IMG/VR virus record: IMGVR_UViG_3300024059_000014
Span: 1-37,642 of that record
Source of the DNA: a virus
Strand: one strand, 5' to 3'
Length of the DNA: 37,642 bases
Shown here: in pieces, positions 1-37,642 of the stretch
How the letters are laid out: every line of letters begins with the position of its first letter
How positions within the stretch are numbered: position 1 is the stretch's first letter
Notes under the pieces: model-generated
What the model was told of the DNA's origin: nothing
The model's database searches: none
Seen by the model: the letters and a program-made list of their open reading frames with translations, nothing else
Translations under genes and position numbers: made by a program

Positions 1-677
1 CGGCTTGAGGAGCTTAGGCCGTACTATACAAGAGAAGTCACTACCTATATCTGACTTGAGCCTGAACGTGAAGACTGAGTTGATTGCTGTAATAAACAAT
101 CGTAGCTGTCAGACGGCATCTGTGTACAGTCCTGAGAACTCGTTCTACCTTATATGCTTCCCAGATCAATCGACAGTGTACTGTTTTGACCTCAAGGGTA
201 GGCTAGAGAACGGAGCGTACAGGGTGACACGATGGACTTCTGTGCCGCATAAGTCATTTGAAGTTACAACTGATGGTACGTTGTATATAGGAACGTTTGA
301 TGGCGTTGGTACATATTCAGGCTACTCAGACAACACAACAGCGTATCGTTTTAGGTACTACAGTCCGGGATTGACCTTTGGTGATCCTGCCAAGATTAAG
401 CTGTTGAAAAAGCTACGACCAACTCTGGTTGGTGCTGCTGGTGCAACAGTGTTTATGAAGTGGGCTTATGATCTAGATACGGACTTTAGAACTTACGAGT
501 TTAGTGTAGGCAACCAAGTACCTGCGTACTTTGGTGTTGATGAGTTTGGAATCGGTGAGTTTACTGGTGGTGAGCTTACGACTAGAAACGCTGTTCAAGC
601 AACAGGTAACGGAAGTATTATTACGATAGGACTAGAAGCTGACATTAACGGGTCTGCTTTATCCCTCCAAGAAATTA
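1..677. repeat. Terminal near-repeat, left copy (matches 36966-37642)
   Basis: Gap-free alignment with constant offset 36965. I count about 81 mismatches in 677 bases (about 88% identity). Positions 1-420 hold about 76 of these (about 82% identity); 421-677 hold five. The stretch 551-677, 127 bases, is identical to the last 127 bases of the window. This indicates a genome that closes on itself with sequence from two variants. Confidence 0.9.
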
Positions 678-709
678 ACGTATTAGCACTAATGGGTAAA
701 ACAGTATGA
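1..709 (+). CDS. Tail nozzle protein, C-terminal part (alternative allele, 5'-truncated by window edge)
   Basis: Reading frame open from base 2 to the stop at 707-709, with no start of its own: the first in-frame TTG at 5 matches an internal leucine codon of the copy at 36157-37642. The 235 visible residues are the C-terminal half of that tail protein. I count about 19 amino-acid and 81 nucleotide differences over the shared 677 bases, so most changes are silent, as expected for a functional gene under purifying selection. From 551 on it is identical to the other copy, and bases 678-709 complete that gene. I read it as a strain variant of the same locus, not a second gene. It is followed by a fibre-like gene with a 4-base ATGA overlap. 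Confidence 0.8.
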   Translation, partial: GLRSLGRTIQEKSLPISDLSLNVKTELIAVINNRSCQTASVYSPENSFYLICFPDQSTVYCFDLKGRLENGAYRVTRWTSVPHKSFEVTTDGTLYIGTFDGVGTYSGYSDNTTAYRFRYYSPGLTFGDPAKIKLLKKLRPTLVGAAGATVFMKWAYDLDTDFRTYEFSVGNQVPAYFGVDEFGIGEFTGGELTTRNAVQATGNGSIITIGLEADINGSALSLQEINVLALMGKTV

Positions 710-939
710 GCGACTATACAAAGACAACAAACTTTACTGCTAAGGACAGTTTACCTTCTGGGGATAGTGGTAAAGTTATTCGTGGTAGCGAGTTTGACAC
801 TGAGTTCACCGCTATATCTACAGCGATTGCAACCAAAGCTGACTTAGCTTCTCCCACATTCACAGGCACTGTAACAATACCCGCGTTGACGTTTACGGGT
901 ACTCTGTCTACAGGCACGATTGACGGAGGGACTTACTGA
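706..939 (+). CDS. Small fibre-like virion protein, 77 aa
   Basis: ATG overlaps the nozzle gene stop by four bases (ATGA), and its own TGA overlaps the next ATG (TGATG), so it sits inside a translationally coupled tail block. The N-terminal half is polar (DSLPSGDSGKVIRGSEFDTE). The C-terminal half is Thr/Gly/Ser-rich with short repeats of the TFTGT type, like phage fibre shaft segments. It ends in GTIDGGTY, close to the ending GTINGGSY of the 359 aa fibre protein at 28344-29423. A minor tail or fibre-attachment protein is likely from position and composition; no enzymatic motif is visible. Confidence 0.6.
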   Translation: MSDYTKTTNFTAKDSLPSGDSGKVIRGSEFDTEFTAISTAIATKADLASPTFTGTVTIPALTFTGTLSTGTIDGGTY

Positions 940-2468
940 TGGCTCTTGGAGATCTTTTTGGTGGATTCATTAGCGACATTGCTAGTGGTTTATATAGCGA
1001 GCTTCCAACAGAAGTAACAGGCGCTTTTGCAGATGTTCCCCTAGCAACAGAACCTGATGTCACGTTTCAGCCCTTTACGGTTACGTCTGGTGGCATAGGT
1101 TCAGTAAGAGGCGGTCCTTCTGGAACCACGTACGACCTCAGCCCTCAACAGCAAGCAATTAGTAATATGCTAATGAATGAGGCGCAGTTTCGCTTAGGTG
1201 GAGATCCTAGAGGTACGCTAGAGTCTCAGTTTGCTGGCTTAGACGTTATGAACTTAGGCCAACAAATGATAGGCACATCTCCTTTTGGGCTATCTCAGCA
1301 GCAACAGGCAGCACAGCAAGCGTTTGGCTTAGGTGGTCAGTTCATGGGCGCTGCGGCACAACAACCGGCAGACCTTAATCTTTTGCGTGGGCAGTTTGCA
1401 GGACAAGTAGGAGGCATGTTAGGACAACAACCTAGTCCAGCTATAGGTCAGTTTGGACAACAAGCGTTAGGTATGGGTGCTGCAGGCTTAGGTGCACAGG
1501 CTCCGTCTGATGTAGAAGCACTCAGAAGCCAGTACGCAGGACTTGCAGGGCAAGCCGCGCAAGACGTACTGACTCCTACGGCTGCTCGCGAAGCTAGTGT
1601 ATTTGAGCGTATTAGAGCTACACAGCGTCCTGAAGAAGAACGACAGCGGTTACAGTTGGAAGAGCGTTTGGCTCAACAGGGACGCTTAGGTGTGCGTACG
1701 GCGATGTTTGGTGGTACGCCAGAGCAGCTTGCGTTGTCTAAGGCACAGGAAGAAGCACAAAATAGCGCTTCACTAGCAGCTATGCAGCAAGCACAGGCAG
1801 AGCGTCAGCAAGCTCTAGGCACAGCACAGACTCTAGGTGGCATGTTTGGTCAACAGGCAGGACTCTCTGACCAGCTTCAGTCACAAGCACAACAACGTGC
1901 AGCACAGTTGTCACAGCTTGGACTCAGCGCACAGCAGATTGAATCTCAGTTGCAGTCTGAGGGTCTAGGCAGAGCAACTACATCAGCACAACAGGCAGGT
2001 CAGTTGGCACAGCTTGCTGGTGGACTACAGGCACAACAGGCTGGCTTAGGGCAGCAGTACGCCACCTTAGGTTCTGGTTTAGCGTCACAAAGACAGGCGC
2101 TTGATGCTGCTAGACAACAGCAGATGCTACAGGCGCTGACGGGAGGCCAAGGACTTCTCGCTGGTGGTCAAGGGCTGGCTGGTGCAGAACAACAGCTTGG
2201 AATACAGGCGTTGCAAGCAGGGTACGCACCTCAAGCAGCACTTTTGTCAGCCCTGTCTCCTGCGTTGAACATTGCGTCTATGTCTGATGTAGCACGTAGA
2301 CAGCAAGGTGAGTTTGGATTAGAAACTCAGATGGCTAATATTAACGCAGAGCTTGCTAGAAGATCAGGACTTGCTGGTTTGTACGGCGGCATGTTTAGTG
2401 GTGCTATGGGTCTAGGCGGTTCGCTGTTGGGCGGCGCTACTGACATCATTACTAGTTGGTTTGACTAA
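939..2468 (+). CDS. Gln/Ala/Gly-rich probable internal virion protein, 509 aa
   Basis: Starts at the TGATG overlap with the preceding gene. The protein is dominated by Gln, Ala, Gly and Leu. The middle (about residues 60-440) consists of repeated QQ/AQ-rich stretches that look like long helices, and the C-terminus is hydrophobic and glycine-rich (GGMFSGAMGLGGSLLGG). I do not recognise a named family. Position directly after the tail nozzle and before three more large proteins corresponds to where T7-like phages keep their internal core/ejection proteins (gp14-16), and the glycine/alanine-rich C-terminal segment could contact membrane. Function as an ejected or core protein is inferred from position and composition only. 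Confidence 0.55.
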   Translation: MALGDLFGGFISDIASGLYSELPTEVTGAFADVPLATEPDVTFQPFTVTSGGIGSVRGGPSGTTYDLSPQQQAISNMLMNEAQFRLGGDPRGTLESQFAGLDVMNLGQQMIGTSPFGLSQQQQAAQQAFGLGGQFMGAAAQQPADLNLLRGQFAGQVGGMLGQQPSPAIGQFGQQALGMGAAGLGAQAPSDVEALRSQYAGLAGQAAQDVLTPTAAREASVFERIRATQRPEEERQRLQLEERLAQQGRLGVRTAMFGGTPEQLALSKAQEEAQNSASLAAMQQAQAERQQALGTAQTLGGMFGQQAGLSDQLQSQAQQRAAQLSQLGLSAQQIESQLQSEGLGRATTSAQQAGQLAQLAGGLQAQQAGLGQQYATLGSGLASQRQALDAARQQQMLQALTGGQGLLAGGQGLAGAEQQLGIQALQAGYAPQAALLSALSPALNIASMSDVARRQQGEFGLETQMANINAELARRSGLAGLYGGMFSGAMGLGGSLLGGATDIITSWFD

Positions 2469-2483
2469 CAGAGGACAACGAAA

Positions 2484-3893
2484 ATGGCTATAGATGGACG
2501 AGTCCTAGCTTCAGCAGGAATAAACGTAGGGCAACAAATAGGAAGAGCCACAGAGCAGTTTGGTCAAAACGTCGGCGGCATGTTGACTGATGTTGGTAGA
2601 GGTTTCTCTGAGCGTAGGTCTGCTAAAGAGGCACAAGAGCTTTTACAGCAGTACGCTAACGACCCTGCTCAGTTAAACGCTCTAGGTCAGAAGTACGCCA
2701 CGGAAGGTAACGACGCGTTGTCTAAAGTGTTTTTTAAGGCAGCTACTCAGGCTACTACCACACAAACTGGCAACGTCCTGTCTACCGCTATAGGAGCTAC
2801 AGATCCTGCTGTTCTTATTGAGCAAGCACAAGCGATGGCTAAGATACCGGGGATGCAAGCACAGGCGCTACAGCTACTAACTATGGCAAACGAGATGCAG
2901 CAAAAGCAAGCAAACACTGCTGCACTAACTGAGCGAAAAACCGACGTAGCTCGTCAAGCTGAAGAGATGGGGTTTCCAGAGTTAGCTAAACAGGTACGGA
3001 CATCGTCTAGTTTAGAAAGGGTTAACGCAATTGGTGACACGTTAACCGAAAGAAAAATGGAAACTATGCCTGAACTCTCTGTACCCGCGAGACGTGAGGT
3101 TTTATTAGGTAAAGGTTACACTCCCCAGTTCGTTGGGACGCTTGACTTAAAGAACATGTCTAAACAAGAGTTTAATGCCTACTCAGATCTGCAGAAAGGT
3201 AAAGTTGAGATGTTCTTACAGGACGGTCAGCCTGTTACTTATAGGGTAACTGACTCAGGCATGGTCGCTGTCGCCGGAAAACTTGTTGACCCTAGCACAC
3301 TCAATTTAACTGAAGCTCCTAACCAGCAGGTTATTAAAAATGTAACTTCAGGCATGGCTGGAGAACTTAGTAAACTAGGTGCAGAAAGTTTTGCTGAAGG
3401 TTATACGCAAGCTAAAAAATCAGCAGACAGTATACGAAGCATAGATAACATTATAGGCGATGTAGACACTATGTTTACTGGATCTCTGGCTAACGTAAAC
3501 TTACAGGTTAATAAGTTTTTAAAGGCAGTAGGATATCCTGTAGATAGCGTACCTATAGAAAACACAGAGGCTTTTCTAGCAGAATCAGCAAAGCGTGTGG
3601 CAGACTACATTACCAACCTAGGTGCTGGTACAGGTCTTTCGGATAAAGATTTGGCGTTTACCACTAAAGTTGTTGCAGGAGACATAACCCTAGACGATAC
3701 TACAATTAAGCGTATGTTAGAAGAGTTTAGAAGAGAGGCTACCAAAAAGATAGAAAAGTACAACAATATAAGAACTAACGTATCTAACAAACTTGGAGAA
3801 GACAACCAAGCAGCGTTAGCTTTTTACGATCCTGTTTTTGTGCCCACAAGTAACCGTTTTGAAGGCTTTGAGATAGTCACAGAGTCGGAGTAA
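2484..3893 (+). CDS. Probable internal virion/ejection protein, 469 aa
   Basis: ATG 15 bases after the previous stop; a purine-rich stretch (cagaggacaacgaaa) precedes it. The N-terminus (residues 1-40) is Gly/Gln-rich (GINVGQQIGRATEQFGQNVG); residues 45-170 are Ala/Gln-rich and look helical; the C-terminal half is charged, with helical segments near 400-445 (RREATKKIEKYNNIRTN). No catalytic motif, signal peptide or membrane segment is visible, and no lytic transglycosylase motif as in T7 gp16. The gene lies in a run of four large genes between the tail nozzle and the end of the late block, the usual place for proteins packaged in the head core and ejected with DNA. Role inferred from context. 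Confidence 0.55.
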   Translation: MAIDGRVLASAGINVGQQIGRATEQFGQNVGGMLTDVGRGFSERRSAKEAQELLQQYANDPAQLNALGQKYATEGNDALSKVFFKAATQATTTQTGNVLSTAIGATDPAVLIEQAQAMAKIPGMQAQALQLLTMANEMQQKQANTAALTERKTDVARQAEEMGFPELAKQVRTSSSLERVNAIGDTLTERKMETMPELSVPARREVLLGKGYTPQFVGTLDLKNMSKQEFNAYSDLQKGKVEMFLQDGQPVTYRVTDSGMVAVAGKLVDPSTLNLTEAPNQQVIKNVTSGMAGELSKLGAESFAEGYTQAKKSADSIRSIDNIIGDVDTMFTGSLANVNLQVNKFLKAVGYPVDSVPIENTEAFLAESAKRVADYITNLGAGTGLSDKDLAFTTKVVAGDITLDDTTIKRMLEEFRREATKKIEKYNNIRTNVSNKLGEDNQAALAFYDPVFVPTSNRFEGFEIVTESE

Positions 3894-3897
3894 TATA

Positions 3898-5532
3898 ATG
3901 CCAGAAACTAAAGTTAGAAACCCTGCGGGAGAGGTTGTAACAGTAAAACACCCTGAAGGAGCTTCAGAATCTGAGATACTAGAGTTTGCTCAAAAGCAGT
4001 ACAAAGCGCAAACCGAAGCCCAACAAGAGCCTGCTGTCCCAGAGCCGTCTTACGTTGAGGGTGTTATGGCTCCTATGGAAGAGTTTAAGCCTGAGTTTAC
4101 TCGTAGGCTGGCTACTCAGGCTCTTCAGATTCCCGGAGTTCCCGGTACTGGACAGATAGGCATATCTGATGTGGCAGGTACTGCTATTTCACAAGCTGCT
4201 AGGACAGGAGGTGCTATGGCAATGGAGGCTTTTACTCCTCTAGTACCCAACTACGTTAAAAACTTTTTTGACAGTGCTTTGACAGCAGCAGGACAAAAGT
4301 TTGAAGAGTTTGCACAAAACCCCAGCGTACAAGAAATGCTCTTGTCAATATCTTCTGGTTACGACTCATATAAAAACTGGGAGAAAAATAACAAAGCGTT
4401 AGCAGAACAGGTAAAAGAAAACTTAGGGATTAGTGTTGATTTAGCGACACTCTTTTCACCCCGTCCTGATTTAGTTGACTTAGATCTGCGCCTGCCCGGA
4501 GAAATGCAGGCTAGGAAAGCAGGTGTTGCCTCTAAGTTGGCGCGGGAAAAAGAGGCTCTAACTAGTATGTTAGCGCCAGAAAGTTTATCAGCACAGGACT
4601 ACGCGCCACCAAAAGGAATCTTACAAACACGAACTTGGGTGCCTGATGAGTTTGATGAATCTGTCATTGACGTTGTTCAAACTATTCCGGAAATAAAGCC
4701 TTACGGATCAATCACAAAAAACTTTACCATTATACAAAACCACGTAAAAAAGCAAGGAGAACGCTTACAAGCCTACATCAAAACGCAAAACAAGAAAGTA
4801 GACATGGAAGCGCTTAATTTTGAGTTCTCAGAGTCTCTTAATGATTTTTTAAATAGCGATGTGTTTCAGCTTGCCACACCAGCGGCCCAAAAACAGTTCA
4901 TAAAGTATACAGACCTTGCTCAGAGAATTATTAAAGAAGAAGGAGGCGATTTAAAAGGACTTCTGGAAGCTAGAAAACGCTTTGATACTGCTGTACACGC
5001 TTCTGGTCAAACACTCGACGCTGACGTAGATACCTATCAAGGCCTTGCGGCAAAACTCGTGCGTGGTGTGATGAACGATTACATGAAGGCTAATACTAAG
5101 GGGAACGATGTCCATAATTTGTTAGACCAGCAGTTTAGGTCATTAACTGCGATGGATAGACTAGTAGGTAAAAGAAACAGAGAAGGAGTAAACTCACCCG
5201 CGAGGCTTATGCAAACAATTAGAGACAATACAGGCATAGCTATTCCTACTTCAGTGTTATCAGTTATTGCAACAGGCGCTGCTTTTGTTTCTCCTGCTGC
5301 TGCGGGAGCACTTGCTACAGCCGCTGTTGGTACAGCGTTGTCTAAGCAAATTAAGAGACACGGAAAAGCAGCGGTGCTAAAAGGATACGCAGAGCTTTTG
5401 TCTTCAGCTAACAAAGCCATAAAAACAATTAACGACCCTCTTCAGTTAGAGCGTATGGAGCTAGACCGTCTAGTGCTAATTGATCTAATAGATGAAATTA
5501 GAAACTACGAGGAGACTGAAGAAAGTGAGTAG
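3898..5532 (+). CDS. Probable ejection/internal virion protein with N-terminal phage targeting-type motif, 544 aa
   Basis: ATG four bases after the previous stop. Residues 2-35 carry a segment (VKHPEGASESEILEFAQ) of a kind I recall at the N-terminus of many virion or ejected proteins in marine and enteric podoviruses, followed by a Pro/Glu-rich linker. Residues 230-440 are charged and probably helical. A hydrophobic Ala-rich stretch at about 450-480 (SVLSVIATGAAFVSPAAAGA) could insert in a membrane during genome delivery. The C-terminus is acidic (NYEETEESE). The next gene starts within its last codons. No enzyme motif found; a role in DNA delivery is inference from position and the hydrophobic segment. 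Confidence 0.55.
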   Translation: MPETKVRNPAGEVVTVKHPEGASESEILEFAQKQYKAQTEAQQEPAVPEPSYVEGVMAPMEEFKPEFTRRLATQALQIPGVPGTGQIGISDVAGTAISQAARTGGAMAMEAFTPLVPNYVKNFFDSALTAAGQKFEEFAQNPSVQEMLLSISSGYDSYKNWEKNNKALAEQVKENLGISVDLATLFSPRPDLVDLDLRLPGEMQARKAGVASKLAREKEALTSMLAPESLSAQDYAPPKGILQTRTWVPDEFDESVIDVVQTIPEIKPYGSITKNFTIIQNHVKKQGERLQAYIKTQNKKVDMEALNFEFSESLNDFLNSDVFQLATPAAQKQFIKYTDLAQRIIKEEGGDLKGLLEARKRFDTAVHASGQTLDADVDTYQGLAAKLVRGVMNDYMKANTKGNDVHNLLDQQFRSLTAMDRLVGKRNREGVNSPARLMQTIRDNTGIAIPTSVLSVIATGAAFVSPAAAGALATAAVGTALSKQIKRHGKAAVLKGYAELLSSANKAIKTINDPLQLERMELDRLVLIDLIDEIRNYEETEESE

Positions 5533-7300
5533 AGAAGACTTTTATTCAGTACGTAAAAGATACCGCCAAGAGTCTAGGCGTACGGAACGCGAGTACTCTA
5601 GACAGGCTGTCAGAAAATCTACTGAAGCGGCTAAAGCTCTTCCTGAGAGCATCGCTAGAGACTTCAGCGCAGGCGGTGATAAAATGTCTATGGGTGTACA
5701 GCAGGGTGCTCAGGCCCGTGAGAATCTGCGTCAAGGAAACATTGGTGACGCTGCTGCTGACTTTGGCACAGGCGCTTTGAATGTTGCTGGTGGTGCTGTT
5801 GGCTCTTTGTTGTCTCCTTTTACTGGTTTTGCTGAAGCTGTGACACCGGATTTAGGCGTGACTGAGGCTATAATGAACACGCGAGCAGGACAAGAGATAG
5901 CTAGGCTTGCTCAAGAAAATCCTAGGACTGCTCAGAACCTAGGTAATATTGCCGAAATTGCTAGTGTTGTCCCCGGAATGGGTATGTTTGGTAAGGCTAT
6001 GAACGCCGTGGCTGACAACACGCCTACAAAAGTAAAAGGATTTTATGACAGTCCTAGTCCAGTTTCAAAAGCGTACGCGACTGCAAAAGCAGTAGCTCCT
6101 AATTTGGGATACACTATAGATCAGCTTTTTAACCCTGTGGCTCAGGCAGAAAAGCGTGTTATAGGCACAGGACAAGGTAGGAGAAATGAGTACGTAACTA
6201 AGGCAGGAGAAGGCGCTGGTTCGTTTAACGAAGTAACTGGCAATATGCAAGCCAGTGCAAAGATAGACACGCAGCAGAAGTACAGGACTACTCCTGATCC
6301 TGATACAGTGGCTGGTAGCTCCGCAGAAGTCCAGAGGTACACCGCTGATTGGACTGACATGGCTAAGAAAGATAGAGTCAAGAGCGGCTTGCGTATAGAT
6401 GATGACACTCCAGACAACGTGGTTGATGGAGCAGTGGATCACTTGTACAAGGTACACGGAACAAGCGATGCTCCGGGTGAAACCTCTCTGCAGATTCGTA
6501 AAACTCAAACAGGAGAGGGCTTAGACAAAGAGGGAGGCGCAGGAACCGTAGGTGGTACAGGCTCTGCTTCTGTGAACGCTCTGAAAAGCCCAGAAAGCCT
6601 GCGAGTAGCTAAAGGCGCTATGCCTGACGCAGAACCGCTGGAGTTTTACAAGGAGTTTATTAAGATAGCGAAGCACAGTCACAAGGACAGGGTAAACAGA
6701 GCAAGAGCACTTAACAAACTACCTAAAGACATAACTCCGGGAAAACTCAGAGATAATTACTGGTCAGGTATTCGTAATCAAAAAAACAACAAAAAGCTTA
6801 CAAAATTACAACAACAAGCCCTTGACTTTTTCAAAGATGCTGACCCAGTTGCGCTAAAAGACAGAGGAAACGGTATTTACTCCTTCTCAGATAATCACGT
6901 TTCTACTGCACAAGACTTAGGTGGAGTAAACGATTGGATTGCTATAGATGTAAACAACAATAAAGCATACACAATGATCTCTGATGGTCACGACATGTTT
7001 GGCATGAATCCTGCCGGTGGAAACGCACACCTTACGGCGACACCTATAAGGTCTTTTGACATAGGTAAAAAACAAGAAAAAGGAGAATCAGGAGGCAAAA
7101 AAGGCCCAACTGATTTGTCTAAAATAGAAGAGCTTACAGGGATCTCTAGGAACAAAGGTGAGAGCGATACGGCTTACCAAGCAAGAGTGCTCAGAGACTA
7201 CAAAGGGACCGCTAAGTTAGAAGACTACATGAACGTAGGAAGTAACGTAGTGAGGACAGGAATGTTAGCAGCAGGAGGAAAAGATGAAGAACAAAGATAA
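5525..7300 (+). CDS. Large unknown virion-block protein with globular C-terminal region, about 591 aa
   Basis: I choose GTG at 5525 because GAGGAG lies about 9 bases upstream and GTG-AGTAG overlaps the previous stop by eight bases; an ATG at 5492 in the same frame would overlap by 41. Residues 1-60 are very basic/charged. About 60-190 are Ala/Gly-rich with a hydrophobic patch (GALNVAGGAVGSLLSPF). About 190-340 form a polar region. From about 370 to 510 a compact region (FYKEFIKIAKHSH through DWIAIDVNNNKAYTMISDG) looks like a folded domain I cannot name, ending in a charged tail. As the last large gene of the late block it is probably packaged and ejected; an effector or enzymatic role for the C-terminal domain is possible but unproven. 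Confidence 0.55.
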   Translation: MSREDFYSVRKRYRQESRRTEREYSRQAVRKSTEAAKALPESIARDFSAGGDKMSMGVQQGAQARENLRQGNIGDAAADFGTGALNVAGGAVGSLLSPFTGFAEAVTPDLGVTEAIMNTRAGQEIARLAQENPRTAQNLGNIAEIASVVPGMGMFGKAMNAVADNTPTKVKGFYDSPSPVSKAYATAKAVAPNLGYTIDQLFNPVAQAEKRVIGTGQGRRNEYVTKAGEGAGSFNEVTGNMQASAKIDTQQKYRTTPDPDTVAGSSAEVQRYTADWTDMAKKDRVKSGLRIDDDTPDNVVDGAVDHLYKVHGTSDAPGETSLQIRKTQTGEGLDKEGGAGTVGGTGSASVNALKSPESLRVAKGAMPDAEPLEFYKEFIKIAKHSHKDRVNRARALNKLPKDITPGKLRDNYWSGIRNQKNNKKLTKLQQQALDFFKDADPVALKDRGNGIYSFSDNHVSTAQDLGGVNDWIAIDVNNNKAYTMISDGHDMFGMNPAGGNAHLTATPIRSFDIGKKQEKGESGGKKGPTDLSKIEELTGISRNKGESDTAYQARVLRDYKGTAKLEDYMNVGSNVVRTGMLAAGGKDEEQR

Positions 7301-7466
7301 GCACACAGTGAGCTACACATCCATTGACTACCACAGTATGTGCCAGAAGTCAAAGGAACGCATCAAGAAGATGCAAGCTGAAGGAATACCTACGTCCCAT
7401 GACCCTAAAGATAAGCCAGAGGACGTAGGTAAGTCTAACGGTTACTCCATATTCTTTATGTCTTGA
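7284..7466 (+). CDS. Small polar protein at the end of the late block, 60 aa
   Basis: ATG preceded by GGAGG at a good distance (ggaggaaaagATG), overlapping the end of the previous gene by 17 bases. It encodes a Lys/Ser/His-rich soluble protein with no membrane segment and one Cys. It is the last rightward gene before the convergent junction; the minus-strand lipoprotein-like frame 7442-7537 overlaps its 3' end by 25 bases. No family recognised. Confidence 0.5.
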   Translation: MKNKDKHTVSYTSIDYHSMCQKSKERIKKMQAEGIPTSHDPKDKPEDVGKSNGYSIFFMS

Positions 7467-7537
7467 GGCCACTCCCACTTAGTATCAGAAGTAGTGACCA
7501 CAGTACACGCTGGTAACATAAGAATAACTAATGCCAT
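7442..7537 (-). CDS. Tiny lipoprotein-like peptide, 31 aa (candidate o-spanin-like or lysis accessory)
   Basis: ATG at 7537 lies four bases after the ribonucleotide reductase stop. The product starts MALVILMLPAC: a very short hydrophobic segment ending in a lipobox-like L-P-A-C with Cys at residue 11, then a polar tail rich in Thr, Trp, Asp and Glu ending at TAA (7444-7442). Short lipoproteins of this form serve as outer-membrane spanin components in some tailed phages of Gram-negative hosts, but no partner i-spanin is adjacent. The signal segment lacks a clear positively charged n-region and the ribosome site (aggg) is very close to the ATG. The frame overlaps the convergent 60 aa gene by 25 bases. 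Plausible, not certain. Confidence 0.35.
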   Translation of the reverse strand: MALVILMLPACTVVTTSDTKWEWPQDIKNME

Positions 7538-7541
7538 CACC

Positions 7542-9413
7542 CTACAACTCACAGTTGTTACCTGTACAGGCTAACTGCTGGCTACCCTCAGTCATATCAG
7601 AGGCTTCATTAATGTCCCAATCAATCTGGGTCGGGAAGCCCTTCTGTAGTGCCTTGAGGGTGGCCTTGTCCACAGGCTCATAAGGTGCCTGCTGGTACGT
7701 ATGGTCTGAATAAGGTAGAAAAGAGATACCACTGACCTTATCAAACTTGTTGTACAGCCACTGTCCCACCTCCAGAAACTCGTTGTCCCTGTAGTAGCAA
7801 GTCATGGACGGCTTGTGCTCACACCAGTAGTCCTGATATATCTCCCACAGATCCAACTGTTCCATAGCACCCATGTCTGAGGCTGTCACAGCGCCCTCAG
7901 GAGACGCAATAGGGAAGGAGAATACCCTAGTACTGGGTGACATCGCATCGTCCTCCACAGGCACTCCTGCGGCCTCTAGGACGCTGCAAAGTGGGTCACG
8001 AGCATCTGCACGTACTCTGCGTATATACTGTGAACTATAACGAGGATGGATACCACTAGCGCTATCGACCAACTGACTAACAGTGCCGCTAGGCTTGACC
8101 GCAGTAATAGCGGTAGAAGCGTTGATACCCAGTTTCTCTGCCCACTGCTTGTTAACTTCAATTGCTTCCTCCCTCATCTCCGTAAGCCACTTCTTCAGCT
8201 TGGCCTTGTCTCCTCTGCCTGACAGCATTGGATGATCCATGATGCCTGTCAACGATACACCCAGTAGTGCCTCTTCCTCTGTGTTTAGTTTCCAAATATT
8301 TCTGAGATATCGGAAGTTGGTGAGGGTGGCCTGAAGAGTCCCAAGGATAGTCGCAACCCTAACTTTTCGTTTGAGACTTGCGAGTGTATCCTGTGGCCTA
8401 ACAACAACCTCTGAAAGATTGCAGAACTGGTAGGGTCTGAGGATGATTTCGCTGCATGGATTAGTTCCAAAATCGTAGGTAGCATCTCTTCGTTCATTTT
8501 TTGCAGCTTGTTTTTGACTTGCGACTCTGCTAAAGACACCTCGTTCTCCAGATTTAGATTCATATAAGCTAGTCCACTCGTTGAGAAAGGCTTCAAAGTC
8601 TGGCTTCTCTGTGTAACACGCTGAGTTATTCGCCAGACCACGCTGGGGTTCATCTATGTACCACTGTCCGTGTTTGCATCTTCGGAGCCTGTCGTCCGTT
8701 AGGTTGGACAGTGAGATCAGGGCGCTTCTCCTGACTCCTCCGACGACGACGATTTGAGCAATCTTGCAGCAAAGATCGTGGCATTCAATGGAGCTAAGTT
8801 TTCGTCCAGATGCTGTCTTAAAGAGTTCAACTGTAAACTTGAAGAGATCAACGAGAGGTTCTGGACCACTTGCACGACCTCCGAAAGTCTTGAGTGCGGC
8901 ACCTGCAGGTCGTACTCTACTAATGTCCCATTGTGGGACTTGACCTGTATACAGCAGTGATACCAGTTCCCTAAACGATTTCGCCCATCCGATCTTTGAA
9001 TCCGCAACATTAATAACTGTATCGGTTGCATGAAACTCCTCCGCAACTTCCGGTAACTTCTGTATGTACTGACGCTCGACACTGAAGCCTACGCCTGTGC
9101 CACACAGGAGTACGTACATGAGTTCATCAAACGCTTTAGGGTGATCTATAGGCAGGTAGCTACAGTTAAACCCTGCTACGTTGTCACGCTCCAGTGCGTC
9201 TCCTGCGGTCATCAGCGCCCTCATGCTGGGCATTACGTCTAGGTCATGTATAGACTTGAATATCTCTGATACGTCAAAGTCGTTGAGGTGTCCACGGTCT
9301 ACCCAAAAGTTGATGTACCTGTTTACTGTTTCTTCCCAAGTCTCCCGACGTTGCTCCTCTGGCAAGTACCTAGCGTACCGTGACTTGTGTATGTACTGTT
9401 GATATGCGTCCAT
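7542..9413 (-). CDS. nrdJ: Adenosylcobalamin-dependent (class II, monomeric) ribonucleoside-triphosphate reductase
   Basis: Makes deoxyribonucleotides from ribonucleoside triphosphates using B12 as radical source, supplying phage DNA synthesis. In the 623 residues the key positions of the Lactobacillus-type monomeric enzyme are all present: Cys84 (FNCSYLP), Cys320-x-Glu322 (NPCSEI) and Cys331 (FCNLSE) with the spacing of C408/E410/C419, and a C-terminal Cys616-x4-Cys621 pair (CTGNNCEL) like C731/C736. The protein is shorter than the roughly 740 aa bacterial enzyme. ATG at 9413 follows directly after the TAG of the previous gene (TAGATG). It is the last large gene of the replication block. Class II chemistry implies a host that makes or imports B12 and does not depend on oxygen level. 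Confidence 0.93.
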   Translation of the reverse strand: MDAYQQYIHKSRYARYLPEEQRRETWEETVNRYINFWVDRGHLNDFDVSEIFKSIHDLDVMPSMRALMTAGDALERDNVAGFNCSYLPIDHPKAFDELMYVLLCGTGVGFSVERQYIQKLPEVAEEFHATDTVINVADSKIGWAKSFRELVSLLYTGQVPQWDISRVRPAGAALKTFGGRASGPEPLVDLFKFTVELFKTASGRKLSSIECHDLCCKIAQIVVVGGVRRSALISLSNLTDDRLRRCKHGQWYIDEPQRGLANNSACYTEKPDFEAFLNEWTSLYESKSGERGVFSRVASQKQAAKNERRDATYDFGTNPCSEIILRPYQFCNLSEVVVRPQDTLASLKRKVRVATILGTLQATLTNFRYLRNIWKLNTEEEALLGVSLTGIMDHPMLSGRGDKAKLKKWLTEMREEAIEVNKQWAEKLGINASTAITAVKPSGTVSQLVDSASGIHPRYSSQYIRRVRADARDPLCSVLEAAGVPVEDDAMSPSTRVFSFPIASPEGAVTASDMGAMEQLDLWEIYQDYWCEHKPSMTCYYRDNEFLEVGQWLYNKFDKVSGISFLPYSDHTYQQAPYEPVDKATLKALQKGFPTQIDWDINEASDMTEGSQQLACTGNNCEL

Positions 9414-9671
9414 CTATTCTGTTACTCCTAGCGTTTCGTTAATGATTGCCTGTGCTGCTAACTGTAGTAGCATGTACACCCCATCAGGGTACTGTTCGTT
9501 GGACGCTACTTCAAACATCTGACCGTCCTCGTACATCACAACGACCACCTTAGGTTTGTTACCTTCAGACTCCTGTATCTGAGCCTTAGCTGCAAACGCA
9601 GTCAGAAACTCAGCCGTTGTTATCTCCTTTTCTTCTGTCTTTGTCCCAAACTTACCTTCTATGATCTTCAC
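9414..9671 (-). CDS. Small conserved-type unknown protein, 85 aa
   Basis: GTG start at 9671 chosen because GGAGG lies seven bases upstream and GTGA overlaps the stop of the DUF3310 gene by four bases; longer starts would run far into that gene. Starts MKIIEGKFGTK. It has a probable beta hairpin (PKVVVVMYEDGQMFEV) and a helical C-terminus (GVYMLLQLAAQAIINETLG). No catalytic motif seen. Its position immediately before the reductase, with TAGATG abutment, suggests co-translation; a role in nucleotide metabolism would be inference only. Confidence 0.65.
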   Translation of the reverse strand: MKIIEGKFGTKTEEKEITTAEFLTAFAAKAQIQESEGNKPKVVVVMYEDGQMFEVASNEQYPDGVYMLLQLAAQAIINETLGVTE

Positions 9672-10051
9672 AAGGCAACCTCCTTGATTAACCACTCTAG
9701 GTAGACACGAGCCTTGCGTAGATCTTCTATGCCGTTCTTGTACTCGTAACGCCACAGGTACTTAAGACAGTTACCCTTGAGGTATCCCTTGTACTCTTGT
9801 GGGTGCATAGACGCCTTGATTGCTTCAATGGCCTCAATAGCTCCCTTGTTGTAGTGATCTGGTTGTGCTACAGGATCGTGCTTGTCCTGCGGGTGATACA
9901 GTTTGCCTGTGAATGTCTTAGACATCCAATCCCACTCCTCTCTAGTAATTTCGTCTATGGACCTGCTTTCCTGACAGTTCTTACGTAGCTTCTCACAGTC
10001 CTTTTCAAACTTTGCACAGTCGTCTTCAGTCATGTTCCATTCATTCTGCAT
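9668..10051 (-). CDS. DUF3310 family protein (T7 gp1.7-related), 127 aa
   Basis: The C-terminal half carries the family pattern: HYNKGAIEAIEAI, then YLKGNCLKYLWRYEYKNGIEDLRKARVYL split over residues about 90-120. The N-terminal 50 residues are acidic with two Cys and look helical. In T7 the related gp1.7 is reported as a nucleotide (dTMP/dGMP) kinase-like protein affecting dideoxy sensitivity; whether this copy is active is unknown. The ATG overlaps the preceding 58 aa gene by 11 bases; the stop overlaps the next GTG (GTGA). Placement between nucleases and ribonucleotide reductase fits a nucleotide-pool role. Confidence 0.72.
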   Translation of the reverse strand: MQNEWNMTEDDCAKFEKDCEKLRKNCQESRSIDEITREEWDWMSKTFTGKLYHPQDKHDPVAQPDHYNKGAIEAIEAIKASMHPQEYKGYLKGNCLKYLWRYEYKNGIEDLRKARVYLEWLIKEVAL

Positions 10052-10217
10052 ATTCTTCCTCCTCTAGCTCCTCTTGAAAACCATCTAGTTTGCGTATGAG
10101 TTTATCCTCAAATCTGTCCAGTAGTTCCTCAGAAGAGATTTGTAGTGCTTCCAGAAGATCGTCAGGGTCGTATAACCGCAACAGACGCTCCTTAATTTCT
10201 TCTAGTGTCAGAGACAT
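10041..10217 (-). CDS. Small acidic helical protein, 58 aa
   Basis: ATG at 10217 preferred over an in-frame TTG at 10223; GGAG lies about 10 bases upstream. Starts MSLTLEEIKERLLRLYDPDD and is almost wholly helical and charged, with a C-terminal Glu cluster (EELEEEEYAE). This form is common in marine phages near the replication nucleases. It could bind a DNA-binding partner or act in protein-protein contact; no specific function can be assigned. Overlaps the endonuclease gene by 26 bases and the next gene by 11. Confidence 0.65.
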   Translation of the reverse strand: MSLTLEEIKERLLRLYDPDDLLEALQISSEELLDRFEDKLIRKLDGFQEELEEEEYAE

Positions 10218-10602
10218 AATCAACCAACTCCTTAAGTGTATCTATATTGTACCATAGAATATTGTGTTTGTCACACCATTCAGCCATAGTAAGTTTGGTA
10301 CTTTTACTCACTTTCTGATTAGGTTTCATCAGTACAAAGATGAGTTCCTGTGATTCCGTGAGGCAGTTAGAGATCGCTCTATACTTCTGCGTGTCTCCTG
10401 CACGAAAGTATCCTTTGCACTCAATGAGGTACGTCCGTCCTCTGTACTCGTACACAAAGTCTGGTGTGTACTTTCGTTCAATCCTGTACGGGACTTGGAA
10501 CGGTTCGTAACTAAAACCAAATGGTTGTAACTGCTTTGCAACATCTTCTTCAAACCCCGATCTAAAGTTGCTGTGCTTGGATTTCCGTGACCTTCGGCTC
10601 AT
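10192..10602 (-). CDS. T7 endonuclease I-like Holliday-junction resolvase, 136 aa
   Basis: Cuts branched DNA and helps resolve recombination and packaging intermediates. The architecture matches T7 gp3: FRSGFEED (Glu18, equivalent to Glu20 of T7), YTPDF (Asp48, equivalent to Asp55), ECKG (Glu61 and Lys63, equivalent to Glu65 and Lys67) and the downstream EWCDKHNI segment matching EFCEKHGI. Three extra residues lie between Asp48 and Glu61. The basic N-terminus (MSRRSRKSKH) suits DNA binding. ATG at 10602 has AGAGG about seven bases upstream and lies 41 bases inside the exonuclease gene. The family is normally a domain-swapped dimer. Confidence 0.9.
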   Translation of the reverse strand: MSRRSRKSKHSNFRSGFEEDVAKQLQPFGFSYEPFQVPYRIERKYTPDFVYEYRGRTYLIECKGYFRAGDTQKYRAISNCLTESQELIFVLMKPNQKVSKSTKLTMAEWCDKHNILWYNIDTLKELVDYVSDTRRN

Positions 10603-11431
10603 TGAACACCTCTGTTAAATATCTTGGACCACTTGAGTACAGGAATGTTCTTACTTCGGGCCAGCATGTAAACTTGTAGGGACAGTAAGAACAACCAGTG
10701 GCGAGCTTTCTGTTTCCACTTTTGCCGTCTGGTACGGTCTCGTGACAAACCTGCGGCCACTCTGGTTGCTCTACGATCTTTTTTACGCGTTCAATATGCT
10801 CCTCTATGTCGTAAGAAATCTTGTCGTACACCGGAGCCTGCGTGTCTGCAGAGTCGTACATGAGGTACGTTAGGTGTCCGTTCTGTTTGTCCATAGCTAA
10901 CCAACCAAACGATGTTTCACCTTCGGAGTGTGCGTACCCTTTAATTTGAGCAACGTACCCAAACGGATCATCATAAGCCAAACTTCCGTCTTTGAATTTT
11001 TTAAACCCAAAAGTGGAAGTGCTTTTAACATCAGTGACAACACCATCAATTTTACAGTCCATATGACCGATAATGCCCGAAACTTCACACTGTTTTTGTT
11101 CATCAGTCACCTCGTGTCCTGATATTTTGGTTAAGAATAAAAGCATCTCCTCAATCAGATGCCCGTACATAAACTTGACGTGCGTGTTAGGTGTCATCTC
11201 CTCTTGCACATCAGAGTTATTCACCACGTTCCAGAGATACCTGTCGTCTCGCCCTATGTTAGACATCCGCAACTTGCGTCCGTCACGTTGCTCTGTGAAC
11301 AGCTTGGTCATCAGGCGTTTGCAGCCTTCGCCAAAGTTTTCTATCTCTTCGTAGAGGTCTACGTCCTCTGGCACTTCCTTGGAAGCAACCACGGCGTAGA
11401 TGTCGTCTACTAGTGAATAAATACTTTTCAT
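10562..11431 (-). CDS. PD-(D/E)XK exonuclease, Cas4/RecB-like, probably with iron-sulfur cluster, 289 aa
   Basis: Contains the RecB/Cas4 nuclease series: GHLIEE (His91, Glu94), GHMD (Asp125), TDVKS (Asp134, Lys136) and a Q-x3-Y pattern (Gln162, Tyr166). Cys37 plus C-terminal Cys-x2-Cys-x5-Cys (CSYCPYKFTC) gives the four-cysteine arrangement that holds a 4Fe-4S cluster in Cas4 and AddB. It probably provides the single-strand exonuclease that recycles host DNA or processes recombination ends, the role of T7 gp6 in position, though from an unrelated family. ATG overlaps the GIY-YIG gene stop (ATGA). A CRISPR role is not implied: no cas1, cas2 or array is present. Confidence 0.85.
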   Translation of the reverse strand: MKSIYSLVDDIYAVVASKEVPEDVDLYEEIENFGEGCKRLMTKLFTEQRDGRKLRMSNIGRDDRYLWNVVNNSDVQEEMTPNTHVKFMYGHLIEEMLLFLTKISGHEVTDEQKQCEVSGIIGHMDCKIDGVVTDVKSTSTFGFKKFKDGSLAYDDPFGYVAQIKGYAHSEGETSFGWLAMDKQNGHLTYLMYDSADTQAPVYDKISYDIEEHIERVKKIVEQPEWPQVCHETVPDGKSGNRKLATGCSYCPYKFTCWPEVRTFLYSSGPRYLTEVFNEPKVTEIQAQQL

Positions 11432-12003
11432 TTATGTTGCTCCATTAGTTCAGAGATAGAGTCTCTGGCTTGCTCTGGTGTGCAGTTGAACCACTCACCC
11501 TTACGACCATACGTTTTCTCTAGTAAGCTGTGTGCCTCTGACTCAGCAGAGCGTCGGTCAGTCACAGGCCAGTTAGTGAACAGCGAGTAATCTCTGAACG
11601 GTGACGACGTTTGATATCCGTTGAGTCTGTCCTCTGAGTCCACAGCCATGCCCACCTTGACCCACTCAGGGAAGTTAGGGTTGGTTATGATGTACACCTG
11701 TCCCTCACGACTCAATTCGTACTTCGCTAGACTGTCAAAAGCTGCGTCAGTAAACGTCTTGTAGCGTCCGGGTTTGTGTAGCGGGTGAGACTTAGATATG
11801 TATTTACCGTTGACGTACATAAATGAGTCAAGTCTTTTTCTTAGTGTACTCGCCCTTTCTCTAGTATGGTTTCCACTAGAAATGCTAGTTCCGTCCTCTG
11901 GATAATAGTACCACCACTCGCCCTCAACAAACTTATATCTATCTATGTTTTTTGCGTATTTAGCCATTGGGTTTTCAGGTATTTCTTCCATTGCTATCTC
12001 CAT
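11428..12003 (-). CDS. GIY-YIG-type (T5orf172/MUG113-like) nuclease-domain protein, 191 aa
   Basis: Start at 12003 is supported by TGATG overlap with the polymerase stop; a longer in-frame start at 12057 would lie within the polymerase gene. The C-terminal half shows the domain: VYIITNPNFPEWVKVGMA (the GIY-YIG-like first strand is YII in place of YIG), DRLNGYQTSSPF with conserved Arg, a Glu in ESEAH-type context and GEWFNC. The N-terminal half has aromatic-rich DNA-contact-like segments (EGEWWYYYPEDG). Such genes next to polymerase genes are often homing-type or stand-alone endonucleases. Tight coupling to both neighbours suggests it is now a stable part of the operon. Confidence 0.75.
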   Translation of the reverse strand: MEIAMEEIPENPMAKYAKNIDRYKFVEGEWWYYYPEDGTSISSGNHTRERASTLRKRLDSFMYVNGKYISKSHPLHKPGRYKTFTDAAFDSLAKYELSREGQVYIITNPNFPEWVKVGMAVDSEDRLNGYQTSSPFRDYSLFTNWPVTDRRSAESEAHSLLEKTYGRKGEWFNCTPEQARDSISELMEQHK

Positions 12004-13652
12004 CAGTGTGTTTCTGCCCATGTGTCTCCAACCTTGTATTCTCCGTCGAGAGGACACCGGAGGTCAAATGAAAGACCAGCCGCCTTGATGCACTCGACTG
12101 CAAGCCACCCGTACTTCTCTGCTTGTTCTGTAACCACCTCCGATTGTATCTCGTCATGCACGTTCCCTATGAATTTGTAGTCAATCTTGTGTTGCGTTGC
12201 GTAGTGATCTAAGTGTACGAGAGCCTTCTTCATAACGATAGCACCTGCTGCCTGTAGTAAGGTATTCAGTGCACTATGTTCTGACCTGACCCAGAGTTTT
12301 CGTCCGTCGAGCCCAACGAGGTGACCTTTCCTAGACGCTTCTCCAACTCGTTCTCGTAGAGCTTCAAGAGAAGGTGTGTTTCGTAGAAAGCGCCTCCTAA
12401 GTTTACTGCCATCTCCTGCAGTTCCTCCGACGATGCTTCCAATCTTTGCGTCTCCCGCTCCGTAGAGGAAAGCATAGATGAAAGTCTTTGCCTGAGGTCT
12501 AGTTGCAAGTCCTGCAGCAACTTGATTTCTGGTGTGAATGTCTTCTCTAAGTAGGACATTAGTAAACTCCTCGTCTCCCATGTAGTGAGCCAACATACGT
12601 AGCTCTAGTCCACTAGCGTCAACACCCACTAGCCTGCGTCCTTCTGGTACAATCCAGCAGTCACGGCACTCCTTGCCAAACTGTGAGTTAACTGAAGGAA
12701 CCTGTGCCATGTTTGGGGTCTGGTGCGTCATGCGTCCGGTGACTGCACCGTTTGTTGTAACCCTACCGTGTACTCTACCGTCGTCCTTAACGTGCTCTAT
12801 CCAAGAGGAGACTTGAGCGTAGCGCTTCTGTAACAACAGGTACTCTAAGACCTGCACAGCCTCCGGTATATGTTTGTTCTCTTCAAGTGTCTTCTCGTCC
12901 ACCTGCGGCCTACCGGATGGCGTGAGTTCCGACCATACAGCACCCTTAGCTTCAAGCCGTTCAGCCACTTGTTGACGCGAACCGGGGTTGAAGACCGTAA
13001 CCTTATCCTTAAGGCGATTGGCTGTCTTCTCAGACCACCTTTCCTCAACAATAGGTGGGAACACCCTCTGGAGTTCTTCCTCAATAGCATACATTCTCTC
13101 CTTGAACCTAGCGCACAGCGTGTGGCACAAGCGTTGATCTAGTAGCCACCCGTTGTTCACCTGTCCCTGTATGATCCACTGCACCTCGTGCTCTAGGTCT
13201 TGTGAAGCCCTAGAGAAACCGTCGAGTTCCACACGTAGTCTCTTGTACACCGCCTCAGTCAACTCTACGTCACGTATGCAGTAGTCGATCATGGCAGGAG
13301 TCAACCTAGTCCAATCCTCGTAGTCTCCCTTGGCGTAGCCTAAGATGTTTCCCCAGTTACGTAGAGAGTGTCCACCAGACCTGCTAGGGTCAGCAAGCCT
13401 AGAGAGGACTAGAGTGTCAGTGACCATGCTCCTGTCAAAAGTAAAGTTCCAAAGACGCTCAACCACAGGAACATCAAAGCCAATTCCGTTGTGGAATATA
13501 AAGTTAACCGGCGCTTTGCGAGCCACGTAATCCTTGAAATCTTGCTCATTGCATATTACCTCACTTTCTCCGTTGTGTAGACAGACAGCACACCAGATTA
13601 CACTAGGGTCTAGTCCATCCGTTTCTATGTCCATGAAAACTAAGTTACTCAA
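12003..13652 (-). CDS. Family A DNA polymerase, T7-like, with 3'-5' exonuclease, 549 aa
   Basis: Replicative polymerase. Exonuclease motifs: DIETDG (Asp8, Glu10), HNGIGFD (Asp60), YCIRD (Tyr124, Asp128). Polymerase motifs: A, VGVDASGLELR (Asp345); B/O-helix with Arg385, Lys389, Tyr393, Tyr397; C, VHDE (Asp500). Tyr393 takes the place of E. coli Phe762, as in T7. The protein is about 155 residues shorter than T7 gp5 and has no room for the thioredoxin-binding insertion in the thumb, so it probably does not use thioredoxin as clamp. Start is TTG at 13652: TTGA overlaps the primase stop and GGAG sits about nine bases upstream; the first ATG (13634) would cut into the first exonuclease strand. 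Confidence 0.95.
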   Translation of the reverse strand: MSNLVFMDIETDGLDPSVIWCAVCLHNGESEVICNEQDFKDYVARKAPVNFIFHNGIGFDVPVVERLWNFTFDRSMVTDTLVLSRLADPSRSGGHSLRNWGNILGYAKGDYEDWTRLTPAMIDYCIRDVELTEAVYKRLRVELDGFSRASQDLEHEVQWIIQGQVNNGWLLDQRLCHTLCARFKERMYAIEEELQRVFPPIVEERWSEKTANRLKDKVTVFNPGSRQQVAERLEAKGAVWSELTPSGRPQVDEKTLEENKHIPEAVQVLEYLLLQKRYAQVSSWIEHVKDDGRVHGRVTTNGAVTGRMTHQTPNMAQVPSVNSQFGKECRDCWIVPEGRRLVGVDASGLELRMLAHYMGDEEFTNVLLREDIHTRNQVAAGLATRPQAKTFIYAFLYGAGDAKIGSIVGGTAGDGSKLRRRFLRNTPSLEALRERVGEASRKGHLVGLDGRKLWVRSEHSALNTLLQAAGAIVMKKALVHLDHYATQHKIDYKFIGNVHDEIQSEVVTEQAEKYGWLAVECIKAAGLSFDLRCPLDGEYKVGDTWAETH

Positions 13653-15259
13653 AACTCTGTCTCCGGTGGCGTAGGGTTAGCACACTCGTGGATACGTCCG
13701 GTAAACTTGTCGTACCGTAGCCAACATGCGGGTCCAGTTTCACCGGAGTACCGGTTCTTCAGTATACGCACAGTGGTTGTATTACGTGTGTCTTCGTCTT
13801 CGTGTTGCTGGTTACGTTCCATGCCTATGACAATATCGGACAACTGAGCAATACTCTGGCTACCCCTGAGATCCTGTAGGCTGATCCTGCCTCCGTCCTC
13901 GTGTGCAGTACCAGAGCTACGACGTAGGTGCGACACTAGGAACAAAGTGATTCCTGTCTCTGCCACCAGTGTGCGTAGCTTGGTCATGATCTCATCTATA
14001 GCTTTCCGTTCGTCCCCGTTCTCTTGAGAAGAAACCACGATGGACAAGTGGTCAAGGATGATATAGCGGCAGTCACAGGCCTTTGCCATGTGCCGTACTC
14101 TTGATAGAAGTTCGTCGGCAGACGTTGATCCCCAGTGGTCAAACAGGTAGTAACGTCCAGAGCCCATCGTTGCTTCCCAGTGAGGTCTAAGGTCATCAAC
14201 AGGCGTGTCTTCCTCCAAGTGCAATCGCCTAGATGCTGCCACCGACATAATTCCCAGAGATGTTGTTGCGACATCCTCCTCCAGTGCAAGTACACCGATG
14301 TTGGCGTCTGTTCTCTGGAGCAGATCGTACTCAAGTTCTCTGATAAACTGGGACTTTCCCATACCACTACCGCTGGTGATAGTGACCAGTTCGTATGGTC
14401 TGTGGCCTCTCGTGATTTCATTTAGTCCATCCCACGGGTACGGTATACTCTGTACCTGTCGCTTGTTTACTAACGCTTCCCATGTGTCAGCACCAGCGAT
14501 AATACCGTCCGGTCTGTACACCTTTGCGTCCCACCAAGACTGTGTAAACTCCTGCACTCTGTTAGCCATGAGCATTTCACTGGCGTCCTTCAGAGGTAGG
14601 TTGCATATCTTCAGCTTGTTAGGGCTAAACAGATCCTTAATCTGTTCTACTGCTAACTCTCCTGCCTTGTCTTGGTCAAAGCAGATGACCACGTTGTCGT
14701 ACCCTTCAAGCCACTCTAGCTGTGACTTGATCTCCTTTGATGCGCTAGACGCACCAGACCTGAGGGACACTACGTCGTACTTCTGTCCGAACATCTCGTA
14801 GACAGCCATAGCGTCCAGTTCACCTTCAGTGATCGTGACGTACTTACCTCTGCCACGGCACTGCTTCTGACCAAACAGACCTGCGTTAGTCATCGTGCCT
14901 GACGACAGGAAGTCTTTGGTCTTGACTACGCGAGACTTAGCGGCGATTAGCTCACCAGTGTCTACGTCGTAGTACGGGTAGTAGTGCCTAGCTATCTTAC
15001 CGTTAGCGTCGTACTCCACCGTGACCTGATAGTGCCTAGTGGTCTTGGCAGACAAACGCCTGTCGGTAATCTCAGCTACCACACCGCCCATGTGTAGGTT
15101 ACTAGGTGTTGACACTTCCGTTTCATCTCCTGTTTCACCGTTTACGTGATAGTCACAGCCGGTAGAAAAACAGTGGCGACCACCGTTAGAGTAGACCGCC
15201 ACATTGTTCCTACTACCGCACTTGGGACATTCCTCGTGGTGTAGGAATTTAGACTCCAT
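13649..15259 (-). CDS. T7 gp4-like primase-helicase, 536 aa
   Basis: Bifunctional replication protein. The N-terminal zinc-binding motif has Cys11-x2-Cys14 and Cys30-x4-Cys35 for template recognition. The TOPRIM primase core has TEGELDA (Glu145) and FDQD (Asp194, Asp196). The DnaB/RecA-type helicase has Walker A GSGMGKS (296-302) and Walker B-like YIILDHL, followed by an HLRRSSG-type motif and an RGSQSI segment. Length is close to T7 gp4 (566). ATG at 15259 overlaps the SSB stop (TGATG) and the gene's TGA overlaps the polymerase TTG, so SSB, primase-helicase and polymerase are one coupled replisome cassette. Confidence 0.95.
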   Translation of the reverse strand: MESKFLHHEECPKCGSRNNVAVYSNGGRHCFSTGCDYHVNGETGDETEVSTPSNLHMGGVVAEITDRRLSAKTTRHYQVTVEYDANGKIARHYYPYYDVDTGELIAAKSRVVKTKDFLSSGTMTNAGLFGQKQCRGRGKYVTITEGELDAMAVYEMFGQKYDVVSLRSGASSASKEIKSQLEWLEGYDNVVICFDQDKAGELAVEQIKDLFSPNKLKICNLPLKDASEMLMANRVQEFTQSWWDAKVYRPDGIIAGADTWEALVNKRQVQSIPYPWDGLNEITRGHRPYELVTITSGSGMGKSQFIRELEYDLLQRTDANIGVLALEEDVATTSLGIMSVAASRRLHLEEDTPVDDLRPHWEATMGSGRYYLFDHWGSTSADELLSRVRHMAKACDCRYIILDHLSIVVSSQENGDERKAIDEIMTKLRTLVAETGITLFLVSHLRRSSGTAHEDGGRISLQDLRGSQSIAQLSDIVIGMERNQQHEDEDTRNTTTVRILKNRYSGETGPACWLRYDKFTGRIHECANPTPPETEF

Positions 15260-15633
15260 CAGAAATCAACAGCTTCTTCTGACACCTCTGCTAACTCCAG
15301 TACCTTGACAGCTTCCAGATACACCGGAGTACCGTGTACTGGGTGTGCTGGGCCTGTCTTGTACTTCAGACGCACACGGGAGTTGTACGGTACTTCACCC
15401 TCGTAACGATCACCCTCAGCAGTGTACATACCGATGTCGTACTTGGACTTAAACTTGCGTTGCTTGTTGCCCTCGTACTCTTTGATCTTTACACCCTGTG
15501 CAGACAGTGTAGCCGCATCGTCCTCTGACATGGTGATAGTCAGACTGAACGTGCCAGTGTCCTGCCCGTTGTATACGTCGTGTTTGGTGACGTTTGAGAA
15601 GTTCACCGTTCCTTCAATTACTTGACTTGACAT
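15259..15633 (-). CDS. Single-stranded DNA-binding protein, T7 gp2.5-like in form, about 124 aa
   Basis: Start at ATG 15633 (MSSQVIEGTVNFSN), with GAGG about 11 bases upstream; an in-frame upstream extension to 15678 lacks a ribosome site. Predicted to be all-beta with a basic patch (GNKQRKFKSKYD) and an acidic tail ending in a phenylalanine (VSEEAVDF), the hallmark by which T7 gp2.5 contacts polymerase and helicase. The gene directly precedes primase-helicase with TGATG coupling. Sequence similarity to gp2.5 is low by eye, so the call rests on tail, fold type and position. Confidence 0.78.
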   Translation of the reverse strand: MSSQVIEGTVNFSNVTKHDVYNGQDTGTFSLTITMSEDDAATLSAQGVKIKEYEGNKQRKFKSKYDIGMYTAEGDRYEGEVPYNSRVRLKYKTGPAHPVHGTPVYLEAVKVLELAEVSEEAVDF

Positions 15634-15707
15634 AATGAGATAATCCTCGTTGTTGAAAAAGAGTTCCCAGAGGAACACCTATAGTATCTCACGTTCTGGG
15701 CCTTTAG

Positions 15708-15848
15708 TCAACCCTTTTTACGTGATTGGTACTTTTTGGCATCTTTCTTCCTGTCCTTGTGTGCACCTCCTTTGTTGTGATCGTGTTTGGCTACAGGATT
15801 CCAGCGCCTAACTTTAGTAGTCTTATGTCCTCCTGTAGTAGTATTCAT
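15708..15848 (-). CDS. Very small basic protein, 46 aa
   Basis: ATG at 15848 with AAAGGA about nine bases upstream; stop TGA at 15710-15708. The product is rich in Lys, Arg, His and Gly, with a core KVRRWNPVAKHDHNKGG followed by HKDRKKDAKK. This core resembles small basic proteins I recall from many tailed phages (the 'NPVAKH...HKDRKK' type, DUF7230-like; assignment from memory). Nucleic-acid or ribosome binding is plausible from charge. It stands alone between SSB and a small zinc-finger gene. Confidence 0.65.
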   Translation of the reverse strand: MNTTTGGHKTTKVRRWNPVAKHDHNKGGAHKDRKKDAKKYQSRKKG

Positions 15849-15888
15849 TAGTATATATCCTTTAGTTTAATTCTTTAGTTTATACACT

Positions 15889-16122
15889 TCAGTAATCTCT
15901 AGTGATACTTAAGTATATATTATCATAGTTTTCCTGTAATGTCAAGATATCATCCTGTGAAATATTACCGTCATTATCTATTGACTCCATGTTCTCTAGT
16001 TCCCAGTGTGCAGCAATAGATGCTGTCAAACATTCTGTACACATGTCGTAGTGTACTCCGTTAGCGTCCTTCTTTAGTGTCTCTATGTCATCTAGGATAA
16101 CATCACACGCCTTACATCTCAT
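15889..16122 (-). CDS. Small zinc-finger-like protein, 77 aa
   Basis: ATG at 16122 chosen because AAGGAG lies about eight bases upstream; a longer frame from 16173 would overlap the membrane protein gene and lacks a site. Two Cys pairs (CKAC at residues 3-6, CTEC about 22 residues later) form a probable zinc ribbon, followed by an acidic, helical C-terminal half ending SITRDY. No DNA-contact motif otherwise. A small regulatory or host-takeover protein is a reasonable guess from its place in the early block. Overlaps the end of the 43 aa membrane gene by 11 bases. Confidence 0.6.
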   Translation of the reverse strand: MRCKACDVILDDIETLKKDANGVHYDMCTECLTASIAAHWELENMESIDNDGNISQDDILTLQENYDNIYLSITRDY

Positions 16123-16243
16123 CTTGAGGCTCCTTTTTAATAGCATTACTAATTGATATAACGAGTACCGCACATAGTATAACAGGTATTATAACAGGGA
16201 AAACTATGCAAATCAATGCAGGGAATACGTATTTACTCCACAT
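16112..16243 (-). CDS. Tiny membrane protein, 43 aa
   Basis: ATG at 16243 overlaps the end of the 62 aa gene by 11 bases in another frame. The product starts MWSKYVFPA, runs through about 25 strongly hydrophobic residues (Ile, Val, Pro, Leu and two Cys, with IVFPVIIPVILCAVLVI) and ends in a short charged tail (KKEPQDEM). One transmembrane helix is likely, N-terminus short. The ribosome site for the next gene (AAGGAG) lies inside its last codons, which argues that both are translated. Function unknown; one of three such microproteins in this block. Confidence 0.5.
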   Translation of the reverse strand: MWSKYVFPALICIVFPVIIPVILCAVLVISISNAIKKEPQDEM

Positions 16244-16421
16244 CAAAGTCGTCTCCGAATATTTGTGCGTAAGCTTTAACTAATTGATCGTACGTCATTT
16301 TCCTGTATTTCTGTCGTATGGACGTACGTGCAATGGACACTACAGTAGCAAAATCTATGAAGCCTAGTTCGTACTCTGAGATATCCTGTATCATCTGCTC
16401 TTGTGTTAAATCCGGTTCCAT
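16233..16421 (-). CDS. Small acidic unknown protein, 62 aa
   Basis: ATG at 16421 with GAGG seven to eight bases upstream (gttgaggatttacaATG). Starts MEPDLTQEQMIQDISEYELG, predicted helical, acidic at both ends, with a basic middle (RTSIRQKYRKMTYDQL) that could contact nucleic acid, and ending FGDDFDVE. A C-terminal MTYDQLVKAYAQIF-type segment is one I recall from other marine phages without a function. Soluble; no membrane segment. Confidence 0.6.
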   Translation of the reverse strand: MEPDLTQEQMIQDISEYELGFIDFATVVSIARTSIRQKYRKMTYDQLVKAYAQIFGDDFDVE

Positions 16422-16430
16422 TGTAAATCC

Positions 16431-16487
16431 TCAACAAAATCCAACAATAAAAAATAATATGAATACTGCGACTATCCAGTATATCAC
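16431..16487 (-). CDS. 18-residue membrane peptide
   Basis: GTG at 16487 overlaps the stop of the 159 aa gene by four bases (GTGA) and has AGGAGG four bases upstream, the strongest ribosome site in the neighbourhood. The product, MIYWIVAVFILFFIVGFC, is entirely a transmembrane helix ending at TGA (16433-16431), two bases of which lead into the GAGG site of the next gene. If translated it would act at the membrane, but a leader-peptide or pure coupling role is equally possible. Confidence 0.4.
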   Translation of the reverse strand: MIYWIVAVFILFFIVGFC

Positions 16488-16963
16488 ACTGCCTCCTGTC
16501 CGTACCATTTCATAGGGATACCTCTAGCGTCCCAATCGTCTGCCTTGTAGTTGTAGTATACCTGATAGCCCTGTACAGCGTCAAGCCTCTTACACTCGTC
16601 TGGCATACACTGAGGTGGGTCTACAAAGGGTGTAACATCGCTCTCAAGGGCCGTAGGAAGCCCACAGAGGGCTTCTAGGTGATTAGCAATGGTCTTGTGT
16701 ACCTTTTTATAACGTCGCTCATACTCACGCCCAAGAGCCGCTAGGTGGTGCCATGTCCACACGTATGCGTTAGCACTAGAGCGTACCCAGACAGCACTAG
16801 GGTGGTTCTTGTGGGTACTTTTGTACGCCACCTGTTCCCCGTCTAGCTCGTTGTGTGCTGTAGACAGTAACTGTGCTGTCTCTAGTATCATTTTGACTAC
16901 GTGGCGATCACACTGTAGCCTAGCGGCTTCGTGTGGATCACGGTCTAGGTAAAATATGTTCAT
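16484..16963 (-). CDS. Conserved-type phage protein starting MNIFYLD, 159 aa
   Basis: ATG at 16963 overlaps the previous stop (ATGA); an in-frame start 15 bases earlier is less likely because the family I recall begins at MNIFYLD. The visible signature is DRDPHEAARLQCDRHVVKMI, then LETAQLLSTAHN and a later HPSAVWVRSSANAYVW. His, Cys and Asp residues in this first 40-residue region are likely functional. I have seen this family in cyanophages and large phages, sometimes annotated as a pyrimidine-dimer glycosylase-like protein, but cannot verify that. Soluble, no membrane segment. Confidence 0.65.
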   Translation of the reverse strand: MNIFYLDRDPHEAARLQCDRHVVKMILETAQLLSTAHNELDGEQVAYKSTHKNHPSAVWVRSSANAYVWTWHHLAALGREYERRYKKVHKTIANHLEALCGLPTALESDVTPFVDPPQCMPDECKRLDAVQGYQVYYNYKADDWDARGIPMKWYGQEAV

Positions 16964-17181
16964 AACTCTGTTCCCCATTCATCCGGTGCGTACTTGTAAA
17001 ACTTGTTCATCTGGTCCTCGTACGTGCAATTGTCGCATAGTCCCGTGTCAGTGTCTACACTATCGACAATCTCGTGGCAACCGTCGCAGACGTGTGTGTA
17101 CTCTAGTTCCCGCAGAGTCTCGTACGGCCCTGTGCGATCATGGTAGTGACTGTAGTCGTTTAGCACGTCTCTCTCGTTCAT
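16960..17181 (-). CDS. Zinc-ribbon-like small protein, 73 aa
   Basis: ATG at 17181 is fixed by AAGGAG eight bases upstream; in-frame ATGs at 17220 and 17256 lie inside the 30 aa membrane gene and have no site. Two Cys-x2-Cys pairs (CDGC and CDNC, about 17 residues apart, around residues 32-52) form a probable zinc ribbon; the rest is acidic and aromatic (NDYSHYHD, KFYKYAPDEW). Likely a small regulatory or adaptor protein; no enzymatic motif. Confidence 0.6.
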   Translation of the reverse strand: MNERDVLNDYSHYHDRTGPYETLRELEYTHVCDGCHEIVDSVDTDTGLCDNCTYEDQMNKFYKYAPDEWGTEL

Positions 17182-17183
17182 GT

Positions 17184-17276
17184 CTAGTGCTCCTTGTATT
17201 CCTCTGAAAAGATTAGCCATGCGGTTATCACTAGACAACCGAAGCCCCACAACCATAACATCTCAGTCTCGCACAT
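17184..17276 (-). CDS. Tiny membrane protein, 30 aa
   Basis: ATG at 17276 with GGAGG about eight bases upstream (ggagggtactagcATG). The product opens MCETEM, has a hydrophobic helix rich in Trp, Leu, Ile and Val (LWLWGFGCLVITAWLIF) and a charged end (SEEYKEH). The TAG stop is followed two bases later by the next ATG, and the next gene's AAGGAG site lies in its last codons. One transmembrane segment is predicted. Function unknown. Confidence 0.5.
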   Translation of the reverse strand: MCETEMLWLWGFGCLVITAWLIFSEEYKEH

Positions 17277-17277
17277 G

Positions 17278-17400
17278 CTAGTACCCTCCGGTCAATTTTA
17301 TACTTAGGTCTTGATCGTCTGCATCAAATGTTAACCCTAACATAACTAGTCTGTAGATTCCAGCGTAAAACGCATCATCTGTCTTGTAACATATCACCAT
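17278..17400 (-). CDS. Small unknown protein, 40 aa
   Basis: ATG at 17400 two bases after the TGA of the 75 aa gene; TAG at 17280-17278, one base before the next ATG. The product starts MVICYKTDDAFYAGIYRLVM and ends in KLTGGY, with an acidic middle (DADDQD). No motif recognised. Support is tight packing between neighbouring genes and a frame without stops; a GGGGA stretch precedes the start. Confidence 0.45.
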   Translation of the reverse strand: MVICYKTDDAFYAGIYRLVMLGLTFDADDQDLSIKLTGGY

Positions 17401-17403
17401 TAG

Positions 17404-17631
17404 TCAAATCCCCATATCCACAGTGTTATTGTAGCCCCTGTATTCGCTCATGACACTGAGACGGACTATAACACAGTCTAGGTCAGAGTGTAAACGTATG
17501 TGTTCTATCATGCAATCCCTAGCGGCCCACTCGTCGTGGAATACTCCCTCTTCGTACCATTTGCCGTTGTTGTCGCTCCTGTAGTACAGGGCAAACGCTG
17601 GATAACCTTTATCAAATGTGTCTCTGTCCAT
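17404..17631 (-). CDS. Small unknown soluble protein, 75 aa
   Basis: ATG overlaps the previous stop (TGATG). Aromatic and charged: FALYYRSDNNGKWYEEG, HDEWAARDCMIEHIRLH, ending in a Tyr/Asn-rich segment. An alpha/beta mini-fold is likely. No family recognised. Part of the coupled early microgene run. Confidence 0.55.
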   Translation of the reverse strand: MDRDTFDKGYPAFALYYRSDNNGKWYEEGVFHDEWAARDCMIEHIRLHSDLDCVIVRLSVMSEYRGYNNTVDMGI

Positions 17632-17975
17632 CAGTCAAATCTCCCTATCTTTGTCTCGCCTGTGTCGTTGTCCCTGATAGCCGTGATAGCGTACGGGTAG
17701 CAGTACATGGTAAAGCGATCCCTAAACGATATTGTGGCGTACGGTTGTAGGTCTGGGTCTTCTGGCGACTTGTACGCGCCACAGTCTGCCACAGTGCCAC
17801 CAAATGGGTACTGAAAGCCACCGAAACCATAAATGCTATCCATCGCTTGTGTGACCTGTTCCAGTGTGTCACCCTCCTGTGTCGCGTGGATAAAAAACTC
17901 TGGTAGTATGCCTAGGTACTCCCGTGTCACTTCTGGGTAGTCGTCGTGATTCCATTGTACGCTGTAGTCTCTCAT
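17631..17975 (-). CDS. Unknown soluble protein, 114 aa
   Basis: ATG at 17975 with GAGGG eight bases upstream, the same gagggtaac spacing seen before the Gp88-like gene. The first half is acidic with aromatic residues (WNHDDYPEVTREYLG); the centre has a Gly/Phe-rich stretch (IYGFGGFQYPFGG); the C-terminal part alternates beta-like segments (ATISFRDRFTMYCYPYAI) and ends IGRFD. No known motif. Early-block position suggests a host-interaction role, but that is only inference. Confidence 0.55.
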   Translation of the reverse strand: MRDYSVQWNHDDYPEVTREYLGILPEFFIHATQEGDTLEQVTQAMDSIYGFGGFQYPFGGTVADCGAYKSPEDPDLQPYATISFRDRFTMYCYPYAITAIRDNDTGETKIGRFD

Positions 17976-17979
17976 GCTG

Positions 17980-18147
17980 TTACCCTCTCTTTTTCTGCTG
18001 ATTAAAATAATCGTCTAACGCTTTTTGCCAAACGTCATCACCAAACTTTCTAGCGTATGCCATGTAGTGAGCGTGTGACGTGCTCACAATGGGCGATTGA
18101 TTCTTTACCTGATAAATATACGCTTTCACGGCTTCCTGTAGTGTCAT
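17980..18147 (-). CDS. Small helical protein, 55 aa
   Basis: ATG at 18147 selected: AGGAG lies about nine bases upstream, whereas an in-frame TTG at 18171 has no site and lies in the previous gene. Starts MTLQEAVKAYIYQVKN, with an aromatic/His-containing middle (STSHAHYMAYARKFGDD) and a basic end (NQQKKRG). Predicted helical and possibly nucleic-acid binding by charge. No family recognised. Confidence 0.55.
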   Translation of the reverse strand: MTLQEAVKAYIYQVKNQSPIVSTSHAHYMAYARKFGDDVWQKALDDYFNQQKKRG

Positions 18148-18151
18148 GCTG

Positions 18152-18802
18152 TTATACTCCTGTGGTTGCAATAATATTGCGCTGTTGCTTTTCCATTGAT
18201 CGCCCGTGGCCTATGTAGCAGACTACGGGTACACTCTTATCCCAGCAGGCTCTACAGTCAGCACACTTGCCTTGCCTTGTGTACGCTTCGCACACTACAG
18301 CACCCCGTGGCACCGTGTCAAGCGTGGCAATGGTGCTAGTGTTGCTACCCTGTACCGTCTCGCCTGTGATAGAGTCACTGGATAACCTAACCGCTACGTT
18401 TGGCAAGGCCTGTAGCAACGCCAGAACAACCTTAAACTTACGGAATTTGTGCATCCGTGTCGGTATCCAGTGTTTTACCCACGGCGTACGCTGGCAAACT
18501 TCCAGAATCTTATTAGCGAGTCCTAGACTGTACATGTCCCCAGAGTCAAACCATCGGAAATAGCGGTCATTGTCTAACTCTGCCACCATGTCATCTACCC
18601 ATGTGTCACGCTTCCAGTCTATCCGGTTGTGCTCCCGTGGTGCTTTAACATTCTTAAACCGATAGTTTCCCGTGGTGGCGTAGCATCCGCTACAGGCAGG
18701 CACTAGTGCGCCTGTGCTGTCTCTGGACGCTGGGCACGTGTCTAACGCTTGCAGTGACCACGACCTACATGGCATCTTAGATGCTTTGGATAGCTTTAGC
18801 AT
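18152..18802 (-). CDS. Gene product 88-like cysteine-rich protein, 216 aa
   Basis: ATG at 18802 (MLKLSKASKMPC) has GAGG eight bases upstream and matches the start I recall for the Gp88 family, first known from actinobacteriophages; the frame continues upstream without a site. Conserved elements: Cys12 and Cys23 in KMPCRSW / TCPAS, Cys37-x2-Cys40 (CSGCYATTGNY), WVDDM, RYFRWFDSGDMYS, WVKHWIPTRMHKF, and a C-terminal Cys cluster (GKCADCRACW). C-x2-CYA, SGDMY and TR-x-KF resemble the landmarks of the Gp37/Gp68 (DUF5131) family, so metal or iron-sulfur binding on a barrel-like fold is possible. No phage function is established to my knowledge. Confidence 0.75.
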   Translation of the reverse strand: MLKLSKASKMPCRSWSLQALDTCPASRDSTGALVPACSGCYATTGNYRFKNVKAPREHNRIDWKRDTWVDDMVAELDNDRYFRWFDSGDMYSLGLANKILEVCQRTPWVKHWIPTRMHKFRKFKVVLALLQALPNVAVRLSSDSITGETVQGSNTSTIATLDTVPRGAVVCEAYTRQGKCADCRACWDKSVPVVCYIGHGRSMEKQQRNIIATTGV

Positions 18803-18876
18803 GGTGTTACCCTCGTTTGGTTTGTGTTTAATCATGGGCACCATATAGGTACCCATTGTTAAACGCAAGCCCCCTG

Positions 18877-19083
18877 TTAACCTAATATGTCGCTAGTGTC
18901 GTAGCCGTTAGCGTCTAACCACTCTCTGGCCTCTGGTATCATACAGAAGCTCATGTCGTAATCGTAACATATAGTCCCTTGCATGACGTAGACGCATATG
19001 GCATCGTCCTCGCCTCTAGTGATGTGCTCAAAGTATACACTGTCAGTGCCTACGTATACGCTGTAGTCTTTATGTATTGCCAT
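18877..19083 (-). CDS. Small acidic unknown protein, 68 aa
   Basis: ATG at 19083 preferred (MAIHKDYSVYVG): GGAGG lies nine bases upstream. An in-frame start at 19119 would overlap the first gene of the block. Beta-rich first half (YVGTDSVYFEHITRGEDDAI), two Cys in the middle and an acidic C-terminus (EWLDANGYDTSDILG). No motif recognised. A 74-base gap separates it from the Gp88-like gene. Confidence 0.55.
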   Translation of the reverse strand: MAIHKDYSVYVGTDSVYFEHITRGEDDAICVYVMQGTICYDYDMSFCMIPEAREWLDANGYDTSDILG

Positions 19084-19096
19084 GGCCTCAGGCCTC

Positions 19097-19291
19097 CTAT
19101 TTGCTGTACTTGTATTCACCTAGAGTGTCGCCATCATTAGTGATTAGTCTAGCGTTGAATGTTGAAAACTCTGCTATGTGCTGGCTTAGGGCCTGTCGAG
19201 CTTCTTCTAGGTATACATGTTGTGATACTTTGAACCATTTAGTTAACCTGCTGTTAGATTGCTGTCTAAATCTGTATTGCAGTGTGTACAT
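19097..19291 (-). CDS. First gene of the leftward block, small basic protein, 64 aa
   Basis: ATG at 19291 with AGGAG about nine bases upstream. Starts MYTLQYRFRQQSNSRLTKWF: a basic, Gln/Arg-rich N-terminus, then a helical segment (EEARQALSQHIAEF) and a short beta hairpin (ARLITNDGDTLGEYKY). It is the most upstream leftward gene and would be made first after infection, so a host-takeover or regulatory role is reasonable but unproven. Confidence 0.55.
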   Translation of the reverse strand: MYTLQYRFRQQSNSRLTKWFKVSQHVYLEEARQALSQHIAEFSTFNARLITNDGDTLGEYKYSK

Positions 19292-19507
19292 ATATAGTCG
19301 CTCCTATGGGGTGGCATGTGTTCCCCGTCGCCATGTGTGTACTATGATGGATCCAGAGACAGAATACAAGCGGTAATATTACCATAATTAGGTAGGCTCT
19401 AGACTATTGACTGCCTAGCATGTTGTATGCTTGCGATTAGCTTAAGGGTCCTACACTGGTTCACACACTCGTGTCTACGTAAATATTCACATGTTACATA
19501 TCCCCAT

Positions 19508-19599
19508 GTTGGCATGAGTTTTGCCTATGCAATAAGTGTGCCAATGTTGCTGGCCTCTTATGTTGGCACAGGTTGTGCTATAGCAAGATCCATGCCAAC
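19508..19599. repeat. 92-bp imperfect dyad with nested TTGGCA/TGCCAA arms
   Basis: Outer arms GTTGGCATG (19508-19516) and CATGCCAAC (19591-19599) are perfect inverted copies. Inner arms TGTGCCAA (19537-19544) and TTGGCACA (19563-19570) are also perfect inverted copies. Both pairs share the same centre, 19553/19554. Over the whole half-sites I count 29 of 46 paired positions. The four TTGGCA cores alternate in orientation and lie 30, 24 and 30 bases apart. Operator cluster, origin element or large hairpin are all possible. Confidence 0.75.
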
Positions 19600-19649
19600 T
19601 TTGGGGTGGCCCTTGAGTTTGACACGGGGGAGGGTGTTGACTTGTGTTA

Positions 19650-19655
19650 ATTATA
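19650..19655 (-). promoter_or_regulatory. Candidate minus-10 box for the leftward block
   Basis: The minus strand reads TATAAT here, a perfect sigma-70 minus-10. The position 17 bases upstream reads TGGTGT, a poor minus-35, and there is no extended TG. If used, the transcript would run through the dyad and have a leader of roughly 350 bases before the first leftward gene. Activator dependence at the dyad would reconcile this, but that is speculation. Confidence 0.25.
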
Positions 19656-19811
19656 GTTGTAGCCACCTCAGCACACCAGAAGGTGAATTTAGAAAAAATA
19701 GGGATTATTCATGTTACTTATGCCCTACCTAGCGACTTGTTTTACCTCGTGTTTACCCTGTGTTGTCACAAATGCACTAAATAAGTGAACCTATAGTGTA
19801 CCTTGTGTACT

Positions 19812-19861
19812 ATTTACATAAAATAAAGCTTGACTTTTGAGTAAAAGTATGGTATAATATA
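19812..19861 (+). repeat. 50-bp exact direct repeat, copy 1 (contains a promoter)
   Basis: Bases 19812-19861 are identical to 25840-25889 over 50 positions; flanks diverge at once on both sides. The shared block contains a full sigma-70 promoter plus about 18 A/T-rich bases upstream of the minus-35. Confidence 0.95.
19830..19858 (+). promoter_or_regulatory. Strong sigma-70 promoter for the rightward late block (P1)
   Basis: TTGACT at 19830-19835, 17-base spacer, TATAAT at 19853-19858. An A/T-rich stretch (atttacataaaataaagc) just upstream looks like an UP element. It would initiate near 19865 and give a leader of about 140 bases containing the hairpin at 19921-19977 before the probable small terminase gene. 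Confidence 0.88.
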
Positions 19862-19920
19862 AGGTAGATATTAGGATGTATTTAGTGAAGCAGGTGCGGG
19901 ACTAAAGATTGAGTGTTGTA

Positions 19921-19977
19921 TAGTTCGTATAGATCCCCTCATCTGTTGCAACCTAAGCAGGGGACTCATGCGAACTA
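19921..19977 (+). promoter_or_regulatory. Leader RNA hairpin between P1 and the first late gene
   Basis: Outer stem TAGTTCG (19921-19927) pairs with CGAACTA (19971-19977). A symmetric 6+6 internal loop follows, then TCCCCT (19934-19939) pairs with AGGGGA (19959-19964) around a 19-base loop containing GTTGCAAC. It is not followed by a T-run, so it is not a standard terminator. It could stabilise the transcript, be an RNase site, or bind a regulator. Confidence 0.6.
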
Positions 19978-20002
19978 GCGTTAAACACAAGGATACAGGA
20001 GA

Positions 20003-20458
20003 ATGTCGTCAGGTGACACCCTAGAAACCAAAGAAAACACCCTAGAAGCCCAAGCAGCAGCTAGAAAAGAGATTAATATTAAAAAAAGACCCAGAGGTAG
20101 GCCTAAGCAAAAGGAGATCAAGGCTAAAACTGCAGGGTCTAGAGGTAAAGTAGGCAGGCCTAAGGGTGATGCTACTATAATTAATGAGTACAAGGCTAGG
20201 ATGTTAGCTAGTCCTAAGTCCATTAAGGTACTAGAGACTATCTTTGAGGCTGCTTTAGACCACGATCACAAGAATCAGGCAGCAGCATGGAAGCTAGTGA
20301 TGGACAGAATACTCCCAGTAGGTGCATTTGAAAAAGAGGTGGTAAAAGACAATGGAAGAAGTGCAATACAGATTAACATCACTGGTGTCGGAAGCACGGA
20401 AATTCTTGGAGGCACTGAAGACGGAAGCACAATTGAAGGTGAACTCATTGAGGAGTAA
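20003..20458 (+). CDS. terS: Probable terminase small subunit / DNA-binding protein, 151 aa
   Basis: ATG with AAGGA about nine bases upstream. The N-terminal 55 residues are highly basic with two AT-hook-like cores (KKRPRGRPKQK and VGRPKGD). A helical middle follows (about 58-110: EYKARMLASPKSIKVLETI, then DHKNQAAAWKLVMDRILP), and a beta/acidic C-terminus (INITGVGSTEI through ELIEE) suited to contact the large terminase. This type of protein is found at the head of the packaging block in marine podoviruses as I recall. It is the first gene after P1; large terminase follows four genes later. Alternative: a DNA-binding regulator of late genes. Confidence 0.65.
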   Translation: MSSGDTLETKENTLEAQAAARKEINIKKRPRGRPKQKEIKAKTAGSRGKVGRPKGDATIINEYKARMLASPKSIKVLETIFEAALDHDHKNQAAAWKLVMDRILPVGAFEKEVVKDNGRSAIQINITGVGSTEILGGTEDGSTIEGELIEE

Positions 20459-20506
20459 ACTTTCAGGCTGTGACTGTGGTTGTCAAGAGTGTCAAGAGGA
20501 AGATTC

Positions 20507-20848
20507 TTGAAATACTTCACTAAAGAAGAGTTTAACTGTCAACATACTGGTGAGAACCGCATGGAGGACGAGTTTTTACTCAAGTTAGACCAACTCAGGG
20601 ACAACTGCGGTTTCCCTTTTGTTATCACCAGCGGCTACAGAAGCCCTAGCCACCCCATAGAAGCTAAAAAGGACGTACCGGGAACCCACGCGCAAGGCAT
20701 AGCAGCAGACATAAAAATAACAAACGCTGCACACCGGTACACGTTAATAAGAGAAGCTCTATCCATGGGATTTACTGGCATAGGGGTCGCTGGTGACTTT
20801 ATTCACGTTGATACACGGGGAACTGTGCCCGTGATCTGGGTTTACTAG
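20507..20848 (+). CDS. M15-family peptidoglycan peptidase (endolysin), about 113 aa
   Basis: Cleaves cell-wall peptide to release progeny. Start placed at TTG 20507 (MKYFTKEEFNCQHTGEN) because AGAGGA lies six bases upstream and family members of this kind usually begin there; longer in-frame TTG/GTG starts at 20480/20489 lack a site. Zinc ligands of the M15 fold are visible: SGYRSPSHP, then His61 and Asp68 (THAQGIAAD) and His100 (FIHVD). There is no signal peptide, so it needs a holin. Odd point: it sits between the packaging genes, 11 kb from the holin candidate. Confidence 0.85.
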   Translation: MKYFTKEEFNCQHTGENRMEDEFLLKLDQLRDNCGFPFVITSGYRSPSHPIEAKKDVPGTHAQGIAADIKITNAAHRYTLIREALSMGFTGIGVAGDFIHVDTRGTVPVIWVY

Positions 20849-20869
20849 GCATCTTAAGGGCCGCTAAAC

Positions 20870-21226
20870 ATGCTATACACTAAGCACATAAACTTAACAG
20901 ACGCAACAGAAACAACCTTGTTTACTGTACCTTCTGGATTTCATGCTGTCATTCAGTACATTTTCATTGCTAACCACGATGACCACGGCAATGACAGCGC
21001 TTCTCTGCACTTTGCTAACTCTGATGGATCCAATAGAGTAGATATTTTTGATGATGTAAACGTATCTAGTGGTGGCAACCTAACTTTAAGCAACGGAGGC
21101 GGTCCTATGTTTGTCCTTCACGAAGATGAGGTGGTTAAGGTTCAGGCAGAAGCTGGTTCAGACATGGAGTTTGCCGTAACATTTGATCTTCTTGAAATGA
21201 CTTCAGCACTGGTTAACTTTGTATGA
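20870..21226 (+). CDS. Beta-rich probable structural protein, 118 aa
   Basis: ATG at 20870 (MLYTKHINLTDATETTLF). The composition alternates Thr/Val/Ile strands with Asp/Asn/Gly turns (SSGGNLTLSNGGGPMF, DEVVKVQAEAGSDMEFAVT), like small jelly-roll decoration or tail proteins. No signal peptide. The stop overlaps the glutaredoxin ATG (ATGA). A minor virion or head-decoration role is inferred from fold type and late-block position. Confidence 0.55.
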   Translation: MLYTKHINLTDATETTLFTVPSGFHAVIQYIFIANHDDHGNDSASLHFANSDGSNRVDIFDDVNVSSGGNLTLSNGGGPMFVLHEDEVVKVQAEAGSDMEFAVTFDLLEMTSALVNFV

Positions 21227-21453
21227 TTACCATTGTTGGTGCTGATTGGTGCCCTGCTTGCAACAGAGCCAAGAAATTAGCAAAAGAATACGACTTAGAC
21301 TACAAGTACGTACACATACCTCCGGGTCAAGCCGGTTGGGACTTAGTAGAAGCCATGAGTGGCAAGAGGAGTATTCCACAAATCTTTTACCACTTTGGTG
21401 GTTCAAAAGACTTTAGAGAAGCCCTAAACAACGTAGGAGAACTTTCACAATGA
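21223..21453 (+). CDS. Glutaredoxin-like protein, 76 aa
   Basis: Thiol-disulfide redox protein. Active site Cys10-Pro-Ala-Cys13 in ADWCPACNRAKK, cis-proline Pro52 in KRSIPQIF, and a Gly-Gly turn afterwards (HFGGSKDF), with glutaredoxin length and order. It could reduce the C-terminal cysteine pair of the phage class II ribonucleotide reductase. It overlaps by four bases (ATGA) both the preceding structural gene and the following exported-protein gene. The DNA polymerase lacks a thioredoxin-binding insertion, so a clamp role is unlikely. Confidence 0.85.
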   Translation: MITIVGADWCPACNRAKKLAKEYDLDYKYVHIPPGQAGWDLVEAMSGKRSIPQIFYHFGGSKDFREALNNVGELSQ

Positions 21454-21878
21454 CTAACAAAGTAAACGAAATGGTACTAGGTTTTGCAGCAGTATTCCTT
21501 TTTTCTCTGGTTTCTATCGGAGCCAAAGCAGAAACTGTTATCAACTACGACGACGGATCTACGTACACCCTAGAGGAAAACCAAGAGATTTACATCAGTA
21601 CGCCTAGTAGCTCCCTGTTCAAGCGACAACTGATGGGTAACAAAGACACGTTCTTTCGTGTACAAAAGCCGTGGACTAAGCGTGACTACGTAGAACAACC
21701 ACAAGATCCCTTTGCTGTAGGATCACATGAGTGGTGTAAGACTTACGTACCGTGGAGCGAAGGTTTGACGTTTGACATGATTACTTGGAGACGTTTCTGT
21801 GATACCGACAACGATGGTAAGTACGGCTGCGGTGACGAGACTTTTGATAACTCAGAAGACGCTGGAGTTTGTAACTAA
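21450..21878 (+). CDS. Exported cysteine protein with DxDxDG motif, 142 aa
   Basis: Signal peptide: hydrophobic core at about residues 8-24 and cleavage motif AKA-E after Ala27. The mature part has four Cys and ends with CDTDNDGKYGCGDETF, whose D-T-D-N-D-G core resembles EF-hand/dockerin calcium loops. Conserved-looking aromatic segment HEWCKTYVPWSEGLTFDMIT. It is therefore probably periplasmic or outer-surface during infection and could affect envelope, superinfection or lysis. Coupled to glutaredoxin by ATGA. I recall similar proteins in marine phages without a known function. Confidence 0.7.
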   Translation: MTNKVNEMVLGFAAVFLFSLVSIGAKAETVINYDDGSTYTLEENQEIYISTPSSSLFKRQLMGNKDTFFRVQKPWTKRDYVEQPQDPFAVGSHEWCKTYVPWSEGLTFDMITWRRFCDTDNDGKYGCGDETFDNSEDAGVCN

Positions 21879-21883
21879 ACCAA

Positions 21884-23134
21884 GTGACTGACCTAAACGT
21901 ACAACTGTTGCCGTGGCAGCAGGAAGTCTACTCTGACCCTACTAGGTTCAAGGTAGTAGCCGCAGGACGGAGAACAGGGAAGTCCCGTCTTGCTGCTTGG
22001 ATGTTAATCATTAATGCTCTACAGACCGATAGGGGTCAAGTTTTTTACGTTGCGCCTACGCAGGGCCAAGCAAGAGACATCATGTGGCAAACCCTGCTAG
22101 AGCTAGGACACCCTGTTATCTCAGGTTCGCACATAAACAACCTACAGATCAAGCTGGTCAACGGGGCCATGATTAGTCTCAAGGGGGCCGATAGGCCTGA
22201 GACAATGCGTGGTGTGTCCTTGAAGTTTCTCGTGATGGACGAGTACGCAGACATGAAGCCTGACGTATGGGAACAGATACTTCGTCCAGCACTAGCAGAC
22301 CAAAAAGGTTCTGCGATGTTCATAGGTACGCCTATGGGACGTAATCACTTCTACGAGTTGTACAAGTACGCGGAGCTAGGCGACGATGAAACTTACCGGG
22401 GCTGGCATTTCACCAGCTACGACAACCCTCTGTTGGACCCGTCTGAAATCGACATGGCGAAGAAATCAATGTCGAGTTACGCCTTTAGACAAGAGTTCAT
22501 GGCCTCATTTGAAGCCAGAGGCTCAGAGATGTTCAGAGAAGATTGGGTACAGTTCGGAGAAGAGCCGGAGGTTGGAGATTACTACATAGCTGTTGACTTA
22601 GCTGGCTTTGAGGAAGTAAACAAGAAACGGACGAAGAACTCTAAACTAGATGAAACCGCAATCGCTGTTGTTAAAGTTAATCCTGATGGTTGGTACGTTG
22701 ATAACATTATATATGGGCGGTGGAGCCTTGACGAGACTGCCACCAAGATATTTCAGGCCGTCAGAGATTACCGTCCTATCAGCGTTGGTATTGAACGAGG
22801 AATCGCAAAGCAGGCTGTAATGTCGCCTCTGATGGACCTACAGAAGCGCTACGGGACGTTCTTCAGAGTCGAGGAGTTAACCCACGGTAACAAGAAGAAG
22901 ACTGACAGGGTAATGTGGGCGCTGCAAGGACGCTTTGAGAACGGCTACGTAACACTGAGTAAAGGCGAGTGGAACTCTAGGTTCTTGGACCAACTGTTCC
23001 AGTTTCCAGATCCTCTGACCCACGATGACTTGATTGACGCTTTGGCTTACGTAGATCAGTTAGCACAAGTAGCGTACCACTACGATTTTGAAATAGACGA
23101 CCACGAACTACTAGATGTAGTAGCAGGATACTAA
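21884..23134 (+). CDS. terL: Terminase large subunit, 416 aa
   Basis: Packages DNA into proheads by ATP hydrolysis and cuts genome ends. Walker A AGRRTGKS (27-34), Walker B FLVMDE (Asp119, Glu120), coupling motif-like GTPMG (148-152). RNase H-fold nuclease acids: IAVDLAG (Asp238), GIERG (Glu304) and HDDLIDALAY (Asp381/382, Asp385). GTG start at 21884 lies five bases after the exported-protein stop and has no good ribosome site, so translation may depend on the upstream gene. Followed one base later by a tiny membrane gene. Confidence 0.93.
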   Translation: MTDLNVQLLPWQQEVYSDPTRFKVVAAGRRTGKSRLAAWMLIINALQTDRGQVFYVAPTQGQARDIMWQTLLELGHPVISGSHINNLQIKLVNGAMISLKGADRPETMRGVSLKFLVMDEYADMKPDVWEQILRPALADQKGSAMFIGTPMGRNHFYELYKYAELGDDETYRGWHFTSYDNPLLDPSEIDMAKKSMSSYAFRQEFMASFEARGSEMFREDWVQFGEEPEVGDYYIAVDLAGFEEVNKKRTKNSKLDETAIAVVKVNPDGWYVDNIIYGRWSLDETATKIFQAVRDYRPISVGIERGIAKQAVMSPLMDLQKRYGTFFRVEELTHGNKKKTDRVMWALQGRFENGYVTLSKGEWNSRFLDQLFQFPDPLTHDDLIDALAYVDQLAQVAYHYDFEIDDHELLDVVAGY

Positions 23135-23135
23135 A

Positions 23136-23234
23136 GTGAATCACAGAGTTTTTAGACGGTTTAACACATATGGCATCTACGCTATTTCTGCCGTAGTGTT
23201 TTTTACACTTGGTTACAGCGTAGCAATACTTTAA
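23136..23234 (+). CDS. Tiny membrane protein, 32 aa
   Basis: GTG at 23136 one base after the terminase stop, with AGGA about nine bases upstream; stop TAA at 23232-23234, eleven bases before the portal ATG. Basic N-terminus (NHRVFRRFNTYG) then a hydrophobic helix of about 18 residues (IYAISAVVFFTLGYSVAIL) reaching the C-terminus, predicted cytoplasm-in orientation. It fills the only gap between terminase and portal. Function unknown. Confidence 0.5.
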   Translation: MNHRVFRRFNTYGIYAISAVVFFTLGYSVAIL

Positions 23235-23244
23235 GGAAAGTACT

Positions 23245-25314
23245 ATGGCAGAAGATATCTATAGCCCAGACCCTCTGATGATTGAAGAGTCTCTGGAAGA
23301 GTGGGTGATGACCAAGTGTGAAAACTGGCGTGACCACTACGAGTCAAATTACGAAGCAAAGTTTGAAGAGTACTACAGGCTCTGGAGGGGACAGTGGGAT
23401 CCTACGGATTCTCAGAGAGGATCAGAGCGTTCCAGAATCATATCTCCTGCGCTACAACAGGCCGTAGAGTCTAACGTAGCAGAACTAGAGGAAGCCACGT
23501 TTGGTAGAGGTAAGTGGTTTGATATTTCTGATGATGTTAATGACAAAGACCGACAGGACGTACAGTACCTGCGTAACAAGCTAACAGAAGACTTTGAGAA
23601 GTGTAAAGTACGTAAGGCTGTTGCAGAGTGCTTGATTAACTCCGCTGTGTTTGGTACAGGCATGGGAGAGGTAGTTCTTGAGGAGATCAAGGAGATGGCT
23701 CCTGCTACTCAGCCTATCATGGGTGGGGACTTAACTGCCGTAGGCGTCAACATTACTGACAGAGTGGTAGTTAAGCTGAAGCCCGTGTTACCTCAGAACT
23801 TCCTCATAGACCCTGTAGCAACGACTGTAGAAGACGCTATGGGTGTGGCTATTGATGAGTTTGTGTCTAAGCACAGCATAGAAATGCTACAGGAGCAAGG
23901 CGTATACAAAGACGCTTACATTGAGTCTGCCGCGCCTGACACAGACCTAGAGCCTGACCAAGACCTCACGATCTACAACGACGACAAGGTACGCCTGACG
24001 AAGTACTACGGACTCGTACCTCGTGAGTTGCTTGAGGCTGAGGACGTAGAAGTAGAGTCAGAGTCTATGTACGTCGAAGCTATCGTAGTTATAGCTAACG
24101 GTGGCACACTACTAAAGGCTGAAGCTAATCCGTACATGATGGGTGATAGGCCTGTAGTTGCTTTTCCTTGGGACGTAGTTCCCGGAAGATTCTGGGGTCG
24201 AGGCGTATGCGAAAAAGGTTACAACTCACAGAAGGCTTTGGACACAGAGCTACGCGCACGTATTGACGCCTTGAACCTCACGATTCATCCTATGCTTGCT
24301 ATTGACGCGACACGTTTACCTCGTGGCGCTAAACCCGAAATACGTCCGGGCAAAATGATTCTAACTAACGGAGATCCTCGTGAAGTTCTACAGCCATTTA
24401 ACTTTGGACAAGTTGGTCAGATTACTTTCGCACAAGCACAAGCGCTTCAGCAGATGGTTCAGCAGTCTACAGGAGCGGTTGATTCAGCAGGAATTGCTGG
24501 CACTGTTAACGGTGAAGCTACTGCCGCTGGTATTTCTATGTCTCTTGGTGCTATTATTAAACGCCATAAGCGCACCCTGATTAACTTCCAGCAGTCGTTT
24601 CTGTTACCGTTTGTAACTAAGGCTGCACACAGGTACATGCAGTTTGATCCTGAAAACTACCCCGTAGCTGACTACAAGTTCAACGCTACGTCTACGCTAG
24701 GCATTATCGCTAGGGAATACGAGGTAACTCAGTTGGTGCAACTTCTGCAAACTATGAAGCAAGACAGTCCAATTTATCCTGTGTTGATCCAGAGCATCAT
24801 CGACAACATGAACCTGAGTAACCGTGATGAGTTGATTGCGTCTATGCAACAGGCTCAACAGCCAGATCCTCAAGCACAGCAAATGGCTCAGATGGCTCAA
24901 CAGGCACAGCTTGAGTTCCAAAAGAGTCAAACTCAGGCGTTGCAAGGTCAGGCGGCTGAATCTCAAGCTAGAGCAGCTAAGTACAACATAGAAACACAGC
25001 TTGCTCCTGAAGAACTACAGATTGAGAAAATTGAAGCAATCACCAGAAATATTAAGGAAGGAGACGCAGACGACAAAGAGTTTGAAAAACGTCTTAAGAT
25101 TGCTGAAGTAGCACTAAAAGAAAAGTCTATGAACAACCAAGAAAACAGAGGAGCAGCTTCCCGAAATGATAATGACACAAACAGAAATGAACCAATTTCT
25201 CAGCCAAATCAACGAAGCGTTCCAAGACCAGTTCAACAAATTGGAGAAGCTAGAAGCCAAGGTGGTGGCCCTAGAGGACCAAATGTCGGACCTGCGCCAG
25301 AAAGAGGACTCTAA
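23245..25314 (+). CDS. Portal (head-tail connector) protein, 689 aa
   Basis: Forms the dodecameric ring through which DNA enters and leaves. ATG with AAGGAAAG about six bases upstream. Size and order fit the P22/T7-like large portals: an N-terminal acidic/aromatic region (EEWVMTKCENWRDHY), RSRIISPALQQAVESNVAE near residue 70, a wing region, the core at about 330-430 (GRFWGRGVCEKGYNSQKALD, then RPGKMILTNGDP) and a Gln-rich C-terminal barrel/crown from about 530. The last 50 residues are Asn/Pro/Gly/Arg low complexity, and the DNA there also encodes a coiled-coil protein in another frame. Located directly after terminase. Confidence 0.9.
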   Translation: MAEDIYSPDPLMIEESLEEWVMTKCENWRDHYESNYEAKFEEYYRLWRGQWDPTDSQRGSERSRIISPALQQAVESNVAELEEATFGRGKWFDISDDVNDKDRQDVQYLRNKLTEDFEKCKVRKAVAECLINSAVFGTGMGEVVLEEIKEMAPATQPIMGGDLTAVGVNITDRVVVKLKPVLPQNFLIDPVATTVEDAMGVAIDEFVSKHSIEMLQEQGVYKDAYIESAAPDTDLEPDQDLTIYNDDKVRLTKYYGLVPRELLEAEDVEVESESMYVEAIVVIANGGTLLKAEANPYMMGDRPVVAFPWDVVPGRFWGRGVCEKGYNSQKALDTELRARIDALNLTIHPMLAIDATRLPRGAKPEIRPGKMILTNGDPREVLQPFNFGQVGQITFAQAQALQQMVQQSTGAVDSAGIAGTVNGEATAAGISMSLGAIIKRHKRTLINFQQSFLLPFVTKAAHRYMQFDPENYPVADYKFNATSTLGIIAREYEVTQLVQLLQTMKQDSPIYPVLIQSIIDNMNLSNRDELIASMQQAQQPDPQAQQMAQMAQQAQLEFQKSQTQALQGQAAESQARAAKYNIETQLAPEELQIEKIEAITRNIKEGDADDKEFEKRLKIAEVALKEKSMNNQENRGAASRNDNDTNRNEPISQPNQRSVPRPVQQIGEARSQGGGPRGPNVGPAPERGL

Positions 25315-25390
25315 CAGTGCCAAAGGAAAAAGACCCAAGACTAGCAAGAGTAGGAGTGGCGGGTTACAACAAACCAAAGAGGACGCCTAG
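25166..25390 (+). CDS. Coiled-coil protein overlapping the portal 3' end, 72-74 aa
   Basis: ATG at 25166 or, in frame, 25172. It lies for 149 bases inside the portal gene in another frame and for 74 bases inside the next gene. Despite the overlap, the product has a convincing heptad pattern (FLSQINEAFQDQFNKLEKLE, then VALEDQMSDLRQKE) followed by a basic tail (KGKRPKTSKSRSG). In the same region the portal frame encodes low-complexity residues, which suggests selection mainly on the coiled-coil frame. GGAG is about 12 bases upstream. A scaffold-like or portal-associated partner is plausible. Confidence 0.6.
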   Translation: MIMTQTEMNQFLSQINEAFQDQFNKLEKLEAKVVALEDQMSDLRQKEDSNSAKGKRPKTSKSRSGGLQQTKEDA

Positions 25391-25604
25391 TCACCCCACT
25401 AAGTCACACGTAGTTGTGGCTAAATGTGACGACGGTAAAGTTAAGACTATCCGGTTTGGACAACAAGGAGTATCAGGTGCTGGCAAGAGTCCTAAGACTG
25501 CTAAGGAGAAAGCGAGGCGTAAGTCCTTTAAGTCTCGTCACGCTAAAAATATAGCCAAAGGGAAGTGTTCTGCGGCTTATTGGGCAAACAAGGTGAAATG
25601 GTGA
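25317..25604 (+). CDS. Small basic conserved-type protein, 95 aa
   Basis: GTG at 25317 two bases after the portal stop, with AGAGGA about nine bases upstream. Strongly basic: PKEKDPRLARVGVAGYNKPK, then KTIRFGQQGVSGAGKSPKTA and RRKSFKSRHAKNIAKGK, ending SAAYWANKVKW. I recall close relatives in many marine cyanophage-type genomes next to the portal (DUF5872-like; name from memory). Likely nucleic-acid binding or head-associated. The overlapping coiled-coil gene ends inside it. Confidence 0.75.
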   Translation: MPKEKDPRLARVGVAGYNKPKRTPSHPTKSHVVVAKCDDGKVKTIRFGQQGVSGAGKSPKTAKEKARRKSFKSRHAKNIAKGKCSAAYWANKVKW

Positions 25605-25614
25605 GGAGATAGCT

Positions 25615-25692
25615 ATGCCAAAAGGAAAAGGAACATACGGAAGTACAATAGGAAGACCACCTAAAAAGAAAAAGAAGAAGGTTAAGAAATAA
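25615..25692 (+). CDS. Lys-rich micropeptide, 25 aa
   Basis: ATG at 25615 with GAGGAG seven bases upstream; stop TAA overlaps the next ATG (TAATG). Starts MPKGKGTYGSTIGRPP and ends in a run of lysines broken by one valine. The reading is supported by its site, the coupling on the right side and the similar MPxG opening of its neighbours. Probably nucleic-acid binding by charge. Confidence 0.55.
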   Translation: MPKGKGTYGSTIGRPPKKKKKKVKK

Positions 25693-25838
25693 TGCCTAGA
25701 GGACTATATGCTAATATCCACGCCAAGCGTAAGCGTATCAAGGCTGGATCAGGTGAAACTATGCGTAAACCGGGATCAAAAGGAGCTCCTAAGGCCTCTG
25801 CCTTTAAAAAAGCTAAGAAAACTGCCAAGAAACGGTAA
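25692..25838 (+). CDS. Basic small protein starting MPRGLYANIHAKRKR, 48 aa
   Basis: ATG at 25692 shares bases with the previous stop; TAA at 25836-25838 is immediately followed by the second promoter repeat. Contents: MPRGLYANIHAKRKRI, AGSGETMRKPGSKGAP and a Lys/Ala tail. This type (MPxGLYANI...KRKRI..GSGE.MRKPGSKGAP) is one I recall as a widespread marine phage protein of unknown function. Very basic; probably binds nucleic acid or ribosomes. Confidence 0.72.
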   Translation: MPRGLYANIHAKRKRIKAGSGETMRKPGSKGAPKASAFKKAKKTAKKR

Positions 25839-25839
25839 A

Positions 25840-25889
25840 ATTTACATAAAATAAAGCTTGACTTTTGAGTAAAAGTATGGTATAATATA
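25840..25889 (+). repeat. 50-bp exact direct repeat, copy 2 (contains a promoter)
   Basis: Identical to 19812-19861 over all 50 bases. It starts one base after the stop of the preceding gene. Flanking bases differ on both sides from the first copy. Confidence 0.95.
25858..25886 (+). promoter_or_regulatory. Sigma-70 promoter for the head-assembly genes (P2)
   Basis: TTGACT at 25858-25863, 17-base spacer, TATAAT at 25881-25886, with the same A/T-rich upstream stretch as P1. A start near 25893 gives a leader of about 50 bases before the 82 aa gene. It would boost scaffold and capsid expression, ending at the terminator after the capsid gene. Confidence 0.88.
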
Positions 25890-25940
25890 GGTGTACTTAG
25901 GTACACTTAATACAACAGAGACAACCCAAGAGGCCTCAAG

Positions 25941-26189
25941 ATGGATCAAGAAACACAGCAGTACTACGACGCATACTTTAGTCTTTTTATTACTGATGGC
26001 TGGAAGCAACTTGTGCAAGACTTTGGTAACAATGCTTTACAGATTAACAGTATAGAAGCAGCTAAAGATGCTAACGATATGTTCTTCCGTAAGGGACAAC
26101 TAAACATATTAGCCCACTTAATCAACATGGAAACTATCGTTAAAACTAACTACGAAGAGGCCTCTAAGCCTCCAGAAGAAGATGATTAA
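25941..26189 (+). CDS. Small acidic unknown protein, 82 aa
   Basis: First gene after P2; AGAGG lies about eight bases before the ATG. Starts MDQETQQYYDAYFSLFITDG and is helical and acidic, with NDMFFRKGQLNILAHLI in the middle and an EEASKPPEEDD tail. I recall this type upstream of scaffold in marine podoviruses without function. Overlaps the next ATG by eight bases. Head assembly role is possible. Confidence 0.65.
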   Translation: MDQETQQYYDAYFSLFITDGWKQLVQDFGNNALQINSIEAAKDANDMFFRKGQLNILAHLINMETIVKTNYEEASKPPEEDD

Positions 26190-26406
26190 AGTATTTGACT
26201 TTCGTTGTACTAACGGACATACCTTTGAAGAATTTGTAGAGTCAGGTACTACATCCAGTAGGTGCGGATGTGGTGCTAACGCTACAAAGATTGTATCAGC
26301 AACTCAACACATACTTGACGGTTCCTCTGGGGATTTCCCCGGTAGGCACATGAAATGGATACGTGAACACGAGAAGGCTGGGCAAACCACGCGGGAAACC
26401 TCATAG
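26182..26406 (+). CDS. FmdB-like zinc-ribbon protein, 74 aa
   Basis: Starts MIKVFDFRCTNGHTFEEFV: first metal pair Cys9/His13 region, second pair in SRCGCGANA, the arrangement of small FmdB-type zinc ribbons. The C-terminal half is basic and ends KAGQTTRETS. ATG overlaps the previous stop (ATGATTAA). Probably a small regulatory or assembly factor; its place just before scaffold and capsid recurs in marine phages as I recall. Confidence 0.7.
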   Translation: MIKVFDFRCTNGHTFEEFVESGTTSSRCGCGANATKIVSATQHILDGSSGDFPGRHMKWIREHEKAGQTTRETS

Positions 26407-26465
26407 GCTAACTCCCATTTAATCCTCCATAACCTAATAAAAACAATAGGCGGGGTAAGTTTAGA

Positions 26466-27269
26466 ATGTCACGAGCAACACTAATTGATGAGCGTAAGGA
26501 AGAAGAATTAGAAGCAGCAGACCAACTCGACACACGAGATACTGTAGAGACTCCTGAAGAGGAACAACCTCAGCAGCCCGAAGTTCCAGAAAAGTACCAC
26601 GGTAAATCTGTTGAAGACCTCGTACAGATGCACCAAGAGCTTGAGAAGTTTTCAGGTAAACAGAGTACGGAAGTTGGCGAGTTACGTAAAGTTGTTGATG
26701 ATTACATCCAAACACAACTCTCAACCCAACAAGCACCTCAACAACAGCAACAACAAGATGATAACGATGACGATGTAGATTTCTTTGTCGATCCTAAGAC
26801 CGCTGTTAGTAGAGCTATAGACAACCACCCTAAGATCAAAGAAGCACAGGCTTACACACAACAGTACAAACAACAGGCTACTCTTGCACAACTCAAGTCC
26901 TCTCATCCTGAGATGGAACAGATACTGCAAGACCCTAAGTTTGCTGAGTGGATCAAAGGGTCAAAAGTCCGAACACAGTTGTTTGTTCAGGCTGACCAAG
27001 CATACGATTACGACGCTGCACACGAACTATTTAGTCTCTGGAAAGACAGGAACCAAGTAGTTCAACAGACTGCGCAAGCAGAACGAGCAGCCCGTAAGAG
27101 TCAGGTAAAGTCAGCTAACACAGGCAACGCTCGCGGAACAGCAGAAGGATCTCGTCGTAAAGTTTATCGTCGTGCTGACATTATTAAACTTATGAGAACC
27201 GACCCAGAACGCTATCAGTCCATGTCGGACGAATTACTCAAAGCGTATTCAGAGGGTCGGGTCCGATAG
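26466..27269 (+). CDS. Capsid assembly scaffold protein, 267 aa
   Basis: Internal protein guiding capsid assembly, normally expelled or cleaved. Evidence: directly before the major capsid gene, highly charged and Gln-rich, no hydrophobic core, long predicted helices (YHGKSVEDLVQMHQELEKF, AHELFSLWKDRNQVVQQ), a poly-Gln then poly-Asp patch near residues 95-105 and a basic C-terminal segment (RRKVYRRADIIKLMRTDPER), the usual capsid-binding end. Length is similar to T7 gp9 (307). Confidence 0.85.
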   Translation: MSRATLIDERKEEELEAADQLDTRDTVETPEEEQPQQPEVPEKYHGKSVEDLVQMHQELEKFSGKQSTEVGELRKVVDDYIQTQLSTQQAPQQQQQQDDNDDDVDFFVDPKTAVSRAIDNHPKIKEAQAYTQQYKQQATLAQLKSSHPEMEQILQDPKFAEWIKGSKVRTQLFVQADQAYDYDAAHELFSLWKDRNQVVQQTAQAERAARKSQVKSANTGNARGTAEGSRRKVYRRADIIKLMRTDPERYQSMSDELLKAYSEGRVR

Positions 27270-27286
27270 CCTAAAGGAGAATTACA

Positions 27287-28279
27287 ATGGCTAGTGAAAC
27301 CTCTGGTACTTACTTTACAGCTAATGCTGTAGTAGACAAAACTGCTGCTGGGACTTTTATCCCAGAAATCTGGAGCGATGAAGTAATCGCTGCTTACCAA
27401 AAGAACCTGAAGATGGCTCCTCTTGTCAAGCGTCTCGCTATGTCTGGCAAGAAAGGTGATGTTATTCACATCCCTAAGCCCATTCGTGGTGCTGCATCTG
27501 CTAAGGCAGAAGCTGTAGCAGTTACGATTCAGGCTAACCTAGAAACTGAGTTGCAAGTAACTGTTGACCGTCACTTTGAGTACTCACGTTTGATTGAGGA
27601 CATCGTAGAAGTACAGGCTCTGTCTTCTCTGCGACAGTTCTACACCGAAGACGCTGGCTACCAGCTTGCTCTGAAGGTAGACACTGACCTCATCAACGCT
27701 GCTACTGGCTTTGGCGACGGCACTCGTACTCAGACTCCTGCTGCTACTGGTGCTAACTGGGTAAACAGCAACAGCTACTACTTTAACTCTACTGCTGGTC
27801 TTGCTGCCTATGCAGTGGATACTGTAGCTACAGGCGACAACTTTACGGATCTTGGATTCCGCGAAGCTATCAAGCTGATGGATGACGCTGACGTACCTAT
27901 GGATGGACGAGTTCTCGTTATTCCTCCTGCGTCACGTAAGTCAATCATGGGCATTGAGCGTTACGTGTCTTCTGACTTTGTAGGTGGTCGTGGTGTTGAG
28001 TCAGGACTCATCGGTAACTTGTACGGTGTTGACGTATACGTTTCTAGCAACTGTCCCGTAATTGAGACAGGTGGTGAGAACGGTGCTTCAGCTCTTGATA
28101 CCCGTGGTTGCTTGTTCTTCCACAAAGACGCTCTCGTAATGGCAGAGCAAATGGCTGTACGATCTCAGACCCAGTACAAGCAAGAGTATCTTTCTACTCT
28201 GTACACGGCTGACACTCTGTACGGTGTTGAGACTTACCGTCCCGAAGCAGGATTCATCCTCGCTGTTGCTGACGAGTAA
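27287..28279 (+). CDS. Major capsid protein, 330 aa
   Basis: ATG with AAGGAG seven bases upstream, the best site in the late block, as expected for the most abundant protein. HK97-fold-type order: flexible N-arm (ETSGTYFTANAVVDKTAAG), FIPEIWSDEVIAAYQKNLKM, then the E-loop region GKKGDVIHIPKPIRG, an spine helix region around residues 105-130 and a P-domain with DGRVLVIPPASRKSI and LIGNLYGVDVYVSSNCP. Sequence class is that of podovirus capsid proteins near T7 gp10 and marine relatives. Followed directly by a terminator. Confidence 0.93.
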   Translation: MASETSGTYFTANAVVDKTAAGTFIPEIWSDEVIAAYQKNLKMAPLVKRLAMSGKKGDVIHIPKPIRGAASAKAEAVAVTIQANLETELQVTVDRHFEYSRLIEDIVEVQALSSLRQFYTEDAGYQLALKVDTDLINAATGFGDGTRTQTPAATGANWVNSNSYYFNSTAGLAAYAVDTVATGDNFTDLGFREAIKLMDDADVPMDGRVLVIPPASRKSIMGIERYVSSDFVGGRGVESGLIGNLYGVDVYVSSNCPVIETGGENGASALDTRGCLFFHKDALVMAEQMAVRSQTQYKQEYLSTLYTADTLYGVETYRPEAGFILAVADE

Positions 28280-28287
28280 AACTCTAG

Positions 28288-28310
28288 GGGGTCAGCAATG
28301 GCCCCTTTTT
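28288..28310 (+). terminator. Rho-independent terminator after the capsid gene
   Basis: Stem GGGGTC (28288-28293) with GGCCCC (28300-28305), including one G-T pair, six-base loop AGCAAT, followed by five T and a further T/C-rich run. Placed nine bases after the capsid stop, it would limit read-through from P1/P2 into tail genes and so favour capsid over tail proteins. Downstream genes must come from read-through or an unseen promoter. Confidence 0.85.
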
Positions 28311-28343
28311 CTCTTTCCTTGTTTGTTTTCTTAGGAGCAGTCT

Positions 28344-29423
28344 ATGCCTATCTTTCGGGGTGACGGTGGTTCAGGTGATGCCTCTACGGATGCGTATGCG
28401 TCACAGGTAGCACAGAACGCCCAGACTGCTACTACAAAAGCAAACGAAGCTTCTGCAAGTGCTTCTGCTGCGGCTACAAGTGCAACCAACGCTGCTGCTA
28501 GTGAAGCTGGTGTTGCGGCTGATGCTGCTGCTGCTGCAACCAGTGCATCTAATGCCAGCACTAGCGAAACTAACGCAGCGTCTAGCGCAACAGCGGCTGC
28601 ATCCAGTGCATCAGCAGCATCAACCAGTGAAACTAACGCTGGAACTAGCGAGACTAACGCAGCCAACAGTGCAACCTCTGCGTCCTCTAGCGCTACAACA
28701 GCAACAACCAAAGCGTCTGAAGCATCGACTAGCGCAACTAACGCAGTAACGTCTGAGTCTAATGCGTCTACCAGTGCATCAAATGCTGAAACGAGTGCTA
28801 CTGCTTCAGCTACTAGTGCAACCAATGCGTCAACTAGTGAAACCAACGCTGCTACCAGCGCCAGCAACGCGAGCACAAGTGAAACCAATGCCTTAGCCAG
28901 TGCTACTACAGCTACTACTAAGGCGTCTGAGGCGTCTACTAGCGCAACTAACGCAGCGTCTAGTGCGTCCAGTGCATCGTCATCAGCGTCTGCAGCGAGC
29001 ACAAGCGCAACCAACGCAGCAACGTCAGAGACTAACGCAGGTACATCTGAGACTAACGCAGCCTCTAGCGCGTCCTCAGCGTCCACCTCAGCGACGAACG
29101 CAGCTACCTCAGCCTCTAGTGCGTCTACTTCTGCAACGGCTGCACAGGCTGCTCAGACGGCTGCTGAGGCTGCTCAGGAAGCCATTGATGGGTTCTTCTT
29201 GGGAGCACAGGCGAGTAACCCTACGGTTGACTTAAACGGTAACGCAGTTACTGCTGGTGATTGGTACTTTAACACAGGTGACAACACAACACGTATCTAC
29301 GATGGATCTGCGTGGAACACGATTAACCCAGATCTCATCGGTGACACTACGCCACAGCTAGGCGGTAACTTAGACTTAAACGGTTTTGAAATAACAGGAA
29401 CTATTAATGGAGGTTCGTACTAA
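28344..29423 (+). CDS. Ala/Ser/Thr-repeat tail fibre shaft protein, 359 aa
   Basis: ATG with AGGAG about seven bases upstream. Residues about 15-275 are nearly only Ala, Ser, Thr, Asn and Glu in short imperfect repeats of the SATNAxTSETNA form, like the shaft repeats of lambda side-tail-fibre and T7-like fibres, expected to form a trimeric coiled rod. Residues about 285-359 are globular (FLGAQASNPTVDLNGNAVTA, DWYFNTGDNTTRIYDGSAW) and end GTINGGSY, which resembles the ending of the 77 aa protein at 706-939. Its stop overlaps the next ATG (TAATG), so it probably forms a fibre with the S74 protein. Confidence 0.85.
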   Translation: MPIFRGDGGSGDASTDAYASQVAQNAQTATTKANEASASASAAATSATNAAASEAGVAADAAAAATSASNASTSETNAASSATAAASSASAASTSETNAGTSETNAANSATSASSSATTATTKASEASTSATNAVTSESNASTSASNAETSATASATSATNASTSETNAATSASNASTSETNALASATTATTKASEASTSATNAASSASSASSSASAASTSATNAATSETNAGTSETNAASSASSASTSATNAATSASSASTSATAAQAAQTAAEAAQEAIDGFFLGAQASNPTVDLNGNAVTAGDWYFNTGDNTTRIYDGSAWNTINPDLIGDTTPQLGGNLDLNGFEITGTINGGSY

Positions 29424-31339
29424 TGGCGACCACGATTAAACTAAAGAATGGCTCAGGTGCGCCTCTAGCGGGAGATCTTGTTCAAGGTGAACCCGCATTT
29501 GACTTAACTAACAAACGTCTTTACACAGAAGACTCAGGCGGTTCTGTAATTGAGGTTGGGACAAACCCCACTAGCTTGACTACGGGTACGTTTACCTCCA
29601 CAGGCATCGACGATAACGCTACAAGCACTGCGATTACGATTGATTCTAGTGAGAACGTAGGTATTGGTACTGCGAGTCCTAACGAAAAATTAAATGTAAG
29701 TGGAAATGTTCGCGTCACAAGCGGTTTTGTGTCGTTCTCTGGCTCAATATCTACACCATCTGAGGCGGCGGCTTTATATAGACCGGTTGATAATACATTA
29801 GCTATTAGCACCGCTAACACAGAGCGTATGCGTATTAGTAGCTCCGGCCACGTAGGTATTGGCACTACGAGTCCTGACGAGTCTTTAGTCGTTGATGGCG
29901 GGGTAAAGATAAGAGGTACTAATAAGTTAAGTTTTACCAATACATCAGACCAAACATACATTACTGCCGCCTCAAGTAACGTATTAGCGTTTGGAACCGA
30001 TAGCACAGAACGTATGCGTATTGATAGCTCTGGTAACGTGGGTATTGGTACTACTAGTCCCCTACGAAATCTTCAGATTGGTAATCATTCTGGCGCACAA
30101 CAAGCCTTGTCTATTCAGGCATCTACTACGGGTAGAAGCGACATATTTTTAGGTGATGGCACGGGTTCTGGTGAGTATGCAGGATTAGTTAGATACGACC
30201 ACGCTAGTGACTTTATGGCGTTTTGGACAGACTCATCAGAAAGTATGCGTATAGATAGCTCTGGTAACGTAATGATAGGAGCTACAAGCACCACCAAAAA
30301 CTTACTAGTAGAAAACCCATCTACGGCTTCAGGTGAAAATGTATCTTTTAGGCTAAAAACAAATGGGACAGGTTCAGACGCTGATGCTATTTTTGAAATG
30401 ATTGCGAGCACAACTGGAGAGTGCCTTATTAACTTTGGCGATAGTAACGACGCCAACGTTGGGAACATACGTTACGATCACAATATTAACGCAATGCGTT
30501 TTATTACTAATACAAACGAAACTGTTCGTATTGATAGCTCTGGTAACGTAGGTATTGGTACTGAAAGTCCAGAAACCCGTCTTCATATAGAGGGTAGCGC
30601 CGCACCATCAATTATTACATTAGGTAGATCGGGAAACAACACCACAGGAAATGTGCTAGGTGCTTTGCAATTTAAAAACGAAGATGGCTCAAACGACGGG
30701 CCAAATATGGTGGCTAATATCCAAGCTGTTGTTCCAAACGCAAACGGCTCTGGCGGTTATTTAAAATTTGGAACGCATGATGGATCAGAAACAGGTGGTG
30801 AAGGATCTAGCCCTGTAGATCGCATGATTATTGACCAAGATGGTAACGTGTTGGTCGGTACGACTGTAACAAGCATAAATACTACTAATTTTGGTACAAG
30901 AATTTCGTCAGCCGTTCCCGGTTATTTAGCTTCTTACCGTGATGTTGATGGCTCAGGCGTAGCGGTTCTTTTTGGTGGCAGCGTTGGACAAGTTTATGTT
31001 CGCGGCGACGGTGACTTAGAAAACACAAACAACAATTACGGCGCTATTTCAGATGAACGCCTCAAGTCAGACATTGTAGATGCTTCATCACAGATTAATG
31101 ACATTATGGCTGTGCAAGTCAGAAGCTACACGCTTAACGAAACAGGCGCTACGCACATTGGGGTCGTTGCTCAAGAGCTTGAAGCCTCTGGAATGTCTGG
31201 ACTTGTTAAGACTGACGATGAAGGCATGAAGTCCGTCAAGTACAGCATCCTGTACATGAAGGCTATCAAAGCCCTGCAAGAAGCAGTAACAAGAATTGAA
31301 ACACTTGAAGCCGAAGTAGCGGCACTCAAAGGAGAATAA
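29423..31339 (+). CDS. Tail fibre/spike with C-terminal S74 intramolecular chaperone, 638 aa
   Basis: Host-recognition fibre. The N-terminus (MATTIKLKNGSGAPLAG) is an attachment domain type common in phage fibres. Residues about 70-450 have at least five repeats of the form IDSSGNVGIGTTSP, often preceded by TERMRI, spaced roughly 40-65 residues, a trimeric beta rod pattern. The C-terminal 96 residues are a peptidase S74 chaperone: SDERLKSDI with the likely cleavage Ser at about 543, HIGVVAQELE, and a terminal coiled coil (ALQEAVTRIETLEAEVAALK). The chaperone is normally cut off after folding the trimer. Confidence 0.9.
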   Translation: MATTIKLKNGSGAPLAGDLVQGEPAFDLTNKRLYTEDSGGSVIEVGTNPTSLTTGTFTSTGIDDNATSTAITIDSSENVGIGTASPNEKLNVSGNVRVTSGFVSFSGSISTPSEAAALYRPVDNTLAISTANTERMRISSSGHVGIGTTSPDESLVVDGGVKIRGTNKLSFTNTSDQTYITAASSNVLAFGTDSTERMRIDSSGNVGIGTTSPLRNLQIGNHSGAQQALSIQASTTGRSDIFLGDGTGSGEYAGLVRYDHASDFMAFWTDSSESMRIDSSGNVMIGATSTTKNLLVENPSTASGENVSFRLKTNGTGSDADAIFEMIASTTGECLINFGDSNDANVGNIRYDHNINAMRFITNTNETVRIDSSGNVGIGTESPETRLHIEGSAAPSIITLGRSGNNTTGNVLGALQFKNEDGSNDGPNMVANIQAVVPNANGSGGYLKFGTHDGSETGGEGSSPVDRMIIDQDGNVLVGTTVTSINTTNFGTRISSAVPGYLASYRDVDGSGVAVLFGGSVGQVYVRGDGDLENTNNNYGAISDERLKSDIVDASSQINDIMAVQVRSYTLNETGATHIGVVAQELEASGMSGLVKTDDEGMKSVKYSILYMKAIKALQEAVTRIETLEAEVAALKGE

Positions 31340-31342
31340 ACA

Positions 31343-31654
31343 ATGGCACACACATGGACTGTATCCGCAATGGACTACACCGTGTCACAAGACGGACACA
31401 CCAACGTAGTCAACACCGTACACTGGCGTTGCTCAAAGACTGACGGAGATAACTCTGGCTCATCCTACGGCACTGTAGGTCTTGAGGCTCCGGGTGAGTC
31501 GTTTGTTGCATGGGGCGATATTACCGAAGACACGGCTGTTGGCTGGGCTAAGGCGGCTTTGGGTGACGATGGAGTAGCCGCTGTTGAGGCCGCTATTGAC
31601 GCACAGATTGCTGAAAAGGCTAATCCTACGTCTGGCACTGGTGTTTCTTGGTAA
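31343..31654 (+). CDS. Small conserved-type structural protein, 103 aa
   Basis: ATG with AGGAG about eight bases upstream. Starts MAHTWTVSAMDYTVSQDGHT; beta-rich half (VVNTVHWRCSKTDGDNSGSS) then a helical C-terminal half (EAAIDAQIAEKANPTSG) ending GVSW. I recall this type (DUF7936-like; name from memory) beside fibre genes in many cyanophages and marine podoviruses. Role unknown; probably virion or fibre-associated. Confidence 0.7.
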   Translation: MAHTWTVSAMDYTVSQDGHTNVVNTVHWRCSKTDGDNSGSSYGTVGLEAPGESFVAWGDITEDTAVGWAKAALGDDGVAAVEAAIDAQIAEKANPTSGTGVSW

Positions 31655-31662
31655 GCTAATGA

Positions 31663-32130
31663 ATGGATCCTCTTTCTTTAATTGCTATGGCGTCTACAAC
31701 TTTCAAAGGTGTACAGACGCTAGTAAACAGAGGTGCTGAGATTGAGCACGTTGCTCAGAAGTTAGGGCAGTGGTACAGCTTTGCATCTGACATAAAACAA
31801 GCAGAAAAAGAAGCTGAAAATCCCGGTGTATTTAAAAAGTTATTTGACGGTAACACCGTAGAGCAACAAGCACTCAACAGCGTCATAGCTAAGAAAAAGC
31901 TAGAGGAGCAAGAGAAACAGATACGAGAACTCATTGTGTGGTCTTACGGTGTCGAGACTTATCAAGAGATGATAATGCTGAGGCGTAAGATTAAAGCACA
32001 AAGAGAAGAAGTTATCTACAAGCAACGCAAGAGACAACGTATGCTACTAGACACTTTTCTTGTATCTATAGCCGCTGTCGTAACAGCCAGTATTATTTAC
32101 GGCACGACAGTAATTATCAAAGGTGCATAA
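31663..32130 (+). CDS. Helical protein with C-terminal membrane anchor, 155 aa
   Basis: ATG at 31663 (MDPLSLIAMASTTFKGVQ), chosen over an ATG four bases earlier in another frame. Residues 1-20 are mildly hydrophobic; 35-125 form a charged helical stalk (KKKLEEQEKQIRELIVWSYG, RRKIKAQREEVIYKQRKRQR); 128-152 form a transmembrane helix (LLDTFLVSIAAVVTASIIYG). It is followed two bases later by the holin candidate. A lysis role (spanin-like or holin regulator) is inferred from topology and position only. Confidence 0.6.
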   Translation: MDPLSLIAMASTTFKGVQTLVNRGAEIEHVAQKLGQWYSFASDIKQAEKEAENPGVFKKLFDGNTVEQQALNSVIAKKKLEEQEKQIRELIVWSYGVETYQEMIMLRRKIKAQREEVIYKQRKRQRMLLDTFLVSIAAVVTASIIYGTTVIIKGA

Positions 32131-32132
32131 GG

Positions 32133-32306
32133 ATGGCAGATCAAGGTATGAAAGAGGTAATGGATACAGTTTCTGTAGCAACTGGTGTTGGTGCCTTGGC
32201 TGGCGTATTGCCTTCCTTAGCTGCGTTGTTGACACTCGTGTGGACAGCTATACGCATCTGGGAAACAGACACGGTGCAAGGCTGGCGTAACAGAGGTAAG
32301 TCGTAA
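32133..32306 (+). CDS. Probable holin, 57 aa
   Basis: ATG at 32133, two bases after the previous TAA, with AAGG overlapping the spacer; the TAA at 32304-32306 abuts the next GTG. Small protein with a hydrophobic region at about 13-42 (TVSVATGVGALAGVLPSLAA followed by LLTLVWTAIRI) and a charged end WETDTVQGWRNRGKS. One or two membrane helices are possible, class II or III type. I recall similar WTAIRIWETDTV-type proteins annotated as holin in marine podoviruses. It would release the cytosolic M15 endolysin. Confidence 0.68.
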   Translation: MADQGMKEVMDTVSVATGVGALAGVLPSLAALLTLVWTAIRIWETDTVQGWRNRGKS

Positions 32307-32684
32307 GTGTGGCAAGCCCTCATTAGTCCTATTGCTGGACTCGCTAAGACTTGGATGAGCAATCGTCACGAGCAGTCACAAGCTAAACACGTAGCTAAGA
32401 TGCAAGTAATACAGAACACAGCATCTTGGGAACAGCACATGGCACAGGCTAGTGCATCCTCGTGGAAAGACGAGTGGTTCACAGTAGTCCTGAGTGCGCC
32501 TGTAATAGCTATTATGTGGGGCGTAGGTATGAACGATCTTGATATCATTGGTCGCGTAGGTGTGGCCTTTGCAGAACTAGGGAAGCTACCTGAGTGGTAT
32601 CAATATCTTTTGTACGTTGCAGTCACAGCCAGCTTTGGCATACGTGGTGCTGACAAGCTGATGCAACTTAAGGGTGGTAAGTAA
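32307..32684 (+). CDS. Two-helix membrane protein of the lysis/tail block, 125 aa
   Basis: GTG at 32307 directly follows the holin stop. The N-terminal half is amphipathic (MWQALISPIAGLAKTWMSNR, then EQSQAKHVAKMQVIQ). Two membrane segments: about 62-80 (FTVVLSAPVIAIMWGVGM) and about 98-115 (YQYLLYVAVTASFGIRG). I recall similar proteins with SWKDE before the first helix in marine phages, without a function. Tight linkage to the holin candidate suggests a lysis accessory or a second holin component. Confidence 0.65.
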   Translation: MWQALISPIAGLAKTWMSNRHEQSQAKHVAKMQVIQNTASWEQHMAQASASSWKDEWFTVVLSAPVIAIMWGVGMNDLDIIGRVGVAFAELGKLPEWYQYLLYVAVTASFGIRGADKLMQLKGGK

Positions 32685-32687
32685 GTT

Positions 32688-35501
32688 ATGGATGAAACAG
32701 TACAAGGGATACCCATAAAAGACTGGCTCTGTACCACGCTTGGTGGAAAGTACTGTAATGATGAGAGTCCCGTCCCGGTCTTTTCTACGTCTGGTCCTAC
32801 AGGCGTTCGTGCAGTTTTACCACCATCACAAGCACCCGAAGGATCTGTATCTCCGGGACAACTAAAGGCGCTTCAAGAGTGGCAAAGACTCCTAGACGCC
32901 TATGGTCGCGGCGAAGCATCTTTATTAGAGCTTAGAGACTTTGACCCTGCCCCTTTATCTGGTATTGAAGGCTGGTCAGATTACTACAACGACTTTATTA
33001 CAAAAGAGTCTGTCTTAGACGAAAACATAACTGACGAAAAAATACGAGCAATTTTAAAAAGCAACGGATACTCAGATGAAGCTATAGATGAGATTCTAGC
33101 GGCTAGGGTAGACAACGACAACTTTTCTGGTAACAACGTGTTATCCAATGCTCTCTGTGAAGCAGGATACAGCAACTGTAGTGACTGGGGTGTTAACCCT
33201 AAGAAAGAAAATGGAACTGAGTGTGTTAACGACGACGGACCCGGAACTTACTCTAATGGAGAGTGTGTTACAACCACAACAGAAAACACAACATGCTGGG
33301 AAACTATTGATGGTACTAGAGTAGAAGGCAAAAGAGACGCTGATGGTGGGTGTGTCCCTCTAGTAGATCCTAATGCACCAGACTGCACAGTTATTACTCA
33401 GGAAAACGCAGAAGAGTGTGGAACAGATTTAGACAACTTAGTTGAATGTACTGATAATCTAGTTACTTTTGATGATGGAGACGGAAACACAGTAGAACGC
33501 CCTGTTTACGCAAGATCACAAGAAGACTGCAATAATAATACTAACACGCTGTTTAACTGTGGTGGAGGAATTTTTGCTAACAGTAGAGATGAGTGTCCTG
33601 ACGTTGGCGGTGTTACAGACTGTAATCTGGAAGAAAACAAAGATAAACCAGAGTGTCAAGATTTTTGTAGCGATCCAGCCAACGCTAATGCACCAGAGTG
33701 CATAGATAAGTCTTTCCAAGACTACGTGGATGAAGTAGGCGAGGGTATTGCTAACACTGCTAAGGGTATCTACGACGACTTTAAAAACGTAATTACAGAC
33801 TGCGTTGGGGACCCCATAGAATGTATTAAGAAAATTGGTAACAAAATTCTAGACGCAGGTATTCCTGAGAAGTGTCAAGACTTAGAAGGCTGTGACACGG
33901 CAGACCCAGATAAAGGCACGTACTGCTGGAAAGACTGTGTAAACTTTAGTGTTTTAGCAGGTATACCCGGTTTACCACCTCTTCCGGGCATGGGTGAAAT
34001 TGATGTAGGCACCTACCGAGACTTTGAGGACTTTCTCAAGGGCATCGGAAAAGACATCGGTGATTTTACAGAAGACCCGGCGGGAACACTAGAGGATTGG
34101 AAAGACGCCATCATTAAAAAGGTTAAAGAGGTTTTTGGTGATGCGACTGATACTAAAGCTAGTGACATTATTGATTGGCTCAAAGGAATCTTTGGTGTTT
34201 ATACTGCTACTTGGGTTTGGGGAGAACTAGAAGAAGAAATAACAAACCTAATTCCTGTTACGACTATTGATGACGACCCAGACCTGTTTGACGAAACTAA
34301 GTGTGTAGAAGAAGACTACTTTAACGAGAATACAGAATCCTGTCTAGTCGCTGGGTACGTAAACTGTGATGGAGGTGAAAACTCAAGTCTTCAAGAAACA
34401 ACAGGCGGTATAATTCAAGGAACACTTGACGATTGTCCTGTAATACAAGACCCACGGTGTAACGGCATAGGAACATATAATGAGGAGACCCTGAAGTGTG
34501 ACTGTCCTCCGGGGTACGAAAACGACACAGAAGACGAATCTGGAGACTGCGGTGATCAGGTTGACCCGCCAATAGACCCTTGTGACGAAGACCCAGAAAG
34601 TGAGTTGTGTCCGGGTAGTGAAGCCTTCTGTGAGAAGGAAGAAAACCAAGGACACGAACTATGTAAATCAGACGTAGGCTGTAAGGCTAACGATGGAATA
34701 ACGCCTAGTGGGGCTATACCGGATCTGTGCGAAAAGTGTCCTGAAGGTCAAGACTTTAATGACGCGGGTGTATGTGTTAGTAAGGGAGGACCGGGCGGTA
34801 TAACGTGTGAAGACGATTATCCAGCAGAAGGCGCTTTAACTTTTGCTCTTCAAGAGCAACAAAGATGGTGGAAAGCTAACTGTGACGATGGAACCGGCGG
34901 TACTGATGGTGGTGGTGGTGATCCTTTAGAGTGTTCAGAGATAACAGACGAAAACGCAGATAGGTGTGGAAAAAAGAAGTGTCCTGATGGTACTTTTGTA
35001 GACAAAGAAGCAGCTTGTGGCTCAACAAACCCGTGTGACGACCCAGTATACGCCTCAGAGAATGAAGACGAGTGCGGCACTAGCGGTGGTGGCTTTGTTG
35101 TAGACTGTAACGAACCAAGACCTATAGGAACAGTTACTTTTGAATTGGTAGAACAACAACGAGCGTGGGATTTAAAGTGTGGTGGAGGTACTGAGGTTTG
35201 TGACAACGGCGCTACAGTTGAAAGCGGGTGTGAAACTTGTGAAGATGGTACACCAGTAGACAGCTACGAAGACGGGAAATGCCCACCACCTGTTAAGCCT
35301 CCTGTTACGCCTGTTGATCCTCCTGATACTACATCCGGTGGCGGTGGCGGTGGCGGTGGCGGTGGCGGTGGCTTTACCGCAGAAGCACCAGAAATTTCTA
35401 TGGGAATAGAAGGTGATCCTGCGCTTTTAGCAGGTAGACAGTTTCCTATTACAGACTACTTAGCAGGACTCTTTACTGGCACTGGAGGCGGTAGAGCATG
35501 A
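32688..35501 (+). CDS. Giant cysteine-rich acidic protein with poly-glycine linker, 937 aa
   Basis: ATG three bases after the previous stop; stop overlaps the tail tube A start (ATGA). By my count about 54 Cys (5-6%), mostly in short acidic Asp/Asn/Gly-rich modules such as DNAPDC, ENAEECG, CPPGYEND, which look like disulfide-stabilised extracellular modules. Residues about 340-520 are a cysteine-poor helical/hydrophobic section (FQDYVDEVGEGIANTAKGIY; GIFGVYTATWVWG). Two repeat segments (TFALQEQQRWWKANC and TFELVEQQRAWDLKC) occur near 720 and 810. A run of 12 Gly precedes the C-terminal segment ISMGIEGDPALLAGRQFPIT. No signal peptide. A tail adsorption or host-surface-binding protein is likely by position; no homologue recognised with function. 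Confidence 0.7.
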   Translation: MDETVQGIPIKDWLCTTLGGKYCNDESPVPVFSTSGPTGVRAVLPPSQAPEGSVSPGQLKALQEWQRLLDAYGRGEASLLELRDFDPAPLSGIEGWSDYYNDFITKESVLDENITDEKIRAILKSNGYSDEAIDEILAARVDNDNFSGNNVLSNALCEAGYSNCSDWGVNPKKENGTECVNDDGPGTYSNGECVTTTTENTTCWETIDGTRVEGKRDADGGCVPLVDPNAPDCTVITQENAEECGTDLDNLVECTDNLVTFDDGDGNTVERPVYARSQEDCNNNTNTLFNCGGGIFANSRDECPDVGGVTDCNLEENKDKPECQDFCSDPANANAPECIDKSFQDYVDEVGEGIANTAKGIYDDFKNVITDCVGDPIECIKKIGNKILDAGIPEKCQDLEGCDTADPDKGTYCWKDCVNFSVLAGIPGLPPLPGMGEIDVGTYRDFEDFLKGIGKDIGDFTEDPAGTLEDWKDAIIKKVKEVFGDATDTKASDIIDWLKGIFGVYTATWVWGELEEEITNLIPVTTIDDDPDLFDETKCVEEDYFNENTESCLVAGYVNCDGGENSSLQETTGGIIQGTLDDCPVIQDPRCNGIGTYNEETLKCDCPPGYENDTEDESGDCGDQVDPPIDPCDEDPESELCPGSEAFCEKEENQGHELCKSDVGCKANDGITPSGAIPDLCEKCPEGQDFNDAGVCVSKGGPGGITCEDDYPAEGALTFALQEQQRWWKANCDDGTGGTDGGGGDPLECSEITDENADRCGKKKCPDGTFVDKEAACGSTNPCDDPVYASENEDECGTSGGGFVVDCNEPRPIGTVTFELVEQQRAWDLKCGGGTEVCDNGATVESGCETCEDGTPVDSYEDGKCPPPVKPPVTPVDPPDTTSGGGGGGGGGGGGFTAEAPEISMGIEGDPALLAGRQFPITDYLAGLFTGTGGGRA
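35337..35372 (+). repeat. (GGTGGC)6 microsatellite encoding poly-Gly
   Basis: Six perfect copies of a six-base unit encode 12 glycines in the cysteine-rich protein. In-frame length change would lengthen or shorten the linker by two residues per unit without frameshift. Confidence 0.95.
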
Positions 35502-36145
35502 CATATTTAAACTTAGTAAACAACGTGCTACGCCGGTTGCGTGAAGACGAGGTATCTAGTGTCAATGACAACACCTACAGCAAAATGGTGGGTGACTTTG
35601 TAAATGACTCTAAGAAGATGGTAGAGGATGCTTGGGATTGGTCAGCACTCAGGACTACCCTTACGGTAACTACGTCTGCTGATATTTTTAACTACGTACT
35701 CACTGGGTCACAAAATAAAATTAAGGTACTAGACGTAATTAACGACACCTCAAACATCTTTATGCAGTACAACACTCAACACTGGTTTAACGATAAGTAC
35801 TTGAACCAATCACCACCCAGCGGCTCACCTGAGTACTACACGTACAACGGCGTTGATGCTAGTGGTGACACTCAAGTAGACATTTACCCTAAGCCTGATG
35901 GTGTGTACAGCTTGAGATTTAACTGTATTCTCAGGAACGCTGAGTTAAGTGCTGACACAGACCAGTTAGTTATACCTAGTCAACCTGTGATACACATGGC
36001 GATAGCTCTGTTGGCTCGTGAACGTGGCGAGACAGGCGGTACATCAGCACCTGAGTACTTTGGTATTGCTGATAAGTTTTTGTCTGACGCGATTGCTCTG
36101 GACGCACAGAAGCACCCTGAAGAAACCATTTGGTACACTCCGTAG
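35498..36145 (+). CDS. Tail tubular protein A / adaptor (T7 gp11-like), 215 aa
   Basis: Ring that joins portal to tail nozzle. Starts MTYLNLVNNVLRRLREDEVS, typical of gp11-type adaptors, followed by a helical region (SKMVGDFVNDSKKMVEDAWDW), a beta section with YNTQHWFNDKYLN and VDIYPKPDGVYSLRF, and a terminal helical part (PVIHMAIALLARERGETGG). Length and order are as in T7 gp11 (196). Overlaps the previous stop by four bases; the nozzle gene follows after 11 bases. Confidence 0.88.
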   Translation: MTYLNLVNNVLRRLREDEVSSVNDNTYSKMVGDFVNDSKKMVEDAWDWSALRTTLTVTTSADIFNYVLTGSQNKIKVLDVINDTSNIFMQYNTQHWFNDKYLNQSPPSGSPEYYTYNGVDASGDTQVDIYPKPDGVYSLRFNCILRNAELSADTDQLVIPSQPVIHMAIALLARERGETGGTSAPEYFGIADKFLSDAIALDAQKHPEETIWYTP

Positions 36146-36156
36146 GAGCCTGACGT

Positions 36157-37642
36157 ATGGCACAGCCACTACAAAGCATCAACTTAGTTGCTCCTGCGTT
36201 TAAAGGAGTTAACACAGAAGACTCTCCTATAGCACAGGATCCTTCTTACGCTGACGTTGCTGACAACGCTGTGATTGACAAGCGTGGGCGTATTGCTGCA
36301 CGTAAGGGTATCGACGTAATTACTACTGACAAGACAGAGTTAGGTACTGACTACGTACACAAGGTCCATTATTTTTATGATGATGCGGGTAACGAAGTAG
36401 TATTTACTGCTGGTAACAACAAGATTATGACAGGGACAACTACGTTAACTGACGTAACTCCCGGCTCATACACTATTACAACTAACAATTGGAAGATTGT
36501 AAACTTTAACGACAAGGCTTACTTTTTCCAACGTGGTTACGATCCTTTGGTGTACGACAACGCTACGGGATTACGTACGTTTACTGTGGCTAACGGCGGT
36601 GCTACTGACGCAACCTTGAAGTGTCACGAGGCTTTGGCAGCTTACGGACGCCTGTGGGTTGTGGATAACGCAACAGACACACAAACAATTTACTGGTCTG
36701 ATCTTTTAATTGGAGCAGACTTTACTGGTGGTTCCAGTGGTTCTATAGATGTATCTAAGGCTTGGCCTGATGGATACGACGAGGTTAGGGCGTTAGCAGC
36801 ACACAACAACACTCTTATTATCTTTGGCAAGCACAGCATACTTGTGTACGGAGGTGCCTCTAGTCCAGCTAGTATGGCTCTGGTTGACACAGTAGCTGGC
36901 GTTGGGTGCATCTGTAGAAACTCTGTCCAGCACATTGGCACAGATGTTTTGTTTATGTCTAACACAGGACTCAGGAGCTTAGGCCGTACTATACAAGAGA
37001 AGTCACTACCTATATCTGACTTGAGCCTGAACGTAAAGACTGAGATTATTAGTTTGATTAACAACAGGACGTTACCTACGGCGTCTGTGTACAGTCCTGA
37101 AAATTCTTTTTACATTATTATGTTTCCAGATCAACTTACAGCGTACTGCTTTGATCTTAAAGGTAGACTTGAGAACGGAGCGTACAGAGTTACACGGTGG
37201 ACTTCTATTCCACACAAGTCATTTGAAGTTACAACTGATGGTACGTTGTACATAGGAACGTCTGATGGACTAGGGACGTACTCAAGTTACTCTGACAACA
37301 CAACAGCATATCGTTTTAGGTACTACAGTCCGGGTCTGACGTTTGGTGATCCTGCTAAAACAAAGTTGCTAAAGAAACTCAGGCCAACTCTGGTTGGTGC
37401 TGCTGGTGCAACAGTGTTTATGAAGTGGGCTTATGATCTAGCTACGGACTTTAAAACTTACGAGTTTACTGTAGGCAACCAAGTACCTGCGTACTTTGGT
37501 GTTGATGAGTTTGCTATCGGTGAGTTTACTGGTGGTGAGCTTACGACTAGAAACGCTGTTCAAGCAACAGGTAACGGAAGTATTATTACGATAGGACTAG
37601 AAGCTGACATTAACGGGTCTGCTTTATCCCTCCAAGAAATTA
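36157..37642 (+). CDS. Tail nozzle (tail tubular protein B-like) protein, 3' end continues at 678-709
   Basis: ATG at 36157 with TAGGAG 10-11 bases upstream; open to the window end. Joined to bases 678-709 it gives 505 aa. Starts MAQPLQSINLVAPAFKGVNT; the rest is a beta-rich, propeller-like protein with repeated aromatic strands (NWKIVNFNDKAYFFQRGYDP, LAAYGRLWVVDNATD, NNTLIIFGKHSILVYGG). T7 gp12 is longer (794), so this is a short nozzle closer in size to P22 gp10. Position after tail tube A supports the call. The C-terminal half exists in a second allele at 1-677. Confidence 0.85.
   Translation, partial: MAQPLQSINLVAPAFKGVNTEDSPIAQDPSYADVADNAVIDKRGRIAARKGIDVITTDKTELGTDYVHKVHYFYDDAGNEVVFTAGNNKIMTGTTTLTDVTPGSYTITTNNWKIVNFNDKAYFFQRGYDPLVYDNATGLRTFTVANGGATDATLKCHEALAAYGRLWVVDNATDTQTIYWSDLLIGADFTGGSSGSIDVSKAWPDGYDEVRALAAHNNTLIIFGKHSILVYGGASSPASMALVDTVAGVGCICRNSVQHIGTDVLFMSNTGLRSLGRTIQEKSLPISDLSLNVKTEIISLINNRTLPTASVYSPENSFYIIMFPDQLTAYCFDLKGRLENGAYRVTRWTSIPHKSFEVTTDGTLYIGTSDGLGTYSSYSDNTTAYRFRYYSPGLTFGDPAKTKLLKKLRPTLVGAAGATVFMKWAYDLATDFKTYEFTVGNQVPAYFGVDEFAIGEFTGGELTTRNAVQATGNGSIITIGLEADINGSALSLQEI
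36966..37642. repeat. Terminal near-repeat, right copy (matches 1-677)
   Basis: See left copy: same length, offset 36965, about 88% identical overall and exactly identical over the last 127 bases (37516-37642 against 551-677). The mismatch just before the identical run is at 37514-37515 (ct against ga). Confidence 0.9.

Follow-up and report, generated by a model that had tools for sequence, protein, structure and literature searches.

The 92-bp element at positions 19508-19599 of the stretch analysed here (the window, a 37,642-bp IMG/VR phage record) consists, as read from its sequence, of four clustered and nearly perfect copies of the sigma-54 (RpoN) signal. Our overall reading, to which we give an even chance, is that host RpoN, or its holoenzyme, would bind these closely packed sites, which would serve in capture, decoy or upstream regulation. 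The array lies in the control region between divergent gene blocks, as a preliminary description of the window had already reported. Leftward, from ~19.3 kb to 7.5 kb, are T7-like replication genes (primase-helicase, PolA, SSB-like) and ribonucleotide reductase; rightward, from 20.0 kb, are the terminase large subunit and portal. The features of the region are as follows:

18152..18868, minus strand: leftward GP88-family gene (PF17338, phrog_1392), used as bait for finding relatives
19097..19291, minus strand: first leftward gene, 64 aa, whose co-occurrence with the array is not strict
19450..19491, no strand: left flank module, CCTACACTGGTTCACACACTCGTGTCTACGTAAATATTCACA, kept in many relatives despite differing array lengths
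19508..19545, no strand: facing-pair unit 1, 38 bp
19509..19525, plus strand: sigma-54-type element 1, TTGGCATGAGTTTTGCC, one mismatch to YTGGCAYRN4TTGCW
19528..19544, minus strand: sigma-54-type element 2, TTGGCACACTTATTGCA, no mismatches, facing element 1
19562..19599, no strand: facing-pair unit 2, 38 bp, offset 54 bp from unit 1
19563..19579, plus strand: sigma-54-type element 3, TTGGCACAGGTTGTGCT, one mismatch
19582..19598, minus strand: sigma-54-type element 4, TTGGCATGGATCTTGCT, no mismatches
19619..19655, no strand: right flank module, TTGACACGGGGGAGGGTGTTGACTTGTGTTAATTATAG; other relatives have DnaA boxes, CTGTGGATAAC, there
19830..19858, plus strand: strong sigma-70-like promoter, TTGACT-N17-TATAAT, preceding the rightward block and conserved with or without the array
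20003..20458, plus strand: first rightward gene, a putative small terminase (TerS) judged by its place ahead of the large terminase gene; contains an AT-hook-like region

The putative TerS gene had no Pfam or PHROG match, and its leader (19921-19977) holds a 19-nt inverted repeat (79% complementary) that is found verbatim in the relative L005. The right module reads GGGGGAGGG...TTGAC, and GGGGAGGGG is enriched near arrays (6 occurrences vs 0.5 in shuffles, with one representative per lineage). An exact 50-bp repeat (19812-19861 = 25840-25889) places the strong TTGACT-N17-TATAAT promoter before two rightward gene groups. Pseudoalteromonas phage Slicky01, a 65-kb and otherwise unrelated phage, matches a 48-bp stretch of this promoter at 92% identity (18099-18147); this was the only DNA match among deposited phages, where TerS had no protein match and GP88 matches reached at most 57%.

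The geometry given in the preliminary description was reproduced in full: TTGGCA occurs at 19509 and 19563 on the plus strand and TGCCAA at 19539 and 19593, giving core spacings of 30, 24 and 30 bp, with outer arms of 9 bp and inner arms of 8 bp both matching about 19553/19554. Across the 92-bp dyad, 58 of 92 positions are symmetric. Elements 1 and 2 face each other, as do 3 and 4, with their TTGC (-12) ends 4 bp apart, while elements 2 and 3 stand back-to-back at a separation of 18 bp. The conserved unit extends beyond TTGGCA (TTGGCAYRNNNNTTGC), the longer units around the four cores being TTGGCATGAGTTTTGC, TTGGCACACTTATTGC, TTGGCACAGGTTGTGC and TTGGCATGGATCTTGC. The single centre shared by both pairs of arms is present as claimed, but it arises whenever copies alternate and their number is even, and relatives have copy numbers that include 3, 5, 6, 8 and 9.

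The array was also held to be too ordered for chance, and this is borne out. A shuffled window is expected to contain 0.43 matches to YTGGCAYRN4TTGCW (at most one mismatch), none of 200 shuffles brought two sites together in a 92-bp stretch, and the Poisson probability of four sites in that length is ~8e-11; chance can be excluded as the origin of the array. A coding explanation was considered and rejected: a mechanical ORF (19427-19732, plus strand, 101 aa) spans the array, but the unit periods vary out of frame between relatives (43, 47, 54 and 57 bp). An RNA element was likewise rejected, as window positions 18800-20300 had no Rfam match.

The published sigma-54 consensus is YTGGCACGNNNNTTGCWNNw (PMC2848651). 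Each TTGGCA core forms the -24 half of a 17-bp YTGGCAYR-N4-TTGCW, the GG-N10-GC spacing is exact in all four sites, and the four best scores against the consensus anywhere in the window are the four array elements. At positions 7 and 8, YR is found in 180 of 191 viral half-sites vs 41 of 122 in bacterial-genome matches, the viral pairs having been retrieved with only TTGGCA and TTGC fixed. Seeding the array regions with GG-N10-GC alone returned TTGGCA[CT][GA][AG]NNNTTGC[AT][AT], asymmetric as for sigma-54, a result that is partly circular as the regions were themselves picked by motif. Facing pairs with the true spacing (N6) occur in at least 119 IMG/VR stretches vs 4 for a wrong-spacing control (N8, a complete scan of 2.9 million viral contigs), and at least about 120 stretches carry the true internal spacing for each of three site arrangements. 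The consensus of IHF, a classical sigma-54 partner, occurs near arrays 23 times vs 4.9 +/- 2.2 in shuffles (4.7x; in 19 of 90 lineage representatives), as would be expected for sigma-54, though also for other nucleoprotein structures. Taking this agreement of motif, spacing and asymmetry together, the window's elements and their kin are probably sigma-54-type RpoN sites.

How widespread are such arrays? At least 335 site-cluster loci fall into up to 90 lineages when grouped by shared neighbouring proteins; this is an approximate upper bound, as fragments without overlapping genes are counted apart, and gene calls were mechanical throughout. Array-bearing records reach 230 kb. Perfect sites are found in 49 of 50 whole array-phage records, vs two matches to the reversed pattern in all of them. 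The sites avoid genes: ORFs of 130 aa or more hold only 13 of 95 (60% expected). Large phages carry site clusters at many loci, with up to 12 packed sites in the densest arrays. One very dense cluster of ~0.8 kb, in a 147-kb phage record (L555:15203-15988), has its minus-strand sites on the left and its plus-strand sites on the right.

Bacterial and archaeal genomes look different: only 60 matches came from 84,980 of them, spread evenly over the gap lengths, and several of the clean bacterial-genome matches sit on phage-like contigs. One contig binned as Chitinophagales (JAIXLO010000160.1, loci L572 and L577) is a 383-kb jumbo-phage contig with 30 perfect sigma-54-type sites, encoding a portal and a terminase with a LAGLIDADG-type insertion. 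Arrays were found in none of 25 named phage records (19, two being uncultured environmental genomes, plus six more); perfect sites do occur singly at two places (25616 and 30368) in Rheinheimera phage Barba1A, which has no array. Searches with two large proteins of other array phages found no cultured relatives, the densest array had only chance-level blastn matches among phages, and no site array was found in plasmids. Nor did we find a report of packed phage sigma-54-type site arrays in the open-access literature.

Closer to the window, we compared 117 control regions (at least 600 bp) taken from GP88 and TerS relatives, duplicates included where contigs were fetched by both searches. Sigma-54-type sites are absent from 60 of these, while 44 have two or more (2-9 copies) in the same place as the window's array, with copy growth in steps of 54, 57, 47 or 43 bp. 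The preliminary description had named absence of the arms from close relatives with otherwise conserved control regions as what would count against it. Such absence is seen: L004 and L005, the nearest relatives, lack any site, yet keep the modules on either side as well as the sigma-70 promoter (TTGACTTTTGAGTAAAAGTATGGTATAAT). Because of this absence, the essential early-to-late switch that had been suggested is unlikely. The suggested interpretation survives in part: the element remains a putative multi-site protein-binding array in a divergent control region, with spacing that fits simultaneous, close packing.

Perfect DnaA boxes (one to eight) occur in 46 of the 117 regions. The two kinds of site are independent of each other: 18 regions have both (~17 expected) and 45 have neither. 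The DnaA boxes (TGTGGATAA) stand beside or instead of the array, often in tandem at ~22 bp (L026, L084, L098, L104, L106, L135, L146 and L153). The control regions of L005 and L070, which lack a TTGGCA array, contain repeated TGTTGACA/TGTCAACA motifs, possibly another interchangeable array. Presence or absence in close relatives, together with unit-wise copy growth, marks the array as a variable cassette, one that on this comparison behaves as gained or lost and is accompanied or replaced by DnaA-box arrays.

The same comparison bears on the replication origin element that had been offered as another explanation, in which the repeats would be iterons bound by a phage initiator, with the DnaA boxes of relatives as companions. 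The cumulative GC skew does have its minimum near 19.5 kb, the check that had been put forward for an origin; however, transcription diverges at this same point, and the minimum is neither specific nor independent evidence. The DnaA boxes themselves would suit an origin, but they vary independently of the array, and 45 relatives have neither. With many cluster loci per genome in large phages, close relatives that lack the array between conserved flanks, and T7-like replication genes (primase-helicase, PolA) in the window, we regard origin iterons as very improbable, although single arrays may conceivably have such a role.

The sites within arrays follow packing rules. Counted once per lineage and gap, facing sites are separated by 3-8 bp, back-to-back sites by 3-8 or 13-17 bp, and tandem sites by 8-13 or 19-23 bp, with few or no cases between these preferred windows. 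The gap windows are about half a helical turn wide and recur after about one turn; this suggests that adjacent sites would be bound jointly in particular rotational relations. Two whole holoenzymes may be too large for facing sites 20 bp apart.

What might bind them? The RpoN DNA-binding domain was found in none of the 50 array phages, while control genomes were positive. The preliminary description had noted that no repressor is recognisable, and indeed the early genes tested gave no matches to HTH regulators. Its proposal of a new small phage regulator is not supported. The gene for the 64-aa protein occurs without the array in four regions and the array without the gene in 12; the AT-hook protein (TerS) is present in all relatives, yet 60 of the 117 control regions have no site; and genes of 80 and 63 aa do not track the array either. 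A comparison of 13 diverse array phages gave no small protein family common to them, and only large terminase, portal and reductase-type families recur. The simplest common factor would then be a widely conserved host protein, and we infer that RpoN is the one with this specificity. All five bacterial bins examined that have clean pairs encode RpoN, which is weak support because RpoN is common. When its activator is missing, the sigma-54 holoenzyme binds DNA in an inactive form, and it can act as a repressor at sites that overlap a further promoter (PMC4591121). Predicted binding sites without promoter function are therefore mechanistically plausible.

Instead of RpoN, an unrelated host or phage activator or repressor might recognise a sigma-54-like site, and the array would then serve sigma-70 promoters as operator or upstream activating sequence. 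A second clade of array phages speaks for this, as its sites, in either orientation, are found 25-65 bp ahead of the -35 element at a phasing of ~10.6 bp, and 102 of them are upstream of sigma-70 promoters vs 6 downstream. This helical phasing looked very strong at first, but it fades when promoters are called more loosely and lineages are de-duplicated more strictly (p 0.02-0.15), and the window's clade shows none, its array being 231 bp from the sigma-70 promoter. The match to sigma-54 also spans every conserved consensus position, spacing and asymmetry included, and the 13 diverse phages offer no shared small protein for the part. We consider such a regulator unlikely.

If RpoN is the binder, the elements could simply be bidirectional sigma-54-dependent promoters switched on by a host enhancer-binding protein. 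In the window, the plus-strand sites would start rightward transcripts near 19536 and 19590, and the minus-strand sites leftward ones near 19517 and 19571. Consensus sites in both directions between divergent blocks are what such promoters predict, as are the flanks of facing pairs, which are mostly divergent (25 vs 6 convergent), and the IHF sites enriched near arrays. In JAIXLO010000160.1 (L572) almost all sites share one strand, the gene-proximal site usually precedes the ATG by 46 bp, and a conserved leader (GATAANNGATCGCATCTWAGTA / GATCGCATCTWAGTA) comes after it; a true promoter role looks clear only in this jumbo-phage contig.

Elsewhere the promoter reading fits less well. Tandem arrays point towards the facing gene in 15 cases and away in 8, and single sites towards it in 9 and away in 18, so that array orientation in IMG/VR phages is not significantly gene-directed. 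A promoter would not need as many as 12 packed sites, and in the window the sites are separated from the first genes by 218 and 404 bp. The 50 array phages yielded no convincing enhancer-binding protein (two had partial PF00158 (AAA+) matches), although a host protein could serve. Bidirectional promoters are thus a rather doubtful general explanation.

We favour a capture array as the most likely role because of the 2-9 copies, the mixed orientation, the packing rules and the gain-or-loss behaviour of the cassette, which DnaA-box arrays can accompany or replace. The sequence features of a decoy array are present: near-perfect packed sites, independence of orientation and variable copy number. 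The second clade's preference for sites upstream of sigma-70 promoters (102 vs 6) also agrees with this reading. Host RpoN, alone or as the closed complex of RNA polymerase and sigma-54, would bind several elements at once, and the array would act regardless of orientation to capture a host factor at the phage control region. It would thereby be a decoy and/or an upstream regulatory platform beside sigma-70 promoters, rather than a single classical promoter, and some phages may additionally use the element as a promoter. That capture or upstream regulation is the main role of the sites is a proposition we place just below the halfway mark.

The recurrence of packed clusters in many unrelated uncultured phages suggests that phages may widely capture or exploit host sigma-54. 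To our knowledge, sigma-54, which is tied to nitrogen and envelope stress sensing, is not among the host factors on which well-studied phages rely. Packed, phage-enriched sites of this type would reveal how many environmental phages engage host transcription, and the array provides a sequence-level signature that is essentially absent from bacterial genomes and from the named phage records above. More tentatively, many uncultured phages could carry interchangeable DNA-sponge arrays for host regulators, with sigma-54-RNA polymerase captured here and DnaA in relatives. Should this be true, each replicating genome would capture a host factor and remodel host transcription or replication without needing a protein.

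Compared with known systems, the unit itself is closest to bacterial sigma-54 -24/-12 elements, sharing YTGGCAYRN4TTGCW, GG-N10-GC, the asymmetry and the nearby IHF sites across lineages. Unlike these elements, the phage arrays pack 2-12 copies together, alternating or mixed in orientation and keeping to fixed gap windows, are not reliably aimed at a gene start, and occur in phages without their own RpoN. Lambda-type OR/OL regions resemble the array in having several inverted-repeat sites with helical spacing between divergent transcription units, but here the unit is asymmetric, no repressor gene was found, the cassette is missing in the closest relatives and the array lineages have no common small regulator. 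Iteron origins likewise have repeated sites near DnaA boxes at a point of transcription divergence, yet the repeats of the array alternate instead of being direct, large phages have many loci and no initiator was found. A titration or decoy role has been proposed for DnaA-box clusters such as datA. The array, whose titration role is putative, differs from these in its presumed factor, sigma-54, and in often lying near strong sigma-70 promoters. It resembles them in packing several near-perfect sites into a small non-coding stretch with variable copy number, and in the window's relatives DnaA-box arrays occupy the very same control region.
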